64,000 bases of DNA from an uncultured Clostridia bacterium (GTDB taxonomy: Bacteria; Bacillota; Clostridia; Oscillospirales; JAAYOS01), in NCBI GenBank assembly GCA_947593925.1, contig CANQDU010000003.1, positions 1 to 64,000 of the forward strand. The letters are read 5' to 3'. The position numbers and the translations under genes were made by a program. The notes below the pieces were generated by a model. It saw nothing but the letters and a program-made list of their open reading frames with translations. It ran no database searches and was not told the origin of the DNA. This document shows positions 1-64,000 of this stretch, piece after piece (positions within the stretch are counted from its first letter, which is position 1; the number at the start of each line of letters is the position of its first letter).

Positions 1-82
1 TCCATTATAGAAGCTTTCCCCTCATGAGTCACCCCCTTTTCTTCCTGTTGCACTTATATTGTAAATCGACAATTTGACTCTA

Positions 83-115
83 TTTCGCCGCTTACGCGGC
101 GAAACTCTGCGAGGC
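83..115 (+). repeat. Repeat family copy R1 (terminal module only)
   Basis: A 9-bp hairpin (TTTCGCCGC, loop TTA, then its complement plus A) is followed directly by CTCTGCGAGGC. The same tail, each time behind a different hairpin or AT-rich stretch, occurs near 11145, 23920 and 24014 and, inverted, at 59005. It lies in the 137-bp space left of the NUDIX gene. Bases 1-60 hold no gene; read leftward they contain purine-rich tracts before ATG triplets and may be the upstream region of a gene outside the window. Confidence 0.7.
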
Positions 116-137
116 GGCAAAAAAGCCCCTTGACTGC

Positions 138-659
138 TCACCGCACCACAGACGTATATCTCGCGGCGGACGCAAGCTCTTCCGGCGCGAGGGTGGGTGG
201 AACCACGATCTCCGGGTCTCCTTCGCTCTCACAGCCGAGGTATACCGCGCCGTGTTTACCGGCGCAGTGCTCGGTGATCGCCGCGCGGAGGCGGGACGGA
301 TAGAGCGGCGCCGAGTACAAAGTAGCGACGTCCAGCCACTCGACGCCCTCCTGATTTGTGTCCGCGTGAGGCGCGACGCCGCTCGACGATCCTACATACT
401 CGCATTCAAATACAAGGTCTATCCGATGGAAGCTTTCGCCCTTCGGATCCTCTATCACAAAAAGCAGCTCGCCCGGGCGGACGTCGATGCCGGTCTCCTC
501 CGCGACCTCGCGGCGGACGGCGTCTCGGAGCGGTTCTCCCGGCTCCTGTCCACCTCCGGGGAGGATGTAAAACACGCCGTCCGCGTCCCGCAGGCGCAGA
601 GCGAGGAGCTTCCCGTCCCGCACCACCACCGCCTTCGCGGACGTTCTTATTTCACGCAT
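138..659 (-). CDS. NUDIX hydrolase
   Basis: A 173-residue NUDIX-fold hydrolase, probably cytosolic, cleaving a nucleoside diphosphate linked to another group; the substrate cannot be read from sequence. The NUDIX box is visible at about residues 34-57: GGGQEPGEPLRDAVRREVAEETGI, with the metal-binding REVAEE core (GX5EX7REUXEEXGU pattern). The ATG at 659 is preceded by AAGGTG at a normal distance, located inside the 3' end of the upstream glycosidase gene (7 bp apart), so the two are probably co-transcribed. The C-terminal 40 residues lie beyond the usual NUDIX core and are unassigned. Confidence 0.88.
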   Translation of the reverse strand: MREIRTSAKAVVVRDGKLLALRLRDADGVFYILPGGGQEPGEPLRDAVRREVAEETGIDVRPGELLFVIEDPKGESFHRIDLVFECEYVGSSSGVAPHADTNQEGVEWLDVATLYSAPLYPSRLRAAITEHCAGKHGAVYLGCESEGDPEIVVPPTLAPEELASAARYTSVVR

Positions 660-666
660 AGCCGGT

Positions 667-2166
667 TCACCTTTCGAGGCGAAGGCGCACCGCCATGTAC
701 TCCCGCCCGGGGAGCGGTATGCGGAAGCGTCCGCCGTGCACCCCTGCGTCCTCCACGGTCATGTTCCATGTGTCTATGACTTCGACGTGCCAGCGCTCGC
801 CCTCGCCCTTGAAGAAGTCGCGGTAGGACGGACGTCCGAAGCCGTAGTAGTGTATTTCGTACCCGTATTCAAACATATTTTCGGGGACGGCTACGGTCTC
901 GTCAAACGAGCCCTGCCCCTCCTTCAAGCCGAGGCCGGGCGTCTCGGAAAGTATCGAATGGAGGAAGCGTATCCTCGCGGGACTCTCGCCGTGCAGCTCG
1001 CCGCCGTGGCTCCACCAGAGGATGTCGTCCGGGTGGACGAAGGTCTCGCCGTGCCCGGCGTAGCCTCCGCGCATGGACGCCTCCCAGAACCGCCGCGTGA
1101 GCTCCTGGCCGGAGATGTTTCCCCAGCCCATGTCGATGTTGCCCTCGTAGGCTATCTCGTCCCAGACGACCGGCTTGCCGTAGCGCGCGCGATAGTCGGA
1201 GGTATACTCGACGTGGCGGTAGAGGTCCTGCCGCTGGAGACTGCAGTGCGTTATCCACGGGCGGGTGTGGTCGTAGAACGCCATGCAGTTGTGGATGGAG
1301 CGCAGGTGCTTATACGGGTCGCGCTCGCAGATGATTCCGGCAATGCGCTCCCAGTCGGATATCTTCTTAGTGCGGAGAAGGTCATACTCGTTTGCAAGGC
1401 TCCACCAGACGTTTCTGTACGCCGCAAACCGCGCCGTGACGTACTTCACATACAGGTCGTCCTGCTCCTGAGACATCTGCGAAAAGCCCCACCGGTCGTA
1501 TGGATGGAAAAGTATGACGTCCGCCTCTATGCCGAGCGCCATGAGCTCCGCTATACACTTTTCAAAGCGGCGGAAGTGCTCCGGGTTGAAGCGCGTGAAG
1601 TCCCAGTCGTTACCCGTAAAGTCTGCAAAATAAGTAAACGTCTCCTCCGAGAGGCCCGCGTTGCTCACCGGCGTACCCTCGTAGGGGAAGGTCTCCGGGT
1701 CGCGGAAGTTGTGGATGTAGTGCTTCGGGAAGACGCAGAAGCGCATCTTGTTAAAGTATCCCTTCCGAAGCTCCTCAAGCGTCTTTTTGCGCACCGCCTC
1801 CGGCTGATGCGCCCAAGCGTAGCAGGTGGTGCCAACGGAGTAGTACGGCATGCCGTCTTCGTAGACAAAGTGGCAGCCGGAGACTCGCATCGGACCGTGG
1901 TTTCCCTCTCCGGCGGGGGTCACGGTGAAGCGTCCCTCTGTCCTCGCACCGTCGAAATTACCGTCCGTGGAGTATGTATACTCCCCCTCGAAGGACGGCA
2001 TGAAGCGCACCTTGTACACTCCGTCCCCGTCGTAGAATCCGCTCACCTCGACGGTCTCGTGCTCGCCGCGGAACGTCCCCTTAAACTCGCGCTCTACAAA
2101 CGGGTTTCCGTCCGACGGGCCGCGGACCTCCGTCTCGAATATTCCCCATCGTTCAACGCTTGTCAT
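667..2166 (-). CDS. DUF5060/DUF4038-type glycoside hydrolase-like protein
   Basis: A 499-residue protein with no signal peptide, so predicted intracellular. Residues 1-85 look like the DUF5060 beta-sandwich (WGIFETEV...FKGTF, then VKVRF/FEGEYTYST-type strands). A TIM-barrel of the DUF4038 type follows, with two acidic residues in the places expected for a retaining glycosidase: WSLANEYD near residue 255 and VVWDEIAYEG near 335. The C-terminal 80 residues resemble DUF5605. The likely role is removal of a sugar from plant-derived oligosaccharides; substrate unknown. The start is fixed by GGAGGAAAAAGC before the ATG. It lies downstream of the SLH gene behind a strong hairpin and upstream of the NUDIX gene. 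Confidence 0.8.
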   Translation of the reverse strand: MTSVERWGIFETEVRGPSDGNPFVEREFKGTFRGEHETVEVSGFYDGDGVYKVRFMPSFEGEYTYSTDGNFDGARTEGRFTVTPAGEGNHGPMRVSGCHFVYEDGMPYYSVGTTCYAWAHQPEAVRKKTLEELRKGYFNKMRFCVFPKHYIHNFRDPETFPYEGTPVSNAGLSEETFTYFADFTGNDWDFTRFNPEHFRRFEKCIAELMALGIEADVILFHPYDRWGFSQMSQEQDDLYVKYVTARFAAYRNVWWSLANEYDLLRTKKISDWERIAGIICERDPYKHLRSIHNCMAFYDHTRPWITHCSLQRQDLYRHVEYTSDYRARYGKPVVWDEIAYEGNIDMGWGNISGQELTRRFWEASMRGGYAGHGETFVHPDDILWWSHGGELHGESPARIRFLHSILSETPGLGLKEGQGSFDETVAVPENMFEYGYEIHYYGFGRPSYRDFFKGEGERWHVEVIDTWNMTVEDAGVHGGRFRIPLPGREYMAVRLRLER

Positions 2167-2186
2167 GCTTTTTCCTCCCTATGAAG

Positions 2187-2218
2187 GGCGCGGAACCGGA
2201 GAAGTCCGGTTCCGCGCC
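2187..2218 (-). terminator. Strong hairpin after the SLH gene
   Basis: A perfect 14-bp stem (GGCGCGGAACCGGA and complement, loop GAAG) lies between the SLH gene stop and the glycosidase start. There is no T tract on either strand, so it may be an RNA-processing or stability element rather than an intrinsic terminator. Confidence 0.5.
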
Positions 2219-2225
2219 GCTGTTT

Positions 2226-3764
2226 TCAGATTATCGTGTAGCCGAGCAGGTTACCCGCCGTGTCGTAGATACCGACAAATGTTTTGAATTCCCGAATTTC
2301 TTCTTCGGTTGCATATACTCCGAAACGTTCTCCGACAAATTCGCAGATCTCGGGATCCCAATATCCGCCATAAGCATAGCCGTTCATTGCTGTTTCCGAT
2401 AAAACCGCGTCATATATGACGGGATTTCCGTCCAAATCATTTAACGTAAAAACGTCAACATCATAAAATATCCGAAACTGACTGTCAATCACAGCTTCCT
2501 CCGGGCTCGCGTCGTTGCCCGGGCCGAAACACGATATTCTATACTCGCGGGTTACCTCTTGGCCGTCTATATATATCGGATAATAATGATGCACGCCGTC
2601 CAAAGCATCCTGCGGATCGTTCAAGTCAACAAAAACCTCAAGCGAGTCCTTATTTACAAGGCTTGCATCGATTCTCTCCATCATTTTATCATAGAGCGCC
2701 TGAGTGTCAACATAAGTACAGGTAAAGGTGATCTTGCCGTCAACGCATGGATCGGTATCCCAGAGATGCGTAGCAATAATATTTCCGTCTTCGTCAAAGA
2801 TACAAACATACTTAATCATCCATAATGATTCTTCATATGTAAAGGGTGAGACAGTAGAAGGAAATTCAAAGCGATCACTATATTTAGTATAAAAATGCAC
2901 ATAAAATGCCATTACATTTTGCAGGTATTCTTCCGTGGATATACCCGATAATTCCATATATTCGGCAGCCGACCTGGACTTAACCGTTTCTCTTAAATAC
3001 TTTGCCTGCGGCAGGACGGCGTGGACCGCTTCCGCCGTGATCGTTCCATCTTCCGTTATGGCGATCTCTATCTTCTTTCCCTCTTCGGAGGCGGGTATAG
3101 CCGTCACGTCGGCAAATCCGGCGTTATGCGCGGCGTTCGGAGTGACGGCGCCGCTCGTCACGAGCGACTGTATGAGCGTGGTGTCCGAACCGTTCTTTTT
3201 CAGCTTCAGCGCGCACGCCGAGGCGACGGCGGCGTCGCCCCGCAGGAACTCGCCGTTCCCGTAGATGTGGTCCACGAGACCGAGCTTCATCGCGAAGCCG
3301 TTCGCGTCGTTATATGTAAAGGGAGGATCTTCGCTGTGGTCGTCATATCCGAGGGCGCGCAGGACAAAGGTGAGATAGTCCTTCGCCTCGGCGGCGCCGC
3401 TCGCGTCGTACGTTGTAGGAGTCCTGCCGGTCGCGAGCTTCTCACTGTAGGCAAAGGCCGCGTATCTGTCTGCCCACGCCGGAACGTCGTTAAACGGGTT
3501 TGGTCCGGTGAAGGCAAGAGCCTCCTCCTCACGTCCGATAAGGCGTATCAGCATGACGAGCGCCTCTATGCGCGTTGCCGGACGCTCAAGCTGATATTCG
3601 GGCGCGCCGTTCGCGTCCGTCCCCGCGCCCTTGAAGAGCCCGAGACCGTTCAGAAGGTCTGCGGCGGTCTTCGGAGCCGTCTCCTCCGCGGCGGCGGCCG
3701 GGACCGCGAACGCGAACGCGAAGCAGAGTACAAGTGCCAAAACAAGCGATACTGCTCTTTTCAT
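2226..3764 (-). CDS. Exported SLH-domain protein with unknown C-terminal domain
   Basis: A 512-residue exported protein. Residues 1-25 form a signal peptide (MKRAVSLVLALVLCFAFAFA, then AAA). Residues 30-200 carry S-layer-homology-like segments (RPATRIEALVMLIRLIG; FNDVPAWADRYAAFAYSEKLATG; repeat-like TYDASGAAEAKDYLTFVLRALGY), which in Clostridia anchor proteins to the cell wall. Residues about 255-512 match no family I recognise. The start at 3764 was chosen over an ATG 13 codons upstream because GGAGAG sits 8 nt before it and a signal peptide follows at once. The C-terminal half is encoded by DNA of about 40% GC while the N-terminal half is near 60%, suggesting a fused or acquired domain. Confidence 0.75.
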   Translation of the reverse strand: MKRAVSLVLALVLCFAFAFAVPAAAAEETAPKTAADLLNGLGLFKGAGTDANGAPEYQLERPATRIEALVMLIRLIGREEEALAFTGPNPFNDVPAWADRYAAFAYSEKLATGRTPTTYDASGAAEAKDYLTFVLRALGYDDHSEDPPFTYNDANGFAMKLGLVDHIYGNGEFLRGDAAVASACALKLKKNGSDTTLIQSLVTSGAVTPNAAHNAGFADVTAIPASEEGKKIEIAITEDGTITAEAVHAVLPQAKYLRETVKSRSAAEYMELSGISTEEYLQNVMAFYVHFYTKYSDRFEFPSTVSPFTYEESLWMIKYVCIFDEDGNIIATHLWDTDPCVDGKITFTCTYVDTQALYDKMMERIDASLVNKDSLEVFVDLNDPQDALDGVHHYYPIYIDGQEVTREYRISCFGPGNDASPEEAVIDSQFRIFYDVDVFTLNDLDGNPVIYDAVLSETAMNGYAYGGYWDPEICEFVGERFGVYATEEEIREFKTFVGIYDTAGNLLGYTII

Positions 3765-3853
3765 AAGCTTTTCTCTCCATTCCCTGCAAATATAAAATCC
3801 CAAAACAACGGAGGGACGTTTTCCCCCCTGTTTCGATTTTATTCCATTTTAAC

Positions 3854-3900
3854 ATACCGGCCGCGACGGCGCAAGTTTTTTTGCGCCGCGCGGCCGGTAT
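3854..3900. terminator. Long hairpin between the SLH and anti-sigma genes
   Basis: Near-perfect arms (ATACCGGCCGCG then CGGCGCAA, and complements) flank a T-rich loop, with a single A bulge. It separates the end of the anti-sigma gene (3910) from the upstream region of the SLH gene (3764). There is no long T tract after either arm, so termination is inferred only from position. Confidence 0.5.
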
Positions 3901-3909
3901 GCCGGTATT

Positions 3910-4971
3910 TCACCGTCTCCTCTCAGGCTGCTCGAACATGTACCACACGTCGTCCGCGACGATGTAGCCCTCCTCCGAATATTTAAAGGACACCGTCGAG
4001 TCGTCGTTGAACACGACGGTGACGGTGGTGAACGTAACTCCGTCGGTCGAGTCGATGCTTGTCACCACTGCTCCCGTCTCCCCGGACGGCTCCGTCTCCC
4101 CGGAGGCTTCCCCCGGAGGAGCCTCTATGGTCTCCAGGGTTCCCGTGACCGCAGGAGCGTAGGTCACGGTCACCGCGCCGTCCCGATCGCCGTACTCATC
4201 TACCGGGACGAGTACAAGGCTCACGAAATATTCGGTCTCTTCCTCGGCGTCTCCGGCAAAGACAAACGTCTCCTTCGGCGTCTTTTCGCCGGTCTCCTCC
4301 GTAAAGCACAGTTCCTTTACGGAGGACGGCTCTATCGCAAGCGAGCCGTTGTACACGAGCGGCATCGTCGTCCCTTCGGATACGACGCGCTCCGCGTCGA
4401 TTGTCATTCCTTCCGGCTTGCTGTTTGCCTCCTTGCTCTCCTCACCGGAGGCGGCCTGCGATGCCGACGGTTCGCTTCCCGGCACGATGACGGCATACGG
4501 CGTCCCGTCCGACGTTTCCGGCTCGTTTTCCTGCGGGGAAATATCCTCCGCTGCCGCAGGCTCGGGCACCTCTATGGAGTAGACGCCGCTCGGGCTGTCC
4601 TGCGCGGACCCCGCGGACATCACGTATACGCCGGGCTGCGCCCCGCTGCTCTCCGTGCTCCCGTTCGGCAGCCACCTCAGACCGACCGCCACCGCGAGCG
4701 ACGCCGCGAGGACTCCCGCCGCCGCCCTCGGGATGAAGCGTCTCCGCCGCTTCTCTCTCTTCACCGCCGCCATCACGCCCTCGCGAAGCTCCTTCGGCGG
4801 CTCCGCCATGTTCTCCTCGGTGAGCTCGGATACGGTTTTCAGAAACTCCGCCTCGCGCCTGCAATCCTCACATTCGGCAAGGTGGCGCTCAAGCTCTGCG
4901 CACTCGTCCTCGCCGAGCTCGCCGCGGACGTATTCTTCTATCTGTTCCGCGCGGTATCCGCACTTTTTCAT
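3910..4971 (-). CDS. Anti-sigma factor, zinc-finger (HC2) type with extracytoplasmic domain
   Basis: A 353-residue membrane protein. The N-terminus carries the H-x3-C-x2-C zinc anti-sigma motif HLAECEDC near residues 29-36, preceded by YVRGELGEDECAELE. A basic stretch (KREKRRRRF) leads into one transmembrane helix at about residues 78-98. The remaining 250 residues are outside the membrane, rich in Ser/Thr/Glu/Pro, and unassigned. It overlaps the ECF sigma gene by 4 nt (ATGA), typical of translationally coupled sigma/anti-sigma pairs; it should hold that sigma factor inactive until a surface signal appears. The sensor region matches no known family I can name. Confidence 0.88.
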   Translation of the reverse strand: MKKCGYRAEQIEEYVRGELGEDECAELERHLAECEDCRREAEFLKTVSELTEENMAEPPKELREGVMAAVKREKRRRRFIPRAAAGVLAASLAVAVGLRWLPNGSTESSGAQPGVYVMSAGSAQDSPSGVYSIEVPEPAAAEDISPQENEPETSDGTPYAVIVPGSEPSASQAASGEESKEANSKPEGMTIDAERVVSEGTTMPLVYNGSLAIEPSSVKELCFTEETGEKTPKETFVFAGDAEEETEYFVSLVLVPVDEYGDRDGAVTVTYAPAVTGTLETIEAPPGEASGETEPSGETGAVVTSIDSTDGVTFTTVTVVFNDDSTVSFKYSEEGYIVADDVWYMFEQPERRR

Positions 4972-5576
4972 CGGCGCTCTCCCCTACCTTTCCTGTTATT
5001 AGACGCAAAACTCTCGGGAATGTTCCCGCTCTTTATAAGAAGTTCACGCAGATGCTCCCGCGCACGGTGCAGGCGGCTCTTGACCGTGCCCTCCTCGATG
5101 CCGAGCGTCTCCGAGATCTCGGCGTAGCTGAGCGAATATACCTCGCGCATGAGGAAGATCTCTCTGTGCTCCGGCGCGAGCGTATCTATCGCACGGTCGA
5201 GCTCGCGGCGAAGCTCCTCGCGCTCGAACGCCGCGTCAGGCGCGAAGCTGCCGTCCGCTATCTCGGTCTCGCGCTCCTCGTCGTCCGCGCTCACCGTGAG
5301 CGGCAGCTCTCGCCGCCGCGAGAGGCGGCGGAGGTGATCGGTGCAGAGATTCGAGACTATGCGGAAAAGCCACGTCGAGAACTTCGCGTTCCCCTTGAAC
5401 TTCCCGAGCGACCGCCACACGCGGATGAACGCCTCCTGCGAGATGTCAAGCGCGTCCTCGGCGTTTCCGGTCATGCGGAGCGCCATGTTGTATACGCGCT
5501 TCTCGTAGCGCCGCACAAGCCCCTCGAAGGCGGAGTCGTCCCCGTCCGCCGCACGTTTTACAAGCTCCTCGTCCAT
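4968..5576 (-). CDS. ECF RNA polymerase sigma factor
   Basis: A 202-residue group IV sigma factor. Region 2 is at about residues 10-75 (FEGLVRRYEKRVYNMALRMTG...DISQEAFIRVWRSLGKF, STWLFRIVSNLCTDHLRR), and region 4 at about 125-175 (ELDRAIDTLAPEHREIFLMRE; helix-turn-helix SYAEISETLGIEEGTVKSRLHRARE). An AAGGAGG site 8 nt before the ATG supports the start. It is co-transcribed with its anti-sigma gene and lies 66 nt downstream of dusB. I saw no classical AAC-type ECF promoter in that 66-nt gap, so autoregulation is not shown. Confidence 0.93.
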   Translation of the reverse strand: MDEELVKRAADGDDSAFEGLVRRYEKRVYNMALRMTGNAEDALDISQEAFIRVWRSLGKFKGNAKFSTWLFRIVSNLCTDHLRRLSRRRELPLTVSADDEERETEIADGSFAPDAAFEREELRRELDRAIDTLAPEHREIFLMREVYSLSYAEISETLGIEEGTVKSRLHRAREHLRELLIKSGNIPESFASNNRKGRGERR

Positions 5577-5642
5577 GGTCTCCGCCTCCTTCCCGCGCCG
5601 CCGGCGCTGAAATCAAATCCGTATCATCATGGGTGCGCCGGA

Positions 5643-6626
5643 CTACTTCAGGTCGCGGCAGATGCCCTTTGTTATCGAATAGATGTCCTCAAAGCTCGAA
5701 ATGTGTGATATTTTCTCGCGGTAATAGCCCGCGTAGGGTATGCCCTTCAGGTACCATGCGTAGTGCTTGCGCGCTTCGAGACAGGCGATGTGCTCCCCCT
5801 TGTCCTCTCTCGCGCGCTCGAACTGCCGCACCGCCGTCTCGCACTTCTCCTCGATGGACGGCTCCTCCGGCGGCTCCTCTCCGTCGAGCGCGGCAAGTAT
5901 CTCGCGAAATATCCACGGTCTCCCGAAGGAGCCGCGCCCTATCATCACCGCGTCCGCGCCGGTGTAGCGCAGGAGGCGCACGGCGTCCTCGCCGCAGAAG
6001 ACGTCTCCGTTGGCAATGACCGGTATCTTCACCGCGCGCTTTACGTCCCGCGCGGCGTCGCGGTCGGAAAGTCCGCTGTAGAGCTGCGTGCGCGTGCGCC
6101 CGTGGACGCACACGGCGGAGACGCCGAGCCGCTCCGCGAGCCTCGCGAGCTCGACGCAGTTACACGAGCCGGAGTCCCAGCCCTTCCGCATCTTCACCGT
6201 CACCGGAACGGGCGAGCCCTCGAGCACGGCGTCGATAACGCGCGCGGCGCGGTCGAGGTCGCGCATGAGCGCGCATCCCTCGCCGTTGTTTACGATCTTT
6301 CCCATCGGGCAGCCCATATTGATGTCTATCACGTCCGCGCCGCTTATTTCCGCGGCTATCCTCGCTCCCTCGCGCATGACCTCCGGCTCGGAGCCGAATA
6401 TCTGCGCTGCGGACGGGTGCTCGTCCTCCGCGATATGCAGCAGCGCGCGGGACTTTTTGTCGCCGAAGGTGAGAGCCTTCGCGCTCACCATCTCGGTGCA
6501 GGTGTACTCCGCGCCGTATTCGCGGCATACCGAGCGGAACGCAAAGTCGGTGACGCCCGCCATCGGCGCGAGAAGCACTCTCGCGCCGAGGAAACCGGTA
6601 TTCTCCTTTTTTACGGACGTCTCCAT
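5643..6626 (-). CDS. tRNA-dihydrouridine synthase (DusB-like)
   Basis: A 327-residue FMN enzyme reducing uridine to dihydrouridine in tRNA. Family marks: LLAPMAGVTDFAFR near residue 15, INMGCPMGKIVNNGEGCALM near 100 (catalytic Cys region), VTVKMRKGWD, VCVHGRTRTQLYSG, and the phosphate-binding IANGDVFCGEDA and GADAVMIGRGSFGRPW. The start at 6626 (METSVKKEN) was chosen because GGGGG lies 6 nt upstream; a longer reading frame runs into the promoter and leader hairpin. It is transcribed from the promoter at 6688-6716 with a 13-bp hairpin in its leader, and is followed by the sigma/anti-sigma pair. Confidence 0.93.
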   Translation of the reverse strand: METSVKKENTGFLGARVLLAPMAGVTDFAFRSVCREYGAEYTCTEMVSAKALTFGDKKSRALLHIAEDEHPSAAQIFGSEPEVMREGARIAAEISGADVIDINMGCPMGKIVNNGEGCALMRDLDRAARVIDAVLEGSPVPVTVKMRKGWDSGSCNCVELARLAERLGVSAVCVHGRTRTQLYSGLSDRDAARDVKRAVKIPVIANGDVFCGEDAVRLLRYTGADAVMIGRGSFGRPWIFREILAALDGEEPPEEPSIEEKCETAVRQFERAREDKGEHIACLEARKHYAWYLKGIPYAGYYREKISHISSFEDIYSITKGICRDLK

Positions 6627-6645
6627 CGTATTCCCCCGGAAATAT

Positions 6646-6675
6646 CGAAGCGCTTCCCCCGCGGGAAGCGCTTCG
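6646..6675 (-). promoter_or_regulatory. Leader hairpin of dusB
   Basis: Perfect 13-bp arms (CGAAGCGCTTCCC and complement) with a 4-nt loop lie between the predicted transcription start and the ribosome-binding site of dusB. The stem ends about 10 nt before the GGGGG Shine-Dalgarno. There is no T tract, so it is not a terminator; it may act on stability or translation. Confidence 0.5.
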
Positions 6676-6687
6676 CGAGTACGTGAC

Positions 6688-6716
6688 ATTATAGCACAAC
6701 CGAAGCCGCATTGCAA
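6688..6716 (-). promoter_or_regulatory. Sigma-A promoter of dusB
   Basis: On the minus strand: TTGCAA, 17-nt spacer ending in TGC (extended -10), TATAAT. Confidence 0.8.
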
Positions 6717-6844
6717 GCGTACCCGGCGGAGGCGAAGTCCCCGCGTTTTTTGTGCCGTCGCCGGCTCCGGCGGACTGTCCGCGTATCGAAAGCGCCGTCA
6801 ACGGGGAAAGCTACCGACAAATCCGCATTTGTGAGGTACACGAT

Positions 6845-7858
6845 ATGAAAGTGACATTTTTTGACGCAAAGCCCTACGACCGGCTCTACTTCGAGCCGAT
6901 GCTCGCGGACGCCGGCATAGACGTGAAGTTCTGCGAGTACCGCCTGTCCCCCGAGACCGCCGCGCTCGCCGCCGGCTCGGAGGCGGTCTGCATATTCGTC
7001 AACGACGACGCGGGCGCGGAGACGATAGACGCGCTCGCGCGCGCCGGAGTGAAGCTCATCGCGCTCCGCTGTTCGGGATACAACAACGTCGATTTCGCCG
7101 CGGCGGAGGGCCGCGTCCGCGTCGTGCGGGTACCGGCGTACTCGCCCGCCGCCGTCGCGGAGTACGCGGCGGGGCTGATGCTCGCGACGAACCGCAAGAT
7201 ACCCCGCGCCTACGCCCGCGTGCGGAGCGGGAATTTCAGCATCAACGGCTTTCTCGGCTTCGACCTCGAGGGACGCACTGCCGGAGTCGTCGGCACCGGC
7301 AGGATAGGAAAGAAGTTTATCGCGATATGCCGGGGCTTCGGGATGAAAATAGCAGCTTATGACGCATACCCCGACCCTTCGCTCGACGCGGAATATATGC
7401 CGCTCGAAGAGCTCGAGCGCCGCGCGGACGTGATAAGCCTGCACTGTCCGCTCACCGATGAGACCCGCCACATGATAAACGCCGACACAATAGAGCGGAT
7501 GAAGGACGGCGTCATCCTCATAAACACCTCGCGCGGAGGGCTCATCGACACCACGGCGCTCCTCGACGGTCTGAAGTCGAAGAAGATAGGCGGCGCGGGG
7601 CTCGACGTCTACGAGGAGGAGGAAGCCTACTTCTACGAGGACCTCTCAAACGAGGTCATAACCGACGAGGAGCTGCTGCAGCTCCTCGCCATGCCGAACG
7701 TCATTCTCTCCTCGCACCAGGCGTTCTTCACCGAGGACGCCATGCGCGCTATAGCAGAGACCACCGTCGGAAGCCTCCTCGCCTTCCGGGACGGCAGGGA
7801 GCTTGAAAACGAGCTGCGGTTCGAGCACGGCGGCGAGCTCGCCTTCGCCGGAAAGTAA
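6845..7858 (+). CDS. D-lactate dehydrogenase (LdhA-type 2-hydroxyacid dehydrogenase)
   Basis: A 337-residue NAD-dependent enzyme converting pyruvate to D-lactate, a fermentative redox sink. The Rossmann motif VVGTGRIGKKF is near residue 150; the catalytic set is Arg in INTSRGGLID (near 235), Glu in DVYEEE and His in SSHQAFFTEDAM (near 295). The insert FYEDLSNEVITDEEL is characteristic of the LdhA branch rather than of SerA or general hydroxyacid dehydrogenases, and the length matches LdhA (about 330). The ATG at 6845 has GAGGT 7 nt upstream. It is a single gene, divergent from dusB, followed by hairpins. 14 of its 20 Ile codons are ATA. Confidence 0.9.
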   Translation: MKVTFFDAKPYDRLYFEPMLADAGIDVKFCEYRLSPETAALAAGSEAVCIFVNDDAGAETIDALARAGVKLIALRCSGYNNVDFAAAEGRVRVVRVPAYSPAAVAEYAAGLMLATNRKIPRAYARVRSGNFSINGFLGFDLEGRTAGVVGTGRIGKKFIAICRGFGMKIAAYDAYPDPSLDAEYMPLEELERRADVISLHCPLTDETRHMINADTIERMKDGVILINTSRGGLIDTTALLDGLKSKKIGGAGLDVYEEEEAYFYEDLSNEVITDEELLQLLAMPNVILSSHQAFFTEDAMRAIAETTVGSLLAFRDGRELENELRFEHGGELAFAGK

Positions 7859-7922
7859 TGTAATGCGTTTTACTTTACAGATTTCTTTTTAGCGAAACAT
7901 TCTGTAATGTTTTTCGCTTTAC
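7859..7922 (+). repeat. Short AT-rich hairpins downstream of ldhA
   Basis: Two GTAA...TTAC mini-hairpins (7859-7879 and 7904-7922) and an AGCGAAACAT...ATGTTTTTCGCT hairpin follow ldhA directly. Similar small elements of the form GTAAAG, T-rich loop, CTTTAC lie at 14337-14357 and 58934-58954. Confidence 0.45.
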
Positions 7923-7939
7923 GATATATCCCGCACGTT

Positions 7940-7968
7940 CTGCCCCTCGGAGAAAATCCGAGGGGCAG
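7940..7968 (+). terminator. Hairpin between ldhA and coaW
   Basis: A 12-bp perfect stem (CTGCCCCTCGGA and complement) with a GAAAA loop, followed by ATATATTTG. It lies just before the coaW promoter and probably ends ldhA transcription. Confidence 0.65.
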
Positions 7969-7974
7969 ATATAT

Positions 7975-8003
7975 TTGCCAAATTTCCGCTTTTATGCTAT
8001 AAT
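7975..8003 (+). promoter_or_regulatory. Sigma-A promoter of coaW-gluQ
   Basis: TTGCCA (7975-7980), 17-nt spacer with an extended -10 TGC, TATAAT (7998-8003). It lies 43 nt before the coaW start. Confidence 0.85.
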
Positions 8004-8045
8004 CACAGAGCTTCTAAACTTTGACCTCGGAGGTATCTGTTCTCT

Positions 8046-8894
8046 ATGGGCATAACCATCGGCATTGACATCGGCGGGACTACGACGAAGATCGTCGGCA
8101 TCGGGCCGGAAAAGAATATCATCACCCCGATGATGGTCCGCGCAAACGACCCGGCAGCGTCGCTATTCGGCGCGTTCGGCAAGTTCATAGACGAAAACTC
8201 GCTTGCGATATCGGACGTTGACCGCATAGCGCTCACCGGCGTCGGCGCATCGAGCGTCTCAAAGAAGATATACGGCATCCCCACCTACCGCGTGGAGGAA
8301 TTCCTCTCCAACGGACTCGGCGGGTTGTTTCTCTCCGGCCTTGAGGACGCGATAATCGTCAGCATGGGTACCGGCACATCCTTCGTCCGCGCCCTGGGAG
8401 ACGGCACGGTGACGCACATCGGCGGCACCGGCGTCGGCGGCGGAACGATACGCGGGCTTGCCGACCAGCTCCTCAAGATACGCGACTTCGACGTGCTCGT
8501 CGAGACCGCGAAGGACGGCGACCTTTCGAAGGTAGACCTCTCCGTCGGCGACATCTCGCGCGGCAAGATACCCGAGCTCTCCCCGAACGCCACCGCCTCC
8601 AACTTCGGCAAGCTGAGCGACCGCGCGGAGAAGCAGGACATCGCGCGGGCCATCTTCAACCTTGTCTTCCAGACTATTGGAATGCTCTCGGTGTTTGCGG
8701 CGCGCGGCTTCGGCTCCGCCGAGGTCGTGCTTATCGGCAACCTCACGAGCATCCCCTACTGCCACGAGATACTCGGCGGCGTGGGTCAGAAGGTGCGCGG
8801 CTTCGGCTTCATCATCCCCGAGCACTCGGAGCACGGCACCGCCGTCGGAGCCGCGCTCGCCGTTATAAACGGCCGCTCAAGCGTCGAGCTGTGA
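8046..8894 (+). CDS. Type II pantothenate kinase
   Basis: A 282-residue ASKHA-fold kinase that phosphorylates pantothenate, the first step of coenzyme A synthesis. The phosphate-1 motif GIDIGGTTTKIVGI is at residues 6-19; an SMGTGTSFV motif is near 102, and the glycine-rich GGTGVGGGTIRGL near 127. The length matches bacterial CoaW (about 270). The ATG is preceded by GGAGGT at 10 nt and by a strong promoter. Its TGA overlaps the GTG of gluQ (GTGA), so the two are translationally coupled although no shared pathway is obvious. Confidence 0.9.
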   Translation: MGITIGIDIGGTTTKIVGIGPEKNIITPMMVRANDPAASLFGAFGKFIDENSLAISDVDRIALTGVGASSVSKKIYGIPTYRVEEFLSNGLGGLFLSGLEDAIIVSMGTGTSFVRALGDGTVTHIGGTGVGGGTIRGLADQLLKIRDFDVLVETAKDGDLSKVDLSVGDISRGKIPELSPNATASNFGKLSDRAEKQDIARAIFNLVFQTIGMLSVFAARGFGSAEVVLIGNLTSIPYCHEILGGVGQKVRGFGFIIPEHSEHGTAVGAALAVINGRSSVEL

Positions 8895-9844
8895 AAAGCG
8901 TGAAGGGGCGCTTCGCCCCGAGTCCGAGCGGCAGGATGCACCTCGGCAACGTCGCGGCGTATCTGCTCGCGTGGCTCTCGGCAAAGAGCGCCGGCGGGAG
9001 CATCGTCCTCCGCATAGAGGATCTCGACCGCGGACGCTGCCGGCGCGAATACGCCGAGCAGGCGGCGCGCGACCTCGCCACGCTCGGTCTCACGCCGGAC
9101 GAGGGCGGCGTCTTCGCGCCGTACATGCAGAGCGGACGCGGCGAGGTCTACGCGGCGGCGCTCGAAATGATAAGGAGCCGCGCGGAGGTGTACCCCTGCT
9201 TCTGCACGCGCGCGGAGCTCCACGCTGCCTCCGCGCCGCACGCCTCGGACGGCACGCCGGTGTACGACGGGCGCTGCCGCAGTCTCTCCACCTGCGAGAT
9301 AAGCGAGCTTATGAAGACGCGCTCCCCCGCGCTGCGCCTCGCCGTCCCGGACGTGACGGTGTCCTTTGAGGACAGGCGGCTCGGGCACGTGTCCCAGCGG
9401 CTCGCACGGGAGTGCGGCGACTTTGTGCTCCGCCGCTCGGACGGGACGTTTGCCTACCAGCTCGCCGTCGTCGCGGACGATATCGACATGGGCGTGACCG
9501 AAGTCGTCCGCGGAAGCGACCTCGCTTCGTCCACTCCGCGCCAGATATATCTCTACGGTCTGTTCGGCGCGGAGCCTCCGGAGTATGCGCACACGCCGAT
9601 GCTCGTCGCGCCGGACGGACGGCGGCTCGCGAAGCGCGAGAAGTCGCTCGACCTCGGAAGCCTTCTCGCGGCCGCTCCGCCGCAGCGCATCATCGGAGCT
9701 CTCGCGCACCTGCTCGGGATAATCGACCGGCGGGAGGACGTTCTGCCGCGCGACATTATAGGTGATTTTTCGTGGGACAAAATCACCAAAACCGATATTG
9801 TGATAGACGACGAGGTCTTTTTGCACGATTTATCGACAGAATAG
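8891..9844 (+). CDS. Glutamyl-Q tRNA(Asp) synthetase
   Basis: A 317-residue truncated paralogue of glutamyl-tRNA synthetase lacking the anticodon-binding domain. The family charges glutamate onto queuosine-34 of tRNA-Asp. Seen: RFAPSPSGRMHLGN (HIGH-like) at residues 7-20, RIEDLDRGR near 43, a zinc-site pattern CFCTRAEL...YDGRC near residues 97-125, and the KMSKS-equivalent RLAKREKSLDLG near 248. It begins with GTG overlapping the coaW stop by 4 nt. The lack of a C-terminal anticodon domain separates it from GltX. Confidence 0.87.
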   Translation: MKSVKGRFAPSPSGRMHLGNVAAYLLAWLSAKSAGGSIVLRIEDLDRGRCRREYAEQAARDLATLGLTPDEGGVFAPYMQSGRGEVYAAALEMIRSRAEVYPCFCTRAELHAASAPHASDGTPVYDGRCRSLSTCEISELMKTRSPALRLAVPDVTVSFEDRRLGHVSQRLARECGDFVLRRSDGTFAYQLAVVADDIDMGVTEVVRGSDLASSTPRQIYLYGLFGAEPPEYAHTPMLVAPDGRRLAKREKSLDLGSLLAAAPPQRIIGALAHLLGIIDRREDVLPRDIIGDFSWDKITKTDIVIDDEVFLHDLSTE

Positions 9845-9985
9845 TTTCGTTTTTTGAACAAATTCATTCTTTGGCGCGGACAGTTATTTTACACGGCATT
9901 CAACAGTGCACAATATGCGCCGAAATCGTTATGCGTTTCGGCACATACAGGAGAATATTTTGAAATTACGGGAGGAGAAGTTACA

Positions 9986-10375
9986 ATGGAAAAGGTCTAT
10001 GAGACACTGAAAAAGTGCGGGGTATACTACCTCGCCACCGTCGAGGGCGACACGCCGCACGTCCGTCCCTTCGGCGCGCTCGCGCTCTTCGAGGGTAAGG
10101 TCTACATCCAGACGGGCAAGGTGAAGGCGGTCGCGCACCAGCTCAAGGCGAACCCGAAGATCGAGATAGCGGGCATGTTCAAGGGCGGCTGGGTCCGCAT
10201 TTCGGCCGAAGCCGTGCTCGACGAGCGCATCGAGGCGCAGGAAGCGATGCTCGCCGCGAACCCCGGCATCCGTAACATGTACAAGGCCGGAGACGGCAAT
10301 ACCGAGGTCTATTACCTCCAAAACGGCACGATGCAGGTGTTTGGACGGGAAGAAACAGAGAATATCCGCTTTTAG
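9986..10375 (+). CDS. Pyridoxamine 5'-phosphate oxidase-like flavin protein
   Basis: A 129-residue split-barrel protein of the general PNPOx-like family (flavin or F420 binding). Seen: YYLATVEGDTPHVRPFGALALFEGKVYIQTGK at residues 14-45 and the KANPKIEIAGMF strand. The real substrate is unknown; members act on flavins, nitro compounds or heme. The start at 9986 has GGAGGAG 9 nt upstream; an in-frame ATG at 9854 would add 44 residues unlike the family and is rejected. A small hairpin (9919-9942) lies in the 141-bp upstream gap. It may be a stress gene, as an OhrR-like regulator follows. Confidence 0.8.
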   Translation: MEKVYETLKKCGVYYLATVEGDTPHVRPFGALALFEGKVYIQTGKVKAVAHQLKANPKIEIAGMFKGGWVRISAEAVLDERIEAQEAMLAANPGIRNMYKAGDGNTEVYYLQNGTMQVFGREETENIRF

Positions 10376-10410
10376 TAAGGTAAATTCCGCTAAAATACTC
10401 CTTTTATGTA

Positions 10411-10439
10411 TTGTAAACGGAGACAGCTCCAAGTATTAT
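10411..10439 (+). promoter_or_regulatory. Sigma-A promoter of the OhrR-like gene
   Basis: TTGTAA (10411-10416), 17-nt spacer, TATTAT (10434-10439). The spacer holds the dyad GGAG-ACAG-CTCC, a possible but unproven operator. Confidence 0.7.
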
Positions 10440-10498
10440 ATACATAGATAACGGTGTTCAATCCGGACATACACTATTGATATAAAGGGGAAAGAACT

Positions 10499-10948
10499 AT
10501 GAAAGAATCAAAGTACGATGCGCTCAAAATAGAAAATCAGATCTGCTTCCCGCTCTATGCCGGATCCCGTGAGATAATCAAGCGGTACAAGCCGTATCTT
10601 GACGAGCTTGGCCTTACCTACACCCAGTACATCACCATGATGATACTCTGGGAGGAGAAGGAGGTAACGGTCAAGCAGCTCGGCAAGCGCCTGTATCTCG
10701 ACAGCGGAACTCTCACCCCCTTGCTCAAGAAGCTCGAAGCAAAGGGACTCATCACCCGCGTCCGTCCCATCTCGGACGAGCGCAGCCTGATAGTCTCCAT
10801 CACTCGCGAGGGTTCAAAGCTTCGTGACCTCGCGGTGGACATACCGGCGAAGATGGCGCCCTGCCTGCACCTCACCGAGGATGAGGCGAAGGAGCTCTAC
10901 CGTCTCCTCTACAAGATACTCGCGGCAAGCGAGGAAACTTTCGCGTGA
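10499..10948 (+). CDS. MarR-family regulator, OhrR-like (organic peroxide sensor)
   Basis: A 149-residue winged-helix repressor. It has the OhrR signature around a single reactive cysteine, LKIENQICFPLYAGSREI with Cys16, and the tyrosines expected to hydrogen-bond the thiolate. The DNA-binding part VKQLGKRLYLDSGTLTPLLKKLEAKGLITR is at about residues 55-86, with the wing RPISDERSLIVSIT after it. There is no second cysteine near the C-terminus, so it would be a 1-Cys type sensor. In most genomes it controls an ohr peroxidase gene; none lies nearby, and the upstream oxidase-like gene or a distant target may be regulated. The start has AAAGGGGAAAG upstream. Confidence 0.88.
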   Translation: MKESKYDALKIENQICFPLYAGSREIIKRYKPYLDELGLTYTQYITMMILWEEKEVTVKQLGKRLYLDSGTLTPLLKKLEAKGLITRVRPISDERSLIVSITREGSKLRDLAVDIPAKMAPCLHLTEDEAKELYRLLYKILAASEETFA

Positions 10949-11160
10949 AATCGCGCGGGCTTCGCCCGCGACCTATTTCACGCGAGCCGCCGGACAGAGC
11001 GGAGCTCTGCCGACGGCAGCACTCCGCTACGCGCCGAGTTTTCCGCCTGCGACGGAAAATCGACGCACGCTGCGTGAGAAGAGTTTATTCCGACGTACAC
11101 GCCGCCGGAATAAACGCATTGAGATTATTCGCGCTTTGCGCGAACTCTGCGAGGCTTTGA
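10942..11160 (+). repeat. Structured modular repeat R3
   Basis: From 5' to 3': hairpin 10942-10984 (CGCGTGAAAT arm, which overlaps the end of the OhrR-like gene); conserved CCGCCGGACAGAGCGG and its CAGAGC/GCTCTG stem; conserved ACTCCGCTACGCGCCGAG; a TTTTCCG/CGGAAAA hairpin; conserved AAAATCGACGCACGCT; hairpin 11083-11115 with stem GTTTATTCCG/CGGAATAAAC and conserved loop ACGTACACGCCGC; hairpin TTCGCGC-TTT-GCGCGAA; conserved tail CTCTGCGAGGC (11145-11155). Loops and linkers are shared with R4 and R5, while stems differ but remain paired. No credible protein is encoded here. Confidence 0.85.
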
Positions 11161-11164
11161 CAAG

Positions 11165-11197
11165 CGCGCGCCGGAATTTTCCGGCGCGCGATTTTTT
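11165..11197 (+). terminator. Rho-independent terminator after R3
   Basis: An 11-bp stem (CGCGCGCCGGA and complement), loop ATTT, followed by ATTTTTTATC on the plus strand. It would end transcripts running from the OhrR-like gene through the repeat. Confidence 0.85.
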
Positions 11198-11212
11198 ATC
11201 CGATATTCGGGC

Positions 11213-13612
11213 TCACTCTATCTCCGAAAGCTCATTTTCAAACGCGCCCACGGTCTCCTTCGGGACGCCGGGCAGGTGTGTCAGGATGTTTCCTATCGGG
11301 AAGTACATATCGTAGAACATATCCGACTGCGGGTTTGCGGCAAGATCCGGGAAATGTCGGTCGAGCACCGCGCGGAGCCGCTTGTCCTTCAGGACGAGGC
11401 CGACGCCGGTGTTGAGGTCGTACTTCGGGCGGCGGCGGAGCGCCGTGACGTCAAACGTCTCGGGATACTCTATCGGCATCACATTACAGGCCGCGTCCGC
11501 GACGGTGAGCGCGCCGCCCTTCGCGCGGATCTTCGCCGCGAGCGGCATCTTTCCCGTGAGCTCGACGCTGCGGGCGTCCGGGCCGTTCGTGCCGGCGTAG
11601 AGGACGTAGTCGCCGTCGAGGAGCGCGCGGGAGCCGTCCTCGAGGACGCTCGTGAGGCGGCGCGGAGCTATCTCGAGCGCGACCTTCACGCTCTCCCCCG
11701 ACTTCACGCTCACGCGTTTGAAGAAGCAGAGCGACGCCGCCGGCTTCTCAAATGTGTCGCCGAGGTAGGAGATGTAGCACTGCACCGTCTCGTCCCCATC
11801 GACACTGCCGACGTTCTTCACCGTGACCGAGCCGTGCAAACCGTTTTCGTCCGCCGTAAGCTCGAGACCGCTCACCTCAAAGTCCGTATAACTGAGGCCG
11901 TAGCCGAACGGATAGAGCGGCGCGGTGCGTAGATAGCGGTAGGTGCGGTTCTGCATGGAGTAGTCCGAGAAGTCGGGCATGGGCTGGTTGTCGTAGTAGA
12001 ACGTGACCGGCAGCTTGCCCGCAGGCGAAACCTCGCCGAAGAGGATATTTGCAAGCGCCTCACCGCCGCGCTCGCCGCTGTACCACATCTGGAGCAGAGC
12101 GTTTGCGGGGTGCATGTGCGTGTCGATACAGCTTCCGCTCGAGAGCACGAGGACGGTCGGCTTGCCGGCGGCGAGCACCTTCTCGGCAAGGAGCGACTGC
12201 GTCTTCGGAAGCAGGAGGTCGGCTCGGTCGCCGCCGGGCATGCCGTTGGAGGCGTCCCCCTCCTCGCCCTCTATCGCGTAGTTGAGGCCGAGGCAGAGAA
12301 CCACGACGTCCGCCTCCTCCGCGACGCTCAACGCCTCGCTGATAAAGCGGTTCGGCTTTGCGAGAGCCTCGTCCGCCTCGCGCGAGCGGTCACAGCCGCG
12401 GCTGTACATCACGCGGACGCCCTTAGCCTCCGCCGCGCGACGTATGCCGTCAAGATATGTAACATATTCGCTCGAATCGCCGTTATAGTTGCCGAAAAGC
12501 GCGTCCGCAGAGTACGCATTGGGGCCTATAACACCTATGGTCTTTATCTGCGAGAGGTCTATCGGCAGCACACCGTCGTTATGCAGCAGGACGGCGGAGC
12601 GTTCCGCCGTGCGGCGCGCGAGGTCGCGGTTTTCGGGAGTGTCCACGGCGGAGTACGGTATCGCGTCATACTCGCAGTCGTCGCTGAACATGCCGAGGCG
12701 GATGCGGGTGCGCATGGCGCGCTTCGCGCTCGTGCGTATCTCCTGCTCGGTTACAAGACCCTGTTCGAGCCCCTCGAGCAGACGGCGGTATGTGCAGCCG
12801 CAGTTGATATCGCAGCCCATCCGCACCGCGAGAGACGCGGAGTGTGCGCCGTCCGGCGTGTACTTGTGGTTCTCGTGGAAGTCGCGGACGGCCCAGCAGT
12901 CGCTCACGATATGCCCGTCAAAGCCCCACTCGCCGCGAACCTTCTCCGGCAGGAGGTGCGAGGCGCAGCACGGCTCGCCGTTGAGACGGGTGTACGCGCC
13001 CATTATCGCCTCGACGTGACCCTCCTTCACCGCCGCCTCGAACGCGGGGAGGTAGGTCTCCTCGAGGTCCTTTTCGCTTGCGCGGACGTCCATCCTGTGC
13101 CGCTCGGCCTCCGGGCCGGAGTGCGCGGCGAAGTGCTTCGCGCAGGCGGCAATCTTGAGGTATTTCCCCTTGCCTTGGAGACCCTTCACCACGGCGACGC
13201 CCATCCGCTCGGTAAGGAACGGGTCCTCGCCGTAGGTCTCCTGACCGCGTCCCCAGCGCGGGTCGCGGAAGATGTTGATGTTCGGCGTCCAGTGCGTGAG
13301 ACCCTTGTAGATGTCGCGGTCGCCGTGCTTTGTGGCGGCGTTGTACTTCGCGCGTGCCTCGGTGCTCACCACGTCGAAGACGCGCTCCACCCACCCGTCG
13401 TCAAACATGGCGGCCATGCCGATAGGCTCGGGGAACACCGTCGCCGTACCGGCGCGCGCCGCGCCGTGCAGCGCCTCGCTCCACCAGTTGTACTCGGGTA
13501 TGCCGAGCCGCTCGATGGCGGGCGAGGAGTGCAGGAGCTGACTTGCAGCCTCCTCGACGGTCATGGCGTCTACGAGCTCCTCCGCCCTTCGCTCTATCTC
13601 GTCATAGGTCAT
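11213..13612 (-). CDS. GH3 glycoside hydrolase, beta-xylosidase-like
   Basis: A 799-residue family 3 glycosidase without signal peptide, predicted cytosolic. The N-terminal barrel begins with EYNWWSEALHGAARAG (residues 41-56), a signature of the beta-xylosidase branch; THWTPNINIFRDPRWGRGQETYGEDP follows; the nucleophile Asp is in HIVSDCWAVRDF near residue 245. The alpha/beta sandwich and the C-terminal fibronectin-III-like domain (DFEVSGLELTA...VTVKNVGSVDGDETVQCYI) complete the family architecture. The start at 13612 has GGAGG 8 nt upstream; the in-frame ATG at 13630 overlaps that site. It is divergent from the P-loop kinase gene and probably cleaves xylo- or gluco-oligosaccharides. Confidence 0.9.
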   Translation of the reverse strand: MTYDEIERRAEELVDAMTVEEAASQLLHSSPAIERLGIPEYNWWSEALHGAARAGTATVFPEPIGMAAMFDDGWVERVFDVVSTEARAKYNAATKHGDRDIYKGLTHWTPNINIFRDPRWGRGQETYGEDPFLTERMGVAVVKGLQGKGKYLKIAACAKHFAAHSGPEAERHRMDVRASEKDLEETYLPAFEAAVKEGHVEAIMGAYTRLNGEPCCASHLLPEKVRGEWGFDGHIVSDCWAVRDFHENHKYTPDGAHSASLAVRMGCDINCGCTYRRLLEGLEQGLVTEQEIRTSAKRAMRTRIRLGMFSDDCEYDAIPYSAVDTPENRDLARRTAERSAVLLHNDGVLPIDLSQIKTIGVIGPNAYSADALFGNYNGDSSEYVTYLDGIRRAAEAKGVRVMYSRGCDRSREADEALAKPNRFISEALSVAEEADVVVLCLGLNYAIEGEEGDASNGMPGGDRADLLLPKTQSLLAEKVLAAGKPTVLVLSSGSCIDTHMHPANALLQMWYSGERGGEALANILFGEVSPAGKLPVTFYYDNQPMPDFSDYSMQNRTYRYLRTAPLYPFGYGLSYTDFEVSGLELTADENGLHGSVTVKNVGSVDGDETVQCYISYLGDTFEKPAASLCFFKRVSVKSGESVKVALEIAPRRLTSVLEDGSRALLDGDYVLYAGTNGPDARSVELTGKMPLAAKIRAKGGALTVADAACNVMPIEYPETFDVTALRRRPKYDLNTGVGLVLKDKRLRAVLDRHFPDLAANPQSDMFYDMYFPIGNILTHLPGVPKETVGAFENELSEIE

Positions 13613-13650
13613 AAATGATACCTCCTTCATTTTGATCTATAGATGAAATA

Positions 13651-13679
13651 ATTGTAAATCACCCATGGCGTCAAGTCAA
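13651..13679 (-). promoter_or_regulatory. Sigma-A promoter of the GH3 gene
   Basis: On the minus strand: TTGACT (13674-13679), 17-nt spacer, TACAAT (13651-13656). Confidence 0.78.
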
Positions 13680-13682
13680 GGC

Positions 13683-13711
13683 TTGAAGGAGCTTTCTTTT
13701 CGTGTTATACT
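13683..13711 (+). promoter_or_regulatory. Sigma-A promoter of the P-loop kinase gene
   Basis: TTGAAG (13683-13688), 17-nt spacer, TATACT (13706-13711), divergent from the GH3 promoter a few bases away. Confidence 0.75.
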
Positions 13712-13741
13712 TCGCTTACCACGTTTTCGGAGGGCATCGGG

Positions 13742-14263
13742 ATGAGGATAGCGATATACGGCATAGTCGCGAGCGGCAAGAGCACGCTCGCGCGCGAGCT
13801 CGGCGAGCATCTGCGCCTCCCCGTCATCGGCGGCGACGAGATAACCTACGGCTTCCCATCCGAGGAGCGCTTCAAGCGCTCGGATGTCGAACAGCGCGAG
13901 CGCTCCGAACGCTTTTCCTCCGGGGACGGATGGGTCTTCGAGGGAGTTCTGCGGGATACGCAGAGCGTATTCTTCGAGCGCGCGGACAGGATCGTCTTTC
14001 TCGACACGCCGAAGCGCACCCGCCTCCGAAGGATAGTCACGCGCTGGCTCCGTCAGCGCCTCGGCATCGAAGCGTCGGGGTACAGGCCGTCACTTGAAAT
14101 GCTTCGGATGATGTTCAAATGGACGCGGGACTTCGAGCGCGGCGGCCGCGCGGAGTACGAAGCGATGCTCCGCCGCTTCCCGGATAAGTCGGTACGCCTC
14201 AGAACGAAGCGGGAGATCGAACGCGCCGCGCGCGGCGATTTTTCTTCCAGTATGGAAGCATAA
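13742..14263 (+). CDS. P-loop kinase, adenylate-kinase/FlaR-like
   Basis: A 173-residue P-loop NTPase. Walker A is GIVASGKST at residues 7-15, followed by LPVIGGDEITYG, a WVFEG...R..SVFFERADRIVFLDTP lid-like region (as in the family annotated as topology modulation protein FlaR or adenylate-kinase-like) and a basic RLRRIVTRWLRQR helix. It probably phosphorylates a small molecule; substrate unknown. GGAGGG lies 10 nt before the ATG. A single-gene unit with its own promoter and terminator. Confidence 0.78.
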   Translation: MRIAIYGIVASGKSTLARELGEHLRLPVIGGDEITYGFPSEERFKRSDVEQRERSERFSSGDGWVFEGVLRDTQSVFFERADRIVFLDTPKRTRLRRIVTRWLRQRLGIEASGYRPSLEMLRMMFKWTRDFERGGRAEYEAMLRRFPDKSVRLRTKREIERAARGDFSSSMEA

Positions 14264-14278
14264 CGACGCTAAAACGCA

Positions 14279-14313
14279 GACAGCAGGCGGATTTCCGCCT
14301 GCTGTCAATTATT
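14279..14313 (+). terminator. Rho-independent terminator of the P-loop kinase gene
   Basis: A 12-bp stem (GACAGCAGGCGG and complement), loop ATTT, followed by AATTATTTT. Confidence 0.75.
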
Positions 14314-14336
14314 TTGCTTTACATGCTAACCAATGT

Positions 14337-14357
14337 CGTAAAGTCTTTCTCTTTACG
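14337..14357. repeat. CGTAAAG mini-hairpin
   Basis: CGTAAAG, 7-nt T-rich loop, CTTTACG. A related element is at 58934-58954 and weaker ones follow ldhA. An overlapping CTTTACAT...ATGTCGTAAAG pairing is also possible. Confidence 0.45.
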
Positions 14358-14386
14358 ATCTTTTTGTCATTTTGCGTGGACGCACA

Positions 14387-14842
14387 TCAGTCCTCCCGCG
14401 CGTTCCGGTGCTCGACGATGCACACCGTCTCGTACATCGCGGTGCGGTTCGAGTCATACTCGAGGCGCTTCCGCGCCTCGTCATACGTCAGCCACGCAAA
14501 GCCGGTATGCTCGTCGGATATTACCGGCTCCTCCCCGCACTCGAAGGCGAAGCTGTGCTCCGGCAGGACGTACAGGTCCTCCGGCCAGTTTGCGCGGGCG
14601 ACGGCGGAGTATACGTTCGTGCGTATGTACGCAAGCGACTTCAGCGGCAGAAGCGCCTCCGCTCGGATGCCGGTCTCCTCGAAGAGCTCGCGGCGCGCCG
14701 CCTCCGGCGGCGTCTCGTCGTCCTCCCCGCCGCCGCTCACAAACTGCCATATATCCCTGTCCGAGCGGTGGAATACGCAGAAGCGCAGTCCGTCCGCCGT
14801 TTTTCTGTACGGTATTATCAGGACCTGAAACGGTGCTCTCAT
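14387..14842 (-). CDS. NUDIX hydrolase (NudB-like)
   Basis: A 151-residue NUDIX protein. The box GGGEDDETPPEAARRELFEETGI is at about residues 38-60 with the REL-FEET metal site. The N-terminus PFQVLIIPYRK...FCVFHRSDRDIWQFVSGG resembles dihydroneopterin-triphosphate/dATP pyrophosphohydrolase (NudB) proteins. AGGAGG lies 9 nt before the start. It is the last gene of a probable three-gene operon with the APH-type kinase and amidotransferase upstream. Confidence 0.85.
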   Translation of the reverse strand: MRAPFQVLIIPYRKTADGLRFCVFHRSDRDIWQFVSGGGEDDETPPEAARRELFEETGIRAEALLPLKSLAYIRTNVYSAVARANWPEDLYVLPEHSFAFECGEEPVISDEHTGFAWLTYDEARKRLEYDSNRTAMYETVCIVEHRNARED

Positions 14843-14883
14843 TCGCTTTTTCCTCCTTTTTCACGCAGCTTGGCCGCGAAAGT

Positions 14884-15750
14884 CTACCAATCCGTGTACC
14901 ACCTCGGGACGATGCATTCCATGTTGTCGTACCAGTCCAGCACCTCCGCCGCCTGACGGAGCGCGGTCTCCTTCTCCTCCTCGCTGTACGCCACGGCCCA
15001 CGGTATCGTGCTCAGGGTGTTCGACGAGATGTAGAGCGCGAGGATCCTCCAGAAGTCCTCCGGCACGCCGTCCGGGAAGTATCCGTCAAGCGTGCCGCGC
15101 GCGAACGCGGGCGCGGCCTGCGCGCTCCAGACTATGCGGTTGAACTCCTCCCACGGGTCGCCGAAGTCGTACTTGTCGAAGTCGATGACGACGAGATGTC
15201 CGTCCTCGAGCATCATATTTCCGATGTGGTAGTCTCCGTGCTGAAAGGTCTGCGGACGTCCCGCGAGCAGACCGCGGTTTTGCTCGATATACCGCAGGAA
15301 GCTCTCCACGCCCTCGACCTTGACGGGACAGGCGTTGTAGGCCTCAATCTTTCGGTCCATTTTACGGTTAAAGCGCGCCGCCCAGTCCTCCGTGCCCGCC
15401 GGCGCGGGGATGGAGTGTATCAGGCGGGCGTACCGCCCCGCGTCTAGGCCGAGCGCGTACTGCTCCGCCTCGGGAAGCATCGGTACGACCTCCTCCGCGT
15501 CCGCGCCGTCCACCCAGCGGTAGAGGATGTACACGCCGTCCGGGCGTTCCTCCCGCTCGACCGGCTCGCTTATCGGAACGCCGAGCGCCGCCGTCTCCCT
15601 CTCGAACCGGGTGAGCTCCGGACGTCCCGCCGCCTTCTCGGGCGGCATGACGCGCAGCAGGAACGCGCGTCCCTCCGCGTCGGTCACGCGGTACTTCCTG
15701 TCCCCCGACCAGCCCTTCTCCACCGGCTCACAGCTCACAAATTCGCGCAT
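14884..15750 (-). CDS. Aminoglycoside-phosphotransferase-family kinase
   Basis: A 288-residue small-molecule kinase of the APH/choline-kinase fold. The catalytic loop HGDYHIGNMMLEDGHLVVIDFDK is near residues 172-194 (Asp base and the DFD magnesium site); the N-lobe lysine region is KYRVTDAEGRAFLLRVM. The family phosphorylates antibiotics, homoserine or fructosamine; this one is not specifically a resistance enzyme by sequence, so the substrate is open. The ATG at 15750 was chosen because GGAGGA lies 10 nt upstream; the in-frame ATG at 15789 lies inside the amidotransferase gene. It starts 4 nt after that gene ends. Confidence 0.85.
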   Translation of the reverse strand: MREFVSCEPVEKGWSGDRKYRVTDAEGRAFLLRVMPPEKAAGRPELTRFERETAALGVPISEPVEREERPDGVYILYRWVDGADAEEVVPMLPEAEQYALGLDAGRYARLIHSIPAPAGTEDWAARFNRKMDRKIEAYNACPVKVEGVESFLRYIEQNRGLLAGRPQTFQHGDYHIGNMMLEDGHLVVIDFDKYDFGDPWEEFNRIVWSAQAAPAFARGTLDGYFPDGVPEDFWRILALYISSNTLSTIPWAVAYSEEEKETALRQAAEVLDWYDNMECIVPRWYTDW

Positions 15751-15754
15751 TTTG

Positions 15755-16477
15755 TTATCTGTCCTCCGAGCGGGCGGCAGCCTCGACAAACGTGCGGAAT
15801 ATCATCCTGCTGTGCTCGTCGCTCTTGTGCGAAAACTCCGGGTGCCACTGCACCGCCCATACGAACTTCTCCGAGGGCATATATACAGCCTCGACAAGGC
15901 CGTCCTCCGACCGCGCCATCGCCTCGAGCGCGGGCGCGAGGCGCTTCACACCCTGATGGTGGCAACTGTTCACGCCTATCTCCGTCTTTCCGAGGACCGC
16001 CGCGAGCGGCGACCCCTCCGCGACTTTAACCGTGTGCTCCGCGCGGTCGTAGGGCGGCTCCATGTGGTGCGACACTCCGCCCGCGAGCTCGGTCGGCAGG
16101 TCCTGATAGAGCGTTCCGCCGAGGCGGACGTTGAGGAGCTGTATCCCTCGGCATATCCCGAGCATCGGACGGCCGAGCCGCAGCGCCGTCTCAACTAAGC
16201 GCGGCTCCATCGCGTCGCGCGCGGGGCAGACCTCGCCGCAGGTCTCCTTTGCCGGCTCGCCGTAGAGCTCGGGGGACACGTCCTGCCCGCCCGTGAGGAG
16301 CACGCCGTCCACCGACAGCACGAGCCGTTCGAGCGCTTCCCTGTCGGCGGTCATGGGAAGCATCAGCGGTATCCCTCCCGACTCCTCTATGCCATCGAAG
16401 TATCCCGGCAGCATCCAGTATGAGTCCTTCTCCCTGTCGTACAGCGGTACGACGCCGATAAGCGGCCTTCCGTGCAT
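15755..16477 (-). CDS. Class I glutamine amidotransferase-like hydrolase (peptidase C26, PuuD-like)
   Basis: A 240-residue protein of the gamma-glutamyl-gamma-aminobutyrate hydrolase family. Nucleophile Cys in LGICRGIQLLNV (near residue 115), catalytic His-Glu in WAVQWHPEF (near 218), and the family signature LLTGGQDVSPELYGE near 62. It should cleave gamma-glutamyl amides such as gamma-glutamyl-GABA in polyamine breakdown, although no other puu genes are nearby. AAGGGG lies before the ATG. It is first of a three-gene operon with the kinase and NUDIX genes. Confidence 0.88.
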   Translation of the reverse strand: MHGRPLIGVVPLYDREKDSYWMLPGYFDGIEESGGIPLMLPMTADREALERLVLSVDGVLLTGGQDVSPELYGEPAKETCGEVCPARDAMEPRLVETALRLGRPMLGICRGIQLLNVRLGGTLYQDLPTELAGGVSHHMEPPYDRAEHTVKVAEGSPLAAVLGKTEIGVNSCHHQGVKRLAPALEAMARSEDGLVEAVYMPSEKFVWAVQWHPEFSHKSDEHSRMIFRTFVEAAARSEDR

Positions 16478-16504
16478 CAGATCACCCCTTGAATATTAAA
16501 TAAG

Positions 16505-16532
16505 CGGCGCCCTCGAAAAAACGAGAACGCCG
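16505..16532 (-). terminator. Terminator of the GNAT gene
   Basis: An 11-bp stem (CGGCGTTCTCG/CGAGGGCGCCG on the minus strand, two G-T pairs) with a T6 loop, followed by CTTATTT. Confidence 0.65.
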
Positions 16533-16564
16533 TTGCTCCCAATAGACGATATATGATTTAAGGA

Positions 16565-17032
16565 TCAAAGCTTCTTTTCAAACACATAGCGCTGGGGCGT
16601 CATTCCCATGGCCCGGTACATGGCGACAGCCCCCTTGTTGAAATCCCATGTGTGCAGCTCCAGACGAACGGCTCCCTGCTCCTTTGCCCATGTCTCCACC
16701 TCGCTGGAGAGCTTTGCCGCGATCCCTCTGCGACGATAGGCGGGCAAAACATAGATGTCATCCAGACAAACGGTCCTCAGACCCTTGACCATACCGCTTT
16801 CTTCCCAAAGTGTTGCCCTGACAATGCCTGCGAGCCGATCATCCTCAAAGGCACCCAGCTGAAGCACGGCGGGGCTGGCCAAATTCTCAAGAAAAGCCTC
16901 CTTGGGATAGGATTCCTCCTTTTCCCGGTGTACAAAAAAGTCCGGCCGCGCCTGCGCATGAAGCTCATTCACAGCCGCATATTGTTCAAGGACTTGTTCA
17001 TAATCGGATCCTGTCAGTTTTCTTATCTCCAT
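16565..17032 (-). CDS. GNAT-family N-acetyltransferase
   Basis: A 155-residue acetyl-CoA-dependent acetyltransferase. The acetyl-CoA loop is YRRRGIAAKLSSEVETWAKEQGA at about residues 102-124, preceded by VCLDDIYVLPAY and followed by LELHTWDFNKGAVAMYRAMGM, the usual GNAT order; the substrate is unknown. It stands alone with its own terminator. Its GC content is visibly lower than its neighbours (about 53% against over 60%), it uses less biased codons and has a weak ribosome-binding site, which together suggest recent transfer. Confidence 0.85.
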   Translation of the reverse strand: MEIRKLTGSDYEQVLEQYAAVNELHAQARPDFFVHREKEESYPKEAFLENLASPAVLQLGAFEDDRLAGIVRATLWEESGMVKGLRTVCLDDIYVLPAYRRRGIAAKLSSEVETWAKEQGAVRLELHTWDFNKGAVAMYRAMGMTPQRYVFEKKL

Positions 17033-17108
17033 GTATTAGGCTCTTTTCATTAAATAAATACAGATTTGCCGAACTGTCAGATCTTTCTGAAAGCACAGCA
17101 CATATTGC

Positions 17109-17242
17109 AAAGCGCCGCAGGCGCTTTCCGCGCCTGTTCGCGCGGTTGATGTTGCCGCAGGCAACATCGCGCAGGGGCGATTCATTCGCCCCGAGCATTT
17201 TAATTGGAAGGGGCCCCAAACGTTCCGTAGGAACGTTTGGGG
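17109..17242 (-). repeat. Structured modular repeat R2
   Basis: Four consecutive hairpins: 17109-17127 (AAAGCGCC, loop GCA), 17148-17168 (GATGTTGCC, loop GCA), 17174-17192 (GGGGCGA, loop TTCAT), 17214-17242 (CCCCAAACGTTCC, loop GTA). The linkers CCGCGCC-GTTCGCGCGGTTGA and GAGCATTT-AAT-GGAAGGG also occur in R5 at 59100-59190, where the corresponding stems have other sequences and lengths but are again perfectly paired. It lies between the GNAT gene and the tRNA-Pro terminator. Confidence 0.85.
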
Positions 17243-17247
17243 AACCC

Positions 17248-17284
17248 AAAACAAATGCCACGACAAAGTCGTGGCATTTGTTTT
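17248..17284 (-). terminator. Rho-independent terminator of tRNA-Pro
   Basis: 13-bp arms (CAAATGCCACGAC and complement, extended by AAAA/TTTT), loop of 3. The hairpin begins at the encoded CCA end of the tRNA and ends in TTTTGGG on the minus strand. Confidence 0.9.
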
Positions 17285-17360
17285 GGTCGAGGCGACAGGA
17301 TTCGAACCTGCGGCCTCTGCGTCCCGAACGCAGCGCTCTACCAAACTGAGCCACGCCTCG
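17284..17360 (-). tRNA. tRNA-Pro (anticodon CGG), CCA encoded
   Basis: On the minus strand a complete cloverleaf starts with CGAGGCG and ends with CGCCTCG-A-CCA. The D arm contains GGCTCAGTTTGGTAGAGC; the anticodon stem CTGCG/CGCAG has loop TTCGGGA, giving anticodon CGG with G37, as in proline tRNAs; the T arm is GCAGG-TTCGAAT-CCTGT. The 77 nt include the 3' CCA. A TTGATT-N17-TATAAT promoter and an immediate terminator make it a monocistronic unit. Confidence 0.96.
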
Positions 17361-17375
17361 ACATCAACGATAGGA

Positions 17376-17404
17376 ATTATATCAAAGGGCAGAACAAAAA
17401 TCAA
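17376..17404 (-). promoter_or_regulatory. Promoter of tRNA-Pro
   Basis: On the minus strand: TTGATT, 17-nt spacer, TATAAT, 15 nt upstream of the mature tRNA. Confidence 0.85.
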
Positions 17405-17444
17405 GGGCTTTTCGCAAAAAATTTTTACGGGCGTCGGATACTCC

Positions 17445-17473
17445 TTGCAAACTCCCTTTATTTGATGTATCCT
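17445..17473 (+). promoter_or_regulatory. Possible promoter of the Pat-like gene
   Basis: TTGCAA (17445-17450), 17-nt spacer, TATCCT (17468-17473), 51 nt before the start codon; the -10 is imperfect. Confidence 0.5.
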
Positions 17474-17524
17474 TAACCTGTCGGAACCATGTTCCGAGCA
17501 TAAACACTACCCGGAGAGAACCCT

Positions 17525-18106
17525 ATGATATTACTTCGCACCGCAAGTGAGAGCGACTGCCGCGATATTCTCGACATCTACGCGCCGTACATAACCGACA
17601 CCCCCGTCACCTTCGAGACCGAGGTCCCGTCCCATGCTGAATTTCTAGAGAGGATGCTCGGGATACTCCGCTTCTTCCCCTACCTCATAGCGGAGGAGAA
17701 CGGAGAGACGGTCGGCTACGCCTACGCGCACTTCCAGCACGAGCGCGCGGCGTACCGATGGAACGCTGAACTCTCGGTGTATTTAAAGCGCGGCTGTGAG
17801 CGGCGCGGCATCGGAAGCGCGCTCTACCGCGCGCTCATGGAGCTGCTGCGGCTGCAGGGCTTCATCCGCGTCTTCGGAGTGATAACCATACCGAACGACC
17901 CGAGCGTCGCGCTGCACGAGCGCTTCGGCTTCCGCCGCGCGGCGCTCTATCCCTCGATGGGCTACAAGTTCGGGGGGTGGCACGACGTCGCGTGGTACGA
18001 AAAGCTGCTCACGCCCATACCCGCCGAGCCCGCCGAGATAGTTCCCTTCGCAGCGCTCGACCCCGCGCTCGTCCGCCGAGTCCTCGACGGCGAGGCCGCC
18101 GTATAG
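17525..18106 (+). CDS. Phosphinothricin-acetyltransferase-like GNAT protein
   Basis: A 193-residue acetyltransferase of the Pat/MddA group (acetylating methionine analogues or other amino-acid-like compounds). Seen: RTASESDCRDILDIYAPYITDTPVTFETEVPS at residues 4-35, typical of this subgroup; GYAYAHFQHERAAYRWNAELSVYL; acetyl-CoA loop CERRGIGSALYRALMELLRLQG near residues 86-107; and the C-terminal YPSMGYKFGGWHDVAWYEK. GGAGAG lies 8 nt before the ATG. The natural substrate is unknown; the name does not imply herbicide resistance. Confidence 0.88.
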   Translation: MILLRTASESDCRDILDIYAPYITDTPVTFETEVPSHAEFLERMLGILRFFPYLIAEENGETVGYAYAHFQHERAAYRWNAELSVYLKRGCERRGIGSALYRALMELLRLQGFIRVFGVITIPNDPSVALHERFGFRRAALYPSMGYKFGGWHDVAWYEKLLTPIPAEPAEIVPFAALDPALVRRVLDGEAAV

Positions 18107-18132
18107 ACATCGGCGCGCATCCGTGATAAAAT
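18104..18132 (+). promoter_or_regulatory. Probable promoter of the Lrp operon
   Basis: TAGACA (18104-18109), 17-nt spacer, TAAAAT (18127-18132), starting at the stop codon of the Pat-like gene. Confidence 0.55.
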
Positions 18133-18177
18133 AAGAAAAACCATCGTCCCGAAACAGGAAAAAGGAGAGATACCGCT

Positions 18178-18657
18178 ATGGAAAACATTCTCAAGCTGCT
18201 TGAGCGCGACGCGCGCCTCACGAATTCGCAGCTCGCCGCCATGCTCGGCACCGACGAGGAGTCGGTCTCAAGTGAGATAAAGCGCCTCGAAAACGACCAC
18301 GTCATACTCGGCTACAAGACCGTCATAGACTGGGAAAAGACCGACAAGGAGGTCGTCACCGCAATCATCGAGGTGCGCGTCACCCCGCAGCGCGGCGAGG
18401 GCTTCGAGAAGGTCGCGGAGCGGATATTTCAGTTCGAGGAGGTAGAAAGTCTCTACCTCATGAGCGGCGGCTTCGACCTCGCCGTGTTCATAGTGGGACG
18501 CACCATGCGCGAGGTCGCGCTGTTTGTCGCGACGAAGCTCGCGCCGGTCGAGGGCGTGGCGAGCACCGCAACACATTTCATACTGAAGAAATATAAGGAG
18601 AGCGGCGTCTTCTTCGAGACCGAGCCGGAGGAGCAGGAGCGCGGCTACCTGCTGTAA
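18178..18657 (+). CDS. Lrp/AsnC-family transcriptional regulator
   Basis: A 159-residue feast/famine regulator. N-terminal helix-turn-helix LLERDARLTNSQLAAMLGTDEESVSSEIKRLE (residues 6-37), then the ligand-binding RAM domain (VTAIIEVRVTPQRGEGFEKVAERI, LYLMSGGFDLAVFIVGRTMREVALFVATKLAPVEGV). The family senses amino acids. It ends 9 nt before an aminotransferase gene, which it probably controls. GGAGAG precedes the ATG. Confidence 0.9.
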   Translation: MENILKLLERDARLTNSQLAAMLGTDEESVSSEIKRLENDHVILGYKTVIDWEKTDKEVVTAIIEVRVTPQRGEGFEKVAERIFQFEEVESLYLMSGGFDLAVFIVGRTMREVALFVATKLAPVEGVASTATHFILKKYKESGVFFETEPEEQERGYLL

Positions 18658-18666
18658 GGAGAGAGT

Positions 18667-19845
18667 ATGGACTACGAAAAGCTTCTCAGCCGGACGGCGG
18701 CGGACATTCCTCCCTCCGGCATACGCAAATTCTTCGACTATCTCGAGACCATGCCGGACGCCATCTCCCTCGGCGTCGGCGAGCCGGACTACCAAACCCC
18801 GTGGCACATCCGCGAGGCGGGTATCTACTCGCTGACAAAGGGCTTTACGAAGTACACCGGCAACGCCGGCCTCACCGAGCTGCGCCGCGAGATATGCCGC
18901 TACCTCGCGCGGCGCTTCTCGCTCGACGGCTACGACTGGAAGAGCGAGACTATAGTCACCGTCGGCGGCAGCGAGGCTATCGACCTCGCGCTCCGCGCCC
19001 TCATAAACCCCGGCGACGAGGTGATAGTCCCCGAGCCGAGCTTTGTCTGCTACTCGCCGATAACCCGCCTCGCGGGCGGCGTTCCCGTCACAGTCGCGAC
19101 AAAGGCGGAGAACCGCTTCAAGCTTACGGCGGACGAGCTCCGCGCGGCGATAACGCCGCGCACGAAAGCGCTCGTTCTCCCCTTCCCGAACAATCCGACC
19201 GGCGCGATAATGGAGCGCGGCGACCTCGAGGCGATAGCCGAGGTCCTGCGCGGCACCGGCATCTTCGTCATATCCGACGAGATCTACGCCGAGCTCACCT
19301 ACGGCAAGAGGCACGTCTCTATAGCCTCGCTCGAGGGTATGCGCGAGCGCACCGTCGTGATAGGCGGTTTCTCGAAGGCGTACTCCATGACCGGGTGGCG
19401 GCTCGGCTACGCCGTGGGTCCCGCGCCTCTCATCAAGGTGATGACGAAAATACACCAGTACGCCATCATGTGCGCCCCGACGACGAGCCAGTACGCCGCG
19501 ATAGAGGCCATGCGCGCGGGCGATGAGGACATCGAGGCCATGCGCGAGGACTACGGCTACCGCCGCCGCTACATACTCAAGCGGTTCCGCGACCTCGGGC
19601 TCGACTGCTTCGAGGCGGAGGGCGCGTTCTACGTCTTCCCATGCATACGCTCCACCGGCCTCTCAAGCGAGGAATTTGCCGAGAAGCTTCTTATGGCGGA
19701 GCACGTAGCGGTCGTTCCGGGGAACGCCTTCGGCACTAGCGGCGAGGGCTTCATACGCTGCTGCTACGCCGCGAGCATAAAGAATATAGACGAGGCGCTT
19801 GACCGTATAGGCCGCTTCCTTGATACTCTTGAGAAAGGCCGATGA
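18667..19845 (+). CDS. Class I/II PLP-dependent aminotransferase
   Basis: A 392-residue fold-type I aminotransferase. Substrate and PLP marks: SLGVGEPDYQTPWHIREA (residues 38-55), YTGNAGLTELRREICRYL, NNPTGA near 178 (Asn binding PLP), SDEIYAELTYG near 203, the Schiff-base lysine in GGFSKAYSMTGWRLGYA near 238, and a C-terminal Arg region (GEGFIRCCYA) for substrate carboxylate. Such proteins act on aspartate or aromatic amino acids; the specificity cannot be fixed here. It is the second gene of the Lrp operon and overlaps the DUF362 gene by 4 nt. Confidence 0.9.
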   Translation: MDYEKLLSRTAADIPPSGIRKFFDYLETMPDAISLGVGEPDYQTPWHIREAGIYSLTKGFTKYTGNAGLTELRREICRYLARRFSLDGYDWKSETIVTVGGSEAIDLALRALINPGDEVIVPEPSFVCYSPITRLAGGVPVTVATKAENRFKLTADELRAAITPRTKALVLPFPNNPTGAIMERGDLEAIAEVLRGTGIFVISDEIYAELTYGKRHVSIASLEGMRERTVVIGGFSKAYSMTGWRLGYAVGPAPLIKVMTKIHQYAIMCAPTTSQYAAIEAMRAGDEDIEAMREDYGYRRRYILKRFRDLGLDCFEAEGAFYVFPCIRSTGLSSEEFAEKLLMAEHVAVVPGNAFGTSGEGFIRCCYAASIKNIDEALDRIGRFLDTLEKGR

Positions 19846-20993
19846 CGATGGATAATCGCGTTTTCCTCGCCGGATGCGGCGAGTATACCGAGGAGCAGGT
19901 CTTCCCCGCCGTCCACCGAGTGCTCGAAGGCTTCGGCGGCGCGGAAGCCTTCGGAGTTGCGGGAAAGAAGGTCCTCATCAAGGCAAACCTTCTCTCCGCG
20001 CACAAGCCGGAGGAGGCCGTCACCACTCACCCGCTCGTCATCGAGGCGCTCTGCCGCGAATTTATCGCGGCGGGCGCGGATGTGACTATAGCGGACAGTC
20101 CCGGCGGGCCGTTCAACGAAACTCTGCTCCGCCGCTGCTACCGCACGACCGGCATGGAAGAGGCGGCGCGGAAGTCCGGCGCGAAGCTGAACTTTGACAC
20201 CTCCCACCGCAAGGTCGAGTGCGGCGGCGAATACTGCCGCTCCTTTGAGCTGCTTGATGCCGTCCTCGACGCGGACCTCGTCGTCTCCGCGGCAAAGCTC
20301 AAGACCCACGGGCTTGCCTACTACACCGGCGCTGTGAAGAACCTCTACGGCTGTATACCCGGCCTCGACAAGGCGGCCATGCACGCCGCCTACTCGGATA
20401 AGCGGGTATTCAACCGCGTGCTCGTCGATCTCTGCGAGCTTGTGAAGCCGGGCTTCTCGCTTGTAGACGGCGTCATCGGCATGGAGGGACCGGGTCCCTC
20501 CGGCGGAACGCCGAAGTTTGCGGGCGTGATAGGCGGCGCGGTAAATCCCTACGCGCTCGACCTCGCGATGTGCGGCGTGGCGATGCTCCCCGCAAGCCTT
20601 GTCCCGGTGCTCGGAGAGGCGGCGGCGCGCGGGCTCGCGCCCGCGGACGAGCGGGAGCTCGAGTACATCGGCGAAGCGCCCGACGCCTACCGCACCGAGT
20701 TCAAACCGGCGACCGGCTCGCACCGTTCGCGCGGCAGTATGGGCTTCTTCGCGTCCTTCGTCCTCCCGCGCGGACTGCGCGAGGCGATACGCGACCGACG
20801 GAGCCCCTACCCCGTCATACGGCAGAACTGCGTCGGGTGCGGACGCTGCGCCGAGATATGTCCGCGCGGCGCGATAGCCGTCACGGACGGCCGCGCGAAG
20901 GTGCGTTACGACGAGTGCATCCGCTGCTACTGCTGCCACGAGATGTGCCCCGCGCGGGCGATAGAGCTGAAACGGGGCAGGCCGCATGATTAG
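19842..20993 (+). CDS. DUF362 protein with two 4Fe-4S clusters
   Basis: A 383-residue protein. Residues 1-290 are the DUF362 domain (KVLIKANLLSAHKPEEAVTTHPLVIEAL; IADSPGGPFNE; VSAAKLKTHGLAYYTGAVKNLYGCIPG), whose biochemical role is unknown. The C-terminus holds two ferredoxin-like cluster motifs, CVGCGRCAEICPRGAI near residue 327 and CIRCYCCHEMCP near 357. An electron-transfer role is inferred from the clusters. It sits between the aminotransferase (ATGA overlap) and ispE (8-nt overlap), so it is translated with them. Confidence 0.88.
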   Translation: MTMDNRVFLAGCGEYTEEQVFPAVHRVLEGFGGAEAFGVAGKKVLIKANLLSAHKPEEAVTTHPLVIEALCREFIAAGADVTIADSPGGPFNETLLRRCYRTTGMEEAARKSGAKLNFDTSHRKVECGGEYCRSFELLDAVLDADLVVSAAKLKTHGLAYYTGAVKNLYGCIPGLDKAAMHAAYSDKRVFNRVLVDLCELVKPGFSLVDGVIGMEGPGPSGGTPKFAGVIGGAVNPYALDLAMCGVAMLPASLVPVLGEAAARGLAPADERELEYIGEAPDAYRTEFKPATGSHRSRGSMGFFASFVLPRGLREAIRDRRSPYPVIRQNCVGCGRCAEICPRGAIAVTDGRAKVRYDECIRCYCCHEMCPARAIELKRGRPHD

Positions 20994-21828
20994 TCTCGAA
21001 GCAAACGCCAAGATAAATCTCACGCTCGACGTCGTCGGGCTGCGTCCTGACGGCTACCACGAGCTCTCCACCGTCATGCACGAGATACCTCTTGCGGACA
21101 CCGTCACCCTCTCGTTTGAGGGCGAGGGTGTCCGCTGTACGACTGACCTGCCGTACATCAAGAGCGGCACGAACCTCGCTCTCCGCGCCGCGAACGCCTT
21201 CTACGGGCGCACCGGCATAAGCGAGGGACTCTCCATCCGAATAAAGAAGCGCATCCCGGTCGGCGCGGGTCTCGGCGGCGGCAGTTCGGACGCCGCCGCC
21301 GTCCTCCGCTTTCTCAACGAGCGCCACGGGAACCCGCTCCGCGCGGACGAGCTTATGGGCCTCGGCGCGGAGCTCGGCGCGGACGTGCCGTTCTGCATCG
21401 CGGGCGGGTGCGCCCTCTGCGAGGGCATCGGCGAGAAGATGACCCCGCTGAAGCGGCTCCCGCACTGCACCGCCGTCGTAGCAAAGCCGCAGGCGAGCCT
21501 CTCCACGCGGGAGATGTTCCGGCGCATAGACCGTTGGCCGCGCCGCCGCGAGCGTCCCGACACGCGGGGCTTTCTCACGGCGCTCGAGGCGGGCGACCTC
21601 GACGCGCTCGCAAAGAGAATGTACAACTCCATGGAGCCCGCCGCCGCCTCGCTCGCGGGCGAGATAGCCGAGATAAAGACCTCCCTGCTCCGCCTCGGCG
21701 CGCTCGGCGCGTGCATGAGCGGCAGCGGCTCCTCGGTGGCGGCGCTTTTCGACACGCATGAAGCCGCGCAGTCCGCGGCGGACGCCCTTGCCGGACGGGA
21801 CAGGGAGATATTCGTCCTCGACCTCTGA
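20986..21828 (+). CDS. 4-diphosphocytidyl-2-C-methyl-D-erythritol kinase
   Basis: A 280-residue GHMP kinase of the non-mevalonate isoprenoid pathway, phosphorylating the 2-hydroxyl of CDP-methylerythritol. Motifs: N-terminal AKINLTLDVVGLRPDGYHELSTVMHEI (residues 6-32), the ATP loop PVGAGLGGGSSDAAAVL near residue 91, and the C-terminal GACMSGSGSSVAALF near 243. Its ATG lies inside the end of the DUF362 gene. ispG at the right end of the window belongs to the same pathway. Confidence 0.95.
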   Translation: MISLEANAKINLTLDVVGLRPDGYHELSTVMHEIPLADTVTLSFEGEGVRCTTDLPYIKSGTNLALRAANAFYGRTGISEGLSIRIKKRIPVGAGLGGGSSDAAAVLRFLNERHGNPLRADELMGLGAELGADVPFCIAGGCALCEGIGEKMTPLKRLPHCTAVVAKPQASLSTREMFRRIDRWPRRRERPDTRGFLTALEAGDLDALAKRMYNSMEPAAASLAGEIAEIKTSLLRLGALGACMSGSGSSVAALFDTHEAAQSAADALAGRDREIFVLDL

Positions 21829-21833
21829 TTTTT

Positions 21834-21896
21834 CCGAAACCGTGTATGTTTCCCCGAAACCGTGTCAATATTCATTGTATACACGTTTTCGGAGGT
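21834..21896 (+). promoter_or_regulatory. Repeat/hairpin region over the spoIIR ribosome-binding site
   Basis: CCGAAACCGTGT occurs twice, exactly 20 bp apart (21834 and 21854), and its near-complement ACACGTTTTCGG lies at 21881-21892, where the final GG is part of the GGAGGT Shine-Dalgarno. One mismatch interrupts the 12-bp pairing. Either upstream copy could pair with the third. Confidence 0.55.
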
Positions 21897-21903
21897 GCAT
21901 ACA

Positions 21904-22485
21904 ATGAAAAACTTCCTGCTCCGCTCTGTGGCGGCAATACTTATCGCCTGCACGCTGTCGCTCGTGACGGTCTCCGCCGAGCAGCATACCCTCGCTTCAA
22001 AGCTTGTCCGGCTGCACGTCATCGCAAACTCCTCCTCGGAGGAGGATCAGGCTCTGAAGCTCCGCGTTCGGGACGCGGTTCTCGAAGCGGCCTCCGGCCT
22101 CACGGAGGACTCGCTTCCCGCGTCGCTCCCTTGTCTCCGCCTCGCGGCGGAGCGCGCCGTGCGGGAGTCGGGCGCGGCGTACCCCGTTACGGTGAAGCTC
22201 GGCCCCGAGGAATACGGCACGCGCGAATACGATACCTTCTCGCTCCCCGCCGGAGAGTACCTGTCTCTCCGCGTGGAGATAGGCGCGGCGGAAGGACGGA
22301 ACTGGTGGTGCGTGCTCTTTCCCCCGCTCTGCTTTGCCTCGAGCGAGGAGTTTGAGGAGGAAGCCGCCTCCGCAGGACTCACCGAGGCCGACCTCGAGCT
22401 CGTCCGGGGGAGCGGTCAAGATATACAAATACGCTTCCGAATTCTGGAGCTGATTCAGAAGCTTGCACATTTATTTCACGATTGA
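21904..22485 (+). CDS. Stage II sporulation protein R
   Basis: A 193-residue secreted signalling protein. In Bacillus, SpoIIR made in the forespore activates the SpoIIGA protease so that pro-sigma-E is cleaved in the mother cell. A signal peptide spans residues 1-25 (LLRSVAAILIACTLSLVTVSA); the family core is LVRLHVIANSSSEEDQALKLRVRDAVLEAA at about 33-62 and PVTVKLGPEEYGTREYDTFSLPAGEYLSLRV at about 95-125, followed by GRNWWCVLFPPLCF. The start at 21904 has GGAGGTG 8 nt upstream; upstream in-frame ATG 21862 would spoil the signal peptide. It indicates an endospore former. Confidence 0.94.
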   Translation: MKNFLLRSVAAILIACTLSLVTVSAEQHTLASKLVRLHVIANSSSEEDQALKLRVRDAVLEAASGLTEDSLPASLPCLRLAAERAVRESGAAYPVTVKLGPEEYGTREYDTFSLPAGEYLSLRVEIGAAEGRNWWCVLFPPLCFASSEEFEEEAASAGLTEADLELVRGSGQDIQIRFRILELIQKLAHLFHD

Positions 22486-22566
22486 CCCTTAATTGCGTCA
22501 AAATTCCGTTTTTCGGTCACGTCAAGGGCTCCTTTAGAATTTTTCGTTTTTTTTGCACATTTCTAC

Positions 22567-22595
22567 TTGATAATTTTCGCGGTTTCTGCTAAAAT
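22567..22595 (+). promoter_or_regulatory. Sigma-A promoter with long leader
   Basis: TTGATA (22567-22572), 17-nt spacer ending TGC, TAAAAT (22590-22595). The following leader of about 125 nt up to the membrane-protein gene is GC-rich and self-complementary in places (CGGAG/CTCCG; GCGGGT/ACCCGC). Apart from this, 22486-22728 contains no gene. Confidence 0.75.
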
Positions 22596-22728
22596 ATAAA
22601 CAAATATTAAGGCGCGTCTTTCCGACGCTCGGAGCCTTCACCTCCGAACAGACGAACCGCGCGGGTCGGTTCTTTAAACCCGCCCGGACGGCGTGTCCAA
22701 AATTATTTTAAAGTGAGGGTTATTAGGT

Positions 22729-23625
22729 ATGGTAGAAATTCTCTATATGTTCAGCAGTTTTAGCCCTGCGGTTTTTACCGTTGTCGCTATACTCTGTCTG
22801 GCCGTCGGCGTCATAGGCTATCGCTTCGATAAGCCCTGTGTCGTCGTCGTTTCGCTGCTGCTTGGCTTCGGCATCGGATACTTTGTCAGCATGGCGGCGT
22901 GGGATGAAGGCATCGGTACTCTTTACCTCGGTTCCTGTATCGGCCTTATCTCGCTGCTCGTCTCCATCAAGGTCCTGCCCGTCAAGCGCTTCTTCCTCGG
23001 CGGCGTAAGCGTGTTCCTTGCCGTGGCAGTTGCCTGCGTTGTTATCATCAACGCCGTCACCGGCACCGACGTTACTTACAGCTTCCAGTCCCTGTCCTCC
23101 GGCTCCTATCAGGATGTCCAGGCTCCCGGCCGCAATAACGACATCAAGGTTGCTTTCGCCGAGGTCGCCAACATGGACAAGGATGACGTCAAGGCCACCA
23201 TCAGCGAAGACAAGATGACCGTTAAGATCCACATGCCCGCGAGCAACCTCGCCCAGCTCACCGAATACGGCGAACAGCTCGCCGCTCATGGGACGTTTGC
23301 CGGCATCGATCAGCTCACCGTTGAGAGCTACTCCAGCGCGTGGACTCCTTCGCTGATAATCGCGGCGGTCTTTGGCGTTGCGTGCGGCGTTCTCACGATG
23401 TTCAAGCCGAAGATCATGCAGATAATCGGCACCAGCGTCTTTGCCGGCGTCTGCGGTTCCGCCTTCGCCTACCTCGGCCTCGGCGAGCTCGGCTTCATCC
23501 TCACCGGCCCGATTTTCTGCGCCGGCGGCATCGCTCTCCAGCGCTTCATCAACCGCAACAGGGATACCGACGTCAAGATCTCCGAGGACTACCGTTCGGA
23601 GCTCGTCGCAGACACCCCTGTCTGA
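22729..23625 (+). CDS. Polytopic membrane protein of unknown function
   Basis: A 298-residue membrane protein I do not recognise with confidence; the pattern recalls DUF4203/TMEM198-like proteins. Predicted helices: about 12-31, 37-55, 62-80, 87-107, then a soluble segment 110-205 (charged, KVAFAEVANMDKDDVKATIS), then 206-224, 230-250 and 254-272. GxxxG-rich helices (GFGIGYFVS, GVCGSAFAYLGLGELG) suggest tight packing. Its codon use favours more C-ending and T-ending codons than neighbours, as in well-expressed genes. Monocistronic: own promoter, long leader, strong terminator. Confidence 0.7.
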   Translation: MVEILYMFSSFSPAVFTVVAILCLAVGVIGYRFDKPCVVVVSLLLGFGIGYFVSMAAWDEGIGTLYLGSCIGLISLLVSIKVLPVKRFFLGGVSVFLAVAVACVVIINAVTGTDVTYSFQSLSSGSYQDVQAPGRNNDIKVAFAEVANMDKDDVKATISEDKMTVKIHMPASNLAQLTEYGEQLAAHGTFAGIDQLTVESYSSAWTPSLIIAAVFGVACGVLTMFKPKIMQIIGTSVFAGVCGSAFAYLGLGELGFILTGPIFCAGGIALQRFINRNRDTDVKISEDYRSELVADTPV

Positions 23626-23678
23626 GTGTGAGGCACACAACAAAACCAACAAGACCAACAAGATCTTCAAACCCTCAA

Positions 23679-23709
23679 ATACCCTGCGGCTTTGCCGCAG
23701 GGTATTTTT
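23679..23709 (+). terminator. Rho-independent terminator of the membrane-protein gene
   Basis: A 12-bp perfect stem (ATACCCTGCGGC and complement), loop TTT, T6 tract. Confidence 0.92.
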
Positions 23710-23715
23710 TACTGT

Positions 23716-24024
23716 CGTGAGAAACAGTTCGCGGGCATTGCCCGCGAACTGTTTCTCACGAACCGCCGGACAGAGCGGAGCTCTGCCGGCGGCGGCGCCG
23801 TTCTTCGCTCCTCGCGGGCCTTGCCCGCGCGAAGCGCGAACGGCGAGAGGTGTAAATTTCGCCGTACACGCCGCCGAAATTTACCGATTATAATTTATTT
23901 CGCGACTAGCGGCGCGAAACTCTGCGAGGCTTTGCCGGGACGTCGGCGCGGAGCGCCGAGGTCTGATGCGCCCGGTAGAAAATACCGGTGCGTAATAAGT
24001 TGAGGGGCGCATTCTCTGCGAGGC
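23716..24024 (+). repeat. Structured modular repeat R4
   Basis: A 21-bp hairpin (23716-23760, inner GCGGGC-ATT-GCCCGC) is followed by conserved CCGCCGGACAGAGCGG with its CAGAGC/GCTCTG stem, a long branched hairpin CGCCGTTC...GAACGGCG (about 23797-23845), hairpin 23852-23884 (stem GTAAATTTCG/CGAAATTTAC, conserved loop CCGTACACGCCGC), a TTTCGCG/CGCGAAA hairpin and the tail CTCTGCGAGGC (23920-23930). A second tail copy (24014-24024) sits behind another hairpin set (ATGCGCCC/GGGCGCAT enclosing CCGGTA/TACCGG). No convincing gene lies in 23626-24194. Confidence 0.85.
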
Positions 24025-24049
24025 TTTGCTGTGATTTTTCCCGCTCGGC

Positions 24050-24078
24050 TTGAAAGCGGCGGTGTCCCATGATATAAT
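24050..24078 (+). promoter_or_regulatory. Sigma-A promoter of addB-addA
   Basis: TTGAAA (24050-24055), 17-nt spacer, TATAAT (24073-24078). Confidence 0.85.
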
Positions 24079-24194
24079 ATATTTGTTTTAAATCCGTTTT
24101 GCTCCCGCCCTGCGGGCGGAACCGTAAAACATATCGATTTTATAGATTACGCCCCGCGGTTGGGGAGTTTATATTCCTCAAAGGAGGATTTTCA

Positions 24195-27100
24195 ATGCTG
24201 AAGCTGTTCTTTGCGCCTCCTTCCGCCGACCTGTTCGGCGCGGCGGTCAAAGCCTCCGCGCGCGAGGGCGAACGCCTTTTCATCGTAGTCCCCCGCCACT
24301 ACTCCCACGAGTGCGAACGGCGGCTGTGCGGTCTTCTCGGAGACGGCGCTTCCCGGTACTGCGAAGTGCTGTCGCTCAACCGGCTCCGGTCGCGCGCCGC
24401 CACGGAGTGCGGCGGCAGTGCGGAGCGTTTTGCGGACGATGCCGGGCGGCTCCTGCTCACCTACACCGCGGCGCAGCGCGTCGCCGCGAATTTGCGTGTC
24501 TACGGCGGAGAAGTGCGCAAGCCGCGCTTTCTTGCGGAGGTCATGCGGGTGATCGACGAGTTCCGCACCTTCCGCGTCCCGTTCGACACCCTCCTTACCG
24601 CCTCCGCGAAGGCCGAGAGGCGCCTCGGCGACCGACTTTACGACCTCGCCCTTATTGGCGGAGCTTACGAGGCGGAGCTTGTCCGCTGTGACTCGCGCAC
24701 GTCCGAGACCGAGGCTCTCCGCGAGCTTCTTGGGCTCACCGGCTGGGCCGAGGACAAACGCTTTCTGTTTTACGGATACACGGAGTTCAACGCGGAGGAG
24801 CTCGAACTTCTGCGCATACTCTGCCGCTCCCGCGAGCTGGCGGTGGCGCTCGGCTGTGACCGGCGCAGGATAAGCCCCGATCTCGGCGAGCTGGATCCGC
24901 TCTACACCTACGCCCGCACCGAAGCGCGCCTCCGCCGCCTTGCCGAAAGCGAGGGCGTTCACGTCGATACCGTAGACGTCCCGTCGGACGACGGCGCCCG
25001 CCCGGACGCGCTCCGCTTTGTGGAAAGCGAATTCATGCGCTCCGGCGAGGCGGAGTTCCACGGCGACGGCTCCGCGGTGACCTTTGCCTCCGAGAGCTCG
25101 GTCTGGGACGAGTGCGAACGCGCGGCGGCGGAGATACTCACCGGCGTCCGTGAGAGGGGACTGAGCTTCCGCGACTATGCCGTCGCGATACCTCAGGACG
25201 ACGAGTACGGAGCCGCCGTTGAGGCGGTATTCGGCGCGTGGGGCATACCGTTCTTCCTCGACCGAAAGACGAGCGCGCTCTCCGCCCCGATACTATCGGC
25301 GCTCTCCGCGGTGCTCGACATACTTCGCGACGGCTTTTCCCGCGAGTATGTGCTTCGCTATCTGAAGAGTGGTCTCTCGCCCGTCGGCTTCGAGCAGTGC
25401 TGTGAGCTTGAGAACTACATATACATCTGGCGCATAAACGGCGAGATGTGGCGGAAGGAGTGGGACGGCAGTCCGCGCGGCTTTTCATTCGACCCCTCAG
25501 ATCCGGGTGACTCGGCGGCGCTCAAGCGGCTCAACGACTCCCGCCGTACCATTACGGAGCCGTTTGACGGCTTCCGCAAAAAGATACGCCCCGGAGAGAC
25601 ATACAGCGCGGACGAGCATCTGAAAGCGTTCTACTCCCTCCTCGAGGAGCTCGGTACGGAGAAGCGCATCGCGGTCGCCGCAAAGAGCTATGCCGAGGCG
25701 GGCGACCTCCGCACCGCAAACGAATACAGTCAGCTCTGGTCGAAGGTGTGCGGTCTCATAGACGAGTTCTCCGAGCTCGCCGGAGGCGAGCCGATGAAGT
25801 TTGACGAGTTCTCCCGCCTGTTTGAGATGCTTCTCGAGGGAGTTCAGGTCGGCACGATACCCCCGTCGCTTGACGAGACGGCCGTCGGCGAGCCGGGACG
25901 TCTGCGCCACCGCCGGCCGAAGGCACTTATACTGCTCGGAGCTTCCGGCGGAAATTTCCCGCCGGAGCAGGAAAGCGGAAGTCTCTTAGACGAACGCGAC
26001 CGCGAAGCGCTCGAAGAGCTCGGCATAAAGATAGAGCCGCCCGCAAGGCGGCTCGGATGGCGCTCGCTCGACGCGGCGTTTGCCGTCCTCACCCTCCCCT
26101 CCGAGGAACTGCACATATCCTGGGCGCCCTCCGGCGAGGGCGGAGCGGCGGCGCCGAGTCCGCTAGTGAAGCGTCTCTGCGGAGCACTGCGTGCGGAGAT
26201 ACTTCCCCCGTCCGACGAGAAGCGGCTGCTCCATGCCGTCCGCTCCGCGCTCGAGCTTGCCGTGCGCGCATCCGGCGGCTCCGGAGACACCACTGCGCGC
26301 GCGGCGCTGGAGAGCTTCAGGCGGAGCGGCGTATATTCCAGGGAGATAGACGTTGCGCGCGAGGCGGCGGAGGGCCGCCGCGGTTTCCTCTCCGAGGAAG
26401 CTGCGCACGCGCTCTACGGCGAGCGCGCCGGTCTCACGGCGTCGCGCAGCGACCTCTTCCGCGAGTGCGCGTTCAGATACTTCATGAACTACGGGCTCAG
26501 AGCAAGCGAGCGGCGCATGGCGGAGCTGGACGCGCTCGAAAGCGGCACGCTTATCCACGCGGTCCTCGAGAACACAGTCCGCCGCGTGAGCGCGGAGGGT
26601 CTGCTCGACGGAGAAATAGACGACGGCGTAAAGCTCGCGGCAAGGTCCATAGCGGTGGAAGAGCTGCGCCTGTATCGCGATACGCGCCTCGGCACGGCGG
26701 CCGCCTCCGGCGCGCGGACAAAGCACCTCTTCCGACGCATCGAGGGCTCGCTCATGCGCGTGGTAGACAGCATCATGGACGAATTTGCGCGGAGCCGCTT
26801 CCGCCCCGCGGGCTTCGAGATTGGATTCGGGACCGAGAACTCGCCGCTCGCCGCAGTGAATGCCGGCGAGCACGGACAGCTCACCGGCGTTATCGACCGT
26901 GTGGACATCTGGCGCGACCCGGAGACCGGCGTCCCCTACTTCCGCGTGATAGACTACAAGAGCGGCAAGAAGCAGTTCGACTATACCGACATCTACCACG
27001 GCGTTTCGCTGCAGCTTCCGATCTATCTGCACGCTCTCCGCTCGTTTGCGGAGTCGCGCGGAGAAGACGCGGAGGAAGCGGGCGCGTTCTACTCCTCCGC

Positions 27101-27584
27101 CACAGAGCCGTTCTACGCCGGCGGACGCGGCGAGAGCGGCGACGACATCCGCGCCGGGCTCGAACGTGAAGAACGCAGGAGCGGCATCTATCTCAGCGAC
27201 CCGAAGGTGGAAGAAGCGCTCGAAGACAGCACGGAGCGCCGCTTCCTTCCGACGGAGGGACAGTACCGGCTCACAAAGAAGCAGTTCGACCTGCTTGAGA
27301 AGTATGTAAACGCCGCCCTCGAGGAGACGGCGGAAAGCATCCTTCACGGCGACATAGCGGCGTACCCGGCGGTGCGCGGAAGCTACAGCGCGTGCGACCG
27401 GTGTCCATACCGCACCGCCTGCCGCTTCGACCCGAGCACGGAACATGACATCGAAAACGTCCTCGGTTCGGTCTCGGCGGAGAAATTCTGGGACGCTCTG
27501 AAGCCGTTGGACGCCGCGGCCGAACCGGCCGCCGAGGAAACCGAAGAAGAAAAGGAGGCGGAGCAGCGTGAACAGTCTGACTGA
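24195..27584 (+). CDS. ATP-dependent helicase/nuclease AddB subunit
   Basis: An 1129-residue subunit of the AddAB helicase-nuclease, which resects double-strand breaks for RecA and degrades foreign DNA. The C-terminal PD-(D/E)XK nuclease contains GVIDRVDIW and FRVIDYKSGKK (near residue 918). Four cysteines for the iron-sulfur cluster are Cys in FRECAFRYF (near 757) and CDRCPYRTAC (near 1064). The N-terminus, FFAPPSADLFGAAVKAS, lacks the GxGKT P-loop that Bacillus AddB retains. The start at 24195 has AAGGAGG 8 nt upstream; an in-frame ATG at 24099 is rejected. It overlaps addA by 17 nt. Confidence 0.93.
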   Translation: MLKLFFAPPSADLFGAAVKASAREGERLFIVVPRHYSHECERRLCGLLGDGASRYCEVLSLNRLRSRAATECGGSAERFADDAGRLLLTYTAAQRVAANLRVYGGEVRKPRFLAEVMRVIDEFRTFRVPFDTLLTASAKAERRLGDRLYDLALIGGAYEAELVRCDSRTSETEALRELLGLTGWAEDKRFLFYGYTEFNAEELELLRILCRSRELAVALGCDRRRISPDLGELDPLYTYARTEARLRRLAESEGVHVDTVDVPSDDGARPDALRFVESEFMRSGEAEFHGDGSAVTFASESSVWDECERAAAEILTGVRERGLSFRDYAVAIPQDDEYGAAVEAVFGAWGIPFFLDRKTSALSAPILSALSAVLDILRDGFSREYVLRYLKSGLSPVGFEQCCELENYIYIWRINGEMWRKEWDGSPRGFSFDPSDPGDSAALKRLNDSRRTITEPFDGFRKKIRPGETYSADEHLKAFYSLLEELGTEKRIAVAAKSYAEAGDLRTANEYSQLWSKVCGLIDEFSELAGGEPMKFDEFSRLFEMLLEGVQVGTIPPSLDETAVGEPGRLRHRRPKALILLGASGGNFPPEQESGSLLDERDREALEELGIKIEPPARRLGWRSLDAAFAVLTLPSEELHISWAPSGEGGAAAPSPLVKRLCGALRAEILPPSDEKRLLHAVRSALELAVRASGGSGDTTARAALESFRRSGVYSREIDVAREAAEGRRGFLSEEAAHALYGERAGLTASRSDLFRECAFRYFMNYGLRASERRMAELDALESGTLIHAVLENTVRRVSAEGLLDGEIDDGVKLAARSIAVEELRLYRDTRLGTAAASGARTKHLFRRIEGSLMRVVDSIMDEFARSRFRPAGFEIGFGTENSPLAAVNAGEHGQLTGVIDRVDIWRDPETGVPYFRVIDYKSGKKQFDYTDIYHGVSLQLPIYLHALRSFAESRGEDAEEAGAFYSSATEPFYAGGRGESGDDIRAGLEREERRSGIYLSDPKVEEALEDSTERRFLPTEGQYRLTKKQFDLLEKYVNAALEETAESILHGDIAAYPAVRGSYSACDRCPYRTACRFDPSTEHDIENVLGSVSAEKFWDALKPLDAAAEPAAEETEEEKEAEQREQSD

Positions 27585-30500
27585 CGAACAGCTTGCCGCG
27601 GCCGGGTTCCGGCGGCAGAAGCTCCTCGTGAGCGCGGCGGCGGGCTCGGGCAAGACCCGTCTGCTCGTCTCGAGAGTTATAGGCAGGATAGAGCGCGAAC
27701 GGCTCGACCTCGAGGACTTTCTCATCATAACCTTCACGCGCGCCGCCGCCGCGGAACTGCGGGACAGGTTCGGCGCGGAGCTCGGCGCCCGCGCCGCCGA
27801 GACCGGCGACCGCCACCTTCTGCGGCAGGTCGCCGCCTCGAGACAGAACATCACCACGATAGACTCGCTCTGTCAGGCGATCGTCCGTGAAAATCCCCAT
27901 CTCTCCGACCTCGCGGGCTTCCGCATAGCGTCGGAGGGCGAGCTTGAGCAGATGCGTGCGGACGCGCTCGCGTCCGCGCTCGAGCGGATATACTCCTCGG
28001 CGGACAGCGACGGCGACGTCGCCGCCATGTGCGAAGCGCTCGGCTACGGCCGCGCCGACCGCAAGATCTCGGACGCCGTGACCGCGCTGTACGACAGCAT
28101 GCGCGCCCATCCCTTCCCGGAGCAGTGGGCGGAGCGGATGATCGCCGAGTACGATAAGGCGGACTTTGCCGATACGGGCTTCGGCACGGAGCTCTCCGAG
28201 TCGGCGGAGCGCCTGCTGCTCGGCGGAGCGGACATACTTTCCCGCGCCGTCGGCGCGGCGTCGGGGAACGAAAAGCTGCAAAAGGCATACGTTCCCGCGC
28301 TCGAAAGCGACCTCGCCTGCGCGCGCGCCGCGCTCTCAGCGCTTGAAAGGCACGACCTCGCCGAAGCCGCGTCCCGCCTCTCCCTGCCGGACGCGCGGCT
28401 CGGGAGCGTGCGCGGCGACGACCCCGCAAAGGACAGGATAAAGTCGATGCGCGAGGTGTGGAAAAGCATGAAAAAGCGCGCGGGCGGCCTCCTCGCCGGC
28501 GCGGACGAGTGCTCCGAGGAGCTTCGGCTCCTGTCCCCCGCCGTGCGCGGACTGTTCAAGGCCGCGGCGATATTCGGCGAGGAGTTTGGAGAGGTGAAGC
28601 GCCTCCGCCGCTCCGCCGAGTTTGACGACTTCTCGCATGAGGCCGTGCGGCTCCTCGCCACCCCCCTTCCGAACGGCGACTTCGAGCCGAGCGAGACGGC
28701 GCGCACCGTCGGCGCGCGCTTCCGCGAGGTGCTTGTAGACGAGTTCCAGGACACGAACGAGATACAGTCATTCCTCTGCCGTCTGCTCACCGCCGGAGAG
28801 GGACAGACACTCTTTATGGTGGGCGACGTCAAGCAGTCGATCTACCGCTTCCGGCTCGCGCGGCCGGAGATATTCCTTTCGCTCTACAAAGAATATCCCC
28901 CGATAGACGCCGGCGCGCCGGAGGCGCGGCAGAGCCTCACCCGCAACTTCCGCTCCCGCGCGGAGGTATTGGATGTGACGAACTACTTCTTCCGCCGGCT
29001 GATGGACGGCGGCTCCTCCGAGATACTTTACGACAAGGAACAGCGTCTTGTCCCCGCGCGCCCCGACGCGCCGGACGCCGCATACGAAACCGAGCTGTGT
29101 ATCGTCGGCGCGGACGAGGAATCAGCCTCGAGCGCCGACGCGCAGTCCGCGGAGGCGGCATACGTCGCCTCGCGGGCAAAGGAGATGCTTGACGGCGGCC
29201 TGCTCATCCCGGACGGAAACGGCGGGGTGCGCGCGCCGCGCCCCGAGGACATAGCGGTGCTTCTCCGCGCCGCGGGAGGGCGCGGCTGGATGTACCGTCA
29301 GGCGTTTGAAAACCTCGGGATACCCTGCGGCTCCGCCGGAGAGAGCGACGTCAGCGCGGAGCTGCTCGCGCTCCTCTCGATACTCACCGCCGTGGACAAC
29401 CCGTATCTCGACGTCCCGCTCGTCGGGGCGATGCTCTCCCCCGTCTTCGGCTTCACGCCGGACGAGGTCGCGTTCATCCGCGCGTCGAGCAGCAAGAAGA
29501 TACCCGTCTACGAGTCGGTAAAGGCTGCGGCGGACGCCGGAAACGTCCGCGCGCAGGAGTTTATGTCGCGGCTCGAGACCTTCCGCCGCGAGTCGGGCAA
29601 GACCTCGCCCGACCGCTTCCTGCTCTATCTCTACGCGGAGACCGGCATAGTCGGGATATACTCCGCCCTCACCGGCGGCGCGGCGCGGCGGGAGCGTCTC
29701 AACCGCGTATACATGAAGGCGCGCTCCTACGCCGCCTCGGCAAACGGCGGTCTCCACGGCTTTGTGATGTACCTCGAGAGCGCGATAGAGCGCGGCGAGA
29801 TAGTCTCCGGCGGAGGCGACAACGGCGTGCGGATAACGTCGGTGCACAAGTCGAAGGGGCTGGAGTTCCCCATCGTCTTCTACTCCGCCCTCACCACCAA
29901 ATTCAACTTTACGGACACGCGCGGCGACCTGCTCTGCCACCCCGACCTCGGCGTCGGCCTCCGGATATACGACCGCAGCACGAGATATGTCTACCCCTCC
30001 GGCGCATTCGCCGCCATATCCGAGCGGATGCGCCGCGAGACGCTTGCGGAGGAGCTGCGCATACTCTATGTCGCGATGACCCGCGCAAAGGAGAAGCTCA
30101 TCCTCACCTGCGCCTACTCAAATCCGAAGGCCAAGGTCAAAAAGATGCTCTCGACGGGCTTCCTCGGCGAACTCACGTTCGTCACGGCGCAGAGTCCCGC
30201 CGACTGGCTCATCCCGCTCGCGGCGGAGCATCCCGACGGCTTCGAGCTGCGTGCCCTGTCCGGCTCGGAGGAAATCGACCCGGACGCCGAGGGACACATC
30301 GCCGTCCGCTTTGTCAATGTGCCCCGGAAGGACGGCAGCGCCGGCGGAGCCTCCGAAACAAGCGGAGAGGACGAAGCGCCGGACGAAGCTCTGGTTGAAG
30401 AAATATCGCGCCGCCTCGAGTACCGCTATCCCGGCGAAGTTCTCCGCGAGATACCCTCCAAGCTCACCGCGACGCAGCTCAAGGGACTTCGCGGCTACGA

Positions 30501-31143
30501 TGAGGAGTACGAAGCACCGGCGGCGTCCGACGCCGCCGAAGAACCCGCGGAGGACGGCGCGGCAAAATATATCTTCCGCCCCGCGCGGCCGCGCCTGATA
30601 AGCGGCGACACCGGCCTTTCCCCCGCCGAGCGCGGCACCGCTCTGCACACGGTCATGCAGTTCGTGCGGCTCGAGGAGCTTGCAACGACCGACGGCGCGC
30701 TCCGCGAGATAGACCGACTCGAGCACGAGAGGTTTGTCACCCCCGAGCAGGCGAAGGCCGTCCGGGGCGAGGCGTTCCGCCTCTGCGCGTTTGCAACGAG
30801 TCCGCTCGGACAGCGGGCACTTTCGAGCGGGACGCTGCGGCGCGAGTTCAAGTTTTCCGTCCTCGACGACGCGGCACGCTACTTCCCCACGGCTCCCGAC
30901 GGCGAGCAGGTGCTGCTCCAGGGCGTGTGCGACCTGTTCTTTGAGGAGAACGGCGGCATCACGGTCGTGGACTTCAAGAGCGACCGCATAAGCGCCGGCG
31001 AAGCCTCGGAGCGCGCGAGAAGCTATGCTCCGCAGCTCGACGCCTACGCGCGGGCGCTCGCGCGCATCTTCGGACTGCCCGTTCTGCGGAGGGTGATATG
31101 GTTCTTCTCTCTCGGGCACGAGGTGGAGGTTCCCGCGCTCTAG
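27568..31143 (+). CDS. ATP-dependent helicase/nuclease AddA subunit
   Basis: A 1191-residue UvrD-type 3'-5' helicase fused to a RecB-like nuclease. Walker A AAAGSGKT is at residues 23-30, then [20 protein letters not shown] (motif II), [28 protein letters not shown] and [11 protein letters not shown] (motif VI). The nuclease motif VVDFKSDRI with YAPQLDAYA lies near residue 1135. It starts with GTG, within addB, behind GGAGG. It supplies the motor for the complex with AddB, and its length matches AddA (about 1200). Confidence 0.95.
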
Positions 31144-31208
31144 TCCGTGTCCGCGCCGCAAAACGGGTTCTCACACGCGGGTTTTCGCAAAAAATTTCTT
31201 CAAAGCCC

Positions 31209-31237
31209 TTGCATATTTACATCCGACCTGCTATAAT
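31209..31237 (+). promoter_or_regulatory. Sigma-A promoter of rpmE
   Basis: TTGCAT, 17-nt spacer with extended -10 TGC, TATAAT, 37 nt before the rpmE start. Confidence 0.88.
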
Positions 31238-31273
31238 ACCATTTGTGACTTCGTGATGAAAGAGGTGAAAGAG

Positions 31274-31486
31274 ATGAAACAGGGTATACATCCGAACTAT
31301 GAGAAGACTACGATCACCTGCGCATGCGGCAACGTGATCGAGACCTGCTCCACCAAGAAGGACATCCGCGTTGAAGTCTGCTCCAGCTGCCATCCCTTCT
31401 TCACCGGAAGGCAGAAGCTGGTGGATACCGGCGGGCGCGTCGATCGCTTCAACAAGAAGTTCGGTCTCGGCGGCGCAAAGAAATAA
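31274..31486 (+). CDS. 50S ribosomal protein L31
   Basis: A 70-residue ribosomal protein of the zinc-containing (C+) type: Cys16 and Cys18 in TCACGN and the CSSC pair near residues 36-39. N-terminal [10 protein letters not shown] and C-terminal [25 protein letters not shown] are family hallmarks. The start at 31274 follows AAAGAGGTG; an upstream in-frame ATG at 31253 precedes that site and is rejected. Ile codons are mostly ATC, in contrast to ordinary genes around it. Own promoter and terminator. Confidence 0.96.
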
Positions 31487-31500
31487 GCGTCAGAGCGATT

Positions 31501-31525
31501 GCGGGCGGTTTTACCGCCCGCTTTT
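31501..31525 (+). terminator. Rho-independent terminator of rpmE
   Basis: A 9-bp stem (GCGGGCGGT and complement), loop TTT, followed by TTTTGGTT. Confidence 0.85.
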
Positions 31526-31534
31526 GGTTGCGGA

Positions 31535-31588
31535 AATATCTCCTCGGGTCGATAGGGCCGGCGGCGGAGCCGCCCTCTTTTGCTGTTC
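31535..31588 (+). other. Second hairpin structure after rpmE
   Basis: AAATATCTCC and GGAGATATTT form a 10-bp outer stem enclosing a GGCGGC-GGA-GCCGCC hairpin. It lies between the rpmE terminator and the ATPase promoter; no gene is present in 31487-31781. Confidence 0.5.
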
Positions 31589-31657
31589 GGAGATATTTGT
31601 TTCATATATCAACAAAAAGCGCCGCCGCTTTCCCCCGGAAAACCGTGATTTTTAGCG

Positions 31658-31686
31658 TAGCATTTTCCGGCGTCCGGTGCTAGAAT
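31658..31686 (+). promoter_or_regulatory. Probable promoter of the V-type ATPase operon
   Basis: TAGCAT, 17-nt spacer, extended TGC-TAGAAT (31681-31686). The -35 is poor; the extended -10 may compensate. Confidence 0.5.
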
Positions 31687-31710
31687 TACAGTGTATTGCA
31701 AGAATTGCCC

Positions 31711-31761
31711 GGCTTGTCGAAAAGCCCCGGCGGGAAAACCGCGGCGGCTTTTTGACAAGCC
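31711..31761 (+). promoter_or_regulatory. Leader hairpin / possible attenuator of the ATPase operon
   Basis: GGCTTGTC and GACAAGCC close a long stem containing AAAAGCC...GGCTTTTT and an imperfect GC-rich inner hairpin followed by T5. It ends 7 nt before the GGGAGG Shine-Dalgarno of the first gene. Confidence 0.5.
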
Positions 31762-31781
31762 ACAAACGGGAGGCTGTCACA

Positions 31782-32114
31782 GTGGACAGAGACGAAATAA
31801 TCCGCCGCATCGTCGAGGCGGATACGGAGGCGCAGTCGGCGCCCTCGGCGTCGCGGCAGAAGCTCGACGGGCTCGACGAGGAGCTGAAGCTCGAGCGCGA
31901 GGCCATGCGCAAGGCGTTTTACGCGCGTGCGGAGCGGCGCATCGACAAGGTCCGCGAGACCGAAAACGAGTACGCCGACATGCAGATAACGCGCATAGAT
32001 CAGGAGCTCAAGAGAAAGATCGAGGACTTCGACCGCGAGGCGGAGCAGAAGCGCGAGCGTTGGGCGGACTATCTGTTCCGCACGGCCACCGCCCTGCCGG
32101 ACGACGCGAAATGA
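31782..32114 (+). CDS. V/A-type ATPase peripheral-stalk subunit (G/H-like)
   Basis: A 110-residue, highly charged protein predicted to be mostly coiled coil (residues 25-100; LDGLDEELKLEREAMRKAFYARAERRIDKVRETENEY). Position first in the operon, size and helix content fit subunit G/H (NtpF-like), which pairs with subunit E in the peripheral stalks. Such subunits diverge quickly, so the call rests mainly on context. A GTG start at 31782 is chosen because GGGAGG lies 8 nt upstream; the longer ATG frame begins before the leader hairpin. It overlaps the C-subunit gene by 4 nt. Confidence 0.72.
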   Translation: MDRDEIIRRIVEADTEAQSAPSASRQKLDGLDEELKLEREAMRKAFYARAERRIDKVRETENEYADMQITRIDQELKRKIEDFDREAEQKRERWADYLFRTATALPDDAK

Positions 32115-33175
32115 TACGCCAAACCATGAAGTACGGCGGAGCGGCGGCGAAGGTCCGCTCCATGTACGGACGGCGCCTCCGTCCCGAGGACTACTCCGCG
32201 CTGCTCGGTATGCACAGCGTCCGTGAGGCGGCGGAGTACCTGCGCGGCTTTCGGAGCTATACCGACGTACTGCGCGGCGTGGACGTCGCCGCGCTCGGGC
32301 GCGCCGATCTCGAACACGTTCTCAGCGGCGCGCTCAATCAGGAGTTCATCAGGATATACCGCTTTATGAGCAAGGAGGATCATCCCCTGCTCGGACGGCT
32401 CATCGAGCGCGCCGAGATAGACGAGATACTGTCCTTTCTCCGCGCGTGGGACCCGGCGCTCGACCACGAGTACGTCTGCCGTATGCCGGACGACTTTCTC
32501 AAATACTCCTCCATCGACTTCAAGAAGCTCGAGCACGTGACCGACTTCGAGCAGTTCTGGAGCGAGCTTGAGCATTCGAAATACTATCTCCCGCTTGCAA
32601 ACCTCCCCCGCGACCGGGGCGCAAGCCCGGAGTATCCGCTCGCGAAGTCCGTCATGGACGCGAAGTACTACACCGACCTCTTTACGCTCATCGACAAGCG
32701 CTACTCCGGCGACGTCGCGTTGAAGCTCAAGGAGGGCTACGGAGCGGAGGTAGACCTGCTGAACATCGTCTCGGTCCTGCGTATAAAGACCTACTTCCCC
32801 ACCATGGAGGAAGATATACGCGGATATCTGCTCCCCGTCGGCGGCAGAGAGCGCGAGCGGTTCCTTGACGCGCTCGTCGCGGCTCCCGATGCGGACGCCG
32901 CGCTCGCCGTCGTGAAGGCTTCGCCGTACAAGGCTCTCTTCAGCGGCGGCAAGCTGCGCACGATAGACGACTATGCGGAGATGTACCTCTACCGCTTCAA
33001 CAAAAAGATAATGACCGTGCCGGTACCTTCGGTATATACGCCGCTCGCGTATCTCTACCTGAAGCAGACCGAGGTTCAAAATCTGGTAAAAATCATCGAG
33101 TGCATACACTACGGCATGACGCCGGAGGAAGCCGGCGTTATCCTGCCCGGCGCCGCACCCGAAGAAAGGAGATAG
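32111..33175 (+). CDS. V/A-type ATPase subunit C
   Basis: A 354-residue central-stalk adaptor joining the D/F rotor shaft to the membrane ring (family V-ATPase C/d). Seen: YGGAAAKVRSMYGRRLRPEDYSALLGMHSVREAAEYLRG at the N-terminus, LGRADLEHVLSGALNQEFIRIYRFM, and the LLNIVSVLRIKTYF...LLPVGGRERERFLDAL repeat-like helices typical of the family. The ATG overlaps the preceding stop (ATGA), and the gene ends 2 nt before the subunit I start, in line with strict operon coupling. Confidence 0.88.
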   Translation: MIRQTMKYGGAAAKVRSMYGRRLRPEDYSALLGMHSVREAAEYLRGFRSYTDVLRGVDVAALGRADLEHVLSGALNQEFIRIYRFMSKEDHPLLGRLIERAEIDEILSFLRAWDPALDHEYVCRMPDDFLKYSSIDFKKLEHVTDFEQFWSELEHSKYYLPLANLPRDRGASPEYPLAKSVMDAKYYTDLFTLIDKRYSGDVALKLKEGYGAEVDLLNIVSVLRIKTYFPTMEEDIRGYLLPVGGRERERFLDALVAAPDADAALAVVKASPYKALFSGGKLRTIDDYAEMYLYRFNKKIMTVPVPSVYTPLAYLYLKQTEVQNLVKIIECIHYGMTPEEAGVILPGAAPEERR

Positions 33176-33177
33176 GC

Positions 33178-35100
33178 ATGTCTGTCGAAAAGATGAAGCT
33201 GCTGCGTATGCGCGGCCCGCTCGAGCGCTTTGACGAGATAGTGTCCGGATGTATACTCGGCCGCGAGTTCCAGCCGGAGAACGCGCTTGACGTCATGCAG
33301 AACGTCAGCACGCTCAAACGTATGGATATGCACAACCCGTATACCGACACTCTGCACAGAGCCGCGTCGCTTGCGGACGCCAACGGCATAGCCCTCGGCT
33401 ACGCGCCCTACTCGGGTCTCGGCGACGACGCGGACGAGGCAAAGGAGTATTTCCGCCGCTTTGAGGAGACCGTCGGGAAGCTCCGCACGGAGCAGGAGGC
33501 GCTCGAAAAGGACTCGACGGACGACCGCACCGTCCTCGACCAGCTCCGATACATCAAGGGCATGGGCGATATACGGGACGTGAGCGACTTCTTCCGCCTC
33601 GAATACGCCCGCTTCCGGTTCGGGCGGATGCCCCGCAGCGTCTACGACCACTTCTCGCACTTTCTCGACAACGGGCGGGACTTCTACTTCTTCCCCACCT
33701 CCGTCGAGCGCGACTACGTCTACGGTGCGTACCTCGTCCCGCGGCGCTACGAGCAGCGGGTGGACGTTCTCTTCGCGTCCTTCCGGTTCGAGAGGATATA
33801 CATCTCGGACAAGGTACACGGCAATCCGGAGGAGGCCGAGGCGGAGCTCGAGCGCAAACTGAACTCCGAACACACCCGCGCCGCCGAGCTCGAGGAGGAG
33901 CGGAAGCGCTTCGTCCGCGAGGAACAGGGCGCGTTCCTTGCCCGTTACAGTCTCCTCCGCCACCACAGCGAGGTCTACGACATGCGCCGGTACGCCGTCA
34001 CGGCGGACGGCAGCTTCTTCCTCTACGGATGGGTGCCCGCCGCCGAAGCCGAGCGCTTCCGCGCGGACGTGCTGAACTTCCCCTCCACCTACTGTCAGGT
34101 CTACGAGCCGGACGTCATGGAGTCGGTCACACCGCCGACGAAGCTGAAAAACCGCAAGGCGTTCAAGCCGTTCGAGCCGTTCATCGAGATGTACGGACGG
34201 CCGAGCTACGGCGAGTTCGACCCCACACCGCTCATGACCGTGATATACACTCTGCTCTACGGGATAATGTTCGGCGATGTGGGACAGGGCATCCTGCTCT
34301 CGATATGCGGATACCTCATGTGGCGCTTCAAGAAGATGTGGATAGGCCGCGTGCTCGTCTACACCGGCATCGCGGGCTCGCTGATGGGTCTCGCCTACGG
34401 GAGCGTGTTCGGCTTTGAGGACATCCTGCCCTTCGGCTTCCACGTCCTCGAGTCGCCCGCGAACACCAACACGGCGCTTCAGTTCGCGGTGTACATCGGC
34501 GTCATCATCATAACGCTCGTGATGCTGATAAACATTATCGAGGGCTTCAAGCAGAAGGACTACGCGAAGGCCATCTTCGGCCAGAACGGCATAGCGGGCG
34601 TGGTGTTCTTCTACGGGGTGCTTTTCGTGATACTCCCGATGTTCGGGTATCTAGACGTGAGTCTCCCCGGTTGGGCGCTCGCGCTGATGCTCGTGGTGCC
34701 GCTGATACTCGTCGTGCTCCGCGAGCCGCTCGGAAAGCTCTGCGCCGGCGACCCGGACTGGAAGCCGGAGAGTATCGGAAACTTCCTGCTCCAGAACGTA
34801 TTCGAGCTCATCGAAGTCCTTCTCTCCTACGTCACGAACACCGTCAGCTTCATGCGTGTCGGCATCTACGTCATAAGCCACGCGGCCATGATGAACATAG
34901 TATTCATGCTCGCCGGCGGCGCCGAGTCGCCGAACATGGTGGTCGTGGTGTTCGGAAACCTCATCGTCATGGCCCTCGAGGGACTGCTTGTCGCAATACA
35001 GGTACTGCGTCTCAACTTCTACGAGATGTTCGGCCGGTTCTACGACGGCGGAGGGCGCGAGTTCATCCCGGCGGCCATAGACTTCACCACCGTAGACTGA
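33178..35100 (+). CDS. V/A-type ATPase subunit I
   Basis: A 640-residue membrane stator subunit (homologue of subunit a). The N-terminal 340 residues are cytoplasmic with coiled coil (for example EAEAELERKLNSEHTRAAELEEERKRF near 215). The C-terminal part has about seven membrane helices, beginning LMTVIYTLLYGIMFGDVGQGILLSICGYLMW (near 355), with the functional region SFMRVGIYVISHAAMMNIVFML carrying the conserved arginine needed for ion transfer. The start at 33178 follows AAAGGAGATAGGC. Length is as usual (about 640). Confidence 0.93.
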   Translation: MSVEKMKLLRMRGPLERFDEIVSGCILGREFQPENALDVMQNVSTLKRMDMHNPYTDTLHRAASLADANGIALGYAPYSGLGDDADEAKEYFRRFEETVGKLRTEQEALEKDSTDDRTVLDQLRYIKGMGDIRDVSDFFRLEYARFRFGRMPRSVYDHFSHFLDNGRDFYFFPTSVERDYVYGAYLVPRRYEQRVDVLFASFRFERIYISDKVHGNPEEAEAELERKLNSEHTRAAELEEERKRFVREEQGAFLARYSLLRHHSEVYDMRRYAVTADGSFFLYGWVPAAEAERFRADVLNFPSTYCQVYEPDVMESVTPPTKLKNRKAFKPFEPFIEMYGRPSYGEFDPTPLMTVIYTLLYGIMFGDVGQGILLSICGYLMWRFKKMWIGRVLVYTGIAGSLMGLAYGSVFGFEDILPFGFHVLESPANTNTALQFAVYIGVIIITLVMLINIIEGFKQKDYAKAIFGQNGIAGVVFFYGVLFVILPMFGYLDVSLPGWALALMLVVPLILVVLREPLGKLCAGDPDWKPESIGNFLLQNVFELIEVLLSYVTNTVSFMRVGIYVISHAAMMNIVFMLAGGAESPNMVVVVFGNLIVMALEGLLVAIQVLRLNFYEMFGRFYDGGGREFIPAAIDFTTVD

Positions 35101-35175
35101 CGGCGTCCCGAAGGGACCTGCAAAACGGAACAACACGGTTATCCGACCGTAAATAATGATTTGGAGGCTAATAAA

Positions 35176-35601
35176 ATGGAATTCCTTACATCTCTTGTGC
35201 TCGTAGTGCTGCTTCTCTCCCCGCTCTTTGTCATCTACTACCTCAATAAGAAGGGCAAGAACGTGAAGAAGGGCATGATCGCAAACATCATCTGCTTCTT
35301 CGTGCTCGTGATAGGCTTCACTGCGGCGAACATCGGCGGCGTCGCGAGCGCCGCCGAGGCCACTCAGCCCGCCGGCCTCACCATCGGCGACGGCATAGGC
35401 CTCATCAGCGCCGCGCTCTCCACCGGTCTCTCCTGCATCGGCGGCGGCATCGCGGTCGCGTCGAGCGCGACGGCGGCCATCGGCGCCATGAGCGAGGATC
35501 AGTCCACCTTCGGCAAGAGCCTGATATTCGTCGGCATGGCGGAAGGCGTCGCGCTCTACGGCATGCTCGTCAGCTTCCAGATAATAGCTAAGGTCGGCTG
35601 A
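35176..35601 (+). CDS. V/A-type ATPase rotor-ring subunit K (c subunit)
   Basis: A 141-residue proteolipid. Residues 1-24 and 38-60 are two hydrophobic helices (SLVLVVLLLSPLFVIYYL; ANIICFFVLVIGFTAANIG) placed before a standard c-type hairpin: GDGIGLISAALSTGLSCIGGGIAVASSATAAIGA, polar loop SEDQSTFG, and KSLIFVGMAEGVALYGMLVSFQII with the ion-binding Glu. The first hairpin helix lacks the Gln typical of sodium-binding rings, so protons are possible, but this is weak inference. GGAGG lies 8 nt before the ATG at 35176. It ends overlapping the F gene by 1 nt. Ile codons are mainly ATC, suggesting high expression. Confidence 0.9.
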   Translation: MEFLTSLVLVVLLLSPLFVIYYLNKKGKNVKKGMIANIICFFVLVIGFTAANIGGVASAAEATQPAGLTIGDGIGLISAALSTGLSCIGGGIAVASSATAAIGAMSEDQSTFGKSLIFVGMAEGVALYGMLVSFQIIAKVG

Positions 35602-35909
35602 TGCGTTACTTTCTTATCTCAGACAGCCGCGATACGCTCGTCGGCATGCGCCTTGCGGGCATCGAGGGAGTCCTCGCCGAGGGTCGCGATGAAGTCCGCG
35701 CCGTGGTGGCGGACGCCACCGGGAGCGGCGACGTCGGCATACTCCTCATCACCGAGAAGTGCGCCTCGCTCTGCCCGGAGCTCATAAACGATCTGCGGCT
35801 GCGGCTCACCACGCCGCTCATAGTCGAGATACCCAACCGACACGGCACCGGTCGCGCGCCGGATTCTATCACGCGCTACATCCGTGAATCTATCGGCGTC
35901 AAGCTGTGA
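35601..35909 (+). CDS. V/A-type ATPase subunit F
   Basis: A 102-residue Rossmann-like central-stalk subunit binding subunit D. Seen: YFLISDSRDTLVGMRLAGIEGVLAEGRDEVRAVV at the N-terminus, DVGILLITEKCASLCPELINDLRL and the C-terminal PLIVEIPNRHGTG...ITRYIRESIGVKL, all family hallmarks (named NtpG in Enterococcus). The ATG shares one base with the stop of the K gene; the E gene starts 12 nt later. Confidence 0.92.
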   Translation: MRYFLISDSRDTLVGMRLAGIEGVLAEGRDEVRAVVADATGSGDVGILLITEKCASLCPELINDLRLRLTTPLIVEIPNRHGTGRAPDSITRYIRESIGVKL

Positions 35910-35921
35910 GGAGGACGCGAG

Positions 35922-36506
35922 ATGGCAGACGAAAAGCTTGAAAGCTTTATTTCAACAATACGCGAGGACGCACAGCGCGAGAAGGAAGCGCTCGACGATG
36001 AGATAGCCTCTAAGCGCGAAGCGTTCCTCTCCGGAGCGGAGGACGAGCTGCTTGACGAGGTGTATGCCTACATCCGCACCGCCACCTCCCGCATCCGCAC
36101 CGACGCGGGCAGGCGCGTCTCCCAGAAGATGTTCGAGGAGAAGCGCGAGCTGTACCGCCACCGCACGGAGGTCGCTCTGTCCGTCGCGGAGGACGCAAAG
36201 AGGCGGATAGCTGAGTACACCGAGACGCCGGAGTACCGCGAGCGGCTCGTTCGTCTCGCGAAATACGCCGCGTCAAAGCTCGGAGACGGCAAGGTCAGCA
36301 TATACCTCCGCCATGATGATATGCCGCTCGCGGAGCAGATCTCCGAGGCAAGCGGCGCGGAGGTCGCGGAGGGCGGCTTCACGCTCGGCGGGCTCATAGC
36401 CGAAAATCCCGAGCGTCACCTTCGCCTCGACCTCAGCTACGACGAATCGCTCGCGCGCACCGCGCAGAGCTTCGGAACGATAGTCGCAAACGACCGCGTC
36501 ATGTAG
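35922..36506 (+). CDS. V/A-type ATPase subunit E
   Basis: A 194-residue peripheral-stalk subunit. The N-terminal half is a long charged helix (KLESFISTIREDAQREKEALDDEIASKREAFLSGAEDELLDEVYAYI), pairing with the G/H subunit; the C-terminal half is the globular domain (YRERLVRLAKYAASKLGDGKVSIYLRHDDMPLAEQI...GGFTLGGLIAENPERHLRLDLSYDESLARTAQSFGTIV). GAGGA precedes the ATG. Length (about 190-200) is usual. Confidence 0.9.
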   Translation: MADEKLESFISTIREDAQREKEALDDEIASKREAFLSGAEDELLDEVYAYIRTATSRIRTDAGRRVSQKMFEEKRELYRHRTEVALSVAEDAKRRIAEYTETPEYRERLVRLAKYAASKLGDGKVSIYLRHDDMPLAEQISEASGAEVAEGGFTLGGLIAENPERHLRLDLSYDESLARTAQSFGTIVANDRVM

Positions 36507-36517
36507 GAGGGTACCGT

Positions 36518-38269
36518 ATGTACACTGTTTACTCAATAAACGGGCCCGTCGTGCGCGCGCGCGGCGGCACAGACCTCGGCGCGATGGACATGGTCTACGT
36601 CGGAAACATGAAGCTCATCGGCGAGGTCGTGTCCATTTCCGGCGACGAGGCGACTATTCAGGTCTACGAGGAGACCTCCGGCCTCCGCCCCGGCGAGCCG
36701 GTCGAGAGCACCGGCGGGGCGATGGCGATAACCCTCGGCCCCGGACTTATCGGAAATATCTTCGACGGGATAGCGCGTCCCCTGCGCGCACTTGAAAAGG
36801 CGTCCGGCAGCTTCATCGTGAGAGGCATAAACGTCGGGTCGCTCGACGAGGAGAAGAAGTGGGACGTGACCGTCACCGCCTCGGTGGGCGATGTTCTCGA
36901 AGCGGGCGCCATATTCGCGACGCTCACCGAGTCCGAGATGATAGAGCACCGCTGCATGGTGCCGCCGGAGCTCTCCGGAACGGTCACAAAGGTCGTGCCG
37001 AACGGAAACTATACCGTCACCGACACCATCATCGAGCTTGACACCGGGCGCGGCGTCGTGCCGCTGAAGCTCGCGCAGCGCTGGCCGATACGCAAGAGCC
37101 GTCCCTTCACCGAGCGGCTTCCGATAGACCGTCCGCTGATAACCGGGCAGCGGATCATGGACACGCTCTTCCCTCTCGCGAAGGGCGGGTGCGCCGCTCT
37201 GCCGGGGCCCTTCGGCGCCGGCAAGACGGTAAACCAGCACCAGCTCGCGAAGTGGTCTGACGCGGACATAATCGTCTACCTCGGCTGCGGCGAGCGCGGC
37301 AACGAGATGACGCAGGTGCTCGAGGAGTTCTCCGAGCTCGAGGACCCGAGGAGCGGCAAGCCGATACTCAGCCGCACCGTCCTCATAGCTAACACCTCAA
37401 ACATGCCGGTCGCGGCGCGCGAGGCGTCGATATACACCGGCATGACTATAGCCGAATACTACCGCGACATGGGCTACCACGTCGCGATAATGGCGGACAG
37501 CACCTCCCGCTGGGCGGAGGCTCTGCGCGAGATCTCCGGCCGTCTCGAGGAGATACCCGCCGAGGAGGGCTTTCCCGCATACCTTCCCTCCCGCCTCGCG
37601 GAGTTCTACGAGCGCGCGGGATATGTCCGCACGCTCGGCGGCGGAGAGGGCTCGGTCACGGTCATCGGAGCCGTCAGCCCGCAGGGCGGCGACTTCTCCG
37701 AGCCGGTCACGCAGAACACCAAGCGCTTCGTGCGCTGCTTCTGGGCGCTCGACCGCGAGCTCGCGTATGCGCGCCACTTTCCCGCGATAAACTGGATGAC
37801 CTCCTACTCCGAGTACGCCGAGGAGCTTGACGGCTGGTACAACGAGCACGTCGGCCCGGACTTCGTGAAGTGCCGCCGCAGGATACAGGCGCTCATGCAG
37901 GAGGAGGCGAGCCTCATGGAGATTGTGAAGCTCATAGGCTCGGACATCCTGCCGGAGGACCAGAAGCTCGTCATAGAGACGGCGCGGATAGTCCGCTCCG
38001 GCTTCCTCCAGCAGAACTCCTTCCACGCGGTTGACACCTACGTCCCGCTCGAAAAGCAGCTGAAGATGATGCAGACGATACTCTACTTCTACGACCGCGC
38101 GGGCGAGCTCGTGGCAAAGAGCATCCCCATCTCCCGCCTGCGCGAGACGAACGTCTCCGAGTCGCTGATACGCATGAAGTACGACGTTCCGAACGACGAC
38201 CTGTCCGCTTTTGACGACTACCGGGAGCTCATCGACCGCGCCGTCGGGAGCATAACGAGCGAATACTGA
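36518..38269 (+). CDS. V/A-type ATPase catalytic subunit A
   Basis: A 583-residue catalytic subunit. Walker A GPFGAGKT is near residue 230, followed by [18 protein letters not shown], and [44 protein letters not shown] with the ATPase signature. The non-homologous insert of A subunits (residues about 110-185, [19 protein letters not shown]...GRGVVPL) is present. It forms the A3B3 hexamer with the downstream B gene. GGAGGG lies before the ATG. Confidence 0.97.
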
Positions 38270-38282
38270 GGGGGCTTTTGAA

Positions 38283-39695
38283 ATGCAGATGGAATATATC
38301 GGGCTGAGCTCGATAAACGGCCCGCTCGTCGCGCTCGACGGCGTCAAGGGCGTCGCTTACGACGAGCTGTGCGAATTCACACTGCCCTCCGGGGAGCGCC
38401 GGACCGGCAGAGTCACGATGATAGACGGCGAGCGCGTGGTCGTCCAGGTCTTTGAGGGTACGAAGGGCATGGCGTCCTCCGGCCCGAGGACGCGCTTCCT
38501 CGGCAGTCCGATGACGCTTCCGCTCTCCACCGAAATGCTCGGGCGCGTGTTTGACGGCGCGGGACGTCCCGCCGACGGGCTCGGCGCGCTCTACCCCGAC
38601 GAGAGCCGCGACATCAACGGCTCCGCGATAAATCCCGTGAGCCGCGCCTACCCGCGTTCCTGCATTACGACCGGCATCTCGGCAATAGACGGAATGGCGA
38701 CGCTTATACGCGGCCAGAAGCTCCCCATCTTCTCCGGCTCGGGCATGAAGCACAACGAGCTTGCCGCGCAGATAGTCCGCCAGGCGAAGATCTCCGGCGA
38801 GGACGGACAGTTTGCGATAGTCTTCTGCGCCATGGGCGTCAAGAACGATACGGCCGACTTCTTCCGCAAGAGCTTCGAGGAGAGCGGCGCGCTGATGCGC
38901 GTGACGATGTTTCTGAACCTCGCGAGCGACCCGATAATCGAACGCATACTCTGCCCGCGCTGCGCGCTTACGGCGGCGGAGTACCTCGCGTTCAAGCACG
39001 GCTATCACGTCCTCGTCATCATGACCGACATGACCTCCTACTGCGAGGCGGTGCGTGAGCTTTCGAGCTCGCGCGGCGAGATACCGAGCCGCAAGGGCTT
39101 CCCGAGCTATCTTTACAGCGACCTTGCCTCGCTCTACGAGCGCGCGGGAATGATACACGAGAGCACCGGCTCGGTGACTCAGGTGCCGATACTCACCATG
39201 CCGAATGACGACATCACGCACCCCATCCCCGACCTCACCGGCTACATCACCGAGGGACAGATAGTGCTCGCGCGCGAGCTTGACGGCAAAGGAATATATC
39301 CCCCGATAAGCGTTCTCCCCTCTCTCTCGCGACTGATGAAGGACGGCGTCGGAGAGGGCTTCACGCGGGAGGACCACTCTCCCCTTTCAAACCAGCTTTT
39401 CGCCGCGTATTCAAAGACGCAGGAGGCGCGGAGCCTCGCCTCGGTCATAGGCGAGGACGAGCTGAGCGACACTGACAAGGCGTATATCGAATTCGGCAAC
39501 GAGTTCGAGCGCCGGTTCGTCGCCCAGCAGTACGACGAGGACAGGTCGCTCGAGCAGACGCTCGACCTCGGGTGGCGGCTTCTCACGCTGCTCCCGAAGA
39601 GCGAGCTTGACCGCATCGACACCGCGATGCTCGATAAGTATCTTCCCCGCGCGCAGACGAGCTCCTCCTTCCTTTCCGGGGAGGGTGACAACTGA
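38283..39695 (+). CDS. V/A-type ATPase subunit B
   Basis: A 470-residue non-catalytic subunit. Seen: [28 protein letters not shown], the degenerate nucleotide loop [19 protein letters not shown] (no GKT, as expected for B), [45 protein letters not shown] and [34 protein letters not shown] lies 7 nt before the ATG. It overlaps the start of the D gene by 1 nt. Confidence 0.97.
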
Positions 39696-40306
39696 TGCCG
39701 ACAGCTCCTACCAAAGGCAACCTCATCGCTCGGAAGCGCTCCCTCGAGCTCGCGAACACCGGCTTCGACCTCATGGACAGGAAGCGGAACATCCTCATCC
39801 GCGAGATAATGTCGCTTATCGACCGCGCGGGCGAGCTCCAGTCTCGCATAGACAGCTGCTTCTCCTCCGCGTACAAGGCGCTCCAGGCGGCAAACATCGC
39901 CTTCGGACGGATCGACCCGTTCGCGGAGTCGGTTCCGATCGACCGCTCCATAGAGATACGCACCCGCTCGGTAATGGGCGTGGAGATACCCTCCATCCGT
40001 GACAGCGACGCGCCGGTCCGCATGAGCTACGGACTGCGCGGCACCGGTTCCGCGCTCGACGAGGCGTTCGTCCGCTTCCACGAGGTCAAGCGCCTCACAA
40101 AGGAGCTTGCGGAGGTCGAGAACACCATCTACCGCCTCGCCTACGCCATAAAGCGGACGCAGAAGCGCGCGAACGCATTAAAGAACATCATAATACCCAA
40201 CCTCACCTCCGAGATAAAGTACATCTCGGAGGTGCTTGAGGAGAAGGAGCGTGAGGAGTTCTCGCGCCTGAAGCTCATAAAGACGAGGAACGAAAGCTCA
40301 AGATAG
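39695..40306 (+). CDS. V/A-type ATPase subunit D
   Basis: A 203-residue rotor-shaft subunit, analogous to gamma. N-terminal PTKGNLIARKRSLELANTGFDLMDRKRNILIREIMSLIDRAGEL and C-terminal KRTQKRANALKNIIIPNLTSEIKYISEVLEEKEREEFSRLKLIK form the long antiparallel coiled coil of the shaft. It is the last gene of the operon; a hairpin terminator follows. Confidence 0.95.
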   Translation: MPTAPTKGNLIARKRSLELANTGFDLMDRKRNILIREIMSLIDRAGELQSRIDSCFSSAYKALQAANIAFGRIDPFAESVPIDRSIEIRTRSVMGVEIPSIRDSDAPVRMSYGLRGTGSALDEAFVRFHEVKRLTKELAEVENTIYRLAYAIKRTQKRANALKNIIIPNLTSEIKYISEVLEEKEREEFSRLKLIKTRNESSR

Positions 40307-40320
40307 CGCCTACCAAATAA

Positions 40321-40350
40321 TGCCCCCGGACGGGTATTCCGTCCGGGGCA
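40321..40350. terminator. Bidirectional terminator between ATPase operon and lipoprotein gene
   Basis: A 12-bp stem (GCCCCCGGACGG/CCGTCCGGGG) with a 5-nt loop separates the convergent ntpD and lipoprotein genes. GTTTGATATT follows on the plus side and TTATTTGG on the minus side. Confidence 0.7.
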
Positions 40351-40384
40351 GTTTGATATTCGTTTTGAATTTTGACTCACGCCG

Positions 40385-41854
40385 TCACCAGCCGCTCGGA
40401 TAGTCCAGCTCGGACGTAACAAAGTCCAGCTCGTAATAAGGCAGCCGGCCCGCAAGCGGCTCGTGCGCTACGATGCGGTAGCGCTTCACCTCCGGCGCTA
40501 TCGAGAAGGTGACGCTCGTCTCCGTTCCGCTCTGGCGCACCGTCGTCACCGTATAGAGCCCGGTCGAAGCGCCGAGGAACGCCGGTTCCTCCTCCGTAAG
40601 GGTGACGCCCGAGAAGTAGAGCGTGACGCTGCCGCTTCCGCTCACCGAACGTATCTGCGGCGCGGCTCCGCCCGTGTCAAAGATAAAGGCCGCCGAGCCC
40701 TCGCCCGTGACGAGGTCGTAGAGCGTTCCGCGCGAGCTTCCTCCGAAGCTCGTGGAACCGCCCAGCGGGACGCAGTACTCCTCCGACCTGTACGTTCCGT
40801 TCGACCAGACGTATAACTGCGGCGGCAGGACCTCGCCGACTTCGTCGGTCAGGCCGCGCACCTGCATCCAGACCTCGCCGCCCTCGCGCAGTTCAAAGGC
40901 GGCGAGCTGTGCCGCCTCAAAGTCGCCGAACGGGGGCGACAGGAGGACGGGTCTTCCGTTCTCCCCCACCGACATGTACGCGATGGGCGTTGCCGCGCCT
41001 GTCGTGCGGTCGAAGAGCTCGAGCCCGCTCCACTGGCCGGAGTAGCTGACAAGGCGGAGGTTCCCGACGTCGCGGCTGTCTTCCACGGTCATGCCCCGCC
41101 GCGTGTAGAAGCTCGTTATCTCGGTGTTCAGATAGAGCGAGCCGTTCTGCGGAGCGGGTATCGTCCCGTCGTCGGTGACGGGTACGGACGAGACCCAGCG
41201 CGCGCCGGTCTCGTCCTTCTTTATCAGCAGCTCGTAGAGGCTTCCGGTATTTTCGAAGTACGCGGCGCTCTGGTTTGCCGCGTACAGTATGTACCGCAGA
41301 CGGAGCTCGGTTTCCGACTCCTCCGCCCTGTACACTTCCGCAGCAAAGCCGACGTACATCTCCGCCGGCAGGACGAACGTATCCTCCTCGCCGTCGTACA
41401 GCGGGAAGCTCTTGAGGTAGCCGACATCGACCTCGAAGTACTGCCGGAGCGTGGCGCAGAACATATCGTCGGGCACGCGGTAGACGTCCTCGCTCTCGCT
41501 GAGGTACTGATCTATCGGGTAGCCCCGCCGATCGTCACCGAGCAGGACATAGAACTGACCGAACTCCTCCGCGCCGATGTCCTCCGCAGCGCGCCACCCG
41601 CTGTGTATCGGTAGAAGCGGGTCCACGTACCACCTGCAGTAATCGGCGAGTCGGGCGGCGTCGTCAAGCGTGTCGTACACCTCCACCGCATCGTCGCCGC
41701 CGTCAGGGACCGGCGTGGGATCGTCGAGGCGTATGCTCTCGACCCGGTGCGGCGGCGGCGAATCGGACGGCTCGGACGAGCCGCCGCATCCGCCGGCGAG
41801 CAGCATGAGCGCCAGAAATACCGGCAATATGAATTTTAACAGCTTTCCGGGCAT
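40385..41854 (-). CDS. Large lipoprotein of unknown function
   Basis: A 489-residue lipoprotein. Residues 1-20 form the signal (KLLKFILPVFLALMLLAGG) with the lipidation Cys in LLAGGC near residue 23; a Ser/Pro-rich linker follows. The rest is rich in beta-strand and aromatic residues and matches no family I recognise. GGAGGAAAC immediately before the ATG at 41854 fixes the start, although the frame stays open for another 336 nt upstream through the neighbouring gene. It is the last gene of the GH5-GH94-GH94 locus, so a surface role in glycan capture is possible but only inferred. Confidence 0.72.
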   Translation of the reverse strand: MPGKLLKFILPVFLALMLLAGGCGGSSEPSDSPPPHRVESIRLDDPTPVPDGGDDAVEVYDTLDDAARLADYCRWYVDPLLPIHSGWRAAEDIGAEEFGQFYVLLGDDRRGYPIDQYLSESEDVYRVPDDMFCATLRQYFEVDVGYLKSFPLYDGEEDTFVLPAEMYVGFAAEVYRAEESETELRLRYILYAANQSAAYFENTGSLYELLIKKDETGARWVSSVPVTDDGTIPAPQNGSLYLNTEITSFYTRRGMTVEDSRDVGNLRLVSYSGQWSGLELFDRTTGAATPIAYMSVGENGRPVLLSPPFGDFEAAQLAAFELREGGEVWMQVRGLTDEVGEVLPPQLYVWSNGTYRSEEYCVPLGGSTSFGGSSRGTLYDLVTGEGSAAFIFDTGGAAPQIRSVSGSGSVTLYFSGVTLTEEEPAFLGASTGLYTVTTVRQSGTETSVTFSIAPEVKRYRIVAHEPLAGRLPYYELDFVTSELDYPSGW

Positions 41855-41880
41855 AGTTTCCTCCGACAGTTTTTGCGTGT

Positions 41881-44800
41881 TTACCCGAAGCAGACCTCCA
41901 CGCGGCGCGCCTCGCCCGCGCGTATGCGCTCCGCGGGCTTGCCGCAGACCTCTCCGCCCTCGAAGACGTCCGCTGCGCCGTCCTTCCACTCGACGCGGAC
42001 GGAGCTCACGCCGTACTCTCCGGGGATGAGCTCGCCGCGCGCGGCATAGTGGACCTCCGTGCCGCCGAGGAGCGTGCAGTCCACGCCCTTTTCGTCCGCG
42101 AGGTAACCGGGTATCGCCGGAAGCGGACGGAACGCAAGCGCGCCTCCCTCGAGCGTGAACGAATGCTCGCCGAACATCATCGTCTGCCATATCTGCATGA
42201 ACTCCGCCGTCGAGCCGGAGAGACGCGCGACAAAGCCCTTGCCGCGTATCGACGGGTCGGGGTTCGCGGAGGACGCGATAAAGCTCGAGTTCTCGAGCGG
42301 GCTGCGTCCGTACTTCTCCGGCGAGAGGAACGGTATCCCCGCCTTACGGAACTCCGAGAAGAACTCCCGGTAAAGTCCCGCGCGGAGCAGTCCGAGCAGA
42401 TACTTGTACTCCATGTGGAGCCATATCGACTCGTTTTCGAGCCATCCGGGTGTGAACGCGCGGCAACGTCCGAGCTCGTAGGAGCTCGACGCGAGCGACG
42501 TGTTGACCTTGTACATCCCGAGCGCCTCGTCGTAGAGTCCGCTCGCGCGAACCTTCTCGTGCAGCTCGGCGGGCGTGAGCTTCGCCCCCGGCATCTTCAT
42601 GTAGCGCACCGCTCCCTCGAGGAAGGTCGGAAGCGCGCTCTCGCGGACGTCCTTCGGGACGATGTGTCCGTCCACTGTGTCGTAGTCGGTCACCTCGTAG
42701 GTGAAGTAGCAGGGCGGCACGCCGTCCGCGCTGTACGCGCGGGCACGCTCGACGCCGTCCGAGACGAGCTTCTTCCAGCCCGCGAGCAGCTCCGCCGCGG
42801 CGGCGGCGCTCAGAGTGACCTCCTCGCCGTCTATGCCGTCGTTTATCCTCTCGCGGTACGCCTCCTTGAGGTCGCCGACCTTCATCCAGTAGTCGAAGCG
42901 CGTCAGGCGGCCGCCGGCAAGCGCATCCTGCGCCGCCGTGAGACCCTCGATGTAGTCCGCGCACTCGCGCGGTATGCGGACATCCCTCTTGTGGCGGCGG
43001 AGCGCCGACTCGACGTAGTCTATCAGCCGGACGAGCTCGCAGCTCTCCGCCATGGAGGAGCCGAAGAGCCCCGGAAGGCCGTTCAGCGCGTCGTACCAGC
43101 CGGGCTTGCCCGCCTCCATCTCGACGCCCATGCCGAGCGGGTCGAGCGCCGCCGTCTTGTTCATGGCGAGCACTATGAGCTTCGAGATGAGGTTCGTGCG
43201 GTAGTCCGCGCCCTTTCCGTGCGCGACGCCGGCCCACTCGCGCTCGGTCTTGCGCTCCTCCACGCCGCCGTACTGGCGGACGCCCTTCGGCGTGAGCGTA
43301 TAGCGCTTCGCGCGCGGACTCACCGCCGCGCGGCTCTCGTAGTACCTGTAGGTGTTGTCGTCAAACAGAAGCTCCTCCTCGCGCTCCGGGAACACCGCAA
43401 GCAGGCTCTCTATGAGGTCGAGGTTGTAGGTCCAGTGGTCTATCCAGTAGCCCTCGCCGAAGGTGGCGTTTATATCGCCCTCCGCAAGCGAAAGTATCTC
43501 CTCAAACGTCTGAGACTTCCCGCTCCGCTCGAGAAGCGCCGCGAGCGCTCCCGGCGTGAAGTGACCCGAGAGCAGCTTTCGCGCGTCCTCTCCGCCGCCC
43601 GCGAGCTGTATGGCGCGGTCGCGCGCGTCCTCCGGGATCGCGAACGTGGCACGCTCTATCACAAGCGGGTTGAAGCCGTCGAGTTGTATGAGGTCCATAA
43701 AGAGCTTGATGTTGTAGTCGCCGACGTAGGGCGCGAACAGCGGGTCGCTGCGGCGGTTCTGGTTGACGTCGCGGTAATTCGCGTTGCCCTGCGAGTAGTA
43801 CTCCGCGAGCATCAGGAAGAAGTTGTAGTCGCGCTCTATGTCGCCGTGCTTGCGCGAGTAGACGTAGAACACCTTTCCGCCGAGCAGGAGCGGGTAGCCT
43901 CCGCGCAGGATGTTGTCAAGACAGCTCTGGCGGCAGTACGCATCAAAGACCGGGTCGGCGGTGCGGGTGGCTATCATGTCGGTGAGACTGTCTGTGAGCT
44001 CGACCGAGCGGCGGTGCTTCTCGTCAAACACGCCGGGCGCGCGGAGGCGCTCCGCCGTCGCGTGCAGTATCTCCTTCGATCCGGCCATACCGAACGCCTC
44101 CCGCAGGACGAGGGACTCTCCCGGCGCGAGCGTCTTCGACGCGGCAAAGAACGCCGTCGGGACGTTGTTCGAGGTCATCTGCGGGCTCTGAAGCAGCTTA
44201 TCGAGGCCGTTCTCGCGGAAGCCGGTCGCCTCGCTCAGAGCGAGGTTGTAGCCGAATACGAGCGTCGGGTCCGCTATTACGGGAAGCAGCTCCCCCTCCG
44301 GCGTGAAGCCGAAGGCGAAGTGTCCCTCCTTTATCTCGACTATCTCGGTCGTGTCCTCGCTCGAGGCGCGGAGACGGTAGTACGGCAGGCGCGTCTCCAC
44401 GTCCTCGACCTGCATCCATGCCTTGTGCGTCTGGGTCATGACCTTCATGATGTTCGAGCTCGTGCCGTAGGTGATGAACGCGGGCATACCGTCGAGGACT
44501 TCGAGCGAGACGTCGCCCGAGCCGGTGTTCTCGATTATCACCTCGCGCATCAGCGCGCCGACCGGCTCCTCCGGCAGCGTGAAGTAGCGGACGCGGAAGC
44601 GCAGTCCCTTCTCCTGAAACGGCTCCTCGAGCAGGAGCTCGTTCATGCCGATGTGCATAGAGGCGTTCTCGCCGTCGGTCGGGCGGAACGGCTCGAGATA
44701 CTTGCCGTTCGCCTTCACGAAGGTGCGGAAGCCCTTGTTCGACACCTCCTGATACGCGACGTGCGCAGGGCTGAACTCCATTATCGGGTGCTCCTTATCT

Positions 44801-44952
44801 CCCGAGCCGAACGAGCACACCGCCTGTCCCCTGTTCACATAGAAGCACCAGACGGGAATGCCCTTCTCGCCCGCAACACCGGGCAGGAAGCTTGCAAACG
44901 CGCTCCCCTTGTGGAAATTGTCGATAACGAACCGTCCGTTTCTGTCAAACAT
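41881..44952 (-). CDS. GH94-family oligosaccharide phosphorylase, 1,2-beta-oligoglucan phosphorylase-like
   Basis: A 1023-residue cytosolic protein of the glycoside phosphorylase type. The N-terminus MFDRNGRFVIDNFHKGSAF and FLPGVAGEKGIPVWCFYVNRGQAV resemble the large GH94 proteins described as 1,2-beta-oligoglucan phosphorylases in Listeria and Lachnospiraceae (roughly 1100 residues). The central segment NANYRDVNQNRRSDPLFAP, and DYNIKLFMDLIQLDGFNPL after it, is also typical. It would split a beta-linked glucan with phosphate to give glucose-1-phosphate. Substrate assignment is from memory of the family and should be tested. ATG 44952 is preferred to 44961 because AGAAAGGA is correctly spaced only for the former. 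Confidence 0.75.
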   Translation of the reverse strand: MFDRNGRFVIDNFHKGSAFASFLPGVAGEKGIPVWCFYVNRGQAVCSFGSGDKEHPIMEFSPAHVAYQEVSNKGFRTFVKANGKYLEPFRPTDGENASMHIGMNELLLEEPFQEKGLRFRVRYFTLPEEPVGALMREVIIENTGSGDVSLEVLDGMPAFITYGTSSNIMKVMTQTHKAWMQVEDVETRLPYYRLRASSEDTTEIVEIKEGHFAFGFTPEGELLPVIADPTLVFGYNLALSEATGFRENGLDKLLQSPQMTSNNVPTAFFAASKTLAPGESLVLREAFGMAGSKEILHATAERLRAPGVFDEKHRRSVELTDSLTDMIATRTADPVFDAYCRQSCLDNILRGGYPLLLGGKVFYVYSRKHGDIERDYNFFLMLAEYYSQGNANYRDVNQNRRSDPLFAPYVGDYNIKLFMDLIQLDGFNPLVIERATFAIPEDARDRAIQLAGGGEDARKLLSGHFTPGALAALLERSGKSQTFEEILSLAEGDINATFGEGYWIDHWTYNLDLIESLLAVFPEREEELLFDDNTYRYYESRAAVSPRAKRYTLTPKGVRQYGGVEERKTEREWAGVAHGKGADYRTNLISKLIVLAMNKTAALDPLGMGVEMEAGKPGWYDALNGLPGLFGSSMAESCELVRLIDYVESALRRHKRDVRIPRECADYIEGLTAAQDALAGGRLTRFDYWMKVGDLKEAYRERINDGIDGEEVTLSAAAAAELLAGWKKLVSDGVERARAYSADGVPPCYFTYEVTDYDTVDGHIVPKDVRESALPTFLEGAVRYMKMPGAKLTPAELHEKVRASGLYDEALGMYKVNTSLASSSYELGRCRAFTPGWLENESIWLHMEYKYLLGLLRAGLYREFFSEFRKAGIPFLSPEKYGRSPLENSSFIASSANPDPSIRGKGFVARLSGSTAEFMQIWQTMMFGEHSFTLEGGALAFRPLPAIPGYLADEKGVDCTLLGGTEVHYAARGELIPGEYGVSSVRVEWKDGAADVFEGGEVCGKPAERIRAGEARRVEVCFG

Positions 44953-45003
44953 AGCGCCCATCCTTTCTCTGTGAGGCGGCTTCCCGCCGTGTTTTTCCTG
45001 CCG

Positions 45004-47646
45004 TCACCCGAGAGTGACGGTTATCGTGTGCGGCTCGCTCTCCGAAAGCGCGGTTATGGCGCTTCTCGGTATCAGCGCGCCGTCTCCGTCCGTCCCAAAC
45101 GGGACTCCGTCTATTTCAAGAGACTTTACCGCGCCGCGCTTCTTCGCGTCCGGCGCGCGGTAGACGACCTTCAGCGTCCTCCCCGCAAACGGCGCCGTGA
45201 CGGACGCCTCGCCCTCGCGGAAAGCGTCCTCGGGAAGCTGCGGCGCAAGGCGAAGGTCGCCATACTCGCCGCGCACGCCGAAGCGCTGCGTGAGCTCGGT
45301 CATCATCAGCCAGCTTGCGGAGCCGGTGAGATAGTGGTACATCCCGCGCCCGCGCGGGTCGAAGTACTCGGGTATTCCGGGGTATATCCTGCTCTTTGAA
45401 AAGTTTACCGCGAGGCGATAGAGCGCGTCAAGCGTCTCTTCCGCCTCCGCGCTCATGCCGCGCGTGTAGAGCGCGTAGGCAAACATCACCGCCATGTGAC
45501 AGAACACCGCGCCGTTCTCCTTGTGACCGTAGGCAAAGCCGAAGAGCCGACCGAGGTCGGTCTTGACCTCGCGGAAGTCGGTGTTTAATCTGTAGCCGCC
45601 GACGTCCGCGTCAAAGAGGAAGCGCTTCGCCGCCGACACTATGTCGCGCGCGAGCGCGTCGTCCGCGACGCCGCCCATGACTGCAAACACCTGCCCCGTG
45701 AGCATCATCCGAACGTCGCCGTTCTCCGTCGCGCCCTCGACGCGCCGTCCCGACCCGTCGTAGTAGCTGTTTATCCAGCGCTCGCCCTCCGCCTCGACCG
45801 TCTCTCCGCGGCGGACGTTCTCCGCCATTTTCTCGCTCATCCTGCGGAGCACGGCCGCGAGCTCCTTTGCGTCAATGCGTACGGTCCTGCCGCTTATCTC
45901 GTGCTCGCAGACGGAGCAGAAGCGGCGGAGGACTTCCGCCTTCTCCTCGGGCGACTTTGCGTTCTCTCCCTCGAGCAGTATTTTCAGCTCCTCGGCCGTC
46001 TCGATCTCTCCGCCGAGGCGCTCCGCAAGCTCCGCGAGGTCGCGGAGGTTCTTTGCATACAGGCAGTGGAAGGCGACGCTTTCGCCGCGCTCCGCCGCCA
46101 TGTCGAGACCGTCGTTCCAGTCCGCGCCGAGCAGGCGGAGTATGCCGTGCTCGCCCACGTTGTAGAACGCCGTGAGGTTCTGCAGGAGCAGGTGCTCAAA
46201 GAGCGTTCCCCTGTACTCCGCGCCCGCCGTCGTTCTCAGTCTCTCGCCGTACTCCGGCGTCCAGAGCGCGTCGGTGCGGGTCCCGCGGTACGCCTGCGGG
46301 TCCTTGAAGTAGGTCTGTTTTTCGAGCAGGAAGTCTATGTCCGCCGTCTGATTTATGTAGAGCATGGTCGTGACAAGCGGCCACGCGCCATGGTCTGTCC
46401 AGACGCGGGTGATGTTGTTGCGGTCGGCGATAAACTCACCCTGTCCGTTGCCGATTATCGTGGCGTTCGTACCGTCGAAGCGGACGCCGCCGAAGTTTGC
46501 CGTGAGCATATCGCGGACTCCCTCCGGCTCCATAAACAGGAGCGCGAGGCAGTCCTGCCAGAGGTCGCGCCAGCCGCGTCCCCCGCGCCCGTAGTCGTGG
46601 TGCGGCAGGAAGGAGCAGCCGAACATCCTGCGGAGTATAGGCTGACAGGAGACCCAGCGCATCCACATGTCACGCTCGGAGGAAGCGGTCTCAAACGAGA
46701 TGTCGAGCTTTCTCGCCCAATACTTTTTGCACAGCTCGAACTCCGCGTCGAAGCGTCCCGGAGCGAGGTATTCCGAAACGAAGCCGAGATCCTCCCCCGC
46801 GGCGAGCGCCACGGTGTAGCTCACACACTCTCCCGGCGCAAGCGTCTCCGGTGCGAACTCCGCCGCCGCGACGACCTCCAAGCCGTCCATGCGGTCCCCC
46901 GGACTGAGAGACAGCCTTTTCCCGACGCTCTCGGGACGCTCAAAGTCGCCGCCCTCGCCTATCCAGTCCTCGACCGCCACCTCGAAGGCGACGGGCTTCG
47001 CGCCGTCCTCGCGGGCGGCGAAGGCTCCGTATGCTATGCGGTTAGGCTTGTGGCCGCGCTCGTCGAACGTAAGCGTCGGGCGGGTGAAGACGCCGAGGTC
47101 GGTGACCTCCGCCCTATGCAGCAGCGACGTGACGTTGCGGTGGTCGCGGTAGTTATCCGCAGAGCGTCCGTAGATGGGATACGCCATGTACGGAACGAAT
47201 TCAAGCGGCTCCGCGCCGGTGTTCGTTATCGTAAATCGCGTGAGCTCGACAGCGTCCCCCTCCGGCGGTATGAACGTCACCGCCTCGGCGCGGACGCCGC
47301 GCGCCGAGTTTTCGCGCGTCACCTTGTGCCAGAGGAAGCCCGCCTCAAGCGTCACCTCGTCAGTCATCTCCGCGCGCTGAACGGCGGACGCTCCCGCCGC
47401 GCTCCACGCGCCGAAGCGCTCGGAGAATATCCAGAAGTTCCTCTCCGAACGGTCGTTATGCAGGTTCTCGGAGGACACCGGCGCGAGCAGGAATGAGTTC
47501 TGCCCCGTCTTGGAGTCTCCCCCGAGCGTAGGAGTTATCGAGCTGAGAAGTCCCTGCTCGCCCGCAAGCGGGAAGTAGAGATAGCTCGTCCTCTGCGGGT
47601 CCTTCAGCCGGAAGGTCCCGTTCCTGTCAAGAAATTCGTACTTCAT
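45004..47646 (-). CDS. GH94-family glycoside phosphorylase
   Basis: An 880-residue cytosolic enzyme of the cellobiose/chitobiose phosphorylase family. The N-terminal beta-sandwich begins KYEFLDRNGTFRLKDPQRTSYLYFPL. The (alpha/alpha)6 barrel carries RGGRGWRDLWQDCLALL near residue 360, WPLVTTMLYINQTADIDFLLEK, and the general-acid Asp in LLGADWNDGLDM near residue 505. GLDM followed by YFDPRGRGMYHYLTGSASWL near 780 is also typical. It releases an alpha-glucose-1-phosphate (or similar) from a beta-linked disaccharide; which one cannot be decided. Second gene of the GH5 operon, about 50 nt upstream of the other phosphorylase gene. Confidence 0.85.
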   Translation of the reverse strand: MKYEFLDRNGTFRLKDPQRTSYLYFPLAGEQGLLSSITPTLGGDSKTGQNSFLLAPVSSENLHNDRSERNFWIFSERFGAWSAAGASAVQRAEMTDEVTLEAGFLWHKVTRENSARGVRAEAVTFIPPEGDAVELTRFTITNTGAEPLEFVPYMAYPIYGRSADNYRDHRNVTSLLHRAEVTDLGVFTRPTLTFDERGHKPNRIAYGAFAAREDGAKPVAFEVAVEDWIGEGGDFERPESVGKRLSLSPGDRMDGLEVVAAAEFAPETLAPGECVSYTVALAAGEDLGFVSEYLAPGRFDAEFELCKKYWARKLDISFETASSERDMWMRWVSCQPILRRMFGCSFLPHHDYGRGGRGWRDLWQDCLALLFMEPEGVRDMLTANFGGVRFDGTNATIIGNGQGEFIADRNNITRVWTDHGAWPLVTTMLYINQTADIDFLLEKQTYFKDPQAYRGTRTDALWTPEYGERLRTTAGAEYRGTLFEHLLLQNLTAFYNVGEHGILRLLGADWNDGLDMAAERGESVAFHCLYAKNLRDLAELAERLGGEIETAEELKILLEGENAKSPEEKAEVLRRFCSVCEHEISGRTVRIDAKELAAVLRRMSEKMAENVRRGETVEAEGERWINSYYDGSGRRVEGATENGDVRMMLTGQVFAVMGGVADDALARDIVSAAKRFLFDADVGGYRLNTDFREVKTDLGRLFGFAYGHKENGAVFCHMAVMFAYALYTRGMSAEAEETLDALYRLAVNFSKSRIYPGIPEYFDPRGRGMYHYLTGSASWLMMTELTQRFGVRGEYGDLRLAPQLPEDAFREGEASVTAPFAGRTLKVVYRAPDAKKRGAVKSLEIDGVPFGTDGDGALIPRSAITALSESEPHTITVTLG

Positions 47647-47688
47647 GGCCTTCTCTCCCTTTACACGTATTTTTCGGTCGGAGCCGCG

Positions 47689-48687
47689 TTATCTGTGGAA
47701 CTGCGCGAACACGAACTTTCCGCTCTCGCTCAGACTTGTCTCCTTCCACCTTCCGTCGCTGTAGACGCTGAGGAGGGCGCCGCTGCCGCCGGAGGCGGAG
47801 TAGGACCAGTTGGCCCAGCTCAGGTTCCGCTCCTCCATGAAGTCGACCCAGACCTGCGCGCTGTCAAGATACAGCGCGCCCGCGCCGGTGGAGTCGGTCG
47901 TGCCCCACTCGCTTACGAATACCGGCGCGCCGTGCGCGAGCGCGTAGTCGATGTTGTCGCGGTCGGCGTCTCCGTTGGTGCCGGCGTAGAAGTGGTATGT
48001 ATACATGACGTTCTCAAACTCGAGCGGATCGTCCGCCGCGTCCCGCACGCAGGTGCTCCAGCGCGGACTGCCGACGAGTATCACGGCGTTCGGATCGTAC
48101 TCGCGGATGACCGGGATTATCTGCTCGGCGTAGGGCTTGACCTCTCCCGCCCATGTGACGTTGTCGCCGTTAGGCTCGTTGCATATCTCGTAGAGGACGT
48201 TCGGCGAATCGGCGTAGCGCTCCGCCGTCGCGGTAAAGAACTCCTTCGCGCGGTCGAGGAGCGGCATAGGATTATGCTCGCTGAGGATGTGCCAGTCGAT
48301 AATGACGTAGAGGTCGTTTTCTATCGCGGCGTCCATCGCGGCATACATCTTGTCCGCCTGCCACGGGTTGCGGAGGTACCCTCCCTCGCCGGTGTACATG
48401 GCGACGCGGAGCAGGTTTGCCCCCGTCCTCTCGGCGAGCTCCTGGACCGCGAGCGGCTCAAAGAGCGACGGATGCCACATATATCCGCTCGTGCTCATGC
48501 CGCGAAGGACTATCGGCTTGCCGTCCTCGCCGCAGAGCTGCGTTCCTATGACCTGGAGACGGCCGCGCTCGCTCACGCGCTCGAGCGGCTTGTCGTGCGC
48601 GCCGAGGAACATCGATCCCAGCACCGAGAATGCGAGCACCACAACAACAAAAATCGCTATCAGCCTTGTCTGTGTCTTTGTGTTCAT
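47689..48687 (-). CDS. Membrane-anchored GH5 endoglucanase
   Basis: A 332-residue family 5 glycoside hydrolase. Residues 8-30 (LIAIFVVVVLAFSVLGSMFLGA) form a signal anchor. Catalytic acid Glu in NVLYEICNEPNGD (near residue 170), nucleophile Glu in PVFVSEWGTTD (near 254), and conserved RVAMYT, YVIIDWHIL, YTYHFYAGT and WANWSY segments place it near the GH5_2 endo-beta-1,4-glucanases. It would act at the cell surface on beta-glucan. GGAGGAGC lies before the ATG at 48687. It is first gene of the locus with two phosphorylases that could consume its products. Confidence 0.9.
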   Translation of the reverse strand: MNTKTQTRLIAIFVVVVLAFSVLGSMFLGAHDKPLERVSERGRLQVIGTQLCGEDGKPIVLRGMSTSGYMWHPSLFEPLAVQELAERTGANLLRVAMYTGEGGYLRNPWQADKMYAAMDAAIENDLYVIIDWHILSEHNPMPLLDRAKEFFTATAERYADSPNVLYEICNEPNGDNVTWAGEVKPYAEQIIPVIREYDPNAVILVGSPRWSTCVRDAADDPLEFENVMYTYHFYAGTNGDADRDNIDYALAHGAPVFVSEWGTTDSTGAGALYLDSAQVWVDFMEERNLSWANWSYSASGGSGALLSVYSDGRWKETSLSESGKFVFAQFHR

Positions 48688-48723
48688 ACCCAGCTCCTCC
48701 GATATACACAAAAATTCATGTTA

Positions 48724-48752
48724 ATTATAACACGGTGTTAGGAAAAACGCAA
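48724..48752 (-). promoter_or_regulatory. Sigma-A promoter of the GH5-GH94 locus
   Basis: On the minus strand: TTGCGT (48747-48752), 17-nt spacer, TATAAT (48724-48729), about 37 nt before the GH5 start. Confidence 0.82.
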
Positions 48753-48757
48753 CAAAA

Positions 48758-48787
48758 ATAAGAGCGGTACCGACGTACCGCTCTTAT
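48758..48787 (-). terminator. Rho-independent terminator of tyrS
   Basis: A 13-bp perfect stem (ATAAGAGCGGTAC and complement), loop GTCG, followed by TTTTTGTTG on the minus strand. It directly abuts the GH5 promoter. Confidence 0.92.
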
Positions 48788-48808
48788 GATATTTTGCTCT
48801 TGCCGCGG

Positions 48809-50041
48809 CTACTTCGTGAGCTTCACGCGGTGGAATATCTTCTTGCCCTTCTTTATGACTATGCCGTCCTCGGAGGAGCAGTCGTCCATGCTCCACTTTG
48901 CGGAGATGTCCGCAACCTTCTCGCCGTTCGCGCTGACGCCGCCCTGCTGCACGAGACGGCGCGCCTCCCCGCGGGACGGCGCGAGGCCGGTCTTTGTGAG
49001 TATCGTGAGAATGTCAACGGCGCCGTCAGTGAAGTCCTCCTCCGAGAGCTCGGTCGAGGGCATATTCTCGGTCGAACCCGCGCCGGCGAAGATGCCGCGC
49101 GCCGCCTCACGGGCGCGGTTCGCCTCCTCCTCGCCGTGGACGAGGCTCGCGAGCTCGAAGGCGAGGATCTCCTTTGCGCGGTTCAGCTCCGCGCCCTCCC
49201 AGTGCTCCATCTCGTCAATCTGCTCGAGGGGCAGGAAGGTGAGCATGCGGATGCACTTCAGCACGTCCGCGTCGCCGACGTTCCTCCAATACTGATAGAA
49301 GTCGTAGGGCGAGGTCTTGTTCGGGTCGAGCCAGACGGCGTTGCCGGCGGTCTTGCCCATCTTGTTGCCCTGCGAGTCGGTGAGGAGGGTTATCGTCATT
49401 GCGTGCGCGTCCTTGCCCAACTTCCGACGGATGAGCTCGGTGCCGCCGAGCATGTTCGACCACTGATCGTCGCCGCCGAACTGCATGTTGCAGCCGTAGT
49501 GCTGGTAGAGATAGTAGAAGTCGTAGGACTGCATGATCATGTAGTTGAACTCAAGGAAGCTGAGCCCCTTCTCCATGCGCTGCTTGTAGCACTCGGCGCG
49601 GAGCATGTTGTTGACGGAGAAGCACGCGCCGACCTCGCGCAGCAGCTCGACGTAGTTGAGGCCGAGCAGCCAGTCGGCATTGTTCAGCATCTGCGCCTTG
49701 CCCTCTCCGAACTCGATGAACTTCTCCATCTGGCGCTTGAAGCACTCGGCGTTGTGGTCGATGTCCTCCTTGGTGAGCATCTTCCGCATGTCGCTCCTGC
49801 CGGAGGGGTCGCCTATCATGGTCGTGCCGCCGCCGATGAGCGCTATCGGGCGGTTGCCCGCCTGCTGGAGGCGCTTCATCAGCGTGAGCGCCATGAAATG
49901 ACCGGCGGTGAGACTGTCCGCCGTGCAGTCAAAGCCGATATAGAACGTCGCCTTTCCGGCGTTTATCATCTCGCTTATCTCTTTTTCGTTCGTGACCTGC
50001 GCTATGAGGCCGCGAGCCTTCAGTTCCTCGTAAATGGTCAT
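48809..50041 (-). CDS. Tyrosyl-tRNA synthetase
   Basis: A 410-residue class I synthetase. Seen: YIGFDCTADSLTAGHFMALTLM (HIGH-type signature, residues 34-55), GGTTMIGDPSGRSDMR, the tyrosine-specific QSYDFYYLYQHYGCNMQFGGDDQWSNM (near 170-196), the KMSKS-type loop GNKMGKTAGNAVWLD (near 230), and a C-terminal S4 RNA-binding domain (APSRGEARRLVQQGGVSANGEKV). GGGGAG lies before the ATG. It has its own consensus promoter and a leader too short for a T-box. Confidence 0.96.
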   Translation of the reverse strand: MTIYEELKARGLIAQVTNEKEISEMINAGKATFYIGFDCTADSLTAGHFMALTLMKRLQQAGNRPIALIGGGTTMIGDPSGRSDMRKMLTKEDIDHNAECFKRQMEKFIEFGEGKAQMLNNADWLLGLNYVELLREVGACFSVNNMLRAECYKQRMEKGLSFLEFNYMIMQSYDFYYLYQHYGCNMQFGGDDQWSNMLGGTELIRRKLGKDAHAMTITLLTDSQGNKMGKTAGNAVWLDPNKTSPYDFYQYWRNVGDADVLKCIRMLTFLPLEQIDEMEHWEGAELNRAKEILAFELASLVHGEEEANRAREAARGIFAGAGSTENMPSTELSEEDFTDGAVDILTILTKTGLAPSRGEARRLVQQGGVSANGEKVADISAKWSMDDCSSEDGIVIKKGKKIFHRVKLTK

Positions 50042-50084
50042 ATTCTTCTCCCCTTATACGTCTGTTCAATGCAGAGACGGTATA

Positions 50085-50113
50085 ATTATACCAGTACGGG
50101 GAACATAAGTCAA
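50085..50113 (-). promoter_or_regulatory. Sigma-A promoter of tyrS
   Basis: On the minus strand: TTGACT (50108-50113), 17-nt spacer, TATAAT (50085-50090), giving a leader of about 37 nt. Confidence 0.88.
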
Positions 50114-50169
50114 GCGCGCGGCGCAAGCTTTCGCGCGGGACGAGCGGGGGGTCCGCTCCCCCCCGTTCC

Positions 50170-51081
50170 TCAACGTTCGTCGAGACTCGGCGAAGCGTCC
50201 GCCTCGGACGAAGGGACGTCCGCCTCGGGGAGGTGCAGCGTGAGGTCGTACTGCTTGCCCGAGCCGTCCTCGTTCTCCGTAAAGTGAAGCACGGCCGTAC
50301 CCTCTCCCCACGACCCGTCGTCATAGACAATGTAACGCGCGAGTCCGTCCTTCTCAACACGCATTATGTCGTCGCCGCTCTGAAGATACGGCGCGGAAGC
50401 TTCACCGTTCATCCGTATCGTCATCCACAGCCTTTGGCGTCCGTACGAGCCCTCCGTGATGGAGCAGTACAGCAGGTCGAACGGCTTATCGCTCTTCTCC
50501 GGCACGGTGAAGCGGAAGGATATGCTGTGCACCTCGTCCTCCGAGTACCACCACCTCCCGAGCTCGGTGATCCTCTCCTTCACCTCGCGGAAGTTCAGCG
50601 TTATGCGGTACTCTCCCGGCTGGTCAAGTACCGGTACGCAGCAGAGTACGCTGTTGCCCTTCTTCCCGTATTTGCTGCTTCCGTCCCAGCTAAGCGACAT
50701 TATTTTGTCGTTTCCGCCCTCGTAGGTCTCGCTCCCGACGCGGATGCTGTCGCACACATACTCCCATTCGCCGCTCTCGGTGAGCCGTTCGACATACCCG
50801 AGAGTGTCGCCGAGGAACATCTGCCCCCTGTCTCCGAGCTGTAGGAAGTACGGCTCGTTTGGCCAAAGCTTCAGCGAAAGCGCCTCAAACTCCCCGTTGA
50901 TGTTGAGAAGCGACGTCTCGGCAAAGTAGTCGCTCTCCCCCTCCGCCTCGAGCGGCACGGGTCCTGCATGGATATTCTCCGCGTACCCGAAGTCCCGGTT
51001 CTCCCCGCCGGAGGTCGTGCACCCCGATATCAGCGCAAGGAGCAGAACGGCGGCAGTCAGCGCGAGCAATTTCTTCTTCAT
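50170..51081 (-). CDS. Lipoprotein of unknown function
   Basis: A 303-residue lipoprotein: signal MKKKLLALTAAVLLLALISGC with lipidation Cys at about residue 21. The mature part starts TTSGGENRDFGYAENIHAG and has beta-rich segments (YEGGNDKIMSLSWDGSSKYG, PGEYRITLNFREVKERI, IRMNGEASAPYLQSGDDIMRVEKDGLARYIVYDDGSWGEG). The middle recalls immunoglobulin-like proteins such as Big_7-type domains, but I cannot assign a family. AAAGGGG lies before the ATG at 51081. A GGGGGG/CCCCCC hairpin at 50146-50164 lies after the gene. It is downstream of the csp terminator. Confidence 0.7.
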   Translation of the reverse strand: MKKKLLALTAAVLLLALISGCTTSGGENRDFGYAENIHAGPVPLEAEGESDYFAETSLLNINGEFEALSLKLWPNEPYFLQLGDRGQMFLGDTLGYVERLTESGEWEYVCDSIRVGSETYEGGNDKIMSLSWDGSSKYGKKGNSVLCCVPVLDQPGEYRITLNFREVKERITELGRWWYSEDEVHSISFRFTVPEKSDKPFDLLYCSITEGSYGRQRLWMTIRMNGEASAPYLQSGDDIMRVEKDGLARYIVYDDGSWGEGTAVLHFTENEDGSGKQYDLTLHLPEADVPSSEADASPSLDER

Positions 51082-51210
51082 CGAAAACACCCCTTTCGAT
51101 TTTCGGACGGAAAACCCGATCCGGTTTTCCCGTCTGCCTGTATATGTCCGGACGGGATGATTTCGGGACAGCTTTTTTAAAAATTTTCAAAAAATTTTTT
51201 AAAAGAAAAA

Positions 51211-51233
51211 GGAGCGGTCGCAATGACCGCTCC
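51211..51233 (-). terminator. Rho-independent terminator of csp
   Basis: A 9-bp stem (GGAGCGGTC and complement), 5-nt loop, then TTTTTCTTTT on the minus strand. Confidence 0.92.
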
Positions 51234-51248
51234 CCCTTGATTCAGCTC

Positions 51249-51458
51249 TCAGAGAGGACGCACGTTGATGGCGCGAAGCTTTGCGCTGTTCTTCGGATCC
51301 TGCTCGGTCTCGTACTCGACCTTCTGGCCCTCGGCGAGGGTCTTGAAGCCATCGACAAGAATGGCGGAGAAGTGGACGAACACGTCGTCGCCGCCCTCGT
51401 CGTTAGAGATGAAGCCGTAGCCCTTGCTCTCGTTGAACCACTTAACTGTTCCGGTCAT
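51249..51458 (-). CDS. Cold-shock protein (CspA family)
   Basis: A 69-residue OB-fold RNA chaperone. RNP1 KGYGFISN is at residues 12-19 and RNP2 VFVHFSAI at 27-34, with conserved N-terminal [15 protein letters not shown] and the basic aromatic surface for single-stranded nucleic acid. GGAGG precedes the ATG. It is expressed from a perfect consensus promoter through a leader of about 125 nt that contains a terminator-like hairpin (51500-51564), so expression is probably controlled at the RNA level. Confidence 0.95.
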
Positions 51459-51499
51459 GATGTTGCCTCCAAGAAAAATATTGTACGGATGGAACTAAC

Positions 51500-51564
51500 T
51501 AAAAAAACTCGCATTCCCTTGTAAGGCGTTGCGGACCAGCAATGACTTACAAGGGAATGTGAGT
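51500..51564 (-). promoter_or_regulatory. Terminator-like hairpin inside the csp leader
   Basis: On the minus strand a 19-bp stem (ACTC-A-CATTCCCTTGTAAG with one mismatch) and a loop of about 20 nt are followed by seven T residues (51500-51506). It lies about 20 nt after the predicted start of transcription and about 40 nt before the csp Shine-Dalgarno. Structurally it is a complete intrinsic terminator within the 5' UTR. Confidence 0.7.
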
Positions 51565-51589
51565 TACAGCCGTGCCTCGGTACACAATC

Positions 51590-51618
51590 ATTATATCCGC
51601 GACTATCGCTTTTGTCAA
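51590..51618 (-). promoter_or_regulatory. Consensus sigma-A promoter of csp
   Basis: On the minus strand: TTGACA (51613-51618), 17-nt spacer, TATAAT (51590-51595); all twelve positions match consensus. The rest of 51459-51766 holds the csp leader hairpin, an AT-rich upstream stretch (51620-51715) and the carboxypeptidase terminator. Confidence 0.93.
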
Positions 51619-51718
51619 GCATTATTGCAAGAAAATTTCACAGAAATTGGATACTTCCCCAAGTTTATGTATTTTTTGACAATTCTCTTTCAGATATTGG
51701 AAATAACAGGATAAAGCT

Positions 51719-51746
51719 CGCCCCCGGCGCAAACGCGCCGGGGGCG
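51719..51746 (-). terminator. Hairpin terminator of the M14 carboxypeptidase gene
   Basis: A 12-bp perfect stem (CGCCCCCGGCGC and complement), 4-nt loop, followed by AGCTTTAT on the minus strand. Confidence 0.7.
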
Positions 51747-51766
51747 AAGAATTGCATACCTATTGC

Positions 51767-54700
51767 TTACTCGGCGTCAATGCGCGCGAGTATGGTCTGC
51801 ACCTGCTCGAAGGTGATGTTCGAGTCGGGCGAAAGGGTCGTCGCGGTCGTGCCCTTGACGTATCCCTCGCTCACGGCCCAAGCCATGGCGTCCTTGGCAT
51901 AGCTGTGGACGTCCGTTGCGTCGGTGAAGACGTCGAGCGCTGCCTTGTCGGCTTCCTTGCCGCCGTTCGCACGCCAGAGCATCGTCACGAACTCCTCGCG
52001 GGTGACGAAGGTCTTCGCGGAGAAGCTGCCGTTCGGGTAACCGAGGACTATGTTCTCGGCGGCCGCCCAGTTGACGGCGTCGGTGACCCAGCCGTAGGTG
52101 GCGGCGTCGGTGAACGTGGAGGCGGACGTGGTCTTCTCGGAGCCGTTCGCTTCCCAGATGGCCTCGACGGCCTCGCCGCGGGTAACCTTGTCGGTCGGGT
52201 CGCTCGTCATGGCGTCGAACGCGAAGTTGACGATGAAGGTGAACTCGTCCCTCTGATGGACCTTGTTCGTGAGGGTGTTCGCGAAGACGGCGATGTCGAG
52301 GTCGGAGCCGTCCGCGCCCTTGCCCTCGTAGGAGAAGGCCTGGATGGAGTCGTTGAGGAAGTCCGCATAGTGCGCGCCGTCCGACGGGAGGAAGCCCTCG
52401 AGCAGCTTCTGCGAGCCGTCCAGCTTGACAAGGGTCTTGGCGCCTGCCGGGATGCTTGCGAAGTAGCCCGCACCGTAGCCGTACATAATGTCGTCGCCCT
52501 CGGCGATATATGTGGCGGTGACGGGGCTGTCCTTCTCGGGATAGGTGACGTGTGCGAGCGCGTCCATGGCGCTCCTGCTGACGGTGTTCCTCACGACAGC
52601 GCCGCTGCTGAAGAGACCGGCAACTGCGGAAGCGACGCCGGAGCTGTAGCCGATGTACGGCACGCCGCTCTTGATGGCCGCGAGCGCGGCAGCGTCCGGA
52701 GCGGATGCGCCGATTATGACGTCGGCCTTGGTGGGATCGTCGGTGGTGGTGAAGCCGAGGAGAGCCATGGTCTCACGGTCGTAGTTGTAGCCGTACGAGC
52801 CGACAAGCGAGGTCTTGACGAAGCCGGTGCTGTTGTCGCCGGGCTTGCCGGTGATGTAGATCACGGGCGCGGCGTTTATCGTCTTGGAAGCGGGCTCAGT
52901 TGCAACGCTCACGGCGGAGACGGTGAGGTCCTCGGAGACCGACTCGTAGTCGGCATAGGAGATGATGAAGCTGCCGTCATACTTGCCCTCGGTGATGAGC
53001 TTCACGGTCTTGCCCGCGTTCAGAAGGGTGTTGACGGCCTTGGCGGCGTCCTCGGAGGTGTTGAGGAGGACGATGGTCGCGTCCTTGTCGCCAATGAAGG
53101 AGGACTTGACGTCCCAGTCGGTGCTGACGGCGCAGACCTTGGCTATCTCGGTGTAGTCGGCCTTCTTGGTGACGGTCTCCATATCGAAGCCGCGGGTGTG
53201 GTTGAACGCGGTGATGCCTTCGCTGTAGAGCTGCGGCCATTCGGTGATGACGGTGCCGTTGTAGAGGACGCCGTTCGCGACCGAGCGCTTCGCCTGATAC
53301 ATCGAGACGACCGCGGTCCCGGCGGGATAGGTAATTCCGTTAAAGGTGAAGCTCGAGGAAGCCTTCATTACCTTGACGTCGTTGCGGATGAGGTAATCTA
53401 TCATCTCGGCGGCGTCCTGAAGGTTCTTCTGGTTTGTGCCGTCGAGCGGGATGATGTACGCCTCGGGGAAGAAGTTGCCGTTCTCGCCCTCGCCGGTGTA
53501 CTCGGGACGGAAGATGTCCGCCTCCGCGCCCGTTGTGTCAAAGCGGTCGGTGAGCCACTGGCCTACTTCCTCGTCGGAGTTGGCGTTGGTGACGCCGCGC
53601 AGATAAGCGGTAACCTGGTCGGTGAGGTAGCTTTCCTTCTCGCCCGCTATAAAGACGGACTGGTTGAGCATGCCGTAAGGCAGGGCGGTCGCCATATAGT
53701 CGTCATAGGCCGGGACCTCGACGGTGTAGGCAACGGTGCCGTGAAGCATCGAATACTGCGGGGTGTAGCTCGTGGACATATCGTCCCACGGGTCATACCA
53801 CTCGGTCTTGTAGGTGCCGTCGGCGTTCTTCTCGCCGGTGTAGATGAGGTAGTCGCGCTGCGGGGTGACATAGCTGTTGTGCGCGTCGTTGTTCGCGACC
53901 GCGCCGATGCCGAGCGCCTCGCCGCCGGTCACAAGATGGTCGGCAAGGAGGTCATACTCGAAGTTCGGCTCATGAGGCGGATCGCACGGCTCGACCTGGA
54001 ACTGCTCGATACGTCCGTGGAACTCGGCAAAGCTGACGGGGTTCCATGCCGCGATGAGCTTCGTCATGTTCTGGGTCTCAGCCTGGGTCTGGAAGGAGTT
54101 GTCGCGGTTGAGGTCGTATCCGCCCGAAGAGGTACGGGTGACGTATGTACGGCCTTCGACGTTCTCCTCGGGGACGATGATGAAGAACACGTCCTCAAGC
54201 AGCTCCTCGGTGCTGACGTCCTTGTTCTCGACGGTGTAATACTTCTCGAGGTCAACCTTCTCGGAGTAGCCGTCCTTCTCGGCGCGGATATATCCGAGGT
54301 ATGTAGCCTTGTCCTTGATAAGCTCCGGAACAGCGACGCTGCCCGCCTCGCCTACCGGGCCGAGCTGATCTGCAAGCTCCGCTTCGCCCTCGGCGGTGAA
54401 GCCGGTGAGCACCTTGTAGTCTATCGGGGTATCGACTGCGGCGTTCTTTACGAGCATCCACGCAAATCCGAGAACACCGTCGGAAGCGGCGACCTCGTTG
54501 GAGTGGATGTTCGAGTAGAGAACGGGCACCTGATAGCTGCCTATCGAGCCGTCCTTGATGTCATCGAGGAGGGACTGCGGGTCGGTCTCGGCCTGCTCCG
54601 CGATCTTCAGCCACTTCTCGGTGGCGGCCTTGCTCTTCGCGATTATAAGGTACGGCATGTCGAGCGACTCGAGGCCGTTCTGACCGGCGCTCATGCCCAT

Positions 54701-55414
54701 CGAATCCTTATGCACATAGATGTCGGTGTTCTCCTCGGCGTAATCGACTATGGCGTCGATCTCGTCGTAGATCTCCTGCATCGTGTGGAAGTTGTCGTAC
54801 GGGTTTATCTTGGTGTAAGCCGAGCCGAGATCCTTTCCGTCTACGGAAGCGGTGACGTAGTACCAGCCGCAGATGTCGAGGTAGGCGCCGCCGTTGGAGT
54901 GCGGAGCGCTGGCGTCTTCGTAGCTCTCACCGGTGTACCAGTCCCTCGCCCAGAAGTAGATGCTGTTCGAGAACGTGAGGACGATGTTCACCTTGCCGTC
55001 CTCGGTGGTCTCGACCGTGGTGTCTATCTTCGTGAAGAGCGGCTCGTCGTTCTGGTTGAGCCAGCTGCTTATCTCGCCGCCCTCGGTGTGGTGGGGATAG
55101 AGCTTGGTGTCGAGATAGCCGGCGTCCTCGTCATAGTCGAGGGTCCAGACGACGTCGTCCGCTATCGCCTCCGCCTCCTCCGCGGTCATGTCGACCGGGA
55201 TGGTGACTTTGAATGTCCTCTCGGCGGTGAGGCTTATCCAGTCCTCGCCGTCATCGGATGTATTGGTGAAGCTGCCGGTGTATGCCGGCGCGGCCGCTGT
55301 GGCGGTAGTCCCCGCGGCTGCGGATGCGTTCGGAACGACGCATACCGACAGCATGAGGGCGACCGCAAGCAGCAGAGCCGTGAGCTTCTTGGAGTGTGTC
55401 AGGGTCTTTGCCAT
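51767..55414 (-). CDS. Surface-anchored M14 zinc carboxypeptidase with SLH domains
   Basis: A 1215-residue exported protein. The signal peptide is residues 1-33 (KKLTALLLAVALMLSVCVVPNASA). The M14 domain is at about 190-620: zinc ligands in NIHSNEVAASDG (HxxE, near 302) and His in FAEFHGRIEQFQ (near 463), with the catalytic Glu in TVEVPAYDDY (near 565). A 400-residue unassigned region follows, including an amidotransferase-like IYITGKPGDNSTGF segment. SLH segments end the protein (KVTRGEAVEAIW, FTDAATYGWVTDAVNWAAAENIVLGYPNG, FVTREEFVTMLWR, FTDATDVHSYAKDAMAWA; residues about 1080-1215). It probably trims peptides at the wall. ATG 55414 follows AAGGTGAG. Confidence 0.9.
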   Translation of the reverse strand: MAKTLTHSKKLTALLLAVALMLSVCVVPNASAAAGTTATAAAPAYTGSFTNTSDDGEDWISLTAERTFKVTIPVDMTAEEAEAIADDVVWTLDYDEDAGYLDTKLYPHHTEGGEISSWLNQNDEPLFTKIDTTVETTEDGKVNIVLTFSNSIYFWARDWYTGESYEDASAPHSNGGAYLDICGWYYVTASVDGKDLGSAYTKINPYDNFHTMQEIYDEIDAIVDYAEENTDIYVHKDSMGMSAGQNGLESLDMPYLIIAKSKAATEKWLKIAEQAETDPQSLLDDIKDGSIGSYQVPVLYSNIHSNEVAASDGVLGFAWMLVKNAAVDTPIDYKVLTGFTAEGEAELADQLGPVGEAGSVAVPELIKDKATYLGYIRAEKDGYSEKVDLEKYYTVENKDVSTEELLEDVFFIIVPEENVEGRTYVTRTSSGGYDLNRDNSFQTQAETQNMTKLIAAWNPVSFAEFHGRIEQFQVEPCDPPHEPNFEYDLLADHLVTGGEALGIGAVANNDAHNSYVTPQRDYLIYTGEKNADGTYKTEWYDPWDDMSTSYTPQYSMLHGTVAYTVEVPAYDDYMATALPYGMLNQSVFIAGEKESYLTDQVTAYLRGVTNANSDEEVGQWLTDRFDTTGAEADIFRPEYTGEGENGNFFPEAYIIPLDGTNQKNLQDAAEMIDYLIRNDVKVMKASSSFTFNGITYPAGTAVVSMYQAKRSVANGVLYNGTVITEWPQLYSEGITAFNHTRGFDMETVTKKADYTEIAKVCAVSTDWDVKSSFIGDKDATIVLLNTSEDAAKAVNTLLNAGKTVKLITEGKYDGSFIISYADYESVSEDLTVSAVSVATEPASKTINAAPVIYITGKPGDNSTGFVKTSLVGSYGYNYDRETMALLGFTTTDDPTKADVIIGASAPDAAALAAIKSGVPYIGYSSGVASAVAGLFSSGAVVRNTVSRSAMDALAHVTYPEKDSPVTATYIAEGDDIMYGYGAGYFASIPAGAKTLVKLDGSQKLLEGFLPSDGAHYADFLNDSIQAFSYEGKGADGSDLDIAVFANTLTNKVHQRDEFTFIVNFAFDAMTSDPTDKVTRGEAVEAIWEANGSEKTTSASTFTDAATYGWVTDAVNWAAAENIVLGYPNGSFSAKTFVTREEFVTMLWRANGGKEADKAALDVFTDATDVHSYAKDAMAWAVSEGYVKGTTATTLSPDSNITFEQVQTILARIDAE

Positions 55415-55451
55415 TTGGTTCTCACCTTCGCCTTTCTTTTTTTGCGGCGCA

Positions 55452-55490
55452 CACATTCATTTTCAGAATGTTTATTCATGCGCCGTTAAT
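55452..55490 (-). promoter_or_regulatory. Leader hairpin of the M14 carboxypeptidase gene
   Basis: On the minus strand GGCGCA...TGCGCC encloses ACATTC...GAATGT with a short loop, between the predicted start of transcription and the start codon. Confidence 0.45.
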
Positions 55491-55500
55491 AAACATACAT

Positions 55501-55529
55501 ATACTAGCACCCGAACCCGCCTTTGTCAA
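55501..55529 (-). promoter_or_regulatory. Sigma-A promoter of the M14 carboxypeptidase gene
   Basis: On the minus strand: TTGACA (55524-55529), 17-nt spacer with extended TGC, TAGTAT (55501-55506). Confidence 0.88.
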
Positions 55530-55581
55530 CAGCTTTTTCACGAAAAATCAATAAACTTTCAAAAGTTGTAGCAATGCCACA

Positions 55582-55610
55582 AAAAGGCTCCGCACACTGC
55601 GGAGCCTTTT
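55582..55610. terminator. Bidirectional terminator
   Basis: GGCTCCGC and complement flanked by AAAA and TTTT, loop of 5. It can end transcripts from the VOC/mntP side on the minus strand. Confidence 0.8.
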
Positions 55611-55643
55611 GGCGGTTCTTCCTATTCTGTTCGGAACGTATCC

Positions 55644-55667
55644 GCATACATTATACATAATGTATGC
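55644..55667. promoter_or_regulatory. 24-bp perfect palindrome
   Basis: Two 11-bp arms (GCATACATTAT and complement) around a central AC. The AT-rich interior with GC ends resembles a dimeric repressor operator more than a terminator; there is no T tract. The surrounding space 55611-55791 contains no convincing gene. Confidence 0.5.
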
Positions 55668-55791
55668 ATATACTGAATATTTCTCTCTGTGCGGCGGCGA
55701 GAACGATTGCCGGCTCTGTCTGCCATTATTTCCTTCCTGCGTTTCCGGAGCAGCCAAGCACGGCAGTGAAACTTCGCCGTCAAACGGGAGC

Positions 55792-56144
55792 CTAACTGTT
55801 TTTCGGAAAGCTTCCGAAGAAAATCACGTTATTGTCGGGGTCGAAAAGCTCATGCTTACCGCGCCCCAAGGCCGCTTTACGGGTTTTTCGATGATTTTCG
55901 CCCCAAAAGCCGGCAGCTTCTCGTATTCCCTTTCAACGTCATCGACGGTAAACGCCAGACATATATTCCGGTTCCGATCGTTCTTTGTCGAGCCGTCGTT
56001 ATATATTGTAAGCGCGGTCTCCTCGGTGATGAGAAACTGATGTATCTCGTCCTCGCTGCCGTTTTCAATTCCGAGCAGCTGCTTATAAAAAGCCGCAAGT
56101 CTCGGCACATCGTTTGTACACAAACACACTTCGCCGATCTTCAT
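55792..56144 (-). pseudogene. VOC/glyoxalase-family protein, frameshifted near the 3' end
   Basis: As read, the frame gives 106 residues (MKIGEVCLCTNDVPRLAAFYKQLLGIENG, AFTVDDVEREYEKLPAFGAKIIEKPVKRPWGAVSMSF), then STPTIT and stop at 55824. One extra T in the T4 run at 55844-55847 restores the expected family ending FFDPDNNVIFFGSFPKNS with a stop at 55792. The missing part carries a core strand and usually a metal ligand, so the present product is probably inactive unless this is a sequencing error. VOC proteins act in glyoxalase-type or antibiotic-binding reactions. GGGAGG precedes the ATG, 28 nt after mntP. GC content is lower than neighbours. Confidence 0.82.
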
Positions 56145-56172
56145 AAAAACCTCCCTATTTGTTCTATGTACG

Positions 56173-56733
56173 TTATCCGAGCACGCCCAGATGCTCGAGC
56201 AGTATCTTCACTCCCATGAGAATGAGGACTATTCCGCCCACAAGCTCCGCCTTGGACTTGTACCTCGCGCCGAAGATGTTGCCTATCTTGACGCCCGCCG
56301 CGCTGAACGCGAAGGTCGTCACGCCGATGAGCACCGCCGCCGGAACTATGCTCACCTTCAGGAACGCAAACGTCACGCCGACGGCGAGCGCGTCTATGCT
56401 CGTCGCGACGGCGAGCGGCAGCATCGCCTTCGGCGAGAAGGAGCGGTCGAGCTCCTCCGCCTCCCCGCGCGACTCGCGGATCATGTTTATTCCGATTATC
56501 GTGAGCAGCACGAACGCTATCCAGTGATCGATCTGCTCTATCGCGCCGCTGAGCCAGCTTCCGAGCAGGAAGCCTATCACCGGCATCAGCGCCTGAAATC
56601 CGCCGAAGTACAGCCCGGTGACGACGAGGTACTTAGGCCGCGCGCGGTCAACCGACAGTCCCTTACAGACGGACACGGCAAAGGCGTCCATCGACAGACC
56701 CACAGCTATGAAGAAAAGCTCCAATATTCCCAT
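56173..56733 (-). CDS. Manganese efflux pump MntP
   Basis: A 186-residue membrane protein of the MntP (DUF204) family, exporting Mn2+. Two homologous halves: [22 protein letters not shown] (residues 6-27, with the conserved Asp) and [20 protein letters not shown] (near 108-127, matching Asp). Six helices; [17 protein letters not shown] and [18 protein letters not shown] are typical. GGGAG lies 9 nt before the ATG. It is downstream of the methyltransferase gene (93 nt) and upstream of the VOC gene. I did not find a convincing yybP-ykoY manganese riboswitch in the short upstream gap. Confidence 0.92.
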
Positions 56734-56826
56734 TTCTCATGCTCCCAATGCGGCGTCGGGTTCTTCGGAGCCCGGCGGCGTTTTTCTCATGCAAACGTTC
56801 TGACGGACGGCGGCGTTCTCCGCGCG

Positions 56827-58056
56827 TCATATCACCTGAAATATGTAGAACTTCAGATACTCGGTCTCGGGGACGTTCCAGAGTATCGGATGGTCCGGCG
56901 CCTGCTTGCGGACCGCTATCTCCTTGAGCTCGCGGTCGGAGTCGCCCGCGGCGGCGCGCAGCATCCTCTCAAACTCCGCGGACGGCATGAAGTGCGAGCA
57001 GGAGGCCGTCGCGAGCAGTCCTCCCCTCGGAAGCAGCGACATGGCGCGGCGGTTTATCTCGCGGTACCCGCGGAACGCGCTCTCCGCCGTCGCGCGGGAC
57101 TTCGTGAACGCCGGCGGGTCGAGGATGATGAAGTCGTAAGCGCGCCCGCCCTTCTCCGCCATCTCGGTGAGGAGCTCGAACACGTCCGCGCAGACGAAGT
57201 CCACCTTATCCGAAAGTCCGTTGCGCGCGGCGTTCTCCCGCGCCATGGCTATGGCGCTCTCCGAGATATCGACCGCCGTCACATGCTCCGCGTCGCCCTT
57301 CGCCGCGTTCAGCGCGAACGACCCGGTGTGCGTGAAGCAGTCGAGCACGCGCCGACCTCTCGCGAGTCCGGCGACGGCGCGGCGGTTGTACTTCTGGTCG
57401 AGGAAGAAGCCGGTCTTCTGACCGTTCTCGACGTCTACCTTATAAAATACTCCGTTTTCGCATATCTCGGTGACGGCGCTCGCGGGCGGAGCCTCGCCCT
57501 CGAGCGGGAACCACCCCTTGTACCTCGGAAGTCCTTCGAGCGAGCGAGCCGCGAGGTCGTTCCTCTCGTATATGCCCGAGACGTTATGACCGTCCGCGCG
57601 GAGTGTCCGCACGATGAGCGGGAAAACGACGCTTTTCAGCCGCTCCATGCCGACCGACGCGGTCTCGGCTGCGAGAATGTCCGAGAATTTGTCCACCGTG
57701 AGGCCGGGGAACCCGTCCGACTCGCCGAATATGACGCGGCAGCACCCGAGGTCGTCCGGCACGACCGCCTTGCGGTACTCCCACGCATAGCGGACGCGGC
57801 GCTGCCAGAACGCCTCGTCAAAGCGGTCATTCGCGTTGCGGGATATGAGCCGCAGGCGTATCTTGCTCTCGCGGCTGACAAATCCGGTACCGATGTAGCG
57901 ACCCTTCTCGCTCACGGCGTCCGCAAGGCAGCCGTTCTCGTACTCCTCCGGCTCGCTCACTACGTCCGAAGCGTAGAGCCACGGGTGCCCGGTCTGAGCC
58001 CAGCGCACGCCCTTCTGCGATATTACAAATCTCGGGTAGTCTCTCTCGGCCTTCAT
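56827..58056 (-). CDS. Class I SAM-dependent rRNA methyltransferase (RlmI-like)
   Basis: A 409-residue RNA cytosine-5 methyltransferase-like protein. The N-terminal PUA domain (VISQKGVRWAQTGHPWLYASDV...GRYIGTGFVSRESKIRLRLIS, residues 12-73) is followed by the Rossmann domain with motif I RRVLDCFTHTGSFALNAAKG (near 230), acidic VTAVDISESAIAMARENA (motif II) and motif IV FIILDPPAFTKSR near 307. E. coli RlmI methylates 23S rRNA C1962. It has a TTGAAA-N17-TACAAT promoter and GGAGGGG before the ATG. Confidence 0.92.
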   Translation of the reverse strand: MKAERDYPRFVISQKGVRWAQTGHPWLYASDVVSEPEEYENGCLADAVSEKGRYIGTGFVSRESKIRLRLISRNANDRFDEAFWQRRVRYAWEYRKAVVPDDLGCCRVIFGESDGFPGLTVDKFSDILAAETASVGMERLKSVVFPLIVRTLRADGHNVSGIYERNDLAARSLEGLPRYKGWFPLEGEAPPASAVTEICENGVFYKVDVENGQKTGFFLDQKYNRRAVAGLARGRRVLDCFTHTGSFALNAAKGDAEHVTAVDISESAIAMARENAARNGLSDKVDFVCADVFELLTEMAEKGGRAYDFIILDPPAFTKSRATAESAFRGYREINRRAMSLLPRGGLLATASCSHFMPSAEFERMLRAAAGDSDRELKEIAVRKQAPDHPILWNVPETEYLKFYIFQVI

Positions 58057-58091
58057 GTTCCCCTCCGAATTTACATACGGTGCATGCGGCT

Positions 58092-58120
58092 ATTGTACCA
58101 TACCGGCGCGGTATTTTCAA
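58092..58120 (-). promoter_or_regulatory. Sigma-A promoter of the RlmI-like gene
   Basis: On the minus strand: TTGAAA (58115-58120), 17-nt spacer, TACAAT (58092-58097). Confidence 0.8.
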
Positions 58121-58127
58121 TATCCGC

Positions 58128-58175
58128 GCAAAAAGAGCCTCCGGAGGAAGGATACCGCCGGAGGTTCACGCTCTT
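58128..58175. other. Stem-loop between divergent promoters
   Basis: AAAAGAG...CTCTTTT outer arms enclose CCTCCGG...CCGGAGG. It lies in the 256-bp gap between the divergent RlmI-like and phosphoribosyltransferase genes and might insulate them. Confidence 0.4.
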
Positions 58176-58242
58176 TTCGTCAAATCGCAGGTCAATATAC
58201 GAAAAAAGCGGCTGAGACAGCAGGAATATTTGTCTTCATATG

Positions 58243-58271
58243 TTGCCGCCGCGCCTTTTTTGTGATACTAT
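58243..58271 (+). promoter_or_regulatory. Sigma-A promoter of the phosphoribosyltransferase gene
   Basis: TTGCCG (58243-58248), 17-nt spacer, TACTAT (58266-58271). Confidence 0.65.
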
Positions 58272-58312
58272 TCATATCAGCAGGACACAACTTCATAAAA
58301 AGGAGCTTATAT

Positions 58313-58864
58313 ATGGAGTACAAAATGAAAATTGCGGGGCTGGAGCGCAGCCTGCCCCTCTGCCCCATCTCGGACGAGCTGAATATCGGCGCGTTCATCA
58401 TTTTCGGCGACGTCGAGCTGACCGTCGCCGCATCCGCCGAGCTGCTGAAGCTCGCCCCGGAGCACGACATACTGATAACCGCCGAGTCGAAGGGCATACC
58501 GCTCGTCTACGAGATGGCACGTCAGGCGGGCGAGGGATACATCATCGCGCGCAAGTCGGCAAAGCTCTATATGCGCGACCCGTTCTCGGTCCGCGTCAAG
58601 TCTATAACCACCGCCGGAGTCCAGACCCTCTACCTCGACGGCAACGACAAGGCGCGCATGGATGGCAAGCGCGTCATCATCGTCGATGACGTCATCTCGA
58701 CCGGCGAATCCCTCCGCGCCCTCGAGGAGCTTGTGACGCAGGCGGGCGGAAACATCGTCGCGCGGATGGCGGTACTCGCCGAGGGTGAAGCGGCGGAGCG
58801 CAAGGACATCACCTACCTCGAACATCTGCCGCTCTTCGACAAGGACGGCCGTCCCCTCGACTGA
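58313..58864 (+). CDS. Phosphoribosyltransferase-family protein (adenine PRT-like)
   Basis: A 183-residue type I phosphoribosyltransferase. The PRPP-binding motif RVIIVDDVISTGESLRALEELV is near residues 123-144, and the flexible-loop region RKSAKLYMRDPFSVRVKSITT near 85-105. The order resembles adenine or xanthine phosphoribosyltransferases and PurR-type relatives; I would not fix the base. The ATG at 58313 has AAAAAGGAGC 9 nt upstream, and the open frame upstream contains the promoter. Single-gene unit with terminator. Confidence 0.85.
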   Translation: MEYKMKIAGLERSLPLCPISDELNIGAFIIFGDVELTVAASAELLKLAPEHDILITAESKGIPLVYEMARQAGEGYIIARKSAKLYMRDPFSVRVKSITTAGVQTLYLDGNDKARMDGKRVIIVDDVISTGESLRALEELVTQAGGNIVARMAVLAEGEAAERKDITYLEHLPLFDKDGRPLD

Positions 58865-58933
58865 GCGCTGTCTTTCCGTCCCGACTGTGCGTAAAGCGTT
58901 TTGCTTTCCACTTGTTTGAAATATCCTCACTGA

Positions 58934-58954
58934 TGTAAAGTGTTTTAATTTACA
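58934..58954. repeat. TGTAAAG mini-hairpin
   Basis: TGTAAA, T-rich loop, TTTACA; related in shape to 14337-14357 and to the elements after ldhA. A weaker relative (CGTAAAGC...GCTTTCC) lies at 58890. Confidence 0.45.
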
Positions 58955-58955
58955 A

Positions 58956-58997
58956 GCCCGCCGTTGAAATCGGAGATTTCAACGGCGGGCTTTGTTT
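58956..58997 (+). terminator. Terminator of the phosphoribosyltransferase gene
   Basis: A 16-bp perfect stem (GCCCGCCGTTGAAATC and complement), loop GGA, followed by TTTGTTT. Confidence 0.8.
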
Positions 58998-59004
58998 ATC
59001 AAAT

Positions 59005-59394
59005 GCCTCGCAGAGTTTAATCCGTTTTTTCCGGCGGCGTGTACGTCGGAAAAAACTCTTTGCGCGTAGCGTGCGTCGATTTTCCGCCGAAGGCGATTCC
59101 GCGCCGGTTCGCGCGGTTGAAGTTGCTTGCCGCAGGCAAGCAACTTCGCGCAGGCGGAATTCATTTCCGCCGAGCATTTCAATCGGAAGGGCTCCCAAAC
59201 GGTCTACTGACCGTTTGGGAATTGCGTCGATTTTCCGCCGAAGGCGGAAAACTCGGCGCGTAGCGGAGCGCTTACTGTCGGTAGGGCTTCGCCCTATCCG
59301 ACAGTTTCACTTGGAATTGCGCTTGCGCAATTCCAAGTGAACTTCTCGCGGCAAATTGGTAAGCGGGCGTAGCGAGCGCGATTTGCCGCGACTG
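59005..59394 (-). repeat. Structured modular repeat R5 (longest copy)
   Basis: Read on the minus strand from 59394: an 11-bp stem ATTTGCCGCGA (59346-59391); a perfect 15-bp hairpin CACTTGGAATTGCGC (59308-59339); an ACTGTCGG-TAGGGC hairpin (59274-59305); conserved CTCCGCTACGCGCCGAG; TTTTCCGCC hairpin (59231-59251); hairpins 59193-59220, 59153-59171 (loop TTCAT) and 59119-59147, matching R2; conserved GGAAAATCGACGCACGCT; hairpin 59024-59056 with loop ACGTACACGCCGC; tail CTCTGCGAGGC (59015-59005). It fills the space after polC. No convincing gene lies in 58865-59394. Confidence 0.85.
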
Positions 59395-62300
59395 CTAGAA
59401 TAGTGATACCTGGTTGCTCTCCGGCAGGCTGTCGAGCGCGCCGCAGCTTTGCAGCAGATCCACCACCGCCTTGGATACCTTCGGGCAGCGGACTTCGAGA
59501 TCTTCCACCGAGATGAACTCGCCGTTTTTGCGTTCCTCCGTTATCTCGCGCGCCGCCTGTTCGCCGAGTCCTGGAAGCGCGGTGAACGGGAGCAGCAGTG
59601 TCTTCTCTCCCACCTCGATAAACTTCGTCGCGTCCGAGCGGTAGAGGTCGATCTTTGCCATATCCAGCCCGCGCAGATAGAACTCGTAGACGACCTCGAG
59701 CGTCGTCAGCAGATCCTCGTCGCGCGCGGTGAGGTTCTTTGCCTCGCGCAGCTCGAGTATCTTGCTCTTTACCCCTTCCAAACCGGAGGTCATTATGTTG
59801 GCGTCGAGCACCTTTGCGCGGATGGTGAAGTATGTGCAGTAGAAGTCGAGCGGGCGGTGGACCTTGTACCACGCTATGCGGAAGGCGCTGAGGACGTACG
59901 CGGCGGCGTGCGCCTTCGGGAAGAGGTACTTTATCTTCTTACAGCTCTCTATGTACCACTCGGGAACGCCGTGCTCACGCATCTCGGCCTCCCACTCGGG
60001 CTTCACGCCCTTGCCCTTGCGGATGGCCTCGCTCATCGAGAAGGCCTGCTTATTCGCTATCCCCTTGCTCATGAGGAATATCGTGATGTCGTCCCGCGCG
60101 CCGACGACCTCCTTCAGTGTCGCCAGTCCCTGCTCGATGTAGTCCTTCGCGTTGTCGAGCCAGACGTTCGTGCCGTGGCTCAGGCCGGATATGCGGAGCA
60201 GCTCGTCAAAGGTCTTGGGGTTCGTATCCTCGAGCATGCCGCGAACGAAGCTCGTGCCGAACTCCGGGACGGCCACCGTCCCGCGCCCGCCGAGTATCGG
60301 GTCATCGGTAAAGCCCAAAGCCTCGGTCGAGAGGAAGATGCTCATGGTGTCCTTGTCGTCGAGCGGGACGAGGCGCGGATCCATACCGGAGAGGTCCTGG
60401 AGCATCCTGATTATCGTCGGATCGTCGTGACCGAGCTCGTCGAGCTTCAGCAGGTTCTCCTCTATCGAGTGATAGTCGAAGTGAGTGGTGATGATGTTGC
60501 TCTCGCTCTTGTCGGCGGGGTGCTGTATCGGCGTAAACTCGCAGATGTTGTGGCCGCGCGGCACGACGATAAGTCCGCCGGGGTGCTGCCCCGTCGTCTT
60601 GCGGACGCCGACTATGCCCTGCGCGAGGCGGTTCTCCTCCGCGCGGGTGAGCGTCAGCTCGTGCTCCTCGGCGTATTTCCTGACGTAGCCTATCGCGTTC
60701 TTCTCCGCTATGGTGCCTATCGTGCCCGCGCGGAAGACCTGTCCCTCGCCGAAGAGCTCTATCGTGTACTGGTGCGCGCGGGACTGGTACTCGCTCGAGA
60801 AGTTGAGGTCTATATCCGGCTTCTTGTCCCCCTCGAAGCCGAGGAAGGTCGCAAACAGTATGTCGAAGCCGTCCTTCTCGTAGTCCGCGCCGCAGACGGG
60901 GCACTTCTTGTCCGGCAGGTCCGGACCTGTCGGCGCAGCGTCCGAGAACTCGTGGTGCTTGCACTTGGGGCAGCGGTAGTGCGGCGGGAGTGCGTTCACC
61001 TCGGTGATGTCCGAGAGGAACGCGACTATCGACGAGCCGACGGAGCCGCGCGAGCCGACGAGGTACCCGTCCTCGAGCGACTTTGCGACGAGCTTCTGCG
61101 CTATCATGTATATGACGTCGAAGCCGTGGCCGACTATCGACTTCATCTCGGTCTCGACCCGCTCGCGTATCAGCGGGTGGACATCCTTGCCGTAGAGGCG
61201 TTCGAGCTTGCTTTCGACAAGCGAACGCAGATCCTCCGCCGAGTTCTCTATCTTCGGCTCGAAGGTTCCGTGCCTGACCGGCCGCACGAGCTCGCACATG
61301 TCGGCTATGCGGTTCGGGTTAGTTATGACGACCTCTCGCGCCTTCTCCTCGCCAAGGTACATGAACTCCTCGAGCATCTCCTCCGTCGTGCGGAAGAAGA
61401 GCGGCGCCTGCTGTTCGCCGTCCGCAAAGCCGCTCATCAGCACGCGGCGGTATATCTCGTCCTCCGGCTCCATAAAGTGTACGTCGCAGGTCGCGACGAC
61501 CGGCTTTCCGAGCTTTTCGCCGAGCTCGACTATCCTGCGGTTGAAGTCCCGCAGCTCCTCCACGTCCTTCACGCGCCCCTCGCGCAGGAGGAACATATTG
61601 TTGCCTATCGGCTGTATCTCAAGGTAGTCGTAGTAGTCGGCTATGCGCAGGAGCTCGCTCTCCGGCGCTCCGTCTACCATTGCGCGGAAGAGCTCGCCCG
61701 CCTCGCACGCGGAGCCGACGAGCAGTCCCTCGCGGCGGCGGTCAAGCTCGGTGCGCGGCACGAGCGGGTTCCGCTTGTAGTGCTCGAGAAATCCCGCGCT
61801 TATCAGGTCGTAGAGGTTGCGAAGACCCGTCTCGTTCCTCGCGAGAAGTATCATGTGGTTCGAGCGCCCGGTGAGGACGTTCGAGCCGACGTTTTCCGCG
61901 AGGTACCCGTTTATGCCGGAGATGTCGTTCACTCCGGCGGCGGTGAGCCGCGCGAAGAAGTCGAAAAGTATGTACGCGACCGCCGCCGCGTCGTCCGAGG
62001 CGCGGTGGTGGCGGAACTCCGGCACCTTCGTCTCGAGCGAGACGGTGTGAAGGTCGAACTTCGTCAGCGTCGGCAGCAGTCCGCGCGCCATGTTCCGCGA
62101 GTCTATGAACGTCGGCTCGAACGGTATGCCGAGCTCGCGGCAGGCGGCGGAGATGAAGCCGACGTCGAACGTGGCGTTGTGCGCCGCGAGCACGCTCTCG
62201 CCCGCAAACTCGAGAAATCCGCGTATCGCCGTCTCGATACCGGGCGCGCCGCGCAGCATCTCGTCGGTGATGCCGGTGAGCTCGACTATCTTCTGCGGCA

Positions 62301-63696
62301 GCGGACGCCCGGGCGCGGCAAAGGTATTGAACCTGTCCACTATCTCGCCCGAGCGGAAGCGCACCGCGCCTATCTCGATTATCCTGTCGCTCGCGGCGGA
62401 GAGGCCGGTCGTCTCTATGTCAAACGCGACAAACTCCCCCGAGATCGGCGCGGACTTGTCTCCGTACACCGAGCGGACGCGCTCGATGTCGTTGACGAAG
62501 TAGCACTCGGTGCCGTAGAGCACCTTAAACTCGTCGCCCTTCTCGCGGCCCTTGTTTATCTTCTCCTGCGCCATCATCGCGTCCGGGAAGGCGTGGACGA
62601 CGCCGTGGTCGGTTATCGCGACGGCGCGGTGTCCCCACGCGGCGGCGCGGCGGACGGCGTCGGCCGCGCCGACCGTCGCGTCCATGGCGCTCATCTTGGT
62701 GTGAAGATGCAGCTCGACGCGCTTCTCCGGCGCGTTGTCCCGCCGTCCCTCCGGCGGGTCTATTTTCCATATCGTGTCCGGGTCTATGACTGCGCACTTG
62801 TCAAACTCGTTGTAGACCATCCTGCCGCTCACCGCAAGCCACAGCCCGGGGTATATCTTATTCAGGATCTCCGCCGTGGGAGCGTTCGCGTCGCGGCGGA
62901 AACGCTCGTTCTGCCCGTCCCCGTCGTCCTCGCGCGCCGGGCGGAACGCCCGCGACACGCGCACGGCGCCGGTGTCGTCCGCGATATCGAACTTCATCAC
63001 GCAGGAACCCATGCGGGTCTTTTCTATGTGCTCGGTCCATATGACCTTGCCGTGCACGGTCTGGCGGCCCGAATCGACCGTCATCTCGTTCATCGGAATA
63101 TATCCCTCGCCGCCGACGCGCCTGCCGTATATCAGAGGCGACTCGGCGCTCGCCGCGAGGTTTTTCATCTCCGCCGCCGCCTGCTTTTCAAGCGTCTGTA
63201 TCGTCTCGGCGCGGCGCTTTTCCGCCTCCTCGGCAGAGCCGTTGTCCTTTGAGGCAAAGCACACCTCCGCCTCACATCCGAAGCTGTCCTTCAGCGCCGC
63301 GCGGAGCTCGTCCGCCCACGACCCGAGCATATCCCCGCCGCCGTGTTCGAGGCGGAAGGTGACCTCTCCCCGCTTCACCTCGAGCTCGCTCCCGCGCAGA
63401 AGGTTCTGCGCGGCGGCGCGTCCCTCGAGAAGCTCCTCCACCGTCCCGCGCACCGCGTCCTCCGAGAGCATGTCCGGGCTGTACCGCGCGGAAATATTCA
63501 CCTCGCCGAGGTCGAACATACCCCTGAGACTCTCGGCGAGGCGCTTCTTCTGCGCCGCCGGGATATACGCCTTCGGGCGCAGCTCCACCGTCATGCTGCG
63601 CTCGCTTCTGTTTACCGAGACGCTCTCCACCTGAGCGTCCCAGAGCCCCGCGCCGTCGCAGGCGGGAAACATCTCTTCAAGTAAGTAGCTGGTCAT
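59395..63696 (-). CDS. PolC-type DNA polymerase III alpha subunit
   Basis: A 1433-residue replicative polymerase of low-GC-type Gram-positives. Order: N-terminal and OB domains (residues 1-325; TVHGKVIWTEHIEKTRMGSCVMKFDIADDTGAV), PHP domain starting RVELHLHTKMSAMDATVGAADAV near 327 and interrupted by the DnaQ-type proofreading exonuclease (FVAFDIETTGLSAASDRIIEIGAV near 420; HNATFDVGF; HRASDDAAAVAYI), zinc ribbon CPKCKHHEF...KKCPVCGADY near 910-940, and the polymerase catalytic motif DKKPDIDLNFSSEYQ near 957. ATG 63696 was chosen over GTG 63702 because GGAG is 7 nt before the former. ispG ends within its first codons. Confidence 0.97.
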   Translation of the reverse strand: MTSYLLEEMFPACDGAGLWDAQVESVSVNRSERSMTVELRPKAYIPAAQKKRLAESLRGMFDLGEVNISARYSPDMLSEDAVRGTVEELLEGRAAAQNLLRGSELEVKRGEVTFRLEHGGGDMLGSWADELRAALKDSFGCEAEVCFASKDNGSAEEAEKRRAETIQTLEKQAAAEMKNLAASAESPLIYGRRVGGEGYIPMNEMTVDSGRQTVHGKVIWTEHIEKTRMGSCVMKFDIADDTGAVRVSRAFRPAREDDGDGQNERFRRDANAPTAEILNKIYPGLWLAVSGRMVYNEFDKCAVIDPDTIWKIDPPEGRRDNAPEKRVELHLHTKMSAMDATVGAADAVRRAAAWGHRAVAITDHGVVHAFPDAMMAQEKINKGREKGDEFKVLYGTECYFVNDIERVRSVYGDKSAPISGEFVAFDIETTGLSAASDRIIEIGAVRFRSGEIVDRFNTFAAPGRPLPQKIVELTGITDEMLRGAPGIETAIRGFLEFAGESVLAAHNATFDVGFISAACRELGIPFEPTFIDSRNMARGLLPTLTKFDLHTVSLETKVPEFRHHRASDDAAAVAYILFDFFARLTAAGVNDISGINGYLAENVGSNVLTGRSNHMILLARNETGLRNLYDLISAGFLEHYKRNPLVPRTELDRRREGLLVGSACEAGELFRAMVDGAPESELLRIADYYDYLEIQPIGNNMFLLREGRVKDVEELRDFNRRIVELGEKLGKPVVATCDVHFMEPEDEIYRRVLMSGFADGEQQAPLFFRTTEEMLEEFMYLGEEKAREVVITNPNRIADMCELVRPVRHGTFEPKIENSAEDLRSLVESKLERLYGKDVHPLIRERVETEMKSIVGHGFDVIYMIAQKLVAKSLEDGYLVGSRGSVGSSIVAFLSDITEVNALPPHYRCPKCKHHEFSDAAPTGPDLPDKKCPVCGADYEKDGFDILFATFLGFEGDKKPDIDLNFSSEYQSRAHQYTIELFGEGQVFRAGTIGTIAEKNAIGYVRKYAEEHELTLTRAEENRLAQGIVGVRKTTGQHPGGLIVVPRGHNICEFTPIQHPADKSESNIITTHFDYHSIEENLLKLDELGHDDPTIIRMLQDLSGMDPRLVPLDDKDTMSIFLSTEALGFTDDPILGGRGTVAVPEFGTSFVRGMLEDTNPKTFDELLRISGLSHGTNVWLDNAKDYIEQGLATLKEVVGARDDITIFLMSKGIANKQAFSMSEAIRKGKGVKPEWEAEMREHGVPEWYIESCKKIKYLFPKAHAAAYVLSAFRIAWYKVHRPLDFYCTYFTIRAKVLDANIMTSGLEGVKSKILELREAKNLTARDEDLLTTLEVVYEFYLRGLDMAKIDLYRSDATKFIEVGEKTLLLPFTALPGLGEQAAREITEERKNGEFISVEDLEVRCPKVSKAVVDLLQSCGALDSLPESNQVSLF

Positions 63697-64000
63697 TTTC
63701 ACACTCCAAAAGCTCTATCTCGTGCATAAGCGCGTCCACGAGCCGCTCCTGCGGCACCTTGGCTATTATCTCTCCCTTTCGGAATATCAGCCCCGAGTCC
63801 GGGCCGCCGGCTATGCCGACGTCGCACTCCCGCGCCTCGCCGGGGCCGTTGACGGCGCAGCCCATGACCGCGACCTTCAGCGGCTTCCGAACGCCCGCGA
63901 GGCGGCGTTCGACCTCCTCCGCGAGCGGTATGAGGTCTATGCGGCACCGTCCGCAGGTGGGGCACGCGACTACCTCCGCGCAGTCCCGCCGTATCTCGAG
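63677..64000 (-). CDS. 4-hydroxy-3-methylbut-2-enyl diphosphate synthase, 3' part
   Basis: C-terminal 107 residues of IspG (GcpE), which reduces methylerythritol cyclodiphosphate in the non-mevalonate pathway; the gene runs out of the window. The iron-sulfur cluster region is clear: VACPTCGRCRIDLIPLAEEVE, then VAVMGCAVNGPGEARECDVGIAGG, with three cysteine ligands, and the terminal LIFRKGEIIAKVPQERLVDALMHEIELLE. The stop lies 26 nt inside the polC reading frame (20 nt past the chosen polC start), so ispG and polC are co-transcribed, an arrangement common in Clostridia. It belongs with ispE at 21 kb. Confidence 0.96.
   Translation of the reverse strand, partial: LEIRRDCAEVVACPTCGRCRIDLIPLAEEVERRLAGVRKPLKVAVMGCAVNGPGEARECDVGIAGGPDSGLIFRKGEIIAKVPQERLVDALMHEIELLECENDQLLT

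What the first reader, a model, noticed from the sequence alone, without database searches (positions are those of the whole stretch)
11083..11115. Conserved-loop, variable-stem hairpin present in three copies with compensatory stem changes
Three hairpins share the 13-nt loop [A/C]CGTACACGCCGC but have different stems: GTTTATTCCG (11083-11115), GTAAATTTCG (23852-23884) and, on the minus strand, GTTTTTTCCG (59056-59024). Every stem is perfectly paired, so changes on one side are matched on the other. A neutral dispersed repeat would keep the stem sequence or lose pairing. This is the mark of selection on structure: a structured RNA, or a hairpin recognised by an enzyme through its loop. It resembles no named riboswitch or REP family that I can recall.
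Basis: partly seen in the sequence, partly recalled or inferred. Interest (0 to 1): 0.78.

Follow-up and report, generated by a model that had tools for sequence, protein, structure and literature searches.

The report
Hairpin-built repeats parked at gene ends
The three hairpins are parts of a non-coding repeat of roughly 200 letters that occurs dozens of times in this genome and in three sister species, usually just after a gene's stop codon; it is likely a small mobile element that needs a helper enzyme, and its hairpins change their stems between related species while staying paired, which suggests that the folded shape itself is what is kept.

Summary
In detail: all three hairpins are there, perfectly paired, with the shared loop. 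The loop occurs 41 times in this genome (reversed control 2), and in three sister species. In the three species read, 91 of 104 stem-bearing contexts pair at all 10 positions. At orthologous sites stems differ in 23 of 34 comparisons, with 83 two-sided against 8 one-sided changes.

The hairpin is module 4 of an element of about five hairpins that begins at or inside the upstream stop codon. A profile finds it in 43 of 394 genomes of the order, and in 2 of 398 sampled across the phylum, both in this order. It has no Rfam match.

Outside this genus the element is 158-266 bp. By strict scoring 37 of 99 copies lie between two copies of one local sequence (control 0 of 978); in 35 of the 37 this is a hairpin, mostly terminator-like. 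In this genus only 1 of 97 copies has a duplication, but presence/absence between sister species is clear at three sites.

Outside the genus A-C outnumbers G-U in the stems, which hints that the strand antisense to the host gene folds; H5 loops point the other way.

Best reading: a MITE-like element, mobilised in trans, landing at transcript ends. No mobilising gene was found.

The parts
10941..10985 (+). Element 1, hairpin H1 (TCGCGTGAAAT...ATTTCACGCGA); its 5' arm holds the TGA stop codon of the gene 10499-10948
   Evidence: Read; gene
10986..11017 (+). Element 1, hairpin H2 (GCCGCCGGACAGAGC...GCTCTGCCGACGGC) with a bulged A
   Evidence: Read
11032..11066 (+). Element 1, hairpin H3 (CGCCGAGTTTTCCGCC...ACGGAAAATCGACGC)
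   Evidence: Read
11083..11115 (+). Element 1, hairpin H4, the reported hairpin: 10-bp stem, conserved loop
   Evidence: R1 match 11070-11158, 85.6 bits, E 4.7e-22
11128..11159 (+). Element 1, hairpin H5 (TTCGCGC...GCGCGAA) and conserved tail ACTCTGCGAGGCTTTG
11166..11197 (+). Intrinsic-terminator-like hairpin and T-run directly after element 1
   Evidence: Read; function inferred
23717..23846 (+). Element 2, hairpins H1 (23717-23759), H2 (23763-23792) and H3 (23796-23846)
   Evidence: Read
23852..23884 (+). Element 2, hairpin H4 (reported)
   Evidence: R1 match 23839-23933, 89.8 bits, E 3e-23
23898..23934 (+). Element 2, hairpin H5 and tail ACTCTGCGAGGCTTTG
59024..59056 (-). Element 3, hairpin H4 (reported); lies after the 3' end of the gene 59395-63702 (-)
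   Evidence: R1 match 59069-59002 (-), 74.8 bits, E 5e-19
59002..59394 (-). Element 3 as a whole, with a second palindromic repeat nested in it (about 59222-59098) and without H5
   Evidence: Read; outer boundary approximate
20..118 (+). Degenerate fourth copy: H5 and tail recognisable, H4 decayed
   Evidence: R1 match 25.9 bits, E 3.2e-5

Best explanation
The reported hairpin is one module of a non-coding, hairpin-built repeat of about 160-270 bp that is likely a non-autonomous mobile element, moved by an unidentified helper enzyme that would read its folded single strand through the conserved loops. Shown: dozens of copies in the genome and three sister species, at the 3' end of genes mostly in the gene's own direction, with presence or absence differing between sister species at three sites. 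Shown outside this genus: exact ends, with many copies lying between two copies of the local terminator-like hairpin. Inferred: that this duplication marks insertion at terminator hairpins, with staggered cuts at the two feet of the hairpin, so that an A-tract stays before the first copy and a T-tract after the second and termination survives. Inferred: that dispersed copies then exchange whole hairpins by recombination or gene conversion, which yields the stem classes seen at orthologous sites, and that mismatched recombinants are rare because paired stems are needed for recognition. Inferred, with mixed evidence: that the strand which folds is the one antisense to the host gene.
For: Copies: 41 loop matches in G000, 45, 39 and 42 in G001, G003 and G004 (a few of them coding), and 3 without a stem in G002. 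Two-sided change: 83 two-sided against 8 one-sided differences in 34 orthologous comparisons, 23 with different stems (pairs picked by hand, matches of 42-146 bp dropped, flanks 75-98% identical); 463 two-sided cells against 136 shuffled in 99 copies outside the genus. Position: upstream gene sense 68, antisense 10 of 103 copies (25 uncalled); outside the genus 57 and 14 of 99 (28 uncalled; 60 and 19 with other offsets); downstream gene 26/23 and 24/33. Mobility: no element at orthologous sites for L010 (G001, G003, G004), L015 (G004) and L026 (G001, G003). Duplication: 43 of 99 copies against 6 of 486 swapped controls with loose scoring (L174, L227 and L268 among them look like chance); 37 of 99 against 0 of 978 with strict scoring, 35 of 37 containing a hairpin of 8 bp or more, 23 of 37 followed by 4 or more T in 8 nt. 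Those 37 give elements of 158-266 bp and duplications of 22-37 bp. Ends: six pairs of CAGNNTGTCRAAAAA in inverted orientation, 234-261 bp apart, in G183. A before the first copy 0.47 and T after the second 0.57, against 0.21 and 0.27 at the inner junctions. Strand: outside the genus H4 GU 0, AC 11; H5 GU 3, AC 15; terminator-like hairpins of the same genomes GU 13, AC 8; apical opposition A-C 61, A-T 19 of 89; sense fold the more stable in 7 of 37.
Against: No mobilising gene was linked to it: no Y1 transposase in the five genomes of the genus; no kilobase-sized element with the same ends in G342, G139 or G183, the one close spacing in G183 being two separate copies around a permease-like gene; and all exact flanking duplications but two (L280, L190, probably chance) span 157-276 bp. 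The inverted ends are clear in G183 only; in G139 and G342 the exact pattern gave no such pair. In the window's own genus 1 of 97 copies has a flanking duplication, so the terminator mechanism is not shown there. 62 of 99 copies outside the genus show no duplication by strict scoring. Against the antisense strand: H5 loops are cUNCGg on the sense strand in 67 of 95; the H5 loop-closing pair, left out of the GU count, is U-G in 21 rows; in the own genus GU 4, AC 5 in H4 and GU 25, AC 47 over all hairpins. Orientation bias and persistence at many orthologous sites also fit a useful 3'-UTR RNA.
Confidence: 0.5

Rival explanations
1. A structured 3'-UTR RNA used by the host. The hairpin chain in the mRNA tail would protect the transcript from 3' exonucleases or tune termination, and the conserved loop would bind a protein. 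Spread through the genome would be secondary.
For: Sense orientation behind the upstream gene in 68 of 78 called copies, starting at or inside the stop codon in the copies read; covariation in both helices; UNCG-type H5 loops on the sense strand in 67 of 95; a terminator follows the element in window copy 1 and in many copies outside the genus.
Against: Few G-U and more A-C on the sense strand outside the genus, while terminator-like hairpins of the same genomes show GU 13, AC 8. Copies come and go between sister species. Gene classes next to the copies were not tested.
Confidence: 0.25
2. Selfish or neutral palindromes kept paired by mutation. During replication one arm of a hairpin templates the other (quasi-palindrome correction, recalled), and gene conversion spreads stem classes, so arms match with no selection on function.
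For: Perfect arms with few wobble pairs; recurrent stem classes shared between species; matching arm changes between the two copies of duplicated terminators, e.g. L246.
Against: Loop, linkers and tail are conserved across genera while arms vary, which needs a constraint. The excess of A-C over G-U is strand-specific, which template switching does not predict.
Confidence: 0.15
3. A non-coding RNA gene transcribed antisense to the host gene. The antisense strand folds into a closing helix with three hairpins, and the RNA acts in trans.
For: Sense fold the more stable in only 7 of 37 elements; apical G-U or A-U pair on the antisense strand in 80 of 89.
Against: In the 37 bounded copies locus-specific sequence adjoins the end where a promoter would lie; dozens of dispersed copies per genome is unusual for an RNA gene.
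Confidence: 0.08

Closest known systems
[quoted passage not shown]
   Same: Short, non-coding, intergenic, many copies, highly paired; outside this genus also inverted ends (G183) and flanking direct duplications (features as given in passages of PMC3049150 and PMC10969869).
   Different: Flanking duplication is long (22-37 bp, one of 61 bp) and mostly a whole hairpin; internal hairpins with conserved loops and exchangeable stems; no parent insertion sequence found; not AT-rich.
BOX elements of Streptococcus pneumoniae
   Same: Composite repeats built of modules, predicted stem-loops, clustered with and nested in other repeats (passages of PMC3049150 and PMC10969869).
   Different: BOX varies by the number of boxB modules; here whole stems are replaced while the loop stays. 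No BOX sequence was compared.
REP/BIME with RAYT transposases
   Same: Dispersed extragenic hairpins with a conserved imperfection in the stem (recalled).
   Different: No Y1 transposase in the five genomes of the genus; stems here are not conserved in sequence.
Group IIC introns
   Same: Target intrinsic terminators (recalled).
   Different: No group II match in the Rfam scans; far too short; flanking duplication present.
Integron attC sites
   Same: Conserved fold with variable stem sequence at the 3' end of genes, acting as a folded single strand (recalled).
   Different: Core sites, arrays and an integrase were not looked for; the flanking duplication is not an integron feature (recalled).

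Membership tests
MITE | Terminal inverted repeats | tested here: inconclusive
   Six inverted pairs of the end pattern in G183, none in G139 and G342; similar ends seen in the 37 bounded copies; not shown in the own genus
MITE | Target site duplication | tested here: inconclusive
   37 of 99 copies outside the genus, control 0 of 978, but unusually long; own genus 1 of 97
MITE | A parent transposon with the same ends | tested here: not met
   None in G342, G139, G183, none in the roughly 0.8-1.5 kb held on each side of most of 99 copies; a wider search could still find one
REP/BIME with RAYT | Y1 (RAYT-type) transposase in the host | tested here: not met
   PF01797: 0 matches in G000-G004; 5 of 14 control genomes rang
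BOX | boxA, boxB, boxC sequence modules | not tested
   No BOX sequence was compared
Group IIC intron | Group II catalytic RNA core | tested here: not met
   No such match at gathering score in the window or in 18 loci
Any known Rfam family | Match at gathering score | tested here: not met
   Only a tRNA in the window and an SRP RNA away from the element in L182
Integron attC | Core sites and integrase | not tested
   Considered from memory only

The most novel reading that the evidence does not exclude
A new class of mobile element that recognises the extruded hairpin of an intrinsic terminator, cuts at its two feet and inserts a chain of hairpins, so that the whole terminator is copied and both directions of termination survive; it is itself recognised as a folded single strand, perhaps the one antisense to the host gene, and its copies trade hairpins as cassettes.
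Probability: 0.3. Interest if true: 0.82.

Novelty: new variant of a known kind. Interest (0 to 1): 0.62.

Why it matters
It would be a widespread repeat family of one bacterial order, with named carriers such as Pseudoflavonifractor gallinarum and Vescimonas fastidiosa, without an Rfam match and without a description in my searches of an open-access paper library. Insertion at terminators with copying of the whole hairpin would be a way for an element to enter a gene's 3' end without breaking termination. The exchange of stems at orthologous sites, with pairing kept, gives a natural system for asking whether palindromes are kept by selection or by copying. In practice the element can change the last codons of a gene (L010) and one copy is annotated as a protein in a public record (KI236_RS09015).

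Tried and rejected
REP/RAYT: not a member, since no Y1 transposase exists in the genus. Known riboswitch or ncRNA: no Rfam match. Autonomous parent: sought by end pattern, by wider flanking duplications and by reading one 3.2-kb stretch of G183; not found. Loop matches in the relatives other than G001, G003 and G004 that were read have no real stem (at most 6 of 10 pairs) and were dropped. Gene orientation: a first hexamer model was trained partly on antisense frames and gave misleading strands (own genus 54 sense and 35 antisense; others 18 and 69); it was replaced by a model checked on seven window genes. An A-C opposition that I had supposed in H2 was withdrawn: the search matched nothing, and the sequence shows a bulged A. 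An ortholog of window locus 3 in G002 was of no use because gene order differs there. The insertion-sequence end that follows H4 at some contig ends could not be identified. Inverted rather than direct copying of the terminator was tested: direct fits better in 33 of 39 duplicated cases, inverted in 5, one tie; in two of the five the win comes from the element's ends. Literature: searches returned nothing; some searches returned listings, none describing this element as far as the titles and abstract starts shown tell; passages of PMC3049150 and PMC10969869 were seen, no paper was read whole.

Full report
What was claimed and what is there. The three hairpins lie exactly at the stated coordinates with perfect 10-bp stems and the shared loop. 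The loop occurs 41 times in the 1.87-Mb genome, the reversed pattern twice. Of 40 distinct contexts, 37 have a stem (5 or more of 10 pairs) and three have none. In three species together 91 of 104 stem-bearing contexts are paired at all ten positions; the rest carry one-sided mutations or combine the arms of two stem classes.

The hairpin is part of a larger element. Reading the copies with their flanks (part of the output cut) shows a recurring chain: H1, a long hairpin at or inside the stop codon of the upstream gene; H2 with a bulged A; H3; H4, the reported hairpin; a spacer; H5; and a tail ACTCTGCGAGGCTTT. The hairpins have recognisable loops or linkers and variable arms. In the window copies 1 and 2 span about 219 bp each (10941-11159, 23717-23934). 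The element follows a MarR-like gene (10499-10948, whose stop codon lies in H1), a membrane-protein-like gene (22729-23625) and a polC-like gene (59395-63702, minus); these names are my reading of the translations. Copy 3 lacks H5 and contains another palindromic repeat. A degenerate fourth copy lies at 20-118.

Distribution. The loop is about as frequent in G001, G003 and G004 of the same genus (45, 39, 42 matches); in G002 three matches have no stem (of G003 one copy was read). A pattern of one stem class found 43 stretches in named genome records, among them Pseudoflavonifractor gallinarum and Oscillibacter; one, L184, looks like coding sequence. A covariance model of H4-H5 built from 40 copies matched 43 of 394 genomes of the order at E 1e-4, 27 of them in one family; in the window's own family only the window's genus, 4 of 5 species (at most ten candidates were scored per genome, so copy numbers there are capped). 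A sample of 398 genomes of the phylum gave two, both in this order. Vescimonas fastidiosa MM35 carries at least 40 places on one replicon (limit reached); five phage records also match, one over most of the query. Rfam has nothing for it at gathering score in the window or in 18 loci.

Pairing. On 99 profile matches from outside the genus (95 distinct), H4 is paired in 98.0% and H5 in 95.7% of cells, with 463 two-sided cells against 136 in shuffles; sliding the partner by one to three columns lowers the covariation score from 0.658 to at most 0.144. The alignment was fitted to the model, which favours pairing. Independent of the model, 34 comparisons of orthologous copies in four species, some sharing a locus, show 11 identical stems, 23 different, and 83 two-sided against 8 one-sided changes; arms differ at 26% of sites and an 18-nt upstream linker at 17%. 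The pairs were picked by hand; matches of 42-146 bp were dropped. The stems switch between a few recurrent classes, and H1-H3 are also exchanged or lost, for example L003/L076 and L008/L099. This looks like exchange between dispersed copies more than stepwise compensation.

Which strand folds. Outside the genus A-C, the complement of G-U, outnumbers G-U: H4 GU 0, AC 11, other 4; H5 GU 3, AC 15, other 17 (leaving out the outermost H4 pair and the H5 loop-closing pair, which is U-G in 21 rows). Terminator-like hairpins from the same genomes show GU 13, AC 8, the elements GU 4, AC 28, the latter including the apical opposition. That opposition is A-C in 61 and A-T in 19 of 89 copies, thus G-U or A-U on the other strand. 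The sense strand is the more stable fold in 7 of 37 elements. Against this, H5 closes with a cUNCGg loop on the sense strand in 67 of 95, a loop type known from RNA (recalled). In the window's genus the A-C effect is weak: GU 4, AC 5, other 8 in H4, GU 25, AC 47, other 53 over all hairpins, and the apical opposition is A-C in 68 and C-C in 33 of 107. Related copies are not independent. I take the antisense strand as somewhat favoured, no more.

Position and insertion. With gene calls checked on seven window genes, the upstream gene runs in the element's direction in 68 copies and against it in 10 of 103 (25 uncalled); outside the genus 57 and 14 of 99 (28 uncalled); downstream genes 26/23 and 24/33. 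Outside the genus 43 of 99 copies score as flanked by a duplicated sequence against 6 of 486 swapped-flank controls; at least three of the 43 look like chance alignments. With strict scoring it is 37 of 99 against 0 of 978; 35 of the 37 duplicated sequences contain a hairpin of 8 bp or more, and 23 of the second copies are followed by 4 or more T in 8 nt. The 37 define elements of 158-266 bp and duplications of 22-37 bp; A is enriched before the first copy (0.47) and T after the second (0.57). The natural reading is insertion at a terminator with duplication of its hairpin. In the window's genus one of 97 copies, L026, has a duplication, 61 bp of a gene end; the swapped control gave 4 of 483, so that figure alone is not above chance and rests on the length of the L026 match and on its empty sites. 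Orthologous sites without the element exist for L010 in three sister species, where the gene ends in other codons, for L015 in G004, where one terminator stands in its place, and for L026 in G001 and G003. Seven loci were examined; L005, L018 and L024 gave no clear empty site among the close species, L002 shows a remnant in G001, and L015 has rearranged repeats in G001.

Mechanism. I commit to a non-autonomous, MITE-like mobile element moved in trans, with hairpins recognised as folded single strand through the loop (0.5). The helper is not identified: no Y1 transposase in the genus, no larger element with the same ends in three genomes or in the flanks held of 99 copies. The inverted ends are best seen in G183, with six pairs 234-261 bp apart; G139 and G342 gave none with the exact pattern. 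The rivals are a host 3'-UTR RNA, palindromes kept by template switching, and an antisense RNA gene.

Novelty. Composite palindromic repeats and MITEs are known kinds; BOX elements are the nearest in build, by the passages seen of PMC3049150. What differs is the conserved-loop, exchangeable-stem hairpins and the duplication of an entire hairpin at the insertion site. Searches of the open-access paper library did not turn up a description; that library lacks most subscription journals.

Noticed in passing
L033, L039, L040, L042 (contig ends of G000): An unidentified insertion-sequence-like end (GGTGAATTGTCAAGTTAAGTGCAACAGTGA) begins right after H4 and breaks the contigs there; its 20-mer was found at four contig ends of G000 and in none of the four sister species.
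   Followed up: partly
window 59098-59222; also L006, L023, L025, L034, L037: A second palindromic repeat family (ATTCCCACGCGGTC...GAAATGCTCGG...) is nested inside the hairpin element.
   Followed up: no
L190 (Defluviitaleaceae MAG): A lone H4-like hairpin with the same loop and another stem in a different group of Clostridia; H5 is not recognisable.
   Followed up: no
L010 (G000:C1:223766): The element replaces the last codons of the upstream gene: the occupied allele ends FFDAKCAR, the sister species end FLREHGDA or FLNEHGDA (translated by eye).
   Followed up: partly
L473 (G183:C5:91100-91600), also L202 and L207: The second terminator copy carries the loop of the first in inverted orientation, as if the hairpin had been copied from the other strand; most duplicated terminators are direct copies (33 of 39).
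   Followed up: partly
L425 16927-17106 (NZ_AP023416.1 376926-377105): A copy of the element in Vescimonas fastidiosa is annotated as a hypothetical protein, KI236_RS09015.
   Followed up: no
L020, about 200-380 bp downstream of H4: The own genome also holds an H4 with the other loop type (GCGCATGT), so the count of 41 by exact loop is a lower bound for the family.
   Followed up: no
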